The notes under the pieces: model-generated
What the model saw: the letters and a program-made list of their open reading frames with translations, nothing else
What the model was told of the DNA's origin: nothing
Database searches by the model: none
Source: Auricularia sp. M13
Taxonomy: Eukaryota; Basidiomycota; Agaricomycetes; Auriculariales; Auriculariaceae
Reading direction: 5' to 3'
DNA: 64,000 nt
NCBI GenBank assembly: GCA_037042915.1
Contig: CM073202.1
Span: forward strand, 620,001-684,000
Shown here: piece after piece, positions 1 to 64,000 of the stretch
How positions within the stretch are numbered: the first letter of the stretch is position 1
How the letters are laid out: each line of letters opens with the position of its first letter
Translations under genes and position numbers: made by a program

Positions 1-446
1 GCGCGGTAGGGTCAGGAGTCTATTAGGGTCGCCTATGAGCAATGATATTTTGTGTCGAAGAGTAATGGTCACGATCCACATAGTCGCCGAACCCGAACGG
101 GTTGGTATAAGAGGCAGACCCTTGTGCATCCTGCACCGCATAAGATCAAGCAGTCAGATTATTCCAGAAGCTAGAGAAGCAGCCAGGGTGCCGAGGAAAG
201 AGCGAAAGACCGGCATGAGCAGGTGGTTGTTCGCAGCCAAGTTCGCGGGCCGGTTTGTTGTGCACCAATCCCTGTAGAAACCCGAGCCGACAATGTACGG
301 CGGTCCTGAGCTTCCCTCGACGCAAGCCAGCAGATTTTGAGTTTTAGAGTTGAGCGCTGAAGCCCGGGCAGCGGAGGAAGAGAGGCGTCGGACTTGTCGG
401 TCCGCGCCGCCGCGTCATTCCGCTCAGCTGCTGTCCGCCACTCGTC
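1..446. other. Intergenic, upstream of VPS39
   Basis: No convincing gene is seen. Positions 342-413 resemble, in inverted orientation, positions 15758-15812; both contain a 15-bp exact core beginning GTCGGACTTG followed by a GCCGCCGC tail. This part directly precedes the VPS39 start and may include its promoter. Confidence 0.4.
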
Positions 447-3400
447 ATGGCACCGTTCACGGTCCACCCCGTCCTCGAGGGCTTCAAGGAGCGCGTCGAG
501 GCGGTCTGCATCCAGGGTACGCTCTCCGGCCCGTGTCGAGCGCGTAGCTGACGCGCACAGGCGACCACTTGTACGTCGGGACGAGCACGGGCAACCTGCA
601 TGTATACGAGCTCGACGACCATCCAGGTCTGCATGCTCCGCCTGTATTAAATAATATACTTGCTTATGACGCGTCCGCGCTAGACGACCCGACGCGTACG
701 GTTGCCAACTTGGTCGAGGTCAAGAAGGCCGTAACCGGGCGCACGCGCGCCATTGAGCGCATTGCGTTCTTGCGCGACATTAACTCGCTCGTAATACTCT
801 GCGGTATGTACTGGGCTTGATTGCTTCCCTTGATACCCCGTGTTCGCTGGCTGGCGTCGTGTTGTCGCGGTCGCCAAGCTCGCTGGTAGCTCGAACTGCC
901 TCTGCTATGGACGACGACGACGGCCTCCTGCCACAATGTCTGCATATAACATAGATGCGCGCTGGTCTGCGCGTTGCTGCATCGCACGAGTCCGTTTTAT
1001 GGACTGTTGCACCCTGCGTCCCGCCTCGCGTTCACCGGACGCCATAAGCACTCAGCACCTGTCACACCTACCCCATCATCGTACAACGGCGCTTCCTATT
1101 GATCTAAACCAGCTTCGGCGAAGCTGAATGTTCCGTCCACGGCGCAAATGCGCCGCGGGACTGCATTCAGCGGCGTCGCGGGTTTTCGACATATCGCGCT
1201 CGTCAGTTTGCTGGGCGTGCACTACTTGGCTGTGCGCCCAGATGCGGACCTTCTGCTCGAGGAGGTCTCTACAGGCTCAGGTGTCGCGTGTGACGCTGCG
1301 CGAGCGGCTCGATGTGCTTGATGCGGCATCCGGGTCCGCAGAGGAGGAGGGCGTCGGTACGCTGGCAGCGCAACGATGCGTCGGTATTCGTGCTTTCCAA
1401 CGGACTATCACCCTCCTGCGCGCATTTGATGCGTGTTACCGACTTGTACCTCCATTTCTGCGGTTGCGCGAGCGCATGGATGCTTCAGCTTGAGTCCGCC
1501 ATTGTCGCTTCGCCGAGCTCGTGACTGCTGCATCTCAGTGCGGACAAGGATGCCACAGCCCATTTACAAATTCTGCGGCTCCAACCTACCCATCCCCGTA
1601 ACTACCTTTTTTCTGTCATGACTCGCAGGCACCGGACGGCATCACCACTGTCGCTTTCGAGAACGGCGAGGCCTATCGAGATGGTTTGATTATACCCAGC
1701 GTAACCATTCACGGAGAGCGCACGGGCGCGGGACCGTCTCTTGTGCTTTTGCGAGGCGCTTATGCTAGTGCTCTATGTGCAGCAATGCTCTTGCTTGACC
1801 TCGTTGATCTTCCTTCATGTTGTGGGACCCACCGAGTGACTCGCTGTGCCCATAGCGACATGCAGCCCGTCTCCAGTGCTCTTGAAAATGCAGCGCATAA
1901 GGGCATTGGCCCGAGCCGCCGACTGTCGCTCCGCTTGAGCATCTGGACCCTGCCATCCCTCAAGTCCATGCTACCGTCCGAGTCTGTTTGTCGCCCACCC
2001 GCTTTCGCTTCACTTCCTCTTCAATCCCTCATCGCCCCAAGATTGATGAACTGACGCCCTCCCCGTTCCGCAGATTGGATAATAACGCTGCTCCCCCTGC
2101 CCTCGCTCTCGCCGCCCAAACCGCTCGCGCAGGCGCGCAACGCCATGTCCTTCGCGATCCACACCGCCGTCGTGCCCTCGGAGAGCGACGCGTCCATCAA
2201 GAGCGTCGTCACGCACCTCCTCGCCGGGTGCCAGAAACACGCGGTGCTGTACACGTGGCGCGACGGCGAGGCCGGCGAGGTCAAGGTATGTCGCGCGCTT
2301 CGTGCGTCAGTTCTGAATTCTGAGTTGGCGCGAAGGAATGGTCGCTCCCGCACTCCCCGCGGGCCATAGCGTTCCCCGCGGCGCGCCAGGCGTACATGGC
2401 GTACACCGCCGCAGATATTGTGCTGCTCGACATCGAGAGGGGCGTCGTGTCCGAGGTCGAGTTCCCCACGAGCACGAACGCCGCGAGCGTGCTGCAGTCG
2501 AATATTGCGGGCATGACGGGCGTCAGCATGAATGCGCTTGCCGGGCTGGGGAATTATATGACGCTGGGGTTGGGTGCGAAGGCGAAGCCGTCGCTTGTGC
2601 GCGTTGGCGAGGGCGAGGTGATGATTACGCGCGAACGTGAGTGCCGCCGTGCTATTTCGGGTCGCTGTGCGTGCATGATTCTCATTCGATCTCTATGTAT
2701 CTCGTAGATGCATCGCTGTTTTTTGGGCCGGACAAGAAGCTCAGTCGGCTGGGCGGGATGGAGTGGCCCGCGCCGCCCGAGGATATCTGTGCGCGCCGCC
2801 CCTGCATCACGTCTCGTCAGATTGCGCTAACCTGAATCACGCCTCGCGTGCGGCAGCCTCCGCGCAGAACTACCTGCTGGGCGTCCTCCCCGGCGGGCCG
2901 AATCCGAGCGTGCACGTGCGCTCCAGTCTCTCGCTGCAGGCCGCGCAGACGCTGCCCTACCCGTTCGCGACTTCTTCCTCCTCCACGACGGCAGCGACGC
3001 TGCGTTTGCTGTCGTCGCAGCTGCTCGCCGTCACGCCTGCGGAGAAGAATGCCGCGACGGCGCTGTGGATGCTGCACATGCGGCCGTGGGCGGAGCAGGT
3101 GGACGAGCTCGTCGCGAAGGGCGCGTACGCCGACGCGTTGGCGCTTGTCGATACGCTGGACGGCAACTCGCTGCCCGACAAGGTCTGTTCTGCCTTCCAC
3201 ATTCCAACCTCTTCGTTTTCCCAAGTGCTGATTTCGGCTCTGTGCGGGTTATGTAGGACCAGAGGCGAAAGCACATCCGCGCGCTGCTGGCGGTGTCGTA
3301 CTTCGCGCGCGGCGAGTACGACGGCGCGATCGACCTGTTCATCGAGCTCGAGACGAACCCTGCCCGCGTCGTCGCGCTCTACCCGCCCAACATCTCCGGC

Positions 3401-5529
3401 CGCCTCGGCGTCCCGCGCGAGGGCTGGATCGAGCTGTTCGGGGGCACGCCGCCGCCGCCGCCGGGGGAGACGACGCCGGAGCTCGAGCAGCAGGGCCCGC
3501 GGGCGTCGATCGTCGGCATGAGCATGCTCAAGGGCGGGCTCGACAAGTTCCTCCCGTCCTCGGCGTCCGCCTCTGCGCTCAAGGACAAAGAGAAAGACAA
3601 AGATGCAGCGACAGGGAAGGATGCGGACACACAGAGCGTGACGTCGGCGAAGGACCCGCCGCCCCCGACGAACTTGAAGGCAGCAGCGGACCCGGCGTCG
3701 AAGCGCGCGCTGGAGACGCTCATGCGCTACCTCTCCGACCGGCGGCAGAAGGCGACCGGCGCGCTCGGCGCGCTGCAGATCACGCCCGCCGCGGCGCCGG
3801 AGTACCCGCTGCTCTCGCAGACGCCGCTGGAGGACGTGTGGGCGCTGCCGGACGCGCCGCCCAGCGCGCTCGCGCCCGCCGAGCTCGTGCGCTACGCGCA
3901 GATCGTGTACACCGCGCTGTTCAAGACCTACCTCGCCATCCGCACCACGCTCGTCGGCCCGCTGTGCCGCATCGAGAATTGGTGCGAGGTCGTCGAGGTC
4001 GAGGAGGAGTTGCGCGCGCGGGGGGTGAGTTTCTGTCTGTTTTCCTGCTGGGTGCCCGGTTAGGCTCATCGGAAACTTTTAGATGTTCACGGACCTCATT
4101 GATCTGTATGCGCATAAAAATATGCATGACCAGGCGCTGAAGTTGCTCAAAGAGTGCGTGCACCGTCTGGCATGCCTCCGCTTCAAATGCTGATGAATTG
4201 GACATAGATTGAGCGCAGACGATGATGACCCACGCGACAAGCTCGACCCCACGATACGATACCTGCAGAAACTCCCGCCAAGCGAAGCACAAACCGTCTT
4301 CACGTGGGCCCGCTGGGCCTTCGAAGTCGACGCAAAGCTCGCGCTGAACGTGCGTCGCCATACTTCCGCTCAGAACACGCCGTGCTGAGCCTCTATCCTG
4401 CAGATTTTCACCCTCGAGGAGTCGCAGCTGCCGCGCACTGCTGTCGCGGACTACTTGGAAGGCGTCGATCCGCGCTTATGCATGCGCTTCATTGAGCATC
4501 TGATATACGAGCTGCCTGTGAAGGTGACAGACCAGGCATTCCACGATCGGCTCGCGGACTTGTACCTCCAGGCGGTCGTCAGCGGGCCCAAAGGTTAGTA
4601 TGAGGGTTTCAAGTGTCCACTGTCAGTACTGACTCCTTCCTTTCTCTGTAGAGGAGCGCAAGGACACGTATGATAAGCTGCTGAAATTCATCTCCGATCC
4701 CGAGGCGAATTATCGCCCCGATCGACTATTCGGGCACCTACCATCCGAAGGTACACCTGCAATGTTCGGCGTGCTGGGCCCATATTGACCTGCTGGTTAG
4801 ATTTGTTCGAGGCGAAAGCCATTCTGCTCGGAAGGCTGGGACGACACGAAGCAGCGCTCGAGATATATGTGTACAAGCTGAAGGACTACATCGAGGCCGA
4901 GGAGTGCGTGATGCCCACATATGCATGACATTTCGACGGCTTTAACCTGACGGCTTCGTCGCTGATAGGTACTGCAAGCGCGTACACCGCTCGAGCGGCG
5001 ACCCATCCATTTTCCCTCTGCTGTTGCGCATACTCCTGCGCGCATCTCTGCTTCAGCCCGCCCTGGCGTTCATCTCGCGCCAGTCGCCGCGGCTCGATGC
5101 GCAGGAGACTATCAAGCTTCTTCCGCCACTCGTCCCCGCAGGCGCGTTAAAGGAGTTCCTCGTCGAGGCGGTGCGGCAACCCATATTCGATACCAGGGTC
5201 GTGCGAGACATCGGCAAGGCGCGTGCGGAGGAAGTCTCGAGGAGGCTGGTAGCGCTGCAGGAGCGGCGCGTGCGCGTCGATGATTCGCGAATGTGAGTTG
5301 CTTCTCTGTGGCTTGGAGCTGCAGAGGCTGACACAGGAGCACGACAGATGTCCGCAATGTCACAAGCGTATTGGTGGCAGCGTCATCGCTGTACATTTGC
5401 CCCGGTATGTAATTTATGCTAGGCTTTTCTGCCCGGATTCTGATCCTGATTTTCAGGGGAGAAGTGACTCACTATCAATGTCGGGAAGCCTTCTCGAAGC
5501 GTCTTCGGGACAGTCCTGTCATACACTAA
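447..5529 (+). CDS. VPS39: Vam6/Vps39-like HOPS/CORVET-type tethering subunit
   Basis: Multi-exon gene for a protein of roughly 1,000 residues. The N-terminus is a citron-homology (CNH) beta-propeller: a blade with YVGTSTGNLHVYELDD, then a VKKAVTGRTRAIERI stretch, and later VLYTWRDGEAGEVKEWSLPHS. The middle is alpha-solenoid (clathrin-repeat-like), with a low-complexity Pro/Lys-rich loop around 3450-3650. The C-terminus ends in a CPQCHKRIGG zinc-finger half followed after an intron by EVTHYQC, the treble-clef typical of Vps39/Vam6. Family knowledge: Vps39 is a subunit of the HOPS complex, which tethers vesicles to the vacuole/lysosome with Rab7. The start ATG at 447 is followed after 71 nt by a 43-nt intron that keeps the propeller frame. 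Seen introns include 518-560, 806-2071, one after 2286, one ending at 2707 and one just before the last exon. The 1.27-kb intron is abnormal. The stop TAA is at 5527-5529. Confidence 0.85.
806..2071 (+). other. Abnormally long VPS39 intron, probable ancient insertion
   Basis: The propeller exon ending in LVILC (about 805) joins in frame to the next recognisable exon, DWIITLLPLPSLSPP, at about 2072. The interval starts GTATGT and ends CCGCAG, so it splices as one 1.27-kb intron, while the others in this gene are 40-75 nt. Inside are short coding-like stretches, for example TTVAFENGEAYRDG near 1650, but no complete frame and no family I recognise. It may be a decayed gene or element trapped in the intron, or it may hold an unrecognised nested gene. 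Confidence 0.5.
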
Positions 5530-5720
5530 GGTTTTCCATACACTTGCACCTAATTTATCATCCTTTTGCTGTGGACAGTGGGATGTGCTGCCAGGATCTG
5601 TGGTTCTTCGCATCCTGAGGGCGATCTCTTGCAAGGACCACAATTGAATGAAGAGCTCGGCGCTGACTCGCTTGTTACCAGGCGCTGCACGCGAACAAGA
5701 ATTTTCATAATGACAGTGAC

Positions 5721-5728
5721 TATATAAA
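5721..5728 (+). promoter_or_regulatory. TATA box of BTB gene 1
   Basis: A TATATAAA string lies about 40-47 bp upstream of the BTB gene ATG at 5768, a usual TATA position if the 5' leader is short. Nothing else in the 238-bp VPS39-BTB spacer stands out. Confidence 0.4.
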
Positions 5729-5767
5729 CTGCGGGTACCCTGTTCGGACGCAAAACGATATCCCCCG

Positions 5768-6625
5768 ATGTCTACCAGCACTAAACCTCAGCCATCCTAC
5801 GCTCCCAGCTTCGACCGAGGCGACATCGAAATCATCTCCAGCGATGGTATGCGCTTTCGCACGAATTCTAGGATCTTGAGCCGCGCCTCCGGCTTCTTCG
5901 CATCCATGTTCAAAGACGCGCACGCGGACACCAACGAGCCCGACGAAGCCGCCGTCATCGCAGTTGACGAGGATGGAAAGACACTCGAAATTCTTCTCAG
6001 GGTGTCCAGTGGCCTACCCTTCCTCCCCGACGGAATCGCACTCGAGCTCAAGGCCCTTGAGCGCCTGGCCCTTGCTGCGGAGAAGTATGAGCTTGGTGCC
6101 GCCCTGGACGTCGTGCGGCTCACGCTGCAGAGTGGCCGATTCAGCCAGCAAGAAAGCAGTCTCCACCGCTACGCTCTCGCCACCCGATTCGGCTGGGACG
6201 ACCTGGCCAAGGCAGCGGCTCTCGAGTCTCTCGATGTCGCCCTCGGCTACGACGCGCTGCCTTACATGGACATGCGCCATCTCGCTCGCCTGCTATCGCT
6301 CCGCCAGAGGCGCATCGACATGTTCACCCAGATCATCACCTCGCTCAACGGCCTCTTCGCGCTGGAGAATAATGGCAACTGCCGTCACAGCTCCAAGTCG
6401 CACCCCGCTGGAGAAGGAAAGGCTGCGTGGCCGAGGCTCCGCGCGTCGCTCATCGTGGAGATGTGGGCCCGACCGTCAGGTTCGTCTCTCTTCTTAGACG
6501 GCGAGGCTGTCGACGCGCTGCGGGAGGCAAAGTGCCGTGTCCATGATAGAAACATCTTCGACATCGATAATTTGAAGGACAAAGTGGCGAGGCTCATCAG
6601 CAGGCTCCCTGAGTCCTTGGTCTGA
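5768..6625 (+). CDS. BTB/POZ domain protein (copy 1)
   Basis: Single-exon gene, 285 residues. Residues about 17-110 form a BTB/POZ domain (start GDIEIISSDGMRFRTNSRIL, then SGFFASMF and a VDEDGKTLEILLRV strand). An alpha-helical region follows with LALAAEKYEL and HRYALATRFGW, and a C-terminal helical tail. BTB proteins of this agaricomycete family are thought to act as dimerising adaptors, some for Cullin-3 ubiquitin ligases; the particular substrate is unknown. It is a clear paralogue of the gene at 26941-27786, which shares EKY, HRYALA-RFGW, SLDV and PYMD. It lies tail to tail with trefoil gene 1. No frame damage is seen. Confidence 0.85.
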   Translation: MSTSTKPQPSYAPSFDRGDIEIISSDGMRFRTNSRILSRASGFFASMFKDAHADTNEPDEAAVIAVDEDGKTLEILLRVSSGLPFLPDGIALELKALERLALAAEKYELGAALDVVRLTLQSGRFSQQESSLHRYALATRFGWDDLAKAAALESLDVALGYDALPYMDMRHLARLLSLRQRRIDMFTQIITSLNGLFALENNGNCRHSSKSHPAGEGKAAWPRLRASLIVEMWARPSGSSLFLDGEAVDALREAKCRVHDRNIFDIDNLKDKVARLISRLPESLV

Positions 6626-7285
6626 TGTCTCAGTCGTTCGTTGCCAAGTATAATGTACTCTTGTCTATTGAAGTCATGGCACACCAATGTAACCGACCTG
6701 CTTGCCAGAAACTCGAAGTTGCCCATGATCGTTCAAGGTCTCTCTCCCTATCAAAAATGGTGATGTATATGCTGCCCATGACCACGGTTCGGCTCGGTTT
6801 ATTAAAGGTACAGTACTCATTGAAATCATAAAACTAGATGCAGCGATCTCAGTTCAGGGAAGCTGACGAAATTTTTGGCTTCGGGAAGAAAGTGACAACC
6901 AGATTGACTCGAGAAATGGTGACCGCAGGCGCTTCGTCACAACTAGAATGGCGTGCTCACTTGATAGTCATGTCGATATCTCAATGTAGATTTACTGCAC
7001 CACACGAACCTGCGCTCGATCACACATGACTGCGACATGCGTGCTGTGTGTATTCAAACCTTCGACTTCAACATGCTTTACAAATTTCGGATACAGGTTA
7101 CAGCGTTGTTCAAGAAACTAAACTGGGCGGAAGACCCAAGTCTGGTTTCTATGTGTCACGTCAGAGACCGCCATGTCAGAAGTCATCCAAAAATACGTAC
7201 GGCCCGGTCCCAGGGCCTTCACCCGATGCAGAGAGATCAACCTGCAGTGTAATTTAGTGATTGTAGTTTTTAACAGTCCGTCTGG
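6626..7285. other. Intergenic between BTB 1 and trefoil 1
   Basis: About 660 bp holding only short frames with no recognisable similarity. Both flanking genes end into it, so it should hold two 3' ends; no defined terminator can be read in a eukaryotic gene of this kind. Confidence 0.4.
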
Positions 7286-8559
7286 TCAACGCACCCGTCC
7301 GCCAAAAACAGTAAGCGTCGCGATGTCCTCGAGGCCATCCTTGTCAAGGAGACTGTCAACACGCGCGTTAGCGTACAATCACAATCATCCCCATGCCCAG
7401 AACGCACATCAGCTGCCCCCCGACAAAGCCATACGTCCATGGATGAGGAGAGCCGCTGAGAACAGCTTCTATTCCGACCGCAGTGAAATCTGACGCGCTG
7501 GAGAGGAAGGCACCGCTGGCGGCGTTAGAAAGGGTGGGTTTGCCACCGCACGCGGACCACCCGTCGACATTCCACTGCAACGTGAGATGCGATGAGAGGA
7601 ATGGAGAAGACATGTCGGGCCAGAGAGGAGCGTACCACCTGACTCTTGCTACTGGCATTGAAAGCGGTGGCTAGGATACACGAGTCCGGAAACGCGCACT
7701 CCCCAAGAACTTGATCTAGAAGGCGGGGGCATCAGTATATGTGGGTGACAAGGGGTAAGCCGCACCAAGATATAAGTTGGTTGCCTGGTTCCAGACCCTG
7801 TATGCGCGCGAGGGAAGAATGGGGACGAAGTTCCACATCTCAGTGCTCGATCCGCCCCTTGAGATCCGTCAACTTGTGGGGTTGGGGGATGAAGATGTAA
7901 GTGTGTCACTCACACATCGCTTAGAGAAAGCTAAAGGACATGAAATAAGCCGTGAGAAACGCGGCGGGCGTGAACACAGCGGCAAGAGAGACTACCTACC
8001 GAGAACTGTTCGGACCAGCCGTACACTTGCTGGCCGTTCGTCACGATTCTGGGATGAAACAACAACAATGGAGTAAGCCATGCTATGCGTCTCAATACTG
8101 TGTCATGGTACTAACCCAGCAGCAGGAGTATCTCCAGTGATGGTCCAGCTGTAAGGCTTGTCGCTCGGCACGATCGTCCGGCCGTCGGTGTCGACGGAGA
8201 AGAAAGCGTGGGTGCCAACGTTCTGGATGGTAGCAGTGGCACCTGTAACCACCACAGACCACTTTCGTTGTGCGATATCAGCGCTCAATATCGGGACTTG
8301 CAGTTGGCGCAGTCGAGGCCTACCTGTTGCCCCAAACTTCCCTGGTCAGCCGGTTCAACCCAGATACCATCCGCTACACAGATGAGTACGATAAGTAATC
8401 TTCAGCGTTATGGAGCGCTGCTCGTTGGGATGGCGCACCGTCCTGGGAAATGGCGTCCGCTAGGAAGTACTTGCTCGAGATGAGGTATAGCCCACTGGTA
8501 ACCGCAGCGCTGGCCGGGGCGACGGAAACAACGAGGAGGAAAAGAACGGTAAGCAGCAT
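7286..8559 (-). CDS. Secreted beta-trefoil-like protein (copy 1)
   Basis: Multi-exon gene starting at 8559 with a signal peptide (MLLTVLFLLVVSVAPASA). Then come AVTSGLYLISSKYFLAD, WSVVVTGATATIQNVGT, KPYSWTITGD, WNFVPILPSRAYRVWNQ, FNASSKSQ and WNVDGWSACGGKP exons, then WTYGFVGGQL and a last exon LLDKDGLEDIATLTV ending at a TGA (7286-7288). The repeated YxI...W.I pattern with short beta strands is that of ricin-B-like/beta-trefoil lectins or I66-type proteinase inhibitors of mushrooms; I cannot tell which. The same exon plan occurs at 30977-32396 and 59051-60454, and a relic at 26480-26870. No internal stop is visible if introns are removed as described. Secretion is inferred from the signal peptide. 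Confidence 0.65.
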
Positions 8560-8759
8560 GAGAGGGCGAGAGGCTGAAGGGACTTTCAGCTTGAGGAGAT
8601 ATGAGACAACTGGCCCGCTGACCTTTATGGAGACTCGGAGTCTGTCTGCATTTCGACGCTGATCTCGGACTTCGCGACTTTCAGGAACCTCCAATAAATC
8701 TCTCCGGAGGGCAAGTGGAGTGAAACGTGAAAGCGAAAGGCCACGTTTCCTTGGATCCT

Positions 8760-9330
8760 GAGTCAAAAATGTTCTGGAGGAGATGCGCGTAAGGATCTCT
8801 TACCGAAGTTCAATGGGCTGTCGAAGCCGGAGCGCACGTTCGCTCGCTATAGGAAAGAGGAAGCTGACCAGGAGCGCGACCGCGCAGGGTCTCGCATTGG
8901 GGGCGTTGGTCTGCGCATGCTGCCTCAAGCACACTGACATCGTGTGCAACGCAAGCAGTGCGGGTGTGCAAATCGCCGGCGCCTGACGGGTAGATGAAAG
9001 GAAGAGAATATGCATGATTGAGAAGGACTGAGCTCCGCACGCGACTGCGAAGACACTGGTCCATTCATTCTGCTTTCACGCTAAGTCTCGAAGTCTCGAA
9101 GTCGACCTGAAAGGATCGTATGCCGCCTCGCGCCCAGACGGCTCCTAGATCGGGCCAGGAGGAGAGTGTACTGCAGGACGATGACGAGAGCTTCGCGGAT
9201 TCGCGCTCTTGTCGAGCCGTCAGTCAGCTGCGCAGCGCTGAACACCGACAGTGTGCGCCCCGAGTGCGACAGTTGGGCAGACCGTCAGGCCCCAGAGATA
9301 ACACAATAGTCCGGCAGTGCGTCTGGCTAG
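8760..9330 (-). repeat. Duplicated 5' flank of trefoil genes
   Basis: The region upstream of trefoil 1 is partly shared with the flanks of the other copies. On the minus strand, 8760-8860 (GCGAAC.TG.GCTCC.GCTTC then CCCATTGA, then ACGCGCATCTCCT) matches 58755-58845 upstream of trefoil 3. The part around 8860-8990 aligns with 32740-32880 upstream of trefoil 2. The copies therefore arose from segmental duplications larger than the genes. Minus-strand reading frames here (a short hydrophobic one at 8800-9015) have a diverged counterpart at 32701-32976, but I do not claim a gene. Confidence 0.5.
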
Positions 9331-9489
9331 GAGCCGCCGACGCAAAAGTGAGCTTGAACGTCGGACAGCCCAGTGATACAGCAAAGCACGCGCGTCGCCA
9401 ATCCCCAGGACACTAGTTTGTGCGCAACGAGGCCAAATGTAGCATGGAGCAACGTAGCATATCCGCCATACATGAAAGAGCCTCAAAGC

Positions 9490-9507
9490 AGGTAGGTAGG
9501 TAGGTAG
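9490..9507. repeat. GGTA microsatellite
   Basis: Four and a half tandem copies of the tetranucleotide GGTA just outside the helicase/DUF6589 block. It is a simple repeat and may be fortuitous. Confidence 0.7.
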
Positions 9508-9580
9508 ATTCGGAGCTGACGGGCCCTTCTGGACTGCCTCCGCTTCGCTAGTCTACATTGATCCGCGTCGGCCTTGCTGA

Positions 9581-9604
9581 CGGTCGTCCTTCGTGAAACT
9601 CCGC
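9581..9604 (+). repeat. Left copy of 24-bp inverted motif flanking helicase/DUF6589 pair
   Basis: The motif starts CGGTCGTCCTTCGT and ends AAACTCCGC. Its reverse complement occurs at 15636-15659 with one mismatch in 24. It lies about 40 bp upstream of the helicase ATG, while the partner is about 52 bp upstream of the DUF6589 ATG. It could be a terminal inverted repeat or a shared promoter/leader element. Confidence 0.65.
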
Positions 9605-9644
9605 TCGGAAGTAATCGAAAGCGCAAAACGCGCTGCAGACGCCC

Positions 9645-11994
9645 ATGGCTTCGCAGCCTCTAATCGGTCCGGAACCGCTGGTGACACCTCCGCCAGACGA
9701 CCTTGAGTGGACGTCGCGTGCTGGACACGAAAAAATACGCGAAATCCTGCTTGCATGGCGCGTTGGACACGATCCGCACGACTATTTGCTTGCTTGGTGC
9801 GCGGTTGTTTTAGAAGGCCGTCATCTGTTCGCAACAACTGCAACTGGCGATGGTAAAACATGCATCTTCTATTACCTCGTGATTGTCATGCTCTACTTCG
9901 CTCGGAAAGGCTGGAAGCCGCCGCGCGGAAAGATATGGCCGATACACCCGCTTGCAGTCATTCTCTGTCCGGTAATCGGTATGGAGGAACAAATGGTGAG
10001 CCAAAAGTACTAGTGTGAGAAATGTTTCTCATTCTCTGCACAGGCTACTACCTTTACACGAGTTCGTCTTAATACGGTGGTGTTGAACGCCGATACGATG
10101 CGTGCGAATCCTGCGCTTGTGGCTATCGCAGCACAAACCACCACGACAATGCTAGTGCTTTCTCCCGAGCTTCTCAGCGGCCGCATCTTCGAGAGTCTGC
10201 TTGGAACTGCAGGCTTTATACGACGTCTTGCCCTGCTAGGTGTCGACGAGGTTCACCTGCTCTTGACATGGGGGCGGATGTTCCGACAAGCGTTTCGACA
10301 GATCGGCCTGCTCAATGCGCGTCTGCAGGGATCTACGCGTATTGTTGCCCTCACGGCATCTATTCTCCCTGGTCCTGAGGTTCAGGCCTGCTGCGAGTCG
10401 CTCGGATTGCGTGCATCGGAAATGGTCTTCCTGCGCCGCACCAACCTGCGCGGCAACCTCAGACTGGAGCGGAGGTTCATGTCCTTGACCGGACCAGCAT
10501 TTCCGGACCTAGATTGGCTCGTCAGCAGCAATCTCAAAGTCATTCTGTTCTGTGGTACCATAGCGATGGCGTTCAAAGTCGCATGCGATCTGTGGCCATT
10601 GCTCCCGCCCGGAGACGTGCGCGCAACTCGAATTCGCATCTACACGTCGCTCTTTGGCTCGTCTTACAACGAGGAAACTCGAAATCTGCTTGCTACTCAC
10701 AGCTCAGGTGTCCTGGTCTTGGCAACCTGCGCTCTTTCTGTCGGGATTGACATTCCGTTTGTCGACATTGTATGCATCCTCGGCATTCCAGAGAGCGTCA
10801 ATCAATGCATCCAGGAGCCTGGACGTGCTGCCCGCGGCGATCGAAATCGCATCGGTCGTGGTATCATCATCCTGCCGCATGGAGCAATTGACAGAGCACG
10901 GGCGATGGTTGCCGCGGACGCCGAGACAACAGTCCGGAAGACCCAGTCTGCACTGGCTTCCGTTGATCAATCTCAGACGGGAAATCTGACGCTGGAGGTC
11001 GCAAAGCTCATTATCGCCGAGATTCTGGAGGTTGCTCTTAAAGAGATGTATGAGAACCCTGACCCTGAGCCCTGCTTCTGCACGACATGCGACGGGCTTC
11101 CCATTTCTGGCTGGCCGAACCCCGCATCATGGCAGAAGCTGTCAGATGTGGTTTCGGCGGCGGCGGCAGCTCCGCGCGCGACAAATGGCAGTGGCACACG
11201 TAATCCACTCTCCGCCGACATGCGTGTCTTGGTCGTTTCGCGCCTGCAGAAATGGCGGGGTAAGGTGTACCTTACCTTGCCATCCGACGACACATGGTAC
11301 CTCCCACCGCACGGGATCATCAGCGACGACGACCTGAACCGCATCGCGGAGAATATTTCCGACTTGCGTTCGCTCGCACAGCTCAAGCATTTCGTGTCAC
11401 AACTCGAGTGCCCATTGATCATCGGGCATGAACAGAGCCTTCTCGACGCGGTACACGACGCTTACGATGCTGCGCAATTGGCAATGGCTCGAAAGCGCGC
11501 TGAGGCGAACGAAAAGCGCAAGGCCACGATCGAAGCCAAGAAGGACGTCGCCAAGAAGGACGTCGCCAACTCTCTCCTTGCAACGCTCAATCAGCAACAG
11601 GTAACTGCACGTATTCACTGCGATTCATATGCTCACAATATTCTCTGAGGCTGCACCAGCTGAGGACCGCGCGGCGCCGCTGCTGCTGCCTGCACCATAT
11701 GTCGCCTCAGCTTCTATGGCAGGAGTACCCAATGCTGCCCAGCAGCTCTCTTCAGTGCGTTATTGTCCAGGCATCTTCTGCCATTTGACTGACAAGGATT
11801 CATTTGTTTGGTCACAGTACCCGCTGCGTGAGAGCAATGTGCCCCTCTCCGTGCACTCAGACGCAGTTACACAGCCCAAAAAGCGCACTCGGGCAAACAC
11901 GGCAAAGGAGAACGTGCCCCTTCCCAAGAAAAAAAGACGGTATGTATTCTGATTTCTGTTTCACGGCCGTTACCAACGAATACTGTGCAGATGA
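9645..11994 (+). CDS. RecQ-like DEAD/DEVH-box DNA helicase
   Basis: ATP-dependent helicase of superfamily 2. Motif I is TTATGDGKT (residues about 64-72). Motif II is DEVH (LLGVDEVHLL), motif III is TAS in VALTASILPGPE, and motif VI is QEPGRAARGDR, close to RecQ QE-GRAGRDG. A first intron follows EEQM and joins to ATTFTRVRLN; the main exon covers the two RecA-like domains; two or three small 3' exons follow. A cysteine pair (CFCTTC) lies C-terminal of the helicase core, and the tail is basic (PKKKRR, a probable nuclear signal). The last intron, if spliced, makes TGA at 11992-11994; otherwise a stop follows at 11950-11952. It converges on the DUF6589 gene 33 bp away. Family knowledge: such helicases are expanded in Agaricomycetes; the substrate is unknown. 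Confidence 0.75.
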
Positions 11995-12026
11995 CCTGCC
12001 ACCGTGTGCATGTTAAGTAGGTAGTC

Positions 12027-15000
12027 CTAATCATCTACATACATGGCTTCTTCGTCTGGAATGTCCGCACGGAATCCATCGGCACTCTCAGGTCCGGCAG
12101 CCTCCATCATGTCAAGCTGTCGGAGGACATCCTCCCAGACAAATTCCCCACTGTCGAAGATGAGCGCAGGACCAACGCCAGCCGCGGGAGGTGCTAGTTC
12201 GTCATATACATCGTAAGATGGTACTGCGTCAAGTAGATCTTGCAACGTTGCAGCTTGCGCAGGCATCTGATCGGGGGCGGACTCAAGCATGTCCTGCAGT
12301 GTCGTTGGGTTCGCCAGCCGTTGCTTGCGGATTTCCTCAGCCATCGCGCTTTCGACTGCCGCTGCCCTCTGTGTGTGCGACGAAGGTGTTGGCTTATTGA
12401 AGACGTCATTCTCACGCTGGTGCGCAATGAGAAACTTTGCAAGTGGGCCATCAGACGCCTGCAGTGCGGCCAAACCAGCTCCGAATGACTCCTTGGCGGC
12501 AAACCCTGTTGAACGCCCCGCTGAGAAACGGTGCGGCTGGCTCTCTGCATATGCCTTGAGCAGTGAGTGCACCTCAGGGCGCTGATGCATTGGTTTGTGT
12601 CGGGTACTGCGCGCCGTCAATCCAACAGCTGCCTCCAGATTGCGTGGCAGCTCGACGAGGCTGTCGAGATTTGGGGTAACGACGTTGCGAATGAAGCGCG
12701 AATCGTAGCTCTTGTCCTTGTGCTGCATCTGCCGATCGAGACGGTTGATGAGATGCTCCTGCATGAGATCTCCCTCTTTGAAATGACCTTTCTGGCCAGA
12801 CGGATTAACGAGTAGACTGCTGAGAACAGCCTCGCGCATCGCGGCGTTGCACTCGAATTCGACCATGATGAACATCTCGAGGCCGAAGTTGGTGTACTTT
12901 GGGTTGTGCCCCGAGCCCGCAAACTTTACGGTCTCCATCTGAAGAGCTGTCAGCAATGCGATACAGCTGAGAACTGATCATGCTCACCTTAAATATTTCC
13001 CAAATCTCGCCAACATGACCGCGGGACGTTGCATGACACCAGTGGCGATACGGAATGAAATCAGCCAGACCACAGACCGAATTAGCCAACCAGCGGTCAC
13101 CCTCGAATCCTTCGGCCTCCGTATGCCCAGAGATACCAGCGGATTTCGATGCCCCGCCTGCTGCATGCGAAGCCTCGGGGACAGCAGCTTCCAAAGTTTC
13201 TACTGGCGTGTCAACGGGTTCGTTCTCGTCCTCGGGCGGCGGCGGTGAGGGTGCGGCAGGGATGTCTGATTGAACGGCGCGTAAATCAGGGTTGGAGACA
13301 GTGGACTGTTGCCTCGGTACCGCGAGAGGTGCGCGATATTCGGATGGTTGATCACCATAAGGAAACAAAGCCTGCGCAGCCGCCTTTGGACTAGAATAGG
13401 TGCGATGGAGCTTTTTGGCTATAGCAATGAGGTCTTCGAGTGACGGGAGAGCATTTCGTTCCTTCAGGTCCGAAAAATGAGCCTGAAGATCAGATACGTT
13501 AAGAATTATCCTGGATTGAACGTGAGCACTTAACGCAATCGTCCATATGAAACCAATACCTCCAGCAGTCCAGCATTCGTGTTTCTCCGACGAGGAAAAG
13601 CATCTCCGTGGCTGAATGGAAGTCCGGCTTCTTGAGATTTGTCGGGGGTTTCTTGCGAGCAATGCTCGACCCATGACCAAGACAGGATGCGTCGGAACTG
13701 CGAGCGGAGCCCCACCAGTTGTTGATAATGCGGCCAAGTATAGTCCACTTCGTGTGCCAGAGCATGAGAATAGGGATCATGAAGACCATCTGGTCGTACT
13801 CAGATTTGTACTGCGTCTGAAGGTATTTCTTCAAGCGGAGAAGACTCTCGTAGGTGCCGCCGTCGCCACCAACGAACGTAACACGGCGCTTCCAGCGATC
13901 CTTTGTCTGATTCAGTTGTGTCACAAAAAAGTCGAGGAGCGCCTTGTGCATCTCTGTTGTCTTTGCTGGGTCGCATGCATTGGAACGGAGAGGCTGGATC
14001 GGCGTACGATGCTCGACAGGGAGAACCGGAGCCACTGCAACCTGTTCGAAGCGTTTGTCGAGCTCTGGGCGAAGAGCCTCAAGAGCAGTTACAAACTTTA
14101 CAAGCACGTCGACCCAGTTCAGAATGCAACGGAGATCGATGAGCGAGAAGTTGATTTTCGCCATGAGACTTTTGAGTGTTATCTTCGAGCGGTCAGCGCG
14201 TTGTGCCGCAGCCCACGAGTCGAGATCCCAAGCATCAGCGGCACCGCGGATACCGACACCAGTCCCCGCGACTCCCTTGGCCATTGTGCTCTCACGGCCA
14301 AAGCGAGTCTCGTGCTGGAAGACGTAGTGCTGGGCGTTGTCGATGATAAGCATGAGCCAGAGAATATCCGAGTCAGACGCATTGCGTAGCCAGTCCTCCC
14401 CATCCTGTGTGAGCGTTTCGAGAGCATTGACGACTGTGCTATAGGCGACGTTATTCCCAAACCGACTGCCGATGCGGTAGAGCGATTCCTCGGCGCGCGT
14501 GGCAAACAGAGAGATTCCGCGCGAGAGCTGTAGGAGATTAGCGGCCTTGTTCCGACAGAACAGGATGTCGCCAATGGCTCCAGTCACGACCTAACACGTC
14601 ATTTAGTCGCATTCTCACACGTAGGACAGTGCTCACATTTTCGACGGGCCGGTAGCCCTGACGCACAGGCACTTGATTTGGCCGAGGAGGCTTGCTCCCT
14701 GCACGTACAAGGAAGGCCCATAGCAGGGGACACTTCTCTTCAACGACGCCGCGGACTGTCTCCACTAGGCCAGACCCAAGATCTGACCATTTGAGGTATT
14801 TTGTCATTTGCTCCTCGGAGTCCGACGACGCGTTCTCCGCGAGATCGGCGCGACGCGCTCGGCGAGTTGCAGCAGTTTGGACACGACCATGAAGCCCTCC
14901 ATCTGGTTTTGTCGCTCTTTTGGCGTCTCGTACGATCCGCTCGCAACAGAGAGATGCGGCCCACGCACTGAGAGCCGGCCGCGCATAACGAATCTCGGAA

Positions 15001-15584
15001 TGTGGTGTCTCCACTGAGAACTCCAACTGACGCTCTGAGGATGTTGCTGGTGGCTGGCTAGATGCATCATTGAACATAAGTTGAACCACATGACTGGCTG
15101 TGTGTGTATTATCGCCGCAGAGAAACTTGGAGACAATGTTGGCATGCCGCGATGAACGAGTGACGACAGCTCCGTCCTCATCGTGCTGACGAAAAGACAG
15201 ATACAGAAAGCGCCCCATAGACATCTTATTCCTGACCATGAGCTTGTAGATTTCGTCGAGCTTTTCGTCGATAGATCGGGGTGAGGCGCGCTGCTTGTGC
15301 GGCGGGACAAGCACAGGAATACGCGAGTCTGGTCGAGCAGGTGTTCCCGGACGGCCAGTGAATTGGATTCCAGCATGCATTAACGGAACAGGATACATCT
15401 GGGGCAGGAATTGAACATGCCCCTGCTGTAAATCGGCAGGAGCACGGGCCACCGATGCGTGCACAGGAGTCCCGGGCGGTATGGCATAGATAGGCAGCGG
15501 CACTGCTGCGCGAGGCACAGACTTCTGACCGTGCTGAGCCCCATTCCGTGCCGCCGAGGTGCGTGGCGGGCCGCCTTCCGACAT
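12027..15584 (-). CDS. DUF6589-domain protein, possible DDE-type transposase relative
   Basis: Multi-exon gene starting at 15584 with a Pro/Ala-rich N-terminus of about 120 residues, then a helical segment (SIDEKLDEIYKLMVRNKMS). After an intron near 14590-14640 comes the DUF6589 core: LMLIIDNAQHYVFQHETRFG, FVGGDGGTYESLLRLKKY, LMLWHTKWTILGRI, NNWWGS, KKPDFHSATEMLF. The C-terminus has SSLLVNPSGQKGHFKEGDLM and QEHLINRLDRQ, which match the family's end. I recognise the family from general knowledge of agaricomycete proteins; its function is not established. Spaced acidic residues (IIDN, GGDGG, ATEM) recall an RNase-H-like DDE fold, an inference. It is convergent with the helicase, and the pair is framed by the 24-bp inverted motif. 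No frame damage is seen. Confidence 0.7.
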
Positions 15585-15635
15585 GTGTAGCTAGCGGCAA
15601 GCCCGTCGAAGCGGGCACCGGGGACGGAGGCTTTT

Positions 15636-15659
15636 GCGGAGTTTGACGAAGGACGACCG
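15636..15659 (-). repeat. Right copy of 24-bp inverted motif
   Basis: This is the reverse complement of 9581-9604 with a single internal mismatch. Similarity does not continue recognisably on either side, so if it is a terminal repeat the element is about 6.08 kb (9581-15659). No clear target-site duplication is visible next to it. Confidence 0.65.
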
Positions 15660-16199
15660 ACTATGCGGAGGTTTCCTTTCGCAGCAGACTTTCAAATACC
15701 GATCGACTATCATCGGGATCAAAGTCAGCAACGGAGACTACCGCTTCGCAGAGTTAGGCGGCGGCACGAACCGACAAGTCCGACATCGCTCTTCCTCCGC
15801 TCAACTCCAAAACCTTAAAATTGCAGGGCAGCCGAAGCAACGCCTCTACTGGTCTATGAAGCTTTGTGAGGCTTGGTTGAAGGACTTATGCGCGCTTGGG
15901 ATCTAGAGTGAAGATTGGATTGGATTGCGCACTACAAGTCAAGCAACAGTCAGACCCATAGCTGGGCCAGCGACCACTACTGCCGCCGCCACCGCTTCTT
16001 TCGTGATTGCTCGGCGCGCAGCACATTCCGACCTCTGGCTAAAACCTTCCAAGGCTTTCGGACTTACGAGGCAGAAGCGTCTGACCAACAGCGTTCGAAT
16101 TTCAGCGCTTCAGCTTCTGTCGCAGTGTCTACAGGATTATGGCTTAATGGAACACAATTTCTGCGACGAAAACTCTTCCCAGAGACACATCTGCACCCT
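15660..16199. repeat. Spacer with inverted copy of the 342-413 sequence
   Basis: No gene is seen. Positions 15758-15812, read on the minus strand, match 342-413: GAGTTGAGC, GAGGAAGAG, the 15-bp core beginning GTCGGACTTG, and GCCGCCGC. One 17-bp gap separates the first block in the other copy. Confidence 0.5.
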
Positions 16200-17035
16200 C
16201 TAGCTCTCATTGTAGCAAATCCAGCTGGCAACCTGGTCGTTCCACTGCCGCCCCTTGTCGTCCGTCCATCCCGCAAGCGTGCTGACACCGGGCTTCCTGA
16301 CAGGGCCGAACGACGGGTTATGCGCAGGGTCGTTGTCGGTGCAGCACGGGTCCGGCGCGCCCGGCGGGTTACCTTGCGGGTCGCACCCGTCGTAGCAGAA
16401 GTACTTGCACGAGTTGCTCCTGGAGTCGAAAAACAGATTCAATCGGGGATTCGATAACGCGAGACCGACGACGTACGCGTAGAGGTAGCATTTCTGCCCG
16501 GCGTCGGGCCCGAAGGAGCTGATCTGGCGCCACCAGTCCGCGCCCAGCTGGATGCACGTGTTCAGCGGCTGCTGCGCGTAACCTAGAGTACGCATCCGTT
16601 CAGTCGTTTCTCGATGCACAACGTTCTTTCACAGGGACAACACCCACCGCACGGCTGGCCCTGTGAGTCCGCGCAGAAAGTCGAAATCCAAATCAGCGAA
16701 CTCATTCTGGAGGAACGCAACATACCCAGTCAACGTCGCGACAGATGTATATGCCCTTGTACGTCACGCGCTTCTACAGTAAAGTCAGCACACTGTTTTC
16801 GTCGAGCTTCAGGATTCAGTCTGACCTGCAAGAAATCGACCTCGCCCGCGCCAGGATCAAGCTCGGCGTACGTCTCGTTCCAGAGCACAGTGCCGATCTC
16901 CTCGAGCGGCGTCACGGTGCCGTCCCACCCGACGCTCTCCAGCCAGGCTCTGTCCTCTGCCGTCTGTGCGAGGACACCCGCAGTGAGGGAAAGTGCGGAG
17001 AGGAGGATGACATTGAAGTTGCCGGTGAGCTTCAT
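16200..17035 (-). CDS. Small secreted cysteine-rich protein
   Basis: Starts at 17035 with a signal peptide (MKLTGNFNVILLSALSLTAG, cut near VLAQ), followed by AWLESVGWDGTVTPLEEIGT. After introns come YKGIYICRDVDW, then a tiny exon GQPCGGCCP, then CYAQQPLNTCIQLGADWW. The last exon has KYFCYDGCDPQGNPPG and DPCCTDNDPAHN and ends ICYNES with TAG at 16200-16202. About a dozen cysteines suggest a disulphide-rich extracellular fold. I do not recognise the family. It sits beside a secreted beta-helix/GH18 locus in divergent orientation, which suits a role in cell-wall or host/competitor interaction, but that is only context. Confidence 0.65.
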
Positions 17036-17643
17036 CGTTTCAAGTGCGAGCGACTTTGACGCTTCAAGCTTCAAGTGTCGAATGATTCTTACCACGGCGC
17101 AGGGTTTTTGGCGTTTTATATGTCGGCGAAGATGTCGCTGGAGGCATGAGTCCGGAATGCAGATCCGATTCACATCGCACACGTAAGGTCGTTTCAAGGC
17201 AGAGAGCGTCAAACAAGAAATTCGCGGTCAGTGTTCACCGCGCTGCGCTGGAAGGCACGCTCGACCATTGGACTCTCGAGGATGTGCCGAAAGCCACTCT
17301 GGCTCTATGGGAACATGATCCCGGTGTTCATGGCCGCCAAGCGCCTGTCTCATCGGATTCTGCAGAGCACCGGTGCATACCCACCTTGGTCAGCTTCGGA
17401 GAATCATATGGAGTGCCTGAACGCTGCAGTGAATCTCTGTTCGGGCATGTAAAAATAGCATCACCGTCCGACGCCGTCCCCAGACCCGATCACGGTGGAC
17501 AACCGATGCCCAATATGCTTTGTAGACGAATTTTGCCGGCAAGCGCTCGAAGGAAAAATTAGCGCCAAGGGAAAAGTAGGTATTTATCTCTCCTGCAGCG
17601 CGTTCCCAAGCTCTCAATTCTTACACAGAGGTTACTCAGAGGT

Positions 17644-20600
17644 ATGCTCCGCACAGCGACGCTCGCGCTCGCGCTGTCGGCGTTTCCCGGTGGCGTGTTG
17701 CGGCCGACATGTGCGCTCGCGGCGACGGTCGACTTGACGCAGCACAACCGCCGCGCGCCCGTTGGCGGGCTGCCGGACTGGTCGAAGGTTGGCTACGAGC
17801 GCGGCGAGAAGCCGCTGCCAGACGACTCGCTCGTCAAGACCGTCGTCACGCCGGACGTGCTCGCCGCCAAGTACGGCGTCGTCCCCAATGATGGGAAGGA
17901 CGACACAAGCGGGCTCGAGCGCGCCATTAATGGTACGCACTTTCTCTCTGAGTCTGACGCCTGTTCGAATGATTCTGACTTGACTTTCACACTTGCTTTC
18001 GACTTTCTGTCGGCTTTGGACGTTCGTGTCGCGATCGTCGTACAGACTTCAGCAATACCGGCTCTGACGGCGCCTTTGTGCTGATTCAGCTTCCTGCGGG
18101 CGTGATCAACCTGCAGTACACGATCTACCTCGACGCCAACTACCTCATTCTGCGCGGCGCGGGGAACGACCCGGACAACGGTGGCACCGTGCTGGAGTTC
18201 CGGCCGGACGCGAACACGCGGTACGACGTGCTAGAGCCCAACGGCGACCGCTGGAGCGAGGAGGGTATGTACACTGCCTGGGCGTACGACGAGCCGGACG
18301 GCACGCTCCAGGGCGGGATTCGTCACGTGACCGGCAATGCTACCAGCGGATGGCGCGTTATTTCTCAATCATCTCATTCAATATCGGTGCTGACGCGGAC
18401 ATTTAGGCTTTGGCCAGGTCGCTCGGTCTTCCGTGTCGGCAGCAAGCGTGTAGCTATCAAGTTCGGAGAGCCGCAGAATCTCGCGGCGGATAATCGCAAG
18501 GACATCTTCTCCGGCTCCGTCAACTATCACTGGCGGTACGCCTTTTGATCACACTACCTCAACCGCTTTCTCAGACTTGAAACAGGCAGGACACTGTGAG
18601 ACTCGTTCTCTCCGAGCACAGCACCAATTTCTGACGCCCAGATAGAAGATCAAAGGTTTCATGGCGGACCAGACGAAGGATATCGCAGGCTTCGTCGGGT
18701 AAGTACTCCCCATACATTTGTATTACATTTCTTCAATTTCGCGTCTCCTTCTAGCACGAACAAGGTGTATTATGATGGTGTGAACACCACCTACGCCTGG
18801 CGCGCCGGGGACAACGCTTGGATCGGTGAGTCCCTCGCCCAACTCCGCCTTTAACCCATAACTCACGCATGATTTTTCGCAGCTGTACCTGCTCGCTACT
18901 TCGGTGCGTATTCATTCGCCAATCCGAGTAGCGCTGACAGAGCATGTCGCGTGCGCAGATTACGCAGGCTGGAATGTGCAGGACAAGTCGTATTTCCGCA
19001 ACGAGTACATGTACCAAGACTGGTTCATCGTCGAGTCCGCCGGCCAAGACGACGATGGCCACTTCTTGATCCTCGACCACAACCTGCGGTTCAACGTCTA
19101 TTCGTCGTCCACCTCGGGTGGCGCGCCTGCAATGGAAGATGGGCCTATTCCGGCCAAGGTTTGCATTTCTCCTGCGTAATTTTAGCCTTACGACCCGGCT
19201 GACTGGCATACTGTGTAGGTCATGCCGATCGAATATCCCGTTACGCATGTTGGCATCGAGAACTTGTATATTACACAGCCCATGGACGGCCTCTCGCCCG
19301 ACGACGCCGTGCACAACTATGGCAATATGGACCCCGCGTCGGCCATGCATGTGCGACTTATTTCAACTTTTCTCGTTTGGAATCTGATCTCAATGGGTTT
19401 ACAAGGGCATCGTCTTGCGCTACGCACAGAACTGCTGGATCAGGAACATACGCACCTTGTTCGTCGTTTAGCATTCGCGCGATATGCGCCAAAATCTCAT
19501 CTCAAACATCGGGACTTTGCAGTATGACTGGGTCGCATCCCATTGCGACTGAGGTGCGAGCTGCCTGGTGAGAAAAATTGCGGCTGACGGAATGCTTCGA
19601 AGTCCGCGAAATGGATTCAGGTCCAAGATAATTACTTCGACGGTAAGTGCGACTGTCTCCATGCCCCACAGACTCTGATTTAGTTCCAGGGTCATGGAAC
19701 AAGGTACGGCTTGGTACGCGGCATGAGGACGCATCGATGCTCAATTCCTATCAAGGGTGCGGGTGGAAATGGATACGTTCGAGGCAGTCGCGTCTGGGAC
19801 AGTCTCTATTTCAACAACACGCTGCGGTGCGCTTTCTCACGCTGAGTACGACGACGCGCGACGCCTTTAGCTCTGACGTCGTATATTTCCAGCAACCTGC
19901 GACACTTCACTTTCCAGTGGTACGCTGCAGGCTGCCGTACGTGCTGTCAAATTTGAAGGATATTTACGACTTGTAGGTGCGCGATGGGCAACGTCGCCAT
20001 CATGAACAACATGACGAACGACTTCAACCTCCACGGCGGCTGGGAGGGCTTCAACCTCGTCGAGCTCAATCTCATCACGGTGCCGTATAGCCATCGTCCA
20101 GGGTCGTGCGTGATAATGCGCTCTCTCGTTGCAGCCCGTTCGTAGTTGACGGCTCGGTGCTGCAGGTGTCAATCCAACTGCGGTGGTGAGGGTGGCTCTG
20201 TAGAAGACGGGACGTGGGCACCGATCTATTGGTGAGACTGCTTGACTTCGTGCTGAACGATGGCTCAAACAATACTAAGGTCTACGGGTAACAAGGCTAG
20301 CAAATGGAGCGGTGCATCCGGTATGCGAGCGATTCGTCACGCCTCCTGGACCTAACCGACCTTTCGACAGGCCCGCAGAATGTGTTCTACAGGTCGGCCG
20401 CGAACAGTTACCCGGCTGCTTATCGCTGACACTCGCGCCAGAAACTACATGCTCAAGGAGTTCGAGCCCAATGCTGGACAGACGGATTATCTTCCGGTAT
20501 GTCGGGACTGAGTGGCACCTGGCCCCGCTCCGCTAATGAGCCATGAAGTACTTCAACAGGGATGGATCGTTGTCGGACACGGTCTGGCAGTTTGGATGGT

Positions 20601-20880
20601 GCGTCTCTTCCACTGCCGCCGTGCCTCATCTTGAATGCCTTCTCAGGGACCGCGGAAGCGAGAAGGGCTCACGGTACCAGCACCTCACCCTGGACGGATC
20701 GACGCCGCTGCCGGACTGGGCATCGCACGAGCGTGACCACTTCCATGAGGACCCCGCAGCCGGCGTCAACGGCCGCATGCACGACAGATACACGAGCCTG
20801 TTCCTCGGCGACTTGTCGAACGCGACCGGTGTTCCGACATTCTCCTCCATCGCGGGTTTCGCATACTGCCGCGGGAAGAC
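17644..20880 (+). CDS. Secreted right-handed beta-helix (pectate-lyase-superfamily-like) module
   Basis: Starts at 17644 with a signal peptide (MLRTATLALALSAFPGGVLR then CALAA). Many small exons follow: KYGVVPNDGKDDTSGLERAI (the typical start of a pectate-lyase-superfamily beta-helix), LPAGVINLQYTIYLDANYLI with LRGAGND, then SVFRVGSKRVAIKF. Later exons carry VTHVGIENLYITQP, QNCWIRNIRTFMTGSHPIAT, IQVQDNYFDGSWNKG, GGNGYVRGSRVWD and NVAIMNNMTNDFNLHGGWEG. Repeated asparagine-rich rungs and RNIRT/NYFDG motifs fit a polysaccharide lyase or related glycosidase; the substrate is unknown. No stop separates it from the downstream GH18 part: the exon from about 20648 to 20913 carries the end of this module (HDRYTSLFLGDLSNATG) and the GH18 start (KIVGYYMG). 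The true gene may therefore run to 25744. Confidence 0.65.
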
Positions 20881-23800
20881 GCCGCCTAAGATCGTTGGCT
20901 ATTACATGGGCAGGTGAGTTACAATCGTCGTGGCCTAGGTTAAGCTAGTATTCACTTCGTTTCCGAAGCGCGGCTTCGCGCGATTGCCTGCCTTGGACAC
21001 CCGACGCTGTCGATGTGGAGAAATATACTCATATAATCTACGCATACGCGACACTCGCATCCGACGGTACGGTCTCGCTGACCGCGGACCAGCAGGCGCA
21101 AGTCGGCGATCTCATCCAACAGAAGCTGCGCAACCAGAAGCTCAAGGTCTATATTGCAGGTGTGTCCTATGCTTCGACTGTGGCGCCTCGACTCACACCT
21201 GGTCTAGTCGGTGGTTGGGGTCTGGGAATGGATCCGAGCGGGTTGTTGGCCATTGCAACAAACGGAAGCGCGCGCACGAAGTTCGGCACTACTGCAAGGG
21301 CTTTGGTCGCAAGGTATTGCATTTCCATGCATGTGCGCCGGCAGCTGCTGAGATAGTCTCTCCAGCTTAGCGGCGGACGGGATTGACGTTGGTAACCTCT
21401 GAAGATCATTGCACACCGTGCTAATTACGACTTAGCTCGAGTGGACACCATGTGTTGGCTCCAAGTGCATATCCGCCACGCAGTTTGCGACTATCGCCCT
21501 CGCGCTGAAGTCGGGCCTCAAGGACTTTGGGTTGTCTCTCTCCACTCCCAACGATTTCTGGTATGGGCTCCTCGTCCCCTGAAACTTGATATACCTTATC
21601 CCGCTGCAGGTCGCTACCCGGTCTCAATACTGTCACTACTAACCTTACCGCTGCAAGTACGTGACCCTTCCTCCCTGATGTAGTATTATGTTCATTCCGT
21701 GTCAAGCTGAATTTGTCACAATCATTACTCATCAAACTCCGTCAACGGACGACAGCTCCAACTCGCAGGCCAATATTCTCGCCACATTGAACAAAGCACA
21801 AAGAGCTGGTATGGAGCCCAATCACATACAGATGGGTATTCCCTTCTATGCGCGGTGAGTGAGGCCCCCTTTTGTGTTTCAATCACTAATCCGCGCAGTT
21901 CGCTTGACTTGGAAAATCCATTCTGCGACGAGGATGTCTGCAACACGGTGGGATCTACTCATACTAGTTCCTGTATTTCGCAAAGCGGCTTGGGCCAAGG
22001 CACCTTCCCCTACTTTGCCGTAGCCTCGATCCTTGATGGAGGCGAGCAGTTTGACGCAATGGAGTACGTGTAATCTCCGCTTAGATGCGTCACGTGCTGA
22101 TGATGTTGTCAGTTATCTGAGCGTGTCGACATTGGACGACGACATGAACTACATTGAACTCCTCGACGGCAATGCCATAATTACGGACACCGTATGGAGT
22201 GTTACGCGGAAGGCTGGAACATCTCAAGACTTCTGCATGGGCGGCATTTCTGGCAAGCGCGTTTCATTCTCGGGGAAACGTCACTCATGCAATGCAGTCT
22301 TCGGCCTTGATCAAGATGACCAAGTCAAGTAAGTCCATGCTTTCATTGAGATCTGAAACTCATTATCGCAGCACGCTGGCTGGAGCCATTTTCGCGCCCG
22401 GAGGCCTTGTTCTGCCTCCGTCAGCAGATATTGTTGCGAGTACGTGTTGAACTATCCAACTTGTGACGCCTTATGCCGTTCACAGGCTTTCATATTCAAG
22501 GCCTTGATAGCGATGGATTCTTGCGAGAGGATGCCTGGGTATGCTTAAATCTTCACTTACGATAGCAGATAGGCAGTCTCATGCGCCACAGTCATCCTTT
22601 CTGGATACCGTCACCTCGCAGTACAACCAGGCTGGCGCAATTGGGATTTATCAGATCCTACTATTCGGCGCCTTGGAGATCCAGTCCCAGATTGCTAATC
22701 GTCTCAGATTCTTCCTTACAGACACGGAGTTGCAGCAGGATTCGTTTGATCTGTACAAGCGCTGGGAAGCGAAGGCGACCAATTACCAGGTAAATTTTTA
22801 GAGATTCCATCGCGATTGGGTCACTAATAATGACTACAGATAGCCAATGTGACTGGGCTCGCAAGTGAGGATCCTGACTGGTCATGCACGTAAGTCCGGC
22901 GAGTCAACAGTCGAGCATTTCTAACCTATCCTATATCTAGGTGCGATGGTGGCGGAATGGCCAATTGCCCTGGGTATTTTGACTTTGACAGGCCGTTTGG
23001 ATCACCTTCCTTGTCTCGTATGCACCTCACAATTACCTGGGATAGATGCTCATTATTTCAAGATTGCGACACCGTGAAATGGACCTTGGAGAATCATGAC
23101 GCGTTCAAGATATTCCTCAACAATTCAATTGGCCTTGATCTCGATACCCTTGTCCCAGGCTCTTTCTACGTCGACAGATTCAGTGCGTTAGATGGCCAGT
23201 GACCCGACGGGATATCTGATGCTGTCTCAGCGGAGGATTGCGTCCACTCTCCCCCACACCCACCCAGTGGGCCTGGACAAGGTCGGCGCGCAAACACCTC
23301 GGTCAAGCGTGCCGGAATCCCTGGAGACCCTTATGATCCTCCGGATGATTGCCGTACCCTCTGGTCAGCTGCTCTAGATACGCATCGACCAACAAGTTTA
23401 ACTCTACGCAGGGACGGTATCAGGGTCATTGATCCGGACAAGTACTTTGCGTCGCCGAAGGATATCATCAACAACTTCGTCACAGCTTCTGGTCGGCATG
23501 CAGTCCGATTTCTATATCACCTATACTCACTTCCCTTAGACGTTGCTGTGCAAGCGTATTCCTCGGCCGCTCTGACATATGCCTCGCCTTTTGAACTGGC
23601 CCTCATGCTCCAGGACATCCTCACCACTATATCCTTGGGAAATGAGACAGTTTCGAATATCCTGGCATATAAGGACGAAGTAGGTTCTGTTTAGTTGATC
23701 CATTGCTCCAAAATATCCCGCTCATTTTTGCGCAGGTACACAACGACCAGCAGCTCCAGGAGGCATTCGACCAGGCGCACGCTCGTGAATCCGTCGGGAA

Positions 23801-25744
23801 AATGATCTTGGATATTTTGGTCAGTTGGTTGGATACTTCGTGTCTCTAGCTGACGGCATGCGTCTAGCTGGCGGCCCTCACCTTCGTACCCGGCGGTGAT
23901 TCCTCTCAATGCCAATCCGATATATTTATGCTCATGAAACCCTTACAGTTGGCGAAGTTGCGGATCTCGCACTCGGTGGATTAGACGCCTGGAGCCTCTT
24001 CTCAAAAGTGAGTTCGAGATTCGGACGGTCCCATGCAAAACTCAAATTTTCCCAGGGACTCGACGTGATCAGTCTTGCTGGCACATTGGGCAAGGACGGC
24101 GAGCTTGCCAATCTCGCCAAAACTGGCTTTGCTACGATCGAACAACTCTTTGCGGCCTCTCGCAGGGTCGAGACCGTTCTCTCAAAGGAGACACTTGCTA
24201 CGCGTGGTGCCCTTGGTTCGCGCGTGGATGGGGTGACAGACCATCTGCTGAAGTGCGCCTTCGGAGATCTGGACGAGCTCGTCCTTGATGGCGCCGGCCT
24301 CGCCGTTTCTCTCCTAAGCCCTACCAAGAGGAGTTTAGCTCCGGCCCCCTTCATTGACCATGCCGCAGCCCTCACCACCACAGTCTACAAACGCAAAGGC
24401 GGAAGTAATGCCCAAGGCTGTCCGCTATTGGAGACGGTGCGTTCTGAAGGAAAGTTCGCGTGCACTAAGCTCTGCTAACGTTCAGCAGAACGCTGGCCTA
24501 TTCAAAGGAGCAGACTACACTGGTCGCTGCAAGAGGTTGGATCAGACCGTCACCATTCTGCAGCTGAGCGACGACGGACGACCAACCGGGAAGCAAACTG
24601 TCAAGTATACGGACTGCCGGAAGCTTGATAACTCAGCCTTTGGTACCAACGCGTGCACCTGTAAGTCGTGACACATGTCGCCTCGAGATGTTGCTCACCT
24701 TCTTTAGGTGATCACCTTGTCGAAGGTACGCCGAGAGTTGTGGTGTCCACAGCTACTCAACAGTCGCAGCCTCGGAAGCGGTCCTTTGGAGCGGCCTTCC
24801 ACTTGATGCACGGCAGGTGAATTCGGTTCCTTTCAGCTCTTGCGCTCGTATTCAAAAATTACCCTAGCGCCTCTGCACCTTCTTCGACGCAAACCTGCCT
24901 CGTGCGAGACTGGACTTTTCTGGAATTCTGAACGGCGCTGTCATCGAGGTCGTTGGCACGCCTCCAAGAACCTCTGTGAAGACCTCGGACCGGCCAGGAG
25001 CGCAGCAAAGTCTGTGTATTGTTTTATGTGCCATCCGCTCACTCAAGCTCGTACTCAGATCTCAAGGCGATTCTCGGTAAGTTTCGCACAATTTTTGAGT
25101 GACGGACTCAGCCTCAATGTGCTGCGTAGACGGAAACTTCAAGCTCGGGACGTTCAAGTCGAAGCTCTTCGAAGCCGCAAGTTCTATTCAGTGTGGCTGT
25201 CCATTCATCATGCTGACAGCGGTTTACCACGACAGAAAGATGCTGCGTCTGTCGCGTTCACCTGGGCGTTCGACACGCCGCTCAACAAGGACGAGGCGGG
25301 CCTAGTGATCGATATTCTGGGTTGGTCTAATGCCCACGGTCCCTTTTCGTACTGATGAACGCGCTATAGACGACCATGTGACGAGCAACCACGACCAGCG
25401 CGCAGCTGTCGCGAAGGACTTTGACACACTCTTCGGAAGTTGGCACGACGCCATCCGGGGGTCAGGAGATGGAGATCTGCTCAACCTCTTCGAGCAAATA
25501 TGTATGCACCCATAGCAGCCATTTCATCGAGACGATCGGCGCTGAATGACTTGCAGGGACGCCGACGGAGGGCGACGGCCCAGGGTTTATGGAGAGGAAG
25601 GTCGCGGCGGCCGAGACGAACTTCCGCACGAACATCGCAGGCGTGCGCGAGCGTGACCCGGCGTCGTTAAATGCGTCGCCGGCCGAGAAGAAGGCGCGCA
25701 AGACGGGGAAGAAGGCGCGACCTGCGCAAGAGGGCTGCACTTAG
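20881..25744 (+). CDS. GH18 chitinase-like (killer-toxin-type) module with long C-terminal region
   Basis: Begins within a read-through exon at KIVGYYMG. Then come LPWTPDAVDVEKYTHIIYAY, KVYIAVGGWG, ARTKFGTTARALVA and AADGIDLEWTPC, followed by IALALKSGLKDFGLSLSTP. Next is SQANILATLNKAQRAGMEPN with HIQMGIPFYAR, the usual GH18 strand order. The long C-terminal part (VTSQYNQAGAIGIYQ, SFDLYKRWEAKATNYQ, DDCRTLWSA, LLAALTFVPGGDSSQ, YTDCRKLDNSAFGTNAC) matches the tail seen in fungal subgroup-C, killer-toxin alpha/beta-like chitinases. The stop TAG is at 25742-25744. The catalytic signature DxxDxDxE is not intact in the best splice (DGIDLEWTP), so activity is doubtful. It probably belongs to one transcript with the beta-helix module. 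Role inferred: extracellular chitin binding or remodelling. Confidence 0.65.
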
Positions 25745-26470
25745 GAGAACCAACGCACTGAATACCGCTATTACCGACGCTCTTTGATTTGTACACGATT
25801 TGCCGCGTAACGTATCTTCAATTTTTAGTTGAGTAATGGGTAATTGAAGCGAAGTTGTGACCATCCCGGCGCGCAGGTGGGAGCCCAGAAGGTCGTCGAA
25901 TCGATTCCGTCGTCGTCGACGCGGTCTCCATCGTCCTCGATCGCGCGCTCGTCGATCAAGTCGTGCGGGGTCTTTTACAGTCACTGGGGCTTAACAATGC
26001 CATTGGGATGGCCGCTGTCAGCGTCGGGATCACTGCAACTTGGTGACTGGTCCAGCAGCCGCTGGCGCTGAGCTTTGAGCGTCTTGGCCATCGCAGCCGC
26101 CAGCTGGTAGCCATGCGGGATATGAGTCCGTGAGACGGCTTGGGAAGGCGGCATGCGCACCGTGAATTGCTCGAGCATGCCGACGCTCACCCAGCGCTCA
26201 CGCGCGTTGAGCGCGACTGCCAGGCCGGCTTTGGGATGCACGACGGCTTGCGCATGGGTGAAGAGCGACTGCGCATCCTGAAGCGCGCGCTCAGAGGCCT
26301 CGAGCAGCGGCGTCACGCGGCGGCCGTGTGTGCGGTCAGAAGCAAGCTTCGCGTAGTCGGACCGATCGGACGCATGTCCCAGAATGGCAGGGGCGCAGTC
26401 CCTGGACCTTCGTCCGACGCAATCAAGGATGACTGTAGTGAGAAAGCATCAGTTGCTGTTTTTCGGGTTA
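25745..26470. other. Spacer with one unplaced minus-strand frame
   Basis: A 111-residue minus-strand frame (25981-26316) has an even, protein-like composition, for example LFTHAQAVVHPKAGLAVALN and YQLAAAMAKTLKAQRQRLLD. I recognise no family, and no signal peptide or clear partner exon is seen. It may be a relic. Nothing else is recognisable. Confidence 0.25.
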
Positions 26471-26479
26471 TAATAGACG

Positions 26480-26870
26480 CACCAGACCGTCAGAGATGGT
26501 AAGTGTCGTGATGTCTTCGAAGCCGTCCTTGTCAACAAAACTATCGACGAGAGCGTTATAATCTCAGGAAAGTTTTTGCCCCGTGCAGGCGACGCACTTC
26601 AGCTATCCCCCGACGAAGCCATGCATCCATGAATACGGAGACGAGACAAGCACAGCTGCAGTCGAAGTTCGCGATGCAGTAATGCTGGATCCAGCATGTG
26701 CGCTCCGCCCATCGTCGCATAACGGCAGTACCATCCCGTATTCCAAAGAGCTCTTTCTTTCTTCTCCTGCATTTCCGGATGACGACGCCATGAGCCACAC
26801 ACTGTCAACGCCACCAGAAATTACTTCCGGTAAGCACAGTACAAAGGCGTCCGCAAGTTGTGGCACGCGC
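26480..26870 (-). pseudogene. Relic of a beta-trefoil-like gene (3' part only)
   Basis: On the minus strand the final exon is preserved (VDSFVDKDGFEDITTLTISD, near 26490-26550). The preceding exon is recognisable by SSPYSWMHGFVGG (near 26610-26650), the counterparts of LLDKDGLEDIATLTV and WTYGFVGGQL in copy 1. The 5' exons (signal peptide, first trefoil repeats) are not found, and the remaining upstream part is scrambled in frame. It is a truncated, probably dead copy abutting BTB gene 2. Confidence 0.65.
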
Positions 26871-26940
26871 TTCTTCCGAGACTTACCCTCTTCCTCTCTG
26901 GTACCACCTTACCACTTCAGACGCCGCTGTCACACCCGAT

Positions 26941-27786
26941 ATGCCTTGCCTACACCCAGACTTTACGATCGGCGATGTCGAAATCGTGCCCGCCGATGGA
27001 GGCCAACACTTTCGAATAGACTCCACAACCCTTAGACGGGCTTCTCGCCTCCTGGCGTCGAGACCGGAGGACGCTTCCTTCGAAGGGAATGTGGAGAGAG
27101 GGCGCGCACCTATAGTGATCAAAGTGGACGAAGAAGCTCACATTATCGAGGTTCTGCTCAGCATTCTCACCAGCATCGATTACTCTTCCAGAGTCCTCAA
27201 CCTGGAGGCCGACATCAAAATGGTTGAGACCGTCGCTCTCGCCGCCGAGAAGTACAATATGCCTGCGGTGCTCATCTTTCTCCGCGCGTCGCTGCAGCAG
27301 TCCTCACCGCTGCTCACGGTTCCCAATGCCCTGCATCGTTATGCTCTCGCCTCGCGATTCGGCTGGGAGAAAATTGCGAAGGAGGCTGCCTGGGACTCTC
27401 TTGACGTCGTCCTCGAGTTTCACGACATGCCATACATGGACAATCGGCGCCTGCTTGCATTCCGGCAGAGTCGGATCGACGCCTTCGCCAAGGCACTCAA
27501 CGACGCGAACGGGAGCTTCGCTGCGGAGAATGCTGGGACATGCCCCCGGTACTCCGAGGCACATGGCACCAGTGACACGAGCTGGACAGTCCTCAAGCAG
27601 TCGATGCTGCTGCAGATGTGGAAGCGACCGTCAGGAAAGTCGGTGTTTAGCGATACGGGGGCCAAAAGGGCTTTCCAGAAGGCCATCTGCTCTGGGTGCG
27701 ACGCTCCGAGGGCCATTTATGACTGGGCACATCTGCACGAGAGGGTTATGACTGTCCTGGACGACTTGCCCAACACACTGCCTTGA
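26941..27786 (+). CDS. BTB/POZ domain protein (copy 2)
   Basis: Single-exon gene of 281 residues. The ATG at 26941 is chosen because it lines up with copy 1; the frame is open further upstream to 26860. BTB domain: FTIGDVEIVPADGGQHFRID, then LRRASRLL and VDEEAHIIEVLLSIL. The second half has VALAAEKYNMPAVL, HRYALASRFGWEKIAKEA, SLDVVLEFHDMPYMDNRR and a W-rich tail with LLQMWKRPSGKSVFSD. It is a paralogue of 5768-6625, with the same order of motifs across the whole length. The likely role is a dimerising adaptor; targets are unknown. A trefoil relic sits immediately upstream on the other strand, so the BTB and trefoil families may have duplicated together. Confidence 0.8.
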   Translation: MPCLHPDFTIGDVEIVPADGGQHFRIDSTTLRRASRLLASRPEDASFEGNVERGRAPIVIKVDEEAHIIEVLLSILTSIDYSSRVLNLEADIKMVETVALAAEKYNMPAVLIFLRASLQQSSPLLTVPNALHRYALASRFGWEKIAKEAAWDSLDVVLEFHDMPYMDNRRLLAFRQSRIDAFAKALNDANGSFAAENAGTCPRYSEAHGTSDTSWTVLKQSMLLQMWKRPSGKSVFSDTGAKRAFQKAICSGCDAPRAIYDWAHLHERVMTVLDDLPNTLP

Positions 27787-28194
27787 CTCGAAGTGCCACA
27801 TAGAATCGGATGACCTGTCGTTGCGAGCTTAGTACGCATGCATACTGTAATTTCCACTTTAGTTTTACCAATTTCAGTCTGAAAATTCGCCATATATTGG
27901 GCTTATTGACGTCCTTGGCCACTGGTGATGCTCGTCCGACAGCTCGTGTTGCTGGCACGCTGCTCCGCCAGCCACGTGACGGTAGGTCTCCAACCTGACA
28001 TCCGACCACTGGCAGAAGCCCTAGCATTACTGGAATAGCTGGCGCAACCAGCGGGATGCCGCGAGAGGACAGAGGAAGCAGCGAGTCGAACGGCCACCGT
28101 CTTCAATCTCCGACAGAACGCTCGTCTTTGAACAAGCTTCATTCGCGGACACGTTGCCTTATAGCAACCGGGTTCCTGCCTTTATGCCGTCCAA
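27787..28194. other. Intergenic between BTB 2 and F-box gene
   Basis: About 400 bp with no gene or striking repeat recognised. It should hold the promoter of the F-box-type gene. Confidence 0.4.
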
Positions 28195-30594
28195 ATGGCC
28201 CACAAACTTGCCGACGAGCTGCTGACCATCATTCTATCACCACAACTCGTGGTCTCGGACGAGCTTTTTGCCAACACGGGCCCCGTTTCGCCATTCACCA
28301 AGGTCGAAAAGTCTGCTTCCGACGTCCTGCTCGTATGCAAGCGCTGGATGCGATTCGCTACCCCCGCTCTCTACCAGACCGTCATTTTGCGATCCACAGC
28401 TCAAGCACAGGCTCTCGCACTCGCGCTGGCCGAAAATTCGAAGCTCGGTGGCTTTATCAAGAAGCTGCGAATCGAGGGCGCATATGGCCGCTACATTCTC
28501 GACATAGTACAGCGGGCGCCCAACATCACCGATTTCTGTTTCACATTGACGATCTGGTCCACTTGCTCGGTTGCGGGTCTCGTCCAAGCCCTTAAATTAC
28601 TTAATCCTACTCATGTCGTTCTCACACTTGCGCACAAGTCAGAAATCAGGAATTCGAAGCGGGACGAGCTCATAGCGGCACTCTGCGCTGTAATTCCAAC
28701 GTGGACCAGACTTGTACGCCCAGTTTTTATCTCGAAAATGACCGACGTTGGCTCAGACCCTTTTTTCTAATCCAGCGCACCTTCCGTTTTCCGACGTCAG
28801 GCTTCTTTGACCGTAACGGGATCGCTCAGATTCCAGACTTCGACGTACATCCTGAACTCCTAGAAGCCCTGTCGCTGTCCTCATCCCTCAGATCACTATA
28901 CCTCTGGCAACGAATCTGGACCCGCATGACCGTCGAACCGCTGAACGTATTCATTTCTAATGCCAGTAGCGTCGAAACGATATGGCTTCTACAGGGCTAT
29001 CACTACTCGGAACCTGAGGATCTATTTGTAAACCGTGTCTGCGGCCAAAACTCCTGGCTGCGGTCCCGGGTTCGCATACCTGCGTCACGCAAAGTAGTGT
29101 CGTTTCATACGGTCCTTGGGCATCAGCAACAACCCGGCGCCCCTCTCAACCAGAATCCGTTCTATCAACCCATGCTCGGAGTCCCTGAAGCGACAAAGTC
29201 CATGATTTGGGCGAAAATTATTGACTATGTTCTTCGCTCCAATTCTTTCGCACATCGTATCGACGCGGTACAAAACAGGCGGTCGCCATGGTTTGACCCA
29301 GATTGCTGGGATGGGTGGACAACAGCCAGGCTCCTCGAAGTCTCAAAGTCTTTTTCGGTGCGTCCTCTCGCTTCTCATGCTCTGGCCATATATTTCTAAA
29401 ATCTCCACAGGCAATAATTCGCCGTGTGCTATTCAAGCATATAGCTGTTAACAACGACCGTGCCGTGCGCGTCATCCAGAAATACTTGGAACAAGACTCC
29501 AGCCTGGCCGGCGAAACGCAGACGGCACAGATCACATCCCAGAATCCGATTCCGATTCTTTCGCAGTTGACCAACCTGCGCCGCTGTGTGGCTCGTATCT
29601 GCCCCGTCATCTTCGCCGCCGTGCCTCCCGAACGCTTGGTCGAACTTATCCTCGTCAACGAATGGGATAAGAAGCCGCCGCTCACGCCGTCTATGCTCGC
29701 CCCGTTTACCCACGTAAAGAAACTGAAGTGGGGTTGTCAGTTCGGCCACCCAGTCCTCGTTCCTAGGGACGACGCTGATGTGTCGGGAATTTTGGGAAAC
29801 CTCGAGCAACTCGACGTCGGATACGCTCAAGACGAGTTCATGGACATGTTGGCACAGTTCAGGTGGGGTTTGCCGCGCTTGATAATCTCGGATCCTCACC
29901 TCCAACCCGATACCAGGCTCCCTAAACTCGTCGAAGTTCGGATGGAACTGTTCTACGGGGACGGTACATCGTTCTTCGACGCTCATGCAGCAAAGCTCAA
30001 GCGATTATCCGTTGGGAAGATCGACGCGGACGTTCTTCGCGCGTGCACGTCACTCGAGGTTCTCGAACTGCACCAGGCACGCCCGAGTCCACTCTGATGC
30101 CCGATATACGAGTCCGCTAACATGTCTCGTTAGCAATCCGACAAGACGAGGGGAAGACGAGCGGTTTCGCCGCTAGAGATCGGGCATCGCACTCTGCGGC
30201 AGATCAAGGTGCACTGGTGGATGTACGTCCCTCCGACATCTTAATGTCCCCTTTCGACTCACACCCGTCGTCTTATCGGCAGCCCAATAGATCGCAACGG
30301 CGTCAGCACCCGCGTCTGGAAAGACTTCTTCGACTCGTTCACGCGCGCGCGGTACCCCGCGCTCCAGGACATCCAACTGAAGCATCAGGATGCTGGACGT
30401 GTCTGGCCTAACACCGAGTGCGCATCCTGCCCAGGACCAGGAACCGCAGCGCCTAACTATCTCATGCTCGCTCTTTTAGACGGGAAATCCGCGCGAGCCC
30501 GTGGCCTGAGATCGCTGAGAAGCTTGCGGCGGAGGGAATTGCCATTCGAGATCCTGAAGGAAGGGCGTGGCGCGCGCGGCTTAAGCTCCAATGA
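28195..30594 (+). CDS. F-box-like/LRR-type protein of an expanded agaricomycete family
   Basis: The start MAHKLADELLTIILSPQLVV and SDVLLVCKRWMRFATPALYQ form an F-box-like domain, followed by TAQAQALALAL and FIKKLRIEGAYG, all hallmarks of the family. Exon 1 ends after IPTWTRL; a 58-nt intron (GTACGC..TCCAG) restores the frame to RTFRFPTSGFFDRNG, so the apparent stop near 28770 is intronic. LRR-like parts follow (LSLSSSLRSLYLWQ, GNLEQLDVGYAQDEF). The last exons read LEIGHRTLRQIKVHWWM, WKDFFDSF, ALQDIQLKH and EIRASPWPEIAEKLA, ending WRARLKLQ with TGA at 30592-30594. Family knowledge: F-box proteins are substrate receptors of SCF ubiquitin ligases; the target is unknown. A broken paralogue lies at 54166-55412. 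Confidence 0.75.
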
Positions 30595-30976
30595 TGTGCG
30601 CATGGAACGGTGTCGCTTGCTCGGTGAAGGTGAGAATGGAGGGACGGAGTCACGGATTTCTCATGTATCAATAGTGCGCAGACTTCTTATATCTAGCTTG
30701 AAATATGCACCCGCCAGTGAGCCTCGCCTTCCAGACATTATCCATATTTCGGTATGTCAAGAAATCCGTTCATTAGACGCTTCTCGCCCTGGATCATGAA
30801 CTGCCCGCATCGAAAAGCGAGCCATGTCCCTCAAGGAACTGGGACGAACACCCACGTCTGATTTCTGCGCCAAATACAGTACATATTAGAATAGTCATAC
30901 AACAGCATTGAACGCAACGGATACGTACGGCGTAGTCCCTGGGCCTGTACTCGTCGTATACAACACGATCTACACA

Positions 30977-32396
30977 TTAAAACGAAGGTGAGAGACCGTG
31001 CCAGTAGCCAATGAATGTCAGTTGACCCACTTGGTTGCCGAGAATCCCAAGCGTGGTGACGTCGTCGAGCCCATCCCTATCCAGAATACTGCCCAGCGAC
31101 AATATTGTCCAACGACAATCGCAATCATGATCAGGTTAACACTTCGCGCCACGACGAGCAGCTACCAGTAGGACGCACGTCAACTGTCCTCCGACAAAGC
31201 CATACGACCACGCGAACGGGGAGGCGTCCGGGCCGGGCTTCACGGCGCCCATGTAGGAGTCGAAGTCGGCGCCGCTGGAGAGGAAGGCGCGCGTCGCGGC
31301 GTTCTGCAGCGTCGGCCGGCCGCCCGGGCAGGCGGACGTCCCGGCTACTTTCCACTGAGATGCCAGGCAAGATTCATGAGAGGATCGAAGTGGAAGCTTA
31401 GAGCGCACCACTTGGCTCCTGCTGCTGGCGTTGAAGGCCGAGGCGACGAGGCAGCCCTCGGGTCCGGACTCGGCGTCGCAATCCTTCCGCACTTGATCTG
31501 TCCCGGAGCACGAGTAGTTTAATTATCTTGGATAAGTGGAAAGAAGAGTAACAGCTGGACGGTGCATTTGCGCACCGAGGTACAGGTCCGCCGCCTAATT
31601 CCACACTCTGTATGCGCGCGGCTGGGGTACAGCCGGGGTGAACTTCCAGAGCTGGCGGTTTGCGCCTGGGCCTCTGAGGCCGAGGGGGCCGTCACGTCAG
31701 ACTCAGAGCGGGACCTCAGGCACTGCCAGGGAAACGCACGGCTCGAATAGTTGAAGCTGAAGTGAAGTGCGGTAAGGAGCGTGCTGCGTGCCTCGGTGTA
31801 CAGTACAGTAAGCCTACCGGGTCAAGTTCGAACGCCAGGGAAACGGCTTTGCCACACGAATGAATACTGCAGATGGGAATCCAGGAATGATTTTCCGATT
31901 GCGCACTTCGAGGCGGTCGTGATATGGGAAGTATCACTCACGTCGCAGCAGACTCGGAGCTCGTCGCATCGGGCGTGATCGTCCAGTTGTGGGGTTTGGC
32001 GCTCGGCACAACTATCCCGACGGGCCCACTCAGGTCCACAGACATGAACGACAGCGTAGCAGCGTTCTGGATGGTGGCTGAGGTGCCCCGGACCACCACA
32101 GACCACTGCTGATGAGTTAACGGACGAGGCGCGCCGTACAGTACACTTGATTTGGAGGCTGACCAGTTGCTCCAACGTCCCCTTCTCAGTCGCATCCGGA
32201 ATTATATTACTTCCTGCCAGTGCAAATCATCAGAGCTTGGAGCTCACTGGCATGCGAAGCCCAAGTGTTGCCTCTCACCATTCTGCGATATAACATCCAG
32301 CAGGAAGTAATTGCTGGAGATGCGATAGAGCCCGCTGGTTATAGCACCCAGGGCTGGGGCGAAGGACGCAACAAGGCAGAGAAGTACAGGGAGCAT
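30977..32396 (-). pseudogene. Secreted beta-trefoil-like gene copy 2, with in-frame stop
   Basis: Same exon plan as copies 1 and 3. Signal peptide MLPVLLCLVASFAPALG from 32396, then AITSGLYRISSNYFLLDVIS, ATEKGTLEQL, QQWSVVVRGTSATIQNAAT, HNWTITPDAT and IHSCGKAVSLAFELDP. Then come KFTPAVPQPRAYRVWN, FNASSRSQ, WKVAGTSACPGGRPTLQNAA and SPFAWSYGFVGGQL, and the last exon LDRDGLDDVTTLGILG running to a TAA at 30977-30979. The exon carrying AYRVWN has TAG at 31595-31597 (minus strand), where copy 3 has GAG and copy 1 CAG. Unless that exon is skipped or spliced otherwise, the product is truncated before the second trefoil half. All other exons and splice sites look intact, so inactivation is recent or partial. 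Confidence 0.65.
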
Positions 32397-32699
32397 GGGA
32401 GGTCAAATCGCCGGAGAAGAAGTTCCCAGAGCGAGAGGGCGGGGAATGCGGAGCTTCGTAGTATATACAGCTGTAGGCTGTCCCGATTCGGATGATCGTC
32501 GCCCAACTTGAAGTTGAGGATCGACGTCAATCCCCGCACTGAAGCTCTTCCGAGTCTGGACAGGGCGTTTCTTTGACGATGAAGGCGTATACAGTACGGC
32601 TCCCGTGCGTTGGAAAAGTCCATGAGGGCGAGATCGTGAACGGCAACTTAACTTTGGAACGATTGGCTTCGTCCGTAAAGTCTGCAAAGTACAGAGTGC

Positions 32700-33060
32700 G
32701 TTATAGCATGATGCAAACGAACAGGAAGGTCGAAGATCGAGGCACCAGGGACGCGAGCGCGCAGGGGCTCGAAGACGTCGGTCTACGCTTCCTCAGGCAC
32801 TTGCTCATGACAGCGTGCAGGAACGCAAGTACTGTAGTATTGGCGCGCAGATCCCCGTTACCGGCAGACGAGCACACAGGGAAGAGAGCCTGTGCGCAGC
32901 TATCATAGACCGAGCTCGGTGACAGGAAGGGCGGCATGCTCAGATGTTTTTTCGGGCAGGTCAGGACGCGCAGCATCGCAAGGACCTGACAGTCTGAGGA
33001 ACTCGAGGCACCGAGTACGCTGGGTCAGCTGCACATCGCTGACCGCCGCTGGACCAGGAC
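32700..33060 (-). repeat. Duplicated 5' flank of trefoil copy 2
   Basis: Positions 32740-32880 align with 8860-8990 upstream of trefoil 1 (shared blocks GCGCGCAGGG-CTCG, GTCGGTCTACGC and AGGAACGCAAG in diverged form). No gene is assigned. Confidence 0.45.
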
Positions 33061-34457
33061 AGAATGCGCTCCGCTTCCATATTGCACCGCACCCTTAGAC
33101 GGCGGGTTCTGCGGGCCGAGGTTGAAATTCTGAACGACGAACGCAAAGATGATATCGAGAGTGCTCGAATCTGCCGACCTCCCAGGAAGAAAGGAAAAGG
33201 TGGCTCCTCAACGTATAGCGGTTCCGCTGCCCGCCGTGCGAGGAAGGACTCAGAGCGAGAGGAAGGGCCCAGAGCGCGAGGATGAGCGGCCCGCACCGGC
33301 CGCGCCGTGTGCGTCTTGTCAATTGACGACTCCGGACTCCATTCGCGAACGCATGCGGCCTCCCATACGCGCGTCTTTGTAGGCGCCGGTGACTACGCTG
33401 TAGGTACATACGCGCGTCCCGAGTCCCGACTAGCGACGTCGCACCTTCGCTCCGAGTCTGTTGGGTGACATGGACGTACTCTACTATAAACCTGCGACGC
33501 TGGGAGTGCCGCAACCCGTGCACATCCCAGCCACATACATACCGATCGTGCGTGTGCGAGCAATACCCTGTCCCCGCCACAGGGCTCTTGCCGGATGCTC
33601 GATGAACGCTCGGTGCCTGTGCTCCAAGTTTCAAGTCAGTATGTTTGGACGAGGCCTTGCTCTCTCCATAGTATCTGCCCTCTCAGAAACTGCCGCGTCG
33701 ACGGCCCATCTGCTTGGCGCACTCTGGGTGTCATAAATCAAGCTTTTTTTGTGCTGCTGTCCCACCGTGACGGCCTTGAGCGAGAATAGGCACGCACGAT
33801 CCTCATCAGCGCCTCAAGACTCAAATCGTCACCTCTTCCCACGCCACCGCCGCCGCGTTTGCACAATCTTATCAAGGGATCCACCTGCCTGACGCAAAGA
33901 CGCCGTCATCGTCGCATGGGCCAGCGTGCGCGGTGTTGGCGGATTGTGTGGGGTATCAGACCCCTATTGTAACTTACCGTAGTACGTATACGGTATTTCT
34001 GAACTGAGAAACCTGAACGCATAGAATATGGCCCGGCGGTGCACATGCAAGTGACGTCGTGTATTCTCAATGAACGCGTGAAGATCTGACGGCAGCAGCA
34101 AGTACAAATTCTGTCATCGATTGCTTGGCAGTACGTTCTCGTCAACGGGTTCCATGTTCACACAGTGCAAGATGCATTATCGAGCTTCGTTTCATTGCAT
34201 GGATTATACGCGTACACACGCAACGGGGTCATTTCGAGTCGTAGCCAAAAGTAAAAAGGGGATGAGGTGTACACGGCGGGCGGTAAGGTAGGGTAGCGGG
34301 CTATATACTGTGTCAACTTTTGGCGGAGTAGGCATGATGGGATGGGATGGGATGGGGTGAAAAGCGAAGAGCGATATTGATACAGCACGGCAGCTCAAAT
34401 GGGATGGGATGGGTGAATAGTCCACGAACGAACAGAGTCAACAACGCGCGCGGCTGA
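33061..34457. repeat. Gene-poor stretch with GATGG tandem repeats
   Basis: About 1.4 kb with only short unsupported frames. Tandem GATGG units occur at 34335-34357 and again at 34400-34413, just past the 3' end of the Sur7-like gene. Nothing else is recognised. Confidence 0.45.
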
Positions 34458-35097
34458 TTAGACCTTGGCAGTGCGGTTGCGGCGGTAGCGTCCGCACGCG
34501 CCGCAGAGGCCTGCGCACGAGCCGATGAGCAGCGCGACGAAGGCGCCGAGCACGAGCCAGTTGGCGTTGCCGTACGTCGCGTGGTTGCCGGTATGGCGGT
34601 TGATGCGGTTGCGCGCGATGCCCCAGAGGACCATATCGATGACCCAGACGACGGCGGTGACGAGCGTCGCGAGGGCGGCGCTGAGCGACATGAAGATGGT
34701 GCCGACGCGCGAGTACGCCGCGCCGCAGAGGCCGAAGACGACGGCGAGCCCGGCGAGGCCCGCGGCGACGGGGTGCAGGACGAGGACGAAGGTGAGGTTG
34801 TGGATGACGCTCGAGTTGAGCCGCGTGTCCTCGAAGCCGAGCAGCGACGCCGGGAAACGGTACCCGACGTGCGTCCCGCTGCCCGTGTGCCCGAACACGC
34901 CGAAGCGCAGCATCTCGCCGCTCGCCATCCGCACGTTCAGGAAGCTGATTTTCTCCCATGTCGGCGACGACACGCAGGCCTGCAGCGTAGGGAGCGGTTA
35001 GCGACCAGCCCTTAACATACTGTACAAGACTTACGAAGACGAGCAGCACACAGGCCGCAAAGCAGAAGAAAAGTCCCGGAAGAGCTGGAGAGGCCAT
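34458..35097 (-). CDS. Sur7/PalI-family four-TM membrane protein
   Basis: Two exons. Exon 1 from 35097 encodes MASPALPGLFFCFAACVLLV, a first transmembrane helix. A 57-nt intron (GTAAGT..CTGCAG) follows. Exon 2 begins ACVSSPTWEKISFLNV and has an extracellular loop with GEMLRFGVFGHTGSGTHVGY, then three more membrane helices (LVLHPVAAGLAGLAVVFGLC; LSAALATLVTAVVWVIDMVL; WLVLGAFVALLIGSCAGLCG) and a short basic tail ending NRTAKV with the stop at 34458-34460. This order and the loop's C/G-rich motif fit SUR7/PalI (pH-sensing or eisosome-type cortical proteins). It acts in the plasma membrane; the partner is unknown. Confidence 0.75.
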
Positions 35098-35930
35098 CGC
35101 AGATCGTAAACGGTGCTTTACTGGTGGAGGTGGAGGCGGGGAGCGGAGTGAGTTCGAGGCAGAGTGACGTCCGGCCCTTTATACACGTGCCCGTCATGCA
35201 TGACGTCAGGGGCCGCACCGGTACGTTTTGATCCCGAGACGCGAAAGTGAAACTGACGACACCACAGATGGCCCATTCTGCAATCAGACCCACAAAGAGC
35301 CAAGTATACCGCAGTACAGTACGTAGGTCGATGATGGACGGGCGAGGACTTTGTTCTGTCTAGGCACGCGTCGCCTAGGTCGTCGGCCTCGTGTGCGAAG
35401 ACGCAGTTCCCTTCTAGAACCCTCAGAAGCACTGCCCGTGTGGACCCGCGGGGTCGGATGAATGCGTGCAGTCGACTTGGCGCAGAACCGCTGAGGCTGT
35501 GGCTTGCCGCGGAGTGGCCGATTGCACTGCGCGCAGCAGTTCTCCGAGACCGTCTCTCCTTCACCACCTGTCTTGGCGAGGAATGTCTCGGTTACTAGTG
35601 CCGTGCGCAGCGACCTCGCCGCGAGGGACGGGGACAGCATCCGTGAGTCTAGGCTTTTCAACGTTAACGAAGTGGTCTGGTATACGACGGCCGTCGCGGT
35701 GTATCTTCACAGGCCGAGGAGTCGACAGCAAAAGCAGGCTCACGCGGGGACACACACTGGCACTGAGCGCTCGCAACCACGCAAGCCCGTAGGTACCGCT
35801 CGACGCCCGGCAGAAGTGGAACGTGGCCCGCCCAGCGCGCAGATTCGCAACGCCGTGCAAGGGGATACTGTGACTCTGAATGAGCGCCTCCGACGAGTCA
35901 TTGTTTCATTTGGCGCGGGGCAACTTGAAG
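35098..35930. other. Intergenic upstream of the Sur7-like gene
   Basis: About 830 bp. Several frames cross it on both strands, but none has recognisable domains or a consistent partner exon. It includes the Sur7-like promoter. Confidence 0.35.
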
Positions 35931-35959
35931 GACGAGATGAGATGAGCTTGTCCGTGTCG

Positions 35960-36130
35960 TCGGTCGAGCGCTCGCCGTCCAGCAGCTCCGGGGGCATGTG
36001 CCGACGGCAACACACGACGGCCCTTTCTTTGCAATTGTGCGTTTCGGACGCGCGCTTTCGTCCACACTGGCAGGAGCGCCCTCGCCTTCGGCGGCCGGTT
36101 TGGGCTGCAAATCCACGAATGTGAGTATGG
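35960..36130 (-). pseudogene. Diverged duplicate of the THG1 last exon
   Basis: On the minus strand this reads DLQPKPAAEGEGAP then PKRTIAKK, and in a shifted frame PPELLDGE, paralleling the true THG1 end ELQPRPAAVEGEATP, PKRAKKTV and RPELLE at 36420-36560. The nucleotide match is clearest at CTCGCCTTCG..GCGGC and TGGGCTGCAA. It sits just downstream of THG1 in the same orientation, so it is a partial tandem copy with a frameshift, not a second gene. Confidence 0.5.
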
Positions 36131-36419
36131 TGATAGAATTCAGAGGGATGGAGGTGTATTCTAGGGTGCGCAACGACTCGGACTCGGAGCTAGGCTGCGT
36201 GACGGGTGCCCTGCAGAATTTGAAGCTGAGCGAGCAAGGATGAATCAATGAACCCCCGTGCGCTCGTGGGCGGACGCGGAGGAGGCACAGACACCCTGTA
36301 ATGCGAGTTATTGCACCACCATCTTGCGGAGCGCGGCTGTACAGTGTAATTGGGACTGGCTTGATAGGGGCACAACTGGTGTGCTTATTATGTATTGGAT
36401 TCGAATACCGAAGGGATGG

Positions 36420-37437
36420 CTACTCGAGCAGCTCAGGCCGGTCGTCCCAGAACTTGCTCTCGATCACGTCCTCGTGCAGCACCACGACGGTCTTCTTCGC
36501 GCGTTTTGGCGGGTCGCCTTCGGGTGTGGCCTCGCCTTCGACCGCGGCGGGCCTGGGCTGCAATTCGCCAATGAGCAGGGGGTGTAAGAGTTGGGGAGTA
36601 TAAGGAATGTATGTACCACTTCGCGCACGAGCACGCTCCCCTTGCGGAAGCGCGCAGGCAGCGCGGCATAGTTGATGCCGAACTGCGAGAACAGCAGCTC
36701 GTTCTTGTCGCTCGACACCGTGCGCTTCAGTCGCGTCGGCGAACTCTGCGACAAGAAGGTCCAAACAAAGAACACTGCACACCTTGAGCCTCTCATGCGC
36801 CTCAGCGGTCCCCATCCCGCCCTTGAGCACCAGCGCCCAAAACGCCGTATTGTACAGATTGTTGATGTGCGTGTCGGCCTGGCGCCACGCGAAATAGTCG
36901 CGCACGTGCTGCGCCGCGGGGTACACCGTGATGCGCCCGTCGAAGCAGGGTGCGTATTGTAGCGGCGTGTCGGGGAAGAAGGCGGGCCAGCGCAGGACGT
37001 AGACCGAGGTGAAGTACGAGACGAGCGTGCTCAGGATCTTGCTTTGCGTCGCCGCGCGCGTCAGTGATACGATAATTGCGTTCCAACTGAGCGCACCTCT
37101 GTCGCCGGTTGTACAGCGTACACGATTTCCTCAACAGGAAACTACCCATCGTTGAGATATGATATCGTAGACAGACGCAGACACCAACGACACACACGCA
37201 CCTGAACTCATCGCTCTCCCCAAACGCCAACACCACATCCGTGAACTCCTGCATGACCGCGCTCGCGGCAGCGTCCATCAGCTTCAACGCGCGCTCGTCG
37301 TTGGGCTTCTCAAAATGGTGGGCAGCGGAGAAGCGGTGGAACGCGTGCCCGTCGAGGCGCAGGACGAGGTGCGTGTCGGGCAGCAGCGCATCGGGCAGCT
37401 CGAACGTGCGCACGTAGGCGAAGCGCGTGCCGGCCAT
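36420..37437 (-). CDS. THG1: tRNA-His guanylyltransferase
   Basis: Adds the 5' G(-1) to tRNA-His by a reverse 3'-5' polymerisation needed for histidyl-tRNA charging. From 37437 the protein reads MAGTRFAYVRTFELPDALLP and LVLRLDGHAFHRF (metal-binding Asp of the palm domain), then NDERALKLMDAAASAVMQEF and LAFGESDEF (second metal site). After an intron come SFLLRKSCTLYNRR, then LVSYFTSVYVLRWPAFFP, and CFDGRITVYP with WRQADTHINNLYNTAFWALV. The next exons carry SSDKNELLFSQFGINYA and LPARFRKGSVLVRE; the last has a low-complexity linker and KFWDDRPELLE with the stop at 36420-36422. An in-frame upstream ATG at 37500 would add about 21 residues (MRFLPTRHRRPLSVSLRTYS), which look like a mitochondrial presequence. 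Length fits the family. Confidence 0.85.
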
Positions 37438-37500
37438 CGCGCTGTATGTGCGCAGGGAGACGGACAAGGGTCGACGGTGGCGCGTCGGGAGAAAGCGCAT

Positions 37501-38529
37501 CGCCGTTATCGCCGATCGTGAGTCCGCGGGGCCAAACTCCGAGTCTTGCTGCCACTGCGGCTCGGACACTTTGCCCTCGTCCCGAGCCCTCGCAACCTTA
37601 GACTCGTCGGAGCGCGTCCATATTGTAAACCATTGCACTCTTTGGCATGTGCGCCATTCGTCGCAGTGCCACTCTTTTCTACTTCTACTTTGAACTTCAC
37701 CATGGACCAGCCGACGAGGCGCTCCGGCTAGCTCTACCGTGACTCTGCACTACGTTCAACCCGCATTATAACGGCGCTCCCTGGTCCCTAATTTCAGGGT
37801 TTGGCACGACACAAAGGGATATAGTCATGTTAAGTACCCCTAAGCTGGCCATCCTGCTAGCAAAGTGATTCAAGCCCCAGTCTGGCTTGCATTGATCCGC
37901 CTCTGAGATATTAAAAAACTTCAGCCTACCACAGGATGCAGCAACTCATTCGTCCGGTCATGTTTCGGTAAATTTCCATCGAATCTCCAAAGCTAAAGCT
38001 GGTTGCTCAATGCATCCCTGAAGGCTTGAAATTGTGCTCGATGCCGCACCACTCTTGATAGTCTCCCTGGCCACATACAGGCCTACCAAGGGGTACCAGA
38101 ACGTTCGCTATGGATGGCTGACTCCCAGCATCATGATGTTAGACAGTTGCAGCTTGTAACCCCAGATAGTCGTCCTTCTCATCCAACAAACGCGAGTCTC
38201 CGACCCAGACTCTCACAGCATACTGTGTCCTATTATGTCCAACCTGACTATAATTCGTTTTACACGTGGCTCTGGGAGATCCCGGACATGATGGTATCAA
38301 GCCATGTAAGACTTGAAATCCATTCCCACCAACGAGGCAATTTTCCTGAGACAATTCATGTCCTCACTACAGCCCTGTCCTCGTGAGCAAGATATACCTA
38401 ACCCGGGCCCGAACAACGAAATAAGCACGAATTGGAACTCAGCTGAATTCTTCCGTTTTCATTCGTTCCGAGCTCTCTGCTGGCGCTCAGCGGGCCGTTT
38501 GCTTAGTTGCGCGTTCCACGTCGACCGCC
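37501..38529. other. Intergenic between THG1 and ERV41
   Basis: About 1 kb shared by two divergent promoters. No gene, RNA or repeat could be supported. Confidence 0.4.
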
Positions 38530-40292
38530 ATGGCCTCCCCGAGCGGCGAGTCTGAGCTTCTGCAGAAGCTGGACGCCATAGCGCCTTTGAAGCAGTTCGA
38601 CGCATTCCCCAAAGTCCCGGCCTCGTATAAATCGCGGCGCGGCGAGGGCGGGCTGCTCACGCTCTTTGCGTGCCTGCTCAGCGTCGTGCTCGTGCTCAAC
38701 GACATTGCCGAGTATATGTGGGGCTGGCCGGACCACGAGTTCAGCGTCGACAAGAGCAGACAGAGTTATATGCCTATCAACGTCGACTTGGTTGTCAATA
38801 TGCCGTGCCATTGTGAGTATCCATATTGTTTCAGTTCAGGGTTTACTGACTATCCGAAGACTTGTCTGTGGATATCCGGGACGCCGTGGGCGACAGACTG
38901 CACCTCAGCGACAATGTCAAGCGGGAAGGCGTGAGTGGGCCGGGCTCGCTCAGCGCCGACGTGGCACTAACGTGGCGCGCCGCAGACCGTCTGGGACGTC
39001 GGCCAGGCTACTCGCATGGCGTATGTCGTCCTCTGGAACCGCGAGCCGCAGCTGAACGTTGCTGCAGGAATTACTCGGCCACGATCCAGTCGGCGACGGA
39101 GGTCGTGCGGCAGGCGCGCAAGTCGCGCGGCCTGTTCTCCATCTTCTCGCGCAACAAGAAGCCGCAGTTTAAGCCGACGTACAACCACCCGACCATGGGC
39201 AAGGCCGTCGGGAGCGCGTGTCGCGTCTTCGGGAGCATGTTTGTCAAGAAGGTCACCGCGAACCTGCACATTACGACTGCCGGCCACGGATATTCCTCCC
39301 ATGCCCACACCGACCACTCCAGTCAGTTACTGAAACTTCAAAGCTGAATATTCTGACATGTCGCAGTGATGAACCTCTCGCACATCATCTCCGAGTTTTC
39401 CTTTGGGCCCTTCATGCCCGACATCTCGCAGCCGCTGGACAACCTGTTCGAAGTGGCCAAGGAGCCCTTCACAGCGTACCAGTACTTCCTCACGGTCGTC
39501 CCGACAACCTACATCGCGCCGCGCTCGTACCCGATGCGCACGAACCAGTACTCAGTCACGAACTACAAGCGCACGTTCGAGCACGGCCGCGCGACGCCGG
39601 GCATCTTCTTCAAGTTCGACATCGACCCGATGCAGCTCACCGTCGTCCAGCGCACGACGACCTTCACGCAGCTCATCATCCGCATCGTCGGCGTCGTCGG
39701 CGGCGTGTGGGTCTGCATGGGCTGGGCGGTCAAGATCGGCTACCGCGCGGTCGAGACGGTCGTCGGGCCTTCGGACGACGGCGAGGTCATCGCCGAGAGC
39801 TCCAGCGTCGCGCGCAAGCGCTGGGTCGGCGGCGAGCTGCGCGCCCGCCCCGGCGCGCGCGCCTTGACGGGCGGCGGATCGCCGTACGCCTCGTACGCGG
39901 GGACGCCGACGAGCGCGGGCTTCGCGCCGCCGGGGACGCCGGGCACCGCGCAGTACGCGCGCGTGCCGCTCCCGCCGAGCGCAGGCTACGCGTCGCCCGG
40001 CTTCCCGCAGAGCGCGTCGTATGCCTCGCCCGGGTTCCCGCACAGCGCGCCGCCGCCTCCGAGCGCGGGGTACAACCGCAGCGCGTTCCCGCCGTCGCCG
40101 CTGCCCGGCCAGTCGGCCTTCCCGCCGTCGCCCGGCCCCGCGGCCGGCGGCTTCCCGCGGAGCCCGGGGCCGGCGCAGGGGCTGGGCTTCGCGCAGCACC
40201 AGGTGCGCGCGAGCAGCGGCCTGCGCGTGAGCAGCAGCAGCAGCGGCGAGGAGCTCGTCGCGCCGCCGGAGAAAAAGGAGAAGGTCGATTGA
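38530..40292 (+). CDS. ERV41: ERGIC2/Erv41-like COPII vesicle protein
   Basis: Starts at 38530, with FDAFPKVPASYKSRRGEGG ahead of the first membrane helix (LLTLFACLLSVVLVLNDIAE). Then YMWGWPDHEFSVDKSRQSYM and INVDLVVNMPC lead, after an intron, to LSVDIRDAVGDRLHLSDNVK. The large lumenal part contains GSACRVFGSMFVKKVTANLH, then HIISEFSFG and a YQYFLTVVPTTYI segment. The second helix is FTQLIIRIVGVVGGVWVCMG. These match Erv41 rather than Erv46. Family knowledge: Erv41 and Erv46 form a retrograde receptor cycling between ER and Golgi. The cytosolic tail is unusually long (about 160 residues) and rich in Gly/Ser/Pro/Ala with imperfect YASPGFP-type repeats, and it ends in a lysine-rich EKKEKVD. Four or five introns are seen. 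Confidence 0.8.
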
Positions 40293-41686
40293 GGCGGCGG
40301 CGCTTGGCGTCATCCATGTGTGGAATTTACTTATCGACAGTCTCGGTCTCGTTGCAATCCTGATTCCGTTATCCATACTAACCGAGTACAGCTCGGCGCG
40401 AGCAACCTTCTACGTTCAAGTCGTACCGACGATGAACTCATTTCGCAATCCTAGAGATGGAAAAGATGGGTTAGCAAACCGTCTGTCGCCAGTGTCGCTT
40501 TCGTTGCCCTTTTTACCCGCTCCGGGACTGGTGCCCTCACTACTGCGCACGTCGACAAGAAGAACGGACAGATTACCTGACAGCGAGTTTCAATGAATAT
40601 TATTATGACTCCTAATTCTGAATCAGCTGCGCTGTCGCCGGGCGACTCCCCCCAAGCTCAGGTCACTGTAATAAGCACTTCTGAGCATCCCATACTCATG
40701 GTTGGCCGCAGCTGCGCAGTTGACGGTTGGGGGTCCTCGGCTGCCTGTCCTCATGGACCATACTGAGACTGCATGCCCGCCTGCTCGTTTCCTTTCCTTT
40801 CAGTGGCTTCGGGACGCGGATCAGCACTGCCCGATTTGGCATATCACAAGTTGCGAATCGTTGCCCTTTCCGACTTTGTCATTCTATCATACATGTAGCT
40901 CGCTGTGCTCTCAAGTTTCTACCAGGTCCCAGTCATTGATTCGCTCATGACTTCGGCTTGCTTATGTCGATATGTTGTGTCATCACTCCGACGCTGCGGG
41001 ACAATCTCGATTTAGAAGGTTACCGGTGAGCGCAACATTCCCCAGATGGAAAAAGGACGGAAGTCATGGGCCTGTAACTTGAAACCCTTCTTCTTGACTC
41101 CATAATCAACCTGATTTGCGCAGCAGGATCGCCTTCCACGAACTATTTGGCTGCAGAGGTACATAATTTGCCGTGCTCGTCACTCTCCCTCCGGCCCCGC
41201 TCTTCTTGTCTCTCAGCATGGCCAGCACAATCCCACAGCCTGAGTCGACAAAGCAAGTTCGTTTGCCATCCTTTTCGGAAGCCTTCCCTGGTACCCTCTC
41301 TTTGTAGTATCCTAGCGCGGCATTCACTTATCGTACCTCGCCGTCCTGTGCACTGGCAGGATATTCTGGCTACGCCGGGTATGCCGGATACTTAGGATTC
41401 AGGGCGGAGCTGGATCCTCCGCGCTCTCAGGTTGCGGTTGATGGCCCAGCTTGGTCAGAGACTCCAGCCGCAGACACGAGAGGATGGAGTCCCCCTCATT
41501 CGGACGGTGAATGTAGCAACCCCGGAAGTGGGCCAATAGTGCGTTACACTGTAGCTTTCCATCATCCTGGTGTTGAAAGTCTTTCCGTCGCCGTAGAGTC
41601 CCGATTTTTCTCGCCATCAGTCGCTAGCGCACATTCCCCTTGGCGGGTCACTTCCCAAGCTACGCGGCGAGCTTTCCGGCGGGCCC
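40293..41686. other. Intergenic
   Basis: About 1.4 kb with short unsupported frames only. No repeats or RNA genes are recognised. Confidence 0.4.
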
Positions 41687-42414
41687 GTGTCTCTTGAACT
41701 AGCGACACGTGCGCCGTCTCCATCGACGCTCAGGAATTCCCTAACAACGGATGCGGCAGCTGCGCAGTCCTTCATCATCCTGCGTCCCCAGAGCCACAAT
41801 GGCTCACTCGAAATCGCGGCGCTCTCGGATGAGTCTCTGAGCCAGGCCCTCAATTACCTGAGACGTCCCTATCTTGACCTGCGGTTTAAAAAATGGCATT
41901 ATCCCAACAGGAGGACGAACATGGAGCGCGATGGCGCTGCGGAGCTGTCAGATACGGAGGTGCGCAGATGCTGCTCTATCTCGTTGATATTCGCCGACGC
42001 GGAACACATTATGCAGGTCCTGCGGCGGCAGCACTGGAAGGAGGCTTTCACGCAGAGCCACCGTAAGCCAGAACAAAGTCTTACACTGGGCCGCTGTTCT
42101 CATACCATCCCACAGCATACGCCTGCAAGGTGAAGGGGTGCGACCGCAGATATACTTCCTGTATGCCGTTCTCGTTCTTCATCCTCCCACTCGTCACTCA
42201 TTCTCGCGTGCCAGCCTCAAACCTTCGTCGCCACCTCCGCCTCATCCACCTGCGACATCAGCGAATTGCCATTGAGACAAACTCCAGTGGCAGCCAGCTC
42301 CAGGTTACAACCGTCCCAAACGCCGACAGCGCATTCCCGCTGGGACGAACGAGGACGCTCCGTCAGTCCGACGTACGCACCGGAACTGCTCACAAGGACA
42401 GTACTAGATTGTAG
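41687..42414 (+). CDS. C2H2 zinc-finger protein
   Basis: From the ATG at 41687, exon 1 encodes a non-conserved N-terminus ending EAFTQSH. A 51-nt intron joins it to PYACKVKGCDRRYTS, and a second intron (GTATGC..GTGCCAG) to SNLRRHLRLIH. Together they form one C2H2 finger of the type C-x4-C-x12-H-x4-H. The remainder is Ser/Thr/Arg-rich and ends RTGTAHKDSTRL with TAG. A single finger near the C-terminus suggests a small DNA-binding regulator; the target is unknown. The N-terminal exon has no family I recognise, so the start is the least certain part. Confidence 0.55.
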
Positions 42415-42723
42415 ATGATTGTTCCCTTTGTCGATGCTCTTTACTTCTTCGGGAGTATGCAGTATCGATAAATGAGAAACAAAGTCGTCGCGTACTTGGT
42501 CACTGCACAGGGAGACGTGTCTGCCAGACAGTGATTCAACAGATCCAGAGAGTAAATCTTTGTAACCATGGTGTGTAGATGTCGCCCATGGGTCAAAACG
42601 ACCTGTGTAGAGATGCGCTCTATTGTCATCAGTGTTGTCATTGTATCAAGAAAATGAACGGGAAAAATAGTGACACATGTTATGCCCCAGTCGCAAAGCG
42701 AAGCGAAAAATAATGCAACGAAG

Positions 42724-43878
42724 TCATTTCGCGGGCGACCAGACCTGCCGCGCCTCCGTCCAAATGTCCTTACCTTGCCATCCATCGGCAGCAGCGCATA
42801 TCGCCTCGGCCCTCCATGACGGCACGGCCCTTGTGTCGCGCCACGCCAACACACGCGCATCCTGGAGTTTGACTGACATCAGGCATACAGCGGGCCAATG
42901 CGGCAGCCAGTCGCCGGCGACACGCAACGCGACGGCCTGTATACGAGGATGCATCAGCGCCGCACGCAGGGCACTTTCGAGCGCCTCCAGGTCGAGCCCG
43001 TCGGACATGCTGTCATCCGGGTCGGGCTCGTCGGACAAGCTGTCGTCCGTCTCGGGCTGATCAATATGACTGACCCAAGTCTGGTAGTCGCCCTGGTCGT
43101 CGTAAAACTTGCTAACGTCCGACACGTCAAAGCCCAGATGCGTCAGGACGGGCATCGCGGCAAGGATGCGCTCAATGTGCGCAGGTGTGAGAAATGCGGC
43201 GTCCTCGTCAGCTCGGGGGAAGTATCCGACGAGGTGAGTGACGGACATCAGCGTCGCAGCGGGCACGATCTCCGTGAGTCTCGCGAGCCAACCATAGCGT
43301 AAGAACAGCGCACATGGATGAAAGTGCGGGGAAAGCGACAAATTTTGGATGACAGGCAGTGGTGCATCGACTGAGGTCACCCCGTAGAGAAGGCGCTGGA
43401 TACGCTCGCTCTCCCAGGCGTCGAACATATCGTTGGAGAGCAGGCGTCGCGCAGCAAGGAAAATGTGGCTGCAAGAGTCGTCGCGCGCGAGCATTGCGAG
43501 CATTCGGGAATTTGTTTCTGTCACAACAAGGTTGTGATAGAGTACATCGTGGACGAGGCGATAGACAAAGCGAGAGACAAGGGCCAGTTGGACCACCCAA
43601 TCTCTATCCACATACACAAATCTGCATGCAGCAGAGTAGAGTATTTTCCAAACGAGTTCGGACGGCAGCTTTTCAACCAATCGTTCCAGCATCCTGCGAG
43701 CGGTTGAAGATCCTAGATAGCCCCAGTGAAAGGTCGGATGCGCTGGCTCACGGCCTCCAAATATCCTGGCTAAAAATTTCAAAGTGTAAGACAGGGGGGT
43801 TCCTATCAGCAAGCGTGATGGGTCGCGCAGCGGGTGGAAGGCTTCGAGGAGCAAGAGCAGGTAGGTAGCAAGTGGCAC
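42724..43878 (-). CDS. F-box-like protein
   Basis: Uninterrupted frame of 384 residues. An F-box-like motif lies at about residues 68-115: EKLPSELVWKILYSAACRFV, then WVVQLALVSRFVYRLVHDVL and YHNLVV. A possible alternative start is the Met at 43692, just before it, since the first 62 residues look unconserved. After it come helical and LRR-like parts (FLRYGWLARLTEIVP, HIERILAAMPVLTHLGFDVS), an acidic stretch (ETDDSLSDEPDPDDSMSD), and a C-terminus with VKLQDARVLAWRDTRAVPSW. It resembles agaricomycete F-box proteins of about 400 residues with leucine-rich helices. It lies divergent from the CK2-beta gene. Targets are unknown. Confidence 0.65.
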   Translation of the reverse strand: MPLATYLLLLLEAFHPLRDPSRLLIGTPLSYTLKFLARIFGGREPAHPTFHWGYLGSSTARRMLERLVEKLPSELVWKILYSAACRFVYVDRDWVVQLALVSRFVYRLVHDVLYHNLVVTETNSRMLAMLARDDSCSHIFLAARRLLSNDMFDAWESERIQRLLYGVTSVDAPLPVIQNLSLSPHFHPCALFLRYGWLARLTEIVPAATLMSVTHLVGYFPRADEDAAFLTPAHIERILAAMPVLTHLGFDVSDVSKFYDDQGDYQTWVSHIDQPETDDSLSDEPDPDDSMSDGLDLEALESALRAALMHPRIQAVALRVAGDWLPHWPAVCLMSVKLQDARVLAWRDTRAVPSWRAEAICAAADGWQGKDIWTEARQVWSPAK

Positions 43879-44002
43879 CCGGGTCGCTCGGCATTGGCCG
43901 ATCCGGGCTCTCCTCTTTGCCTCGCGTTGACCGGCAGACCGGACGCTATAGCAGCAGAAGAGTAGGCAACTCTGCCTGTCGACCCCGATTACCTACCTTA
44001 CG

Positions 44003-44993
44003 ATGCTGCGCGCAGTGGACGAGCTATCGACGGGCTCAGACTCGGCCTATTCAAAGTACGCCCAACCATAGACTCTGAGTGTATTCTGACGACTTTTACT
44101 CAGCTCTTGGATAGCTTGGTTTCTGGCCAGCAAGGGCAACGAATACTTCTGCGAAATTGACGACGATTATATCTTGGACCGGTTTAATCTGACAGGACTC
44201 AACACCGAAGTTCAGAACTATTCCCAGGCGTTCGACCTCATTACAGACAACTTCGGTACGCATCGACCAGTTATCCTAAGATCCTAGGATAATCGCCGTT
44301 GATTGCGCGCTTACAGATGAAGAGTTTCCCGAGGAAGTCCGCGCGTCGCTTGAAGTGCAAGCTCGCTTCTTGTACGGCCTTATTCACGCTCGTTGGATCA
44401 TAACATCACGCGGTCTTGCGAAGATGGTAAAGAACCGGTGTGGCTCTTCTTGTACGAGGGTGCTAATGCTATTTTATTCAGTTGGAAAAATACAAGAAGG
44501 CAGACTTCGGTCGCTGCCCCCGTGTTTTGTGCCAGCAACAACCTCTTCTCCCCGTGGGCATGACAGACGTACCGTACGAGAAGTCGGTCAAGCTCTACTG
44601 CGGTCGCTGCGAAGACCTGTACTCGCCCAAGTCGTCGCGTCACGGCAGCATCGACGGCGCGTATTTCGGCACCTCCTTCCCCCACATGCTGTTCCTCGTG
44701 TATCCACACATGATCCCGCCGAAGGTTGGCCCGCCAGACGTGGCTGGCGCTGGCCGCGGGCGGCCCGAGGCCGAAGGTGTTGGCGAAGGCGTCAGCACAG
44801 CGGCAGCCGCGCTCAAGGCTGAGCGCTACCGGCCCAGAATCTTCGGGTTCCAGGTGCACGAAATTGCCAAGCTTCAACGGTGGCAGGAAGCCCACCGCGA
44901 CAGGTGAGTGCTACGACGCTATCGTCCGTTTACACTCACTGACTTAGTCGCAGGCAAGTTGCTCATCTGGAAGCTCTAGAGCAAGAGCAGTAG
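44003..44993 (+). CDS. CKB1: Casein kinase 2 regulatory (beta) subunit
   Basis: From 44003, [17 protein letters not shown] joins after a 46-nt intron to [20 protein letters not shown] and [13 protein letters not shown], the classic CK2-beta N-terminus. Next are [20 protein letters not shown], the zinc ribbon CPRVLC with CGRC (C-x4-C and C-x2-C, dimerisation site), and [20 protein letters not shown] with [12 protein letters not shown] Gly/Ala-rich insert follows, then [18 protein letters not shown] and a short acidic end ([11 protein letters not shown] at 44991-44993). The subunit binds the CK2 alpha catalytic subunits and sets substrate choice. Introns are at about 44057-44102, 44256-44316, 44425-44481 and 44906-44953. 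It could equally be named CKB2; the two cannot be told apart here. Confidence 0.85.
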
Positions 44994-46107
44994 ATGCCTC
45001 GCTTTCCCGCTTAGTCACGCGCCGCTGCGCTGCACGTTCCATCATTGTATACTTGGGCATGCTATACATCGCTGAATTTCGTTTCATCCGCAGACCCCGT
45101 CGTGCCTACGTCGGATCGCGTTCAAGCTCGAGTGTTTTGGCAATCGTATGCGCGTGTAAAGTGTTGGCCTATCTTCTTCGGGGCGAAACCACACTGGCAA
45201 CTTGAATGCAGCTGATCAGTTGCCATCGTCCTGGCGTGGTCACTTACAGTACCGGCCGAATATAGAACTCGGAAATCGGGAGTCCAAAAGTTGAAGCTGA
45301 AGCGCGGGTTGGCTCAGTGGGGCCTGGTTCAAACATCTAAGTAGCAATCCTGGCAAGCGCAATTGCGCGGTTCATCAAAGTTTCAGCAGCCAGACTCTAG
45401 CCCAAGACATCCTTAATGCAAAACTCCAGACCCGCATGTCCTGTATGTTTGATTCAAATTCTGTCCTCCCTGGCTCTAATAACTAGCCATAGGCCATGCG
45501 TTTCCTATGAACAAGTGATAGGTAAGGAAGTCGCAAGGAAGAGGCAATGCGCTGTCTGCCCTGAGCTGACGCATTGTGGCACGGATTGTGCTCAGGTCCC
45601 GACTTGCATTGATCCTCCACGGATCGCAGTCGCCGGAGGATGCCACTAACTCGCTTAGACAGCAGCCACCAGGAGTTCCATTGGAGCGATGGGTTCGCCA
45701 CATCGGGCATACTATATTACTATCAAACACACTACCGAAGACAGCCCTGATTTCATCCGGCCCCGCTGGAACCGTCGAATAGACGTTGGAGTATCACGCT
45801 GCAGCTTGCGGCAGCGAGAACGGGATTCTTCATTACGAAAAAGGGTACTGGAGATGAGTAGCTGCGGTCACGGCTAGGCCACAGATCCCTTGCGGATCCG
45901 AGCGCTCGACCCCCGTTTGGTGGCGAAACGCGTGCTCCCGCGCAAGGAAATGATGCGGACGCCCGTGCACCGCTGCATCGAGACCCAAATAACTGGTTGC
46001 AGCAAGGCCTCCACACGAGTGACGACACAATAGTGCGGCCGAGGATCCTACTTAAATCACTGCGGACGAGGTACGGGACCCCCTCCGCACAGATTGTCGA
46101 CCTAATC
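44994..46107. other. Intergenic, upstream of P450 1
   Basis: About 1.1 kb. No gene or repeat is recognised. It contains a stretch near 45310-45330 with tRNA-like words (GGCTCAGTGG, GGTTCAAA), but no complete cloverleaf. Confidence 0.4.
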
Positions 46108-48146
46108 ATGTTTGCCCTTCTTCCTGCCGTCGTTGCATTGCTGGGCGCTACGTTCTTCGTCCGCAGGATATCTCAGCGGAGACAGCGCCCACTCCCGCCA
46201 GGCCCTCCCGGACTGCCTTTAATCGGAAACCTCCTCGATATTCCTACGACGGAGGAGTGGCTGCAGTACGAGAAGTTCTCGAAGGTCTACGGTGCGTCGC
46301 TAGTCATGTGCGATTTCTCCTCTCACGCCTTTGCGACCCGCTGTCCAGGAGATATAGTCTCCCTGCAGGCACTGGGGCAGACGGTAATCATCCTGAGCTC
46401 GAAAGACGATGTCAAGGAACTCTTCGCCACACGAGGCTCCATATACTCGGGACGCATATGGGGAACCATGGCACAGATGTGAGTGGGTAAGATGGAATCG
46501 TGAGCCTGGCGTGCTGACAAGGTATTCAGGGTGGGATCGGGCATCATCACACTTCCCCTTGGGAGGAAGTTCCGTGCCATCCGACGAATATTCTCCTCGT
46601 TCATTGGCCCGCAGGCTGTCAAGAATTGCAGCGACGTGCAGAGGATCTCAGTTTGTGAATGCTTGAGACGGCTCTCAGGCAGTCGGCGGCAAGATCCATT
46701 CGTTGCTTTGAAGCGGTACGATTCATCCTTTGCTGTGCATAATCTATGCCGGCCTCATCATGGCTTCTATTCTGCCAGTATGGTCGGAGGGACAGTTCTA
46801 CGCTTGGCATATGGGTACGAGGTCAGGTCGGACGACGATCACTTCGTAGAGCTCGCGGAAAAGTCGGTCGTAGCTTTCCTTAGTGGGATGCAGCCCGGTT
46901 GGCTGGTCGACATCTTTCCAATCCGTAAGTACTTCCCCCATTTGCTGCGACGAGTCAGTGTGACTTACCGTCACAACATATTCAAGTGAATCACCTTCCC
47001 AGCTCGCTTCCCTTCGCCATGTTCAAACGGAAAGCCGAGCAGTGGCATCAAGACGCGGAGAATGGGCTGAACATCCCTTGGGACTGGGTCAAGAACCGCG
47101 TGGTGCGTTCGGACACTTGGCACGGTGTGTTCCATTCTCAATCCGGACAAGGCCGCTGGAGTTTCCACGCCTTCATTTGCGGCGGACCTCATGGACGATC
47201 GCGACGAAGATGCAGCCCGCATGGCAATGCGAGACATGTATGGCGCCGGGATGGATACTGTACGTCATCCTCCACATACTAGGACCCATCGATATGAAGA
47301 CGTGAACTTAGACTCTTGCTGCGAGCCTGTGGTTGATCCTCGCAATGTCGCTGCACCCCGAGGTTCAAGCTCGTGCACAGGAGGAGATAGACGCAGTGAC
47401 CCTTGGCGAACGACTGCCGACTCTCGACGACCGCGCCCGCCTGCCGTTCATAAATGCTATCATTAAGGAGGTGCTAAGATGGCACCCGGTGGTCAACCTT
47501 GGTAAGTAATCTCAGCCCTAAGTCCCAATGCTGATTAACTCACGGCAACCCAATAGCTGTTCCGCATATTCTTACCGAAGACGACACCTTTCATGGATAC
47601 TATCTTCCGAAAGGAAGCATAGTCATGTCCAACGTCTGGTGCGTGGGGCCTTGCGCGTAGCTGGAATCGCCTTATTTATACCAGCACAGGAGTGTCCTAC
47701 ATAACCCAGAGGAGTACCCCGAACCTGCAATGTTCAAACCCGAGCGGCACCTGTTTCCCTCTAGCGATTCTTCCGCGGACCCGTTCCAGTTTGCTTTCGG
47801 TTTAGGACCACGGTAAGTCTGACGCTCATTCCCCAAGGCTGCCGGTAATAGCTCTGATGCATTTCTCCAGTCAATGTCCCGGACGACATTTGGCGGATAC
47901 GACATTGTATCTCCTCGCCACAACAACGCTAGCAACCTGTACAATTTCAAACCCGACAGATGAGCGCGGGAAAACCCTCAGTCCTGATCGCGTGCGGTAC
48001 ACGTCGGGCATTATCTGGTACATTATCATGTACTAAGACTAAATTAATACTAATCATTTTCTAGTCGCCCCACGCCGTTCCTTTGCGACTTCGAGCTCAG
48101 GAATGCATCTCTTGAAACTCTTCTATCAAACAGCCGAGACTCATAA
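46108..48146 (+). CDS. Cytochrome P450 monooxygenase (copy 1)
   Basis: From 46108: membrane anchor [18 protein letters not shown] and proline hinge [18 protein letters not shown]. Then [32 protein letters not shown] and [17 protein letters not shown]. The I-helix region is [20 protein letters not shown], which lacks a standard AGxDTT but keeps GAGMDTT. The K helix has [14 protein letters not shown] (ExxR present), then [12 protein letters not shown], a PERHLFP segment and the haem loop [12 protein letters not shown] with the thiolate cysteine. The end is [19 protein letters not shown] at 48144-48146. Ten or so short introns all keep frame. It is an ER-bound oxidase using a CPR partner; the substrate is unknown. 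It is a tandem paralogue of 50047-52100. Confidence 0.8.
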
Positions 48147-50046
48147 CCTCCCGCTATCCATCGTAATGGGCAAGCGGGATTAGGAGTTGATTGTTGTGGA
48201 CCATCTGGAGGTATCGGCAATAATGCAAAGTATACGAGGCCTACCTGGAATGACATTCACGAGTAATATGTATACTTCTGTATCTCTTGAATGTATTGGT
48301 ATATCACAGTGTACCTCAGAGCAGCGCTCTATGCACTTTCCGGCTGAGCGGAGGTCACCGGCAGAGCGGCGGTTTTGCATTCCTATCTCCGATTATGTCT
48401 TCCTTCCTCCGCTTCGCGACCTCTACAGCTCGACTTGTCGCTGTCGCGGGAATACCGCGTGCAGTTGGCTGCGCATAACTGTATCGCTCGCCGTAGATGC
48501 AAACACGATTCCAGGCCAACTCGAAGCGAGTCTTGCAATTCGCGCAGAAAATTGTCGACATTTGGGCGGCTTGGCATCCCTCGACGCCCAACCCCGTACC
48601 CTAGCCCTAATAACCGATGTACGACCTTCCCGCCGTATTGATTCTTATGGACGTTTAATCAAGGGCTACTCGCGATTTTCCAATCTACGAACGGCTCATT
48701 GCTATGCCCACTGGTGTTCATTACCTTCTGTGACAGTATCTGACAGTACACACGGGAAAGGCTAACTCTGCGCTACACTACGAGCGCGCTTTGACGACCT
48801 TTTCATGCATTAGCTCTCGTATGAGGATATTCAAGCCAGCATCGCCGCATTTATCCCTCGTTGTCAACCGAGCCGCCTGGGGATCTGAACTGATTCATGG
48901 CGACGCGGGCCTTCTTCGAGTGGCCCGTTATACTGCTCCCTGCATATCCTCAAATGGCTCTTATTCCCACGGGCTGCAGTTTCATCACGAACGGATAAAC
49001 TGGGATCTGCTGCAGGTGGGATCTACCCGTCGCACAATCCGTCAACCTCCGTCCGAGGCCCGTTGGGTGCGTCTTGTGCTGTAGGTCAACAACGAACTGC
49101 GCCATGCCTGTTGGCCGCTCTATGGGCCTCGACCTGGCTCTTGCGCTCCAGAGCCGCCGTTCGCATCAGCCTTGCGGGCGTGATCTCAGAGCTCCCGCTC
49201 CGCATCTTTGAGGCTCAGACATTCGCACTGTGGGCTGTTTCTCGATATCATATCTCTGGATTCTCACAAAGCAACAAAATGGCGTAAAGTGGCCTTAGCG
49301 GCAGCCAGCACTCTTCTCTGTGTGTGTGGTGCTTTTGCAGCCTGTCATGCCTGTTCGGGCGAAAAGCTTGTTCCTTGCGCAACCGACACGCGCCCTAACG
49401 GCCATGTGTATCTCCACAGACCGGCCTCAGCTCGCCACTGTGCACGATGCACGGTGACTCGCGCTCTGGCGCTTCTGATATTACTGCGCGCGCAGGGCGA
49501 TAGGGGAATAGATGATCCTGGCGACTGGCGCGGGTTGACCTCTGCTCGTCATGGAATTGGTCATTCAGAGCTTGCTAAAAGCAACGAATGTGGATCCGAA
49601 GGTCCCCTAATAGGCTAGCTCAAACTTTTGCACAATCTACACTTCGGGCAAGAATCAGCAGACTATGAATTTCTCTCGGAGGCCCGCTATGTCGCGAATT
49701 TCCAAGTGCGAACGGTGGTACGGCGTCTGTGGTACGATATGGACATTGGAAGCACCGATGTGGCAATTATAGCAATTCGCACACCTATTCGAGGCTTCTC
49801 TCCGAAGGTACCGTGCAACGATCACAACGACCCATGCATCGTTACCGGGTTTGGCGCCTCCCGTATGGGCGGAGGTGGATTCCTTGCACTGTGAGCGGTG
49901 CCGCTGCTCTTTCGGGACGTGCTGAGACAGCGAACATCCGCCAAGAACCGCACTGCGCTCTTATTCCAGTGGGAATCATGTCAGGAAAACCGGGGCTTAA
50001 AGGCTGCGGGTGACCATGGGAGCCTGCACTCTTATCCCTCCCCGAA
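48147..50046. other. Intergenic between the two P450 genes
   Basis: About 1.9 kb. Several open frames (for example 48187-48765 and 49208-49618) have no domain or exon partner. No degenerate P450 exons were recognised in it. Confidence 0.4.
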
Positions 50047-52100
50047 ATGCGCACGATGGGTGAGCTCTTGTCCTCCGTCGTCCCCGCCGTGGGCATCCTG
50101 TGCGCCGTATGGTTCATCGCCAGCCTCCTGCGACGCCGCTCTCCCCGCCTGCCTCCCGGTCCACCAAGGAAGTTCCTGATCGGGAACATGTACGACATAC
50201 CGAATCGCTACGAGTGGCTGGAGTATGAGAAGATGGCGCAGAAGTATGGTAAGTGTCTGTCTATGTGCATTGAAACCCCCGATCTGAAGTGCGCCGTTCA
50301 TAGGCGATATCATCAGTCTCGAGGCGCTGGGACAGCGAATTATCGTTATGTCCAACGACGAGGACGTCAAGGAGCTGTTCACGACTCGCGGCTCGATATA
50401 CGCCGGTCGTGCTCGGGGAACCATGGTGCAAATGTCCGTTGATAGACTTTCCCAGTTACGCTCCTACTCACCGTCGTGCAAAGGGTCGGCGATGGGATCG
50501 TCACCATGCAGCCCGGGAAGGAGTTCCGCACGATCCGCCGCTTGATGTCGTCCTTCATGGGCCCGCAAGCTGTCAAGCGCATCACCGAGGTGCAGGAGTC
50601 TGCCATCAAAGGAAGTCTGTTGCGGCTTATGAAAGCCCCTCAAGATCCTCTACGCCCGCTTCAGCGGTGAGCTCGGGGCTATTTCGGCAGAATGAAGTAC
50701 TGACATGTCAAACTCAAAGCATGTTTGGTGCTATTGTTCTGCGTCTCTCCTTCGGCTATGAGGTCGAGGACGACAACGACCACTTCATCCAACTCGCCGA
50801 AACATCGATATCTGCGTTCCTCCATGCGATGCAACCTGGGTGGGCTGTAGACACGTGGCCATTTCGTGAGTACTATATTGTATCTCGCTGGGAACGCAAT
50901 GCTTATACCTTCGTCCAGTGAGATATCTCCCCAGCTGGATGCCTTTCGCGGGATTCAAACGCGATGCGGCGAAGTGGCGTGAGATCATCGATACGGGCCT
51001 GCGGGTCCCATGGGAATGGACGAAGAGCCGCGTTGTGCGTAGCCTGCCTGGTGCCATACTTCTAGTCACGCCATTTACTCTATCCCCTCTCAGGCTGCCG
51101 GAGATGCCATCCCCTCGTGGGCTTCTGAGATCATGGGCGGAGAGGACGACTGGATCGGTGCAGTTGCCATGCGCGACCTGTACTCCGCAGGCGTCGATTC
51201 CGTGCGTGTCTCCTCCCCATTTCTGCTGCCACGACCACGCGTTTCCACTGTCACTGACTGGACCGCGCTGGCAGACGATGACGGCTAGCTTAACCTTCTT
51301 GCTTGCGATGGCTCTGCACCCGGACATCCAAGCTCGCGCGCAACGCGACGTTGACAATGTCACGGGCGGCGAACGCCTGCCGACCATCGCGGACCGGGAC
51401 CACCTCCCCTTTTTGGACGCTATCATAAAGGAGCTCTTGCGGTGGCATTCGATCGTCAATCTGGGTCAGTCGGGACCGTTTGAGTTCTCGCATGCTGTTT
51501 TGCTGATGCCGCGGATGCAGCACTGCCTCACGTAGCCACCGAGGATGACACTCTTCGCGGGTACGACATTCCGAAGGGGAGCATTGTCGTGGCCAACGTT
51601 TGGTCAGTTCCATCCATTCCTGCCTAAGAAATTAGGCTCACATGTACCGCCAGGACTATTCTGCACAATCCCAAGAAGTATCCCGATCCGATGTCGTTCA
51701 AGCCCGATCGCTTCATGCCCGGAGCTGAAGGAGAGAACGAGGACCCCGGCAAATATGCATTTGGTTTTGGACCGCGGTGAGCACCAAACGGCACTGCTTG
51801 TTGAGCTTCGCGATTCGATACGTTTCAGGCAATGCCCGGGCCGCCACCTGGCGGATGCAACGCTTTTCCTGGTTGTCGCTATCACGCTCGCGACGTGCAA
51901 CGTTTCGGATGTAGTCGACCTCGACGGTAACCCGTTGAAGGCCGACTCGCTTGATTATCTGCCTGGCGAAGTCAGGTGCGTACTCTCGGGACGCAGTCTC
52001 CCGGCGGGACTGACGAAGTTGTAGTCGGCCGCCCCGCTTCCGGTGCAAAATCGAAGCTCGTTCGGAACGTGCGCGCTCGCTTCTGGAGGAGTCGGATTAA
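50047..52100 (+). CDS. Cytochrome P450 monooxygenase (copy 2)
   Basis: Same exon plan as copy 1. From 50047: MRTMGELLSSVVPAVGILCA anchor, RLPPGPPRKFLIGNMYD hinge, DIISLEALGQRIIVMS and FTTRGSIYAGRARGTMVQM. Then IVTMQPGKEFRTIRRLMSSF, RLSFGYEVEDDNDHFIQLAE, the I-helix MRDLYSAGVDS-TMTASLTF, and the K helix IIKELLRWHSIVNL. Then come ALPHVATEDDTLRGYDIPKG, FKPDRFMPG and the haem loop FGFGPRQCPG. The final exon, after an intron at about 51975-52021, reads SRPPRFRCKIEARSERARS and ends at TAA 52098-52100. The I-helix GVDS-T departs from the common A/G-G-x-D/E-T-T, as in some basidiomycete P450s. Substrate unknown. Confidence 0.8.
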
Positions 52101-52787
52101 TGACTTGGATACAAGTTTCGCTGATTAGAAACTGAGCGAATGTGTTTATCGCCGCTACGACCAATGCAACGTGTAATAGTGCTCTGGTTGGCCGCGTATT
52201 CCTCTCCCATGACCTCAACCGAGCCCAATAGCTAGTTAAATGAGTATTCAGCTCGTATATAGTGTTCATAATGACTGAGAGTGCTTCAGGTGGAAGATTC
52301 CTGGTGCCGTCCTGTTTCGCCTAAATGAGTGTGGGAAGCTATTACGTAACTTGACATTGTGTCTCACAGCTTGCATGCGTCCCTCAGCAGCACAAGAATA
52401 GACTTGCGTGATAGAGCAGCCTCGAGCCGTCCTCAGAACAGCTTAAGAGCGAAGGGTGCACTAGATGATCGTCTTGGGCGGAAGAATCTGGCCATGTGGC
52501 TTCTGAATGCACGCTGATTGAATGGCTGAGCCACATTCGCCGCAGCTGGGGGATGCGGGCGAAACGCTGGCGTGCCAGGCGAACTGTATGCGCTGATGGT
52601 CGGCAGAGGCAGCCCCATTCGGCGCTATCGGACTGGATTGGCTGGGGCTTGCGGCGGCCGCGTCCGGCCGGCGGGGCCTCAGCTGTTCAGCCTGCCTTGC
52701 TTGTTGCACGAGTCATCGCCGCCACCACCGACCGCCGCAGCGACAACGCCCTCATCTAGCCCATCCGCCTCTTACTAAGCGCATACA
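52101..52787. other. Intergenic
   Basis: Nearly 700 bp without recognisable genes; short frames on both strands near 52450-52760 are unsupported. It should hold the promoter of the acidic-protein gene. Confidence 0.4.
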
Positions 52788-53674
52788 ATGTCCTCCCTGC
52801 CTCTGCGCCCGAGCACACCGTCCACGCCGTTGTCTGGGAGCTACCCTGGCACGGGCTTCAGGCGACGCACGCTGGGCCGCGCAGCGAGCCCGCCTACGTG
52901 GGCGTGGTACGAGCAGATCCCCCTGCCCGGCGACGACGACGACAGCAGCGGCTCCAGCTCCGAGGACGACGAGGCGCACAATGGCGATAGCCACAGCGAG
53001 GACGATGGCAGCGAGCACGAGCATGACCACGACGACGACGGCTTCGAAATGGACTTTGAGGGCATCCCACCACCTGTGACCGTCACCGTCACGGACGCCA
53101 TGGACGTCGACGGCGTCGAGCAGTCGGCGTCGGCGCCATCGGCCCATGTGCCGCCGGAATGTCCCGAGGATGGCCACGGCGTTGACGACGACGGCGGCGA
53201 CAAGGCCAACGCCGAAGCCATCGCCCGCAAGATAGCCAAGGGAAAGCAGCGCGCCGTCGAGCCTCCCGCCATCGTCGTGGCCCAGGAACAGCGCAAACGC
53301 GAGCGCGAGCGCAAGACGCGCCGCAAGCGCCACAGCGAGCCCGCGTACCGACCCATCTTGACCATTCACCGCTCTCAAGGCTTCGTCTGGAACCAGGTGC
53401 GTGTTGCTTTCGAAAGTTTCGTCTTGTGCTAATATATTATATCATAGGATCTCTTTGTGCCGTCATACATCAAAGACCGTTGTACGCACCGTTTCCTTGT
53501 CTGCTTTAGTCTCTGTACCTTCATTGAACATGCACCCAAGATGTCACGTCGACCTCCCCGCCGGGCGAGTCGTGTATCTCGCTTAATGGCAGCTCCGCTC
53601 CCAACCCTTACGACGCTGTCGAGGTCGTCGAGATCCGCGTCACAGGCCAAGAGCTCAACGAAGTCATCCCTTGA
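52788..53674 (+). CDS. Conserved basidiomycete acidic protein of unknown function
   Basis: From 52788: MSSLPLRPSTPSTPLSGSYP then PPTWAWYEQIPLPGDDDDSS, followed by a long Asp/Glu/Ser/His-rich stretch. A basic segment KQRAVEPPAIVVAQEQRKR with RERERKTRRKRHSEP follows (possible nuclear signal). The end is conserved-looking: RPILTIHRSQGFVWNQ joins to DLFVPSYIKDH, then TSTSPPGESCISLNGSS and DAVEVVEIRVTGQELNEVIP with TGA at 53672-53674. Three exons; the last intron is about 60 nt. I recognise the type as a basidiomycete conserved protein but know no function. Composition suggests a nuclear location. Confidence 0.6.
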
Positions 53675-54165
53675 ACTCCCTGCGTGTTCCCCCGTTCTCA
53701 CCTACTCTCCTATTTCTCGCGGACCTTTTACCCCATGTATTGAAAGCATTTTCCTTTCTTTCTCTCATCCTGGAATCCAAACTCACGTTCTTGAAATAAT
53801 GTGCAAATGGTGGATCGTTCGTGCCGGCACTATCTCGTCTTGGCAGTGCGCCCGCCGCTTCTCGACTGCAGGCGCTCCGCAACTTCCTGATGGCGGCGAG
53901 GTTGGGCCTGGACAGCAAAAGGCGCGCGCTTGTCGTGGAACAGTGGCGGCGGCCGCGGTCGCTTCCCGACAACTCACAGCTCCAGGGGAGATGGCATGCG
54001 GTATTGAATAGTATATAATAAACACACGGCTTCAGTCATTCCACCCTGGTGTGAGGAGAACAGTTCGTCGTCATCGATGATGCTGAACTGGTGCAATTGT
54101 TCACGCCTCCGAGTTAAACACATGTAAGTACAAATCTCGAATTAAAATGAATATATGCGATAAAA
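53675..54165. other. Intergenic
   Basis: About 490 bp; no gene is recognised. AT-rich stretches near 54005-54020 and 54110-54170 may be the 3' end signals of the upstream gene. Confidence 0.35.
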
Positions 54166-55499
54166 TCAACCCTCCAACCTCCGAGTCGCTGGCTCGCATT
54201 CAGCAATAGCTTCACCACTCGCCGAAACTACTGAAGCCTGAGTCGCCCTGTCCATGCGCTTCCCTCGGGATCTCGGATAGCAATTCCTCGCTAGCCACCT
54301 TCTCAGCGATCTCAGGCCACGGGCTCGAGTGGATCTCACACCTAAGAAATTTAAGGATATGTTTTTTGGGCATGTATCTCCAGGCTCGGAAAACGCAGGC
54401 GTTGTTAGGCCAGAGCTCGACATCCTCATATTTCAGGTGAATGTCCCTGGAGACTCGGCGACCGTGGCATTCGTGAGAGACGCAACGCAAGCCCGGCGAA
54501 GCCGCAGCGTGGAAGCTGGACCAAAGAGACGGATGACTGAGTCCTTTTACCGCTGTCGCAATACTGTACCCACGCGTCACATTACCACGTCACGGGTCAC
54601 AGGCCCTTCGTGGTGTGGTAATAAAACGCGATTGTCACGGGTCACAAACGGGTGGTGGTAATGTTTCCCACATGTCACAACATGTCCAAAGCTTCGAAAT
54701 ATGCCATTTTTTTGCTGCGCTGCGCGCAATAGGCCTTACTTACTATGCTATCTCATGTTATATATGATCATACTTCATCCTCTTTATTGGACTCTCGCAG
54801 AGTCGCATTGTATGCTTAAAAATAGGATGATTCTGCGCTGACGGTAGGTAAGGGTCACATGTCACAGACTGCTCGTGGTAATGTGTCCCCCATGTCACAG
54901 GTCGAAGGCCGTGGTAATGTGACGCGCGGGTACAGTAGGCATTGAGCAGCCATATGCCTGCCGTTCTGGATGAATACGTTAAACAACTCTGCGGCGGGAT
55001 GAGCGGCCTTGCGCGCGCTGCAAATAATATGGACGCCAGATGCACAGTGATCTGAGCGACGGCGGCGTGGACAACGCTGCTAGGAGTTCAGGATGCTGGT
55101 CGACTTCTGGGGCCTCGTCACGTCCGTAGCGCTGAAGAAACCCCGAGGTTGGAAATGGAAGCCTCTATCGGCAAGAGCGAGTGCAAGAGCCCGAGCTTGA
55201 GCTGTGAACCGCGAAATAACCACATGTTAGCTAGTGAGGATAGCGAGTTCCATCCAGCGCTTGCACACGAGGAGCACGTCTGACGCCAACTTTTCGACCT
55301 TGGTGAGCGGCGCAACGGCGTCTGTGTTGGCAAAAAGCTCGTCCAGAACCACAAGCCGCAGTGACAGTATGATTGGTAAGTACCAAATCGTCGGTAAGCT
55401 CATGGGTGGGTATATGAAGGCGACGATATCGATCAATGTGGCGAATGAAAGTGATAACCAGGAGGTTCGGAGCGATCTCGGAGTTTCAATGTGAACTCC

Positions 55500-55500
<1 letters not shown>
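54166..55500 (-). pseudogene. Broken F-box-like/LRR-type gene (paralogue of 28195-30594)
   Basis: The minus strand keeps the start (LVVLDELFANTDAVAPLTKV, SDVLLVCKRWMELAI near 55230-55380) and the end (DIHLKYEDVELWPN; EIHSSPWPEIAEKVASEEL near 54240-54480). A stop follows KRWMELAILTS, a frameshift puts FTAQARALALALA in another frame, and most LRR exons are gone. The centre is interrupted by a 372-bp TA-flanked element (54564-54935), and a LINE poly(A) tail adjoins the 5' side at 55502. It is dead. Confidence 0.7.
54564..54935. mobile_element. 372-bp MITE with TA target duplication
   Basis: Ends are CTGTACCC...GGGTACAG, with terminal inverted repeats of about 25 bp (24 of 25 match) that continue CGCGTCACATTACCAC. 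It is flanked by TA on both sides (54562-54563, 54936-54937), the signature of Tc1/mariner-type insertion. The interior has repeated GTCAC and GGTAAT words and no coding capacity. It sits inside the F-box relic. Confidence 0.8.

Positions 55501-55501
<1 letters not shown>

Positions 55502-55537
<36 letters not shown>
55502..55537. repeat. 36-nt poly(T) run, the poly(A) tail of the adjoining LINE
   Basis: An uninterrupted run of 36 T on the plus strand directly follows (in minus-strand sense) a short 3' untranslated region of the LINE, after its last codons near 55680. It marks the 3' end of a target-primed insertion. Confidence 0.85.
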
Positions 55538-55538
<1 letters not shown>

Positions 55539-56203
55539 TGGTGCTTAGTGTTACGAATTCATATATAATATGATCTTCACACATGCGTCAAGGTAGAGGC
55601 TCAGGACTCTTTGCCACCGCTGGGGAAATGCTTTAGGCACTTCAAACTGTGTGTGGGACTCCGGCAGTGGCTGTAGTCAAGGACTACAGTCTGGTGGGCG
55701 ATCAATATTGCCGATACCCAGTAAAACCCCAGATTCTCTTTCTGAGCATAGGTGTTTTAGATGCATGTGCAAGGGCGTGTCCTGCCAAGTTTGTAAGACT
55801 AGTTTCCGTGGCAAGGACTTTTTGTTATGTGCAACTTCAGACATATAAAAGTCTAGACGCATGCGTTGTTCAATTATGTACGTCCATTTGTGGTGAATTT
55901 CCTGATGTGTGGGTAATATTGTTGGATCCTGATTATTAAATAGGCGTCTGCATCATATTTTCCAGATAAGGTGTGCAGACTCTGAGATCAGGATACGGTA
56001 AAGTCTATTTGTCACATGAAGTTTTTTATTGTCTATTCCCTTAAACTCCATTTGTGCGCATGAAAGAATTGTGGCGAGGGAGGGGGTCGGCCAGTAAGGG
56101 TGTTTTTTCTCCCAGAACTGTTTTGCTAGAGACCAGATTTGCGCTTGGCCATTACCAGGGCATTCTGTTAGTATGTGTTCCATTGACTCTTTGCATTCGC
56201 ACA

Positions 56204-57227
56204 TGTTACGGTGCGCGGCGATCTTGCCCATACGCCGCTTCCGTTGGATCTCTTTCGCCGCTTCACCCGCTCCGTCGGACCGATATACCCGTTCCGCATG
56301 CCTCTCCGGACCGCTGGCACCTCGGCTACCTTCTCTCGGCGTCACCGGACCCCTGTCAACCTCGGTCCTTGGATGCGACGCGCTATTGCGATTGTTGTCG
56401 ATCACCGCTGTGTTGGTTTCCAACCAGCGTGTAGCCGTTCGTCGGTCCGTCTCCTCGGCGTCACATTACGGCCTACACCTTCGGAGATGCCGCACACCAC
56501 ACCTCGGGTATTGCCCTGCATGGCCGGTGTGCGCTGGGAGTACAGGTGAAGCTGCAACGATCGTGCCGACATACATCCTTCACCCTCTGTCCCCTGGATG
56601 CTCAACCGCTCCGGCACCTCGGACCTCGGCCGCCACACTCTCCTCGGTCCGCGTGCGGCATGGTCCATGGTCCGGAGGCTGTCCGGATGGAGTGGGAGTG
56701 TTGATTGTTGGGTGGTGCGCTCGTACCTCGCTCGCTGACGCGTTGCGCTCGCTGCTGCGCTCGCCATTGCGTCGGCGCCTTTCGCCCCTGGTGTCGGTGC
56801 GTGCATACATGCAAGGACACCTCGGTCTGTCTCGGATACCCGCCCGATACCCTCCATAGGCACGGACATCCTTTATCCCCTTCGTCCGGAGTCGTTCTGC
56901 GCCTTCGGCGCGACGCTTCACTCTTTCTTGACCCTCCCTTGACTCCCTTTACCCCCCATTGCTTCCACTGGCTCTCGATTACCCTCGGTGACTTCCCCGA
57001 TGCCTTTCCCATCGCTTCCGGACCTCTCTTTGGTGTTGGTTGGCTTCCTTTGTTGTCCGGAGCGTTCGGATCCGATTTGCCTCCGATCGGACTATATGTA
57101 CCGGCGATTGCCCTCCGATGTACCCTAGGTTGGATCTGGTCTATTATGTGTTCGACCTTCCCCTCCTGAGTACCCTTCCTGGTCGGCTACGCCTCCTGGT
57201 CGGTGGTGTATGCAGCACACCGTGACA
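56204..57227. mobile_element. 1,024-bp solo LTR of a retrotransposon
   Basis: It starts TGTTACGG and ends CCGTGACA, i.e. TG...CA with a short inverted repeat. A 5-bp duplication GCACA flanks it (56199-56203 and 57228-57232). Removing the element and one GCACA rejoins the LINE reading frame perfectly (AICPVC to CKESMEHIL). No gag-pol is inside. Composition is strongly CT-rich on the plus strand with recurrent TCCGGA/CTCGG words. It is probably Gypsy-type. Confidence 0.8.
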
Positions 57228-57531
57228 GCACACAGGGCATATTGCACGCTGCTCTTTTTCAGGGACATGTGACCAGTCACGCCCCAGTTTGTATGCACCA
57301 TGGAATAATTTCCACATATAGTCACGCACTGGGCGTCTGAGATCCTTTGTTCTGATGGATTTCCACAGTTTATCATCTGGAACAACATCACCAGATACTT
57401 CAGCATTAGCACATCTTGCCATTTCAATGTTCAACAGTGTGCGCTGTCTTTCAGGAACCTTTTTTAGTGCCAGGATTTGCTTGTAGAACTCCAGCTTGCT
57501 TTCGTCGCTTCTTGGGCCTGCGAATTCAGTA

Positions 57532-58236
57532 CTGCCATCGGCGTTCCCGAAGGCGCGACCGGAAAATCGCCGAAAAACGCGCGCACGACGCGCTGCGACC
57601 GTTCGCGTCACCGCCGGCGCATTCCTCATGCTACGCCCTCCACACTCTGGGGCTGAGGTCTTGCACAGGATGGCCGCTATGCCCGCGCATGATCAGAGCT
57701 GGTGTGATCTCTTTATTAAGTTGGTTAATTTACACTCACACAGGGCATTGCTGGTCCAGAGCCACAGGTATTGAGCGAGGGGTGCTCACAACTCATGTAC
57801 AGTGTTGGTAGTACCATAATATAGCTTTATAAACCCTCATTTCACAGTGTGTCTCGCTCAGACGCTGCTGCTGCAGAGCCTGTTTACATGCTATTTCACA
57901 GCGGCCGTTGAGGACCCAGGAAACCCGAATAATCCTTAACAATGATGGCTTAATCCATGGCCATTGTAAAGCTACGTGCTCCGGGTGTCAGACCTGTGCT
58001 AAGTGCAATGGATGAGCCAGGGGTGAATGGATGCTCGGATTGCATCGAAAACAAAGGAGTCCACATTAGCCCTGATCATGCACGGGCATAGCGGCCATCC
58101 TGTGCAAGACCTCAGCCCCAGAGTGTGGAGGGCGTAGCATGAGGAATGCGCCGGCGGTGACGCGAACGGTTGCAGCGCGTCGTGCACGTGTTTTTCGGCG
58201 ATTTTCCGGTCGCGCCTTCGGGAACGCCGATGGCAG
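57532..58236. mobile_element. 705-bp TA-flanked element with about 170-bp inverted repeats
   Basis: Ends are CTGCCATCGG...CCGATGGCAG, bordered by TA on each side (57530-57531, 58237-58238). The inverted repeats, 57532-57702 and about 58066-58236, are nearly identical; four of the five differences noticed are C-to-T or G-to-A changes at CpG. The interior of roughly 360 bp has no coding capacity. It is inserted in the LINE, whose frame continues on both sides. Confidence 0.75.
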
Positions 58237-58341
58237 TAATGATATAAAGAGTGTCACGAAAGATGTACTGGCGAGTCGGTCAAATGCGGTTTTCTGCTGC
58301 TCCTTCACCCCATCTCGCCTGGTATGGCATTTTTTCGGCAC

Positions 58342-59050
58342 TACCGGATGAGTGACATTTGACTAACTTGACGCTGGCACCTTCGCAGGGCTTCTTCGTA
58401 TATCATGAATACAGGATTCCGCGTGCCCGCGACACGATTTGCCTCGCTAGCTGCAGTTCTATGCCTCCTGGAGTCCTGGATAAATCAGAGCGCTACTTCC
58501 ACGACGCGGAAAAGGTCCTGGTCTCGTCCAAAAAAAGCACTTGACTTGGCCATGTCATCTCATCTGCGTGAAAAGTCAGTCCTGCTGCATTACCCTGTTT
58601 TCGGAAGTGTGCTCATCGTTCCGTCTGCCCATCAGGCTGCCGGGGATTGCGCGCCGTTATAGCTTGTGCTCCCGCACGTGGAGGCATACGCAGATCATCT
58701 CCTACTGGACTCTGGGCGATGATTTCATGGTACCTCGAAAATCTTCGCGTTTTTAGCGGGCGAACATGTGCTCCTGCTTCTGCGACCCATTGACAATCGG
58801 TACGAGGTCCCAACGCGCATCTCCTTCTCTCGGAAATGTCTGATCAGCATATGCAGAACACGTGTGCCCTTCCAACCTGGTATCTCAACGAAGGCGCCCA
58901 CTGCACTGCCATGGAAGAGAACCATCGATGGACGCTGCGAAAGCTTCAAGAGCCGCCGGCGAATCGCGCCCGCATATCCATAAAGGTCAGCATTATCCAC
59001 TGGCTCAGTTCTCCATGAGCTGTGCACTCTGTCTTCAGCCTCTTTCACTC
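58342..59050 (+). promoter_or_regulatory. 5' flank of trefoil gene 3
   Basis: It holds the duplicated block 58755-58845 that matches the flank of trefoil 1, and a CCATAAAGG string near 58978 at a position like one upstream of trefoil 1 (minus strand near 8629). No separate gene is claimed. Confidence 0.4.
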
Positions 59051-60454
59051 ATGCTGTCCGCTGTGCTTCTCCTCGTCGCCGCCGTGTTCGCCGCCCCGGC
59101 CCTTGCGGCAGTCACCAGCAGGCTTTATCGCATCTCAAGCAACTACTTAGTGCGACACGTCATCAGCCATAGCGGTGCGCTATATAATATAGCCTCCAAA
59201 ACCTCTGGAGACATTCACGAGTGCTGTACTGATTATCTACGCAGGCGGCGAAATCGCGGCCTGGGTCGACAGGGGAACTCTGGAGCAGCTTGTATGCTTC
59301 TCCTGCGCCGCATTTGCCGTTGAGGGCCAATATTGAACTCGTTGGCAGTGGTCGGTGATTATTTCGAACGGGTCGGCGTCCATTCAGAACGTCGGCACCG
59401 GGGCATTCATCTCTATTGTCGAGGATGGCCCGGGGGCTAGCGTCGTGCCCGGCGCAACGCCTTATCTGTGGAAAATTACTCCGGATTCGCGCTCTGCTAT
59501 TCGGTGAGTACCGTTTTAAACCACAATCCGCACCGGGCGAGGCTGATTTAGTCTCTTTCCCTATCACGTCTAGGACGGTGTCGGGGGATAAGGAGCTATC
59601 TCTCTGGGACTCATATGAAGGCCAGGTATGTCGACGTCCGCATCATTGTCTTGGCCTTATCGCGTTTCTCACCGTTTGCGCGTGATATCCTCAGCTCCTG
59701 GCAGACCATCCGTGCGTGGCCGAGCTTCAAATTTCTCTATGTAACGCGGAACCTAACAGATCTTCAGAAACGACTCGAACGCCCATCGTTGGACCTTTGT
59801 GCCCGCAGTTCCTCAGCCGCACGCATATAGAGTCTGGAACGAGGCTAATAACCTGTATCTCGGTGAGCGAATATATCGCTCTGCGTTCACCCCGCCGTCC
59901 ATCCCTCCCAGGAATATAATGACGAAACTGCCATCTAGATGAAGTGCCTGGAGATTGCAGCAGTGATGTTTCAAGTTGTATCGCAGCCACACCGTTTAAT
60001 TCCAGCTGCAAGAGTCAAGTGGTGCGTACATGTATTTTCCCGTTTCCTTCCACCGGCTCACCGCACAGCAGTGGCATGTAGATGGGACCTCCTCCTGCGG
60101 CAGCCTGCCGACCCTACAGAATGCCGCCAGTGGGAAATATCTCTGTGAAAGTCCCTTAGGCTTTTCTGGCACCCAGCCGTCCGCAGGGCCAGTGGCGGTC
60201 GAATGGGTCTATGGCTTTGTCGGTGGCCAAATGACGTGCGTCCAATGCGCGCCACTGGGATAGCACGACATGCCGCGATGATAACGCTCTCTCTCAGTCT
60301 ACTCTCAACCTTTCTTGATCTATTCGACGTTACTACGCTCACTGTCTCAGGTGGCAAGGTACGAGAAGACGCCTTCTCTGGTTGTGAACATAGACAACGC
60401 AACTCGCAGGTCTACCTGTCTGCTTCGGAGACCGGTCCAGGAACCTCGTCGTAA
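59051..60454 (+). CDS. Secreted beta-trefoil-like protein (copy 3)
   Basis: The apparently intact family member. Signal peptide MLSAVLLLVAAVFAAPALA, then AVTSRLYRISSNYLVRHVIS, AAWVDRGTLEQL, QWSVIISNGSASIQNVGTGA, TPYLWKITPDS, TVSGDKELSLWDSY and RWTFVPAVPQPHAYRVWNEA. After further introns come FNSSCKSQ, QWHVDGTSSCGSLPTLQNAA, VEWVYGFVGGQM and LFDVTTLTVSGG. The last frame runs to TAA 60452-60454; the final exon may instead stop earlier if an intron begins at the GTACGA after SGGK. The fold is inferred from the repeated strand pattern of ricin-B-like proteins. A carbohydrate-binding or protease-inhibiting role is possible; the sequence does not decide. Confidence 0.65.
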
Positions 60455-61885
60455 GTGGTAGCGCATCATTATTGATTAGTCCTCATGCCGCGCCTGATTC
60501 AGAGATCAGACGTGGATCTTCAAACCGGTATTTTGAGCGAGGGAGAGGTTGTGCCAACGCTACACGTTCGAGACATACAGTAGACAGCATCATCCGCGTG
60601 ACTCTTGATCTGTTGTGTGTACTATGTGTGGATTCAGACGTGAGATATGGATTCGTGGCGCGTTTGGAGTCACGTTCGTCGAATTTTGATGTCCGCTCCA
60701 GCAACGGATCGAAAGCACGTGACTATGATGTGACCTGCCGTTGACTGTCGTCGTCACCGCCCCCGCCGCCTCGCTACGTGCCCGTCACATTCAACTGCTT
60801 TCTTGTTCACGGCCTTCCTGCCTCTAGCGCTGGATTTGGGTATTCCGCGCCGGCGCTCAGCGGATATGGGCTGATCCATAATGCCGCTCGCGCCCGTGCT
60901 TGCTTTAAATCCTCCAGTCTCTGGCACCCGGCGCTGCTGTCCTACGCGCTCGCATATAAAGTGCATACCCAAAAGCCACAGTCAGTTGCCGTGCACTACG
61001 ACATGGCGTTTGGGCATACTCTTCAGAGTCGCCGACCTGGCAAAAATTGGTCCACTGCCGCGCCTGCTTTCTCCACGTTCCTTGGCCGGACTCTCGTTTC
61101 CACCCTGTGATTCCCATGCTCCCCGAAGAACGTACGCAGGTCCTGCTGTTTCTTCTATTTGACGCTGGTTGATGGGCTGGTTTCACTTTCGACCGATTGA
61201 CGTGCAGGTGTTCTTCGTGCACATGCCTGTCGACATTGACTGATGATCTACGGCAAGCGACTAGAAGCTGGGATCCTGGAAGATACTCAAGCACTCACTG
61301 CTGCTATTGGTCGGGCGTGCAAAGGATACCATGCTTTCGGGTCGTTTGAAGGCCAACAGAGTCCATCACTAACTTCGACGACGTGCGCACGCGTGTTGCA
61401 TGTCTGTGGCGTTGGAACGAACACGATGGACTGCCAAATCCTTTTGCGCTTCAATGTCAAGGAGTGCTCAGCGCTGCGCAGCTGACCGCTGCTGAGAGTC
61501 GAGTGCTATCTTCGCGAACTGCCAGTGCCATATCAGTATTGATGGTCTGAAATTTCTCTCGAACTCCCGCGCATCCTCCGACCGTGTGTCGGCGGTCTGG
61601 TGCTGTCACCGGCGGGGACTTCCCTCGTGTCTCGATGTGCTTCAAGCACCATCGTTCAGCATGTTCCTGGTTCGGCCCGAATACCGTAGGGAGAGCAGAA
61701 TGTGCTGTCATATGAACTCGATTTGGTTTGACGCGGATGTCATATCTGGACGGACTGACACTGCGCGCGCGCCACCTGGATGCGCTTTCCTACTCGTCCG
61801 CGGTCTTTCCAGGTCAGGCTGTCCCAAATAAGTACCTGTTAGATGTATTCCCCCCATCTATCTGATGGGTCTAAAGGATGTTTTT
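60455..61885. other. Gene-poor stretch downstream of trefoil 3
   Basis: About 1.4 kb, no gene supported. Positions 61468-61486 are identical, in reverse complement, to 9223-9241 (19 bp, GTCAGCTGCGCAGCGCTGA) near trefoil 1, and a diverged form lies near 33024. Confidence 0.4.
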
Positions 61886-61889
61886 CATA

Positions 61890-62420
61890 CAGGCAGCCTG
61901 GGCATGCCTGCAGCCCCACACCTAATAATATAACACATCTCAGACAGGCTCAGGCAAGCACAGGCAGCTACCACACATCACAGCCCATCATCTCAATGCC
62001 TGCCTAGTTTTGAAGGCATCAGACTGCCTCCTGCCTGCAATTTATAGGCATCTGGGCACTGCCTGCCTGCTGCCTGCAGGCATCCAAACTTCAATGCAGG
62101 CATCTTGGCATCATCTCAGGCATATCTATGCACCTGCCTGGACCTCACAGGCATCAGTAAGCTGCTCTGGGAACATCCCAAGTACGTCAGATTGATTACC
62201 TGAAAGACTTGCAGGCATACCCTTCCCAAGGATCAGGCATCAAGCTGGTTGCCTGCTCCCTTTGTAGGCATCAAAAGCTGCCTGCCTTCCCCTGCCTGCA
62301 GGCTGCCTAATTGTGAGAATCATGTGCAGGCATAAATCTCAGGCAATCAGGCTGCCTGTGTGTGGGATAGGCATCAGATCAATTGCCTATCTCCTTTCTA
62401 GGCTGTCTGCCTGCCTTCGA
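61890..62420 (+). repeat. Cluster of AGGCATC/CAGGCAT motifs (forward)
   Basis: About a dozen copies of AGGCAT (mostly CAGGCATC), mixed with CCTGCCTG words and irregularly spaced at 20-60 bp. The mirror-image word GATGCCT dominates at 63610-63965. No coding. Confidence 0.75.
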
Positions 62421-62520
62421 AGTGCAGAATGTAGAGCTGCAATGAACCAAAAGCCCTACTAGTCCCTGCATTAGCTAGTAAGTGTCACCCTATTACTCTA
62501 GATCTGTGAGGACTACTATC

Positions 62521-62695
62521 AATCTATGTCCAGAAGTGTTTGTGTCCAGAAGTATTTATGTCCAGAGTATTTGTGTCCAGAAGTGTTTGTGTCCAGAAGT
62601 ATTTATGTCCAGAAGTATTTGTGTCCAGAAGTGTTTGTGTCCAGAAGTTTTTGTCCAGAAGCTTTCTAGTCCAGAAGTGGGTTTTGTCCAGCAGT
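62521..62695 (+). repeat. 16-bp minisatellite (TGTCCAGAAGTATTTG type)
   Basis: About ten imperfect tandem units of TGTCCAGAAGT(G/A)TTTG. The frame through them gives a repetitive CLCPEVF-like peptide, which I take as an artefact. Confidence 0.8.
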
Positions 62696-63609
62696 AAAGT
62701 TTTTTACTAGGACAGTTTTCTTAACTACATGTGCGTATCTTGGAGGCAACATGCTTGCTATTCATGTGGAAGGGCATATATCACTCGTCAAGGCTAGTGC
62801 TCAGATGGGACGAGGGTTGATGAAGCGGTGGACAAGCAGTGTAATCCAGGCCATAGAGACTTCCTGCATGCCAGACGGGCTCCAGAGTATAGCCCATGTT
62901 GATGGAGAACTAAGGTACATATAGCAACCAAGCTTAGCATGGTTGGAGAGGTGCGTACATCAGGCAGAGGGTGCATGGTGGGAATCTGACAGAGTTGTTG
63001 TGGCTTAGCCAATCCATTCCACTCACATCGACAGTCTCATAAAGCACTGTGGGCGCTCAGCAGAAGGTGCAATGACACAAGCATAGATGAAGGTAGGGTA
63101 CATGAGGGATGTCGCTCCACGAACAACATCCCACACTGCCAATATGCCTGATCATAATAACACTTCCGTGCCTACCCAAGCGGGACCCACAGTTCTGTCA
63201 CTGCGTTAAGCCTACGATCAAGAGCTAGTACGTATTGTCCATGGTAGATTTATAGTGGGGATCCTTTGAACGTTCAACCGAACCTCCAATGGGCTGTCTA
63301 GAGTCAGATGTGCGCCTAGGTAATTGGCAGCTATCACAGGCCATGATTGTACATTTGAATTGGTGTTGTGAAGCCACTACAGATCCCTAGCAGTACATAC
63401 TGTTACGTTTTGCGTCAATTGTGTCCATATGCCACTCCTGTTAGATTTCTTTTGCAGCTTTTCCCACTCGTTTTGGCACATATCCTTATTCCGCAAGCCT
63501 CTCCAGATCTCCTGCACCACTTTGACACCCTCTGACTTCTGTCCTGGGTTGCGGTGTGCTGCTACGATTTTCCTTGATTTGCATGTTCTGCCTACAGTAT
63601 AGAGAAAGT
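62696..63609. other. Core between the two motif clusters
   Basis: About 900 bp. A minus-strand frame (63377-63622; ITDFLYTVGRTCKSRKIVAA, EIWRGLRNKDMCQNEWEKLQ) has a protein-like composition and could be a transposase exon, but no family is recognised and its counterpart exons are not seen. Confidence 0.3.
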
Positions 63610-63965
63610 CTGTAATGCCCAAAAGTTATACAGGTGTACCTTTGATGCCTAGAAGTCAAACAGGCATGCCTGTGATGCCTAGAAATCAGACAGGCATGCC
63701 TGTGATGCCTGGCAACTACGCTGACTTGCCTGTGATGCCTATCAAATTTCTAGGCATGTCTGTGATGCCTACTATCCTTGCTGTGATGCCTATGATGCCT
63801 AGTCTGCCTGCAGAAACTGAGCATGATCTAGGCATCTCGAGTCATTGCCTGCATAAAGTTGTGATGCCTGCCTGATGCCTGAGAGCTGCCTGCCTGATGC
63901 CTACATGATGCCCAAGAACTATGTGTGTGATGCCTGTGTGATGCCTGCTTGATGCCTGTGTAATG
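63610..63965 (-). repeat. Cluster of GATGCCT motifs (inverted relative to 61890-62420)
   Basis: A dozen or more copies of GATGCCT(A/G), the reverse complement of AGGCATC, often as GCCTGTGATGCCTA. It is close to the window end and may continue beyond it. Confidence 0.75.
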
Positions 63966-64000
63966 TCCATACAATAGGAATTCGTGCAAATACTTGGTAG

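What the first reader, a model, noticed from the sequence alone, without database searches (positions are those of the whole stretch)
9581..15659. Helicase + DUF6589 two-gene module framed by a 24-bp inverted motif
Seen: a RecQ-like helicase (plus) and a DUF6589 protein (minus) converge within 33 bp, and each is preceded at 40-52 bp by the same 24-bp motif in inverted orientation (23 of 24 match). Known: both families are expanded in Agaricomycetes. Inference: the pair may be an autonomous mobile element with helicase plus transposase-like protein, or a co-regulated pair sharing a promoter element. No target-site duplication could be identified, which is the main weakness.
Basis: partly seen in the sequence, partly recalled or inferred. 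Interest (0 to 1): 0.75.

Follow-up and report, generated by a model that had tools for sequence, protein, structure and literature searches.

The report
Two-gene helicase transposon with hairpin end
This is an apparently intact jumping gene of a fungus that carries its own cutting enzyme and a DNA-unwinding enzyme, and short pieces of one of its ends scattered in the genome hint that it may leave its home site by an unusually lopsided cut.

Summary
The 24-bp inverted motif is real but subterminal. The element runs 9549-15740 (6192 bp), TAGTCT...AGACTA, flanked by a perfect 9-bp target-site duplication. At up to 3 mismatches the motif recurs in this 52-Mb genome only in a ~351-bp non-autonomous family, four copies of which also have perfect 9-bp duplications. 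Of 21 DUF6589 loci, 17 have a RecQ-like helicase hit within 10 kb. A modelled DUF6589 homologue resembles Hermes, P-element and ISCth4 transposases. This fits AcademH (helicase, 9-10-bp duplications), a known kind.

Less expected: ~49 bp at the transposase-side end form an extra module with a covarying hairpin, outside the inverted-repeat register. Of 26 distinct copies read, 14 are solo modules; 9 of these sit in matching duplications (6 perfect), and 4 of the 9 end exactly at one inner site. I propose that excision cuts the two strands of this end ~50 nt apart, like a longer P-element stagger, leaving a module behind. That step is inference (about 0.4). One-ended insertion is the main rival.

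The parts
9540..9548 (.). Left target-site duplication CCGCTTCGC
   Evidence: Identical 9 bp at both ends, adjacent to TAGTCT/AGACTA; the only candidate returned by the automated scan of this locus
9549..15740 (.). Whole element, 6192 bp, TAGTCT...AGACTA
9549..9604 (+). Left end: terminus TAGTCTAC plus subterminal 24-bp motif (9581-9604)
   Evidence: best left/right register is with the inner right end
9645..11994 (+). RecQ-like SF2 helicase, 712 aa; model exons 9645-9995, 10044-11600, 11650-11754, 11818-11939, 11991-11994 (last intron uncertain)
   Evidence: Spliced reading open; Pfam DEAD and Helicase_C; best solved-structure matches named ATP-dependent DNA helicase, Q5 and Q1
12027..15584 (-). 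DUF6589 transposase, 1136 aa; model exons 15584-14637, 14590-13535, 13482-12988, 12938-12027
   Evidence: Pfam PF20231 E 1.1e-107; D400, D559, E894 at codons 14341-14339, 13864-13862, 12758-12756
15636..15691 (-). Inner right end: 24-bp motif (15636-15659) and inner AAGTCTG; inverted repeat of the left end
   Evidence: Of offsets 0-149 the best left/right match is at 49 (36/60; next best 27/60)
15690..15740 (-). Outer right-end module (51 bp as found in solo copies)
   Evidence: The same 51 bp alone at C1:8251247-8251298 and, with a 6-nt insertion, at C4:4378651-4378712
15699..15716 (-). Hairpin CCGAT-GATAGTCG-ATCGG (read on - strand)
   Evidence: Stem covaries across families
15741..15749 (.). 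Right target-site duplication CCGCTTCGC

Best explanation
An apparently intact, AcademH-type DNA transposon. The DUF6589 protein is a DDE transposase with an RNase H-like core and a helical insertion; the partner is a RecQ-like helicase. The transposase binds the inverted repeats (left end and inner right end, both with the 24-bp motif starting 32 nt in) and inserts the element with a 9-bp staggered target cut. Shown by sequence: boundaries, 9-bp duplication, non-autonomous relatives, repeated gene pairs. Supported by modelling: transposase fold. Inferred, about 0.4: at the right end the transferred strand is cut at the outer terminus while the other strand is cut ~50 nt inside at A|GTCTG, so the excised element carries the module as a 3' single-stranded tail that can fold into a hairpin, the helicase helps separate the strands, and the donor site is sealed as duplication-module-duplication.
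Against: Foldseek itself gives no significant PDB match (best E 0.16). One of five gene-bearing loci (L081) showed no duplication under exact or 8-of-9 scans. 4 of 21 DUF6589 loci have no helicase hit. 5 of 14 solo modules lack a convincing duplication (7, 6, 6, 4, 4 of 9). Of the 9 good solos, 4 stop 5-12 nt short of the inner site and L090 fits by length only. My pattern asks for the terminus and the loop and files anything past the inner site as continuing, so solo ends could only fall in a window of about 11-15 nt. The L083 family shows no solo right ends: 5 of 5 matches are full length. The window module folds only modestly better than shuffles (z -1.94 on +, -1.18 on -), and the number of pairs changed on both sides (5) is not above shuffles (165 of 500). 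The register of the L080 family is weak (29 of 60, next best 25). No left-end remnant is seen in the solos. No AcademH reference sequence could be compared.
Confidence: 0.86

Rival explanations
1. One-ended insertion: solo modules are new insertions in which only the outer right end joined the target and the rest was lost near the hairpin or inner site, then repaired.
For: Solo modules have intact outer termini (required by the pattern) and 6 of 14 have perfect duplications. Independently of the terminus, 16 of the 19 hairpin cores with an intact GA[CT]AGTCG loop coincide with TAGTCTCC hits.
Against: Needs a specific break at A|GTCTG as well (4 of 9 exact) and gives no reason why the inverted-repeat register lies at that site.
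Confidence: 0.32
2. Incomplete gap repair: ordinary excision at the outer ends, followed by copying of ~50 nt from the right side of the sister copy, stalled by the hairpin.
For: Incomplete repair synthesis after P-element excision is documented (PMC2895639 passage); four solos end 5-12 nt short of the inner site.
Against: No solo left ends were seen for the window family, the ~351-bp family or L080. In the families of the window, the 351-bp repeat and L080 the copies matching the pattern that read past the inner site (1, 4 and 1) are all complete, with perfect duplications, so no intermediate lengths were seen there.
Confidence: 0.15
3. Host gene pair sharing a promoter motif, not a mobile element.
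For: Two genes with the same motif 40-52 bp upstream.
Against: Motif found only in mobile copies; target-site duplications.
Confidence: 0.02

Closest known systems
AcademH lineage of the Academ superfamily (Kojima 2020, Mob DNA 11:15; paper not held, known here from its title in reference lists and from citing passages)
   Same: Helicase-encoding DNA transposon of animals and fungi with 9- or 10-bp duplications (PMC10045372 passage)
   Different: No reference sequence compared; right-end hairpin module and solo modules are not mentioned in the passages I saw
P element
   Different: 8-bp duplications and a 17-nt stagger at each end; here 9 bp and ~50 nt at one end only
hAT (Hermes)
   Different: 9-bp rather than 8-bp duplications (hAT value recalled); partner helicase

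Membership tests
AcademH | Encodes a helicase beside the transposase | tested here: met
AcademH | 9- or 10-bp target-site duplication | tested here: met
   criterion from PMC10045372 passage
AcademH | Terminal inverted repeats (as a feature of Academ: recalled) | tested here: met
AcademH | Transposase homologous to reference AcademH transposases | not testable with these tools
   No Repbase; source paper not held. That DUF6589 is the Academ transposase is recalled only
hAT | 8-bp duplication (recalled) | tested here: not met
   9 bp in each perfect case
P element | 8-bp duplication | tested here: not met
   Criterion; 9 bp here
P element | Long staggered cut inside the element | tested here: inconclusive
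   Solo modules suggest ~50 nt at one end; no biochemistry
MULE | MULE transposase domain PF10551 (accession) | tested here: not met
   Only PF20231 matched at E up to 0.1
Helitron | No target-site duplication, no inverted repeats (recalled) | tested here: not met
   Both present

The most novel reading that the evidence does not exclude
A DDE transposon whose right end is cut with a ~50-nt stagger, so that the single-stranded, hairpin-forming tail travels with the element while its complement stays behind, with an element-encoded RecQ-like helicase separating the strands. Each excision would then leave a readable ~50-bp module scar.
Probability: 0.4. Interest if true: 0.82.

Novelty: new variant of a known kind. 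Interest (0 to 1): 0.61.

Why it matters
It gives an apparently intact element with exact ends and a DDE assignment for a Pfam family still labelled unknown, and a concrete reason why such transposons might carry a helicase. If the long stagger is real, solo modules are a fossil record of excisions that can be counted in other genomes, and the role of the helicase becomes directly testable.

Tried and rejected
Rejected: 24-bp motif as terminus; promoter motif; Helitron or MULE. The 51-bp copies were first taken for internal deletions; breakpoints near one inner site in different families and the perfect duplications made that unlikely. A solo right end for the divergent L083 family was sought and not found. 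TAGTCT...AGTCTG modules were not found in L001-L008 (which hold 1500 bp beside each DUF6589 match), L072-L074 or L081, so the module is known only in the window, 351-bp, L080 and TTGGAA/ATGGAA families. For L082 the scan gave six self-consistent solutions inside the long inverted repeat; I took the outermost 9-bp one.

Limits of the solo count: 5 of the 32 hits (C1:1221640, C1:9336144, C2:328047, C5:377038, C7:3688691) were not read, and L093 duplicates L092 and was merged. L091 is probably a chance match but was kept in the 14. 'Continuing' means only that the inner site was present: L096, L097, L100, L101 and L103 were read about 30 nt past it and L087 55 nt, so those six are not shown to be complete elements. 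One search's control draws 2000 times from 182 ordered pairs. The list was typed by hand and is replaced: L028, L027, L085 and L099 match their family to the site; L085 then keeps a 6-nt duplication (8 of 9 if overlapping letters are used twice); L090 was compared with L080 for want of its own full copy. Chance of 4 or more of 9 exact, if ends were uniform over 11-15 positions, is 0.006-0.002. After noticing that my pattern bounds the solo ends I lowered the stagger odds from 0.42-0.45 to 0.40. In the hairpin test I used 8 variants and dropped L091 (shown unpaired).

Literature: searches on AcademH, DUF6589, Academ with hairpin, excision footprint listed no paper whose title or shown abstract reports the module or solo ends; I read passages of six papers only (with 80, 81), and the key paper was not held, so novelty is provisional.

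Full report
What is there. The 24-bp arms 9581-9604 and 15636-15659 match at 23 of 24. Between them lie a RecQ-like helicase (+) and a DUF6589 gene (-), tail to tail. Spliced with GT-AG introns both read open, 712 and 1136 aa. Pfam finds DEAD and Helicase_C in the first and DUF6589 (E 1.1e-107) in the second. The best solved-structure matches of the helicase are chains named ATP-dependent DNA helicase, Q5 and Q1 (best E 7.4e-12). The nearest DUF6589 proteins are from Auricularia subglabra and Exidia glandulosa (56 and 55% over residues 270-1000), so the host is probably related to the Auriculariales (inference).

True boundaries. Genome-wide, at up to three mismatches, the motif has 12 matches: 2 here and 10 in a short repeat; the reversed control has 1. 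In that repeat similarity runs past the motif to TAGTCT/AGACTA ends. The same ends flank the window element: TAGTCT at 9549 and AGACTA at 15735-15740, with CCGCTTCGC on both sides. Of the seven loci of the repeat, four show perfect 9-bp duplications (CCAACAGCT, CCGCCAGTC, ACGGGACCG, and CGAGCAGCG around a copy with a nested insertion; lengths 351, 351, 347 and 862 bp). One (C7:2671208/2674359) is split and has a degenerate right end, and two (C5:1814507, C6:4054083) have damaged right ends.

A recurrent module. The genome has 21 DUF6589 loci; 17 have a helicase hit within 10 kb, 13 convergent, 4 divergent, none in tandem; 4 have none, and 3 helicase hits stand alone. Of four further loci fetched whole, three have 9-bp duplications and matching termini (L080 6615 bp, L082 6294 bp with 328-bp identical inverted repeats, L083 7320 bp with divergent genes); for L081 none was found.

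The outer right-end module. On the DUF6589 side the element carries an extra ~49 bp. Left and right ends align best not at the outer terminus but at an inner AGTCTG: offset 49 in the window element (36/60, next 27), 48 in the 351-bp family (46/60, next 23), 47 in L080 (29/60, next 25, so weak), of 150 offsets each. The module begins TAGTCTCC and contains stem-GA[T/C]AGTCG-stem. Five families give 25 of 25 Watson-Crick pairs over five positions (2 of 120 arm permutations do as well, the true one included); eight variants give 37 of 40 (48 of 40,320 do as well). On the eight-row alignment the covariation score is 0.704 against 0.191 +/- 0.066, none of 500 shuffles reaching it, and at most 0.153 when slid; but the number of pairs changed on both sides, 5, is reached by 165 of 500 shuffles. 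Related rows inflate such numbers, and single modules fold only modestly better than shuffles (z -1.94, -1.18, -1.99, -1.43).

Solo modules. The pattern TAGTCTCCN{8,34}GAYAGTCG has 32 matches and none reversed. I read 26 distinct copies: 12 continue past the inner AGTCTG (one reads AGCCTG), 14 do not. Of the 14, six have a perfect 9-bp duplication around the module alone, three 8 of 9, one 7, two 6, two 4. In 2000 draws from the 182 mismatched flank pairings none reached 9 and six draws reached 8. Of the nine good ones, four follow their family sequence exactly to A|GTCT, one (L090) fits by length, and four stop 5, 6, 7 and 12 nt short. The pattern itself confines such ends to about 11-15 positions; within that, four or more exact of nine has a chance of 0.006-0.002 under a uniform model. 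In the window, 351-bp and L080 families the pattern-matching copies that read past the inner site (1, 4 and 1) are all complete, with perfect duplications. No solo left end appeared for the window element, the 351-bp family (one match covers the left part of a split copy) or L080 (its one other match is not terminal). Asking for the hairpin core alone gives 37 hits, 0 reversed; of the 19 with an intact GA[CT]AGTCG loop, 16 coincide with TAGTCTCC hits, so for this group the intact outer terminus is not merely a result of my pattern.

Mechanism. Full copies carry the module inside their duplication, and solo sites carry it too, so it ends up on both products. The simplest account I see is that the two strands of the right end are cut ~50 nt apart, as P element does over 17 nt at each end (PMC7776569 passages), where excision leaves tail remnants between the 8-bp duplications (PMC2895639 passages). 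The displaced strand would fold into the conserved hairpin, and a helicase would be useful to separate 50 bp. One-ended insertion and stalled gap repair are not excluded.

Known or new. A helicase-bearing transposon with 9- or 10-bp duplications is AcademH as described in a passage of PMC10045372; a passage of PMC10799480 calls AcademH low-copy in three fungal phyla. The defining paper was not held, so membership by transposase sequence is untested. The element is a new member; the hairpin module and solo ends look like a new variant, provisional on that paper.

Noticed in passing
L075 1067 to about 1569 (G000:C4 about 3984266-3984768): A ~0.5-kb element with CAAGGGTCCCTCG.../...CGAGGGACCCTTG ends and, by eye, 8-bp duplication AGCAGACT is nested in a copy of the ~351-bp family; its terminal ~34 bp matches 13 other places.
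   Followed up: partly
L083 444-530 and 7690-7763: Both ends of the divergent-gene element can form hairpins (right end z -5.53, none of 200 shuffles as stable; left end z -1.62), and the terminal TAGTCT or TAGGCT seems echoed at the inner hairpin edge (GTCTGGG, GGCTGGG).
   Followed up: partly
L082 521-6814: Element with identical 328-bp inverted repeats, suggesting recent movement.
   Followed up: no
G000, 11 places: Further hairpin cores with loop GATAATCG (TGGAAGATAATCGTTCC), which the pattern could not match; perhaps another right-end family.
   Followed up: no
window 370-413 and 15758-15801: A 44-bp inverted match (89%) between the right flank of the element and the start of the window.
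   Followed up: no
G000:C7:3248268-3248398 and C8:1646802-1646932: Two solo modules share the same flanks (L092, L093), so this site was probably copied inside another repeat.
   Followed up: no
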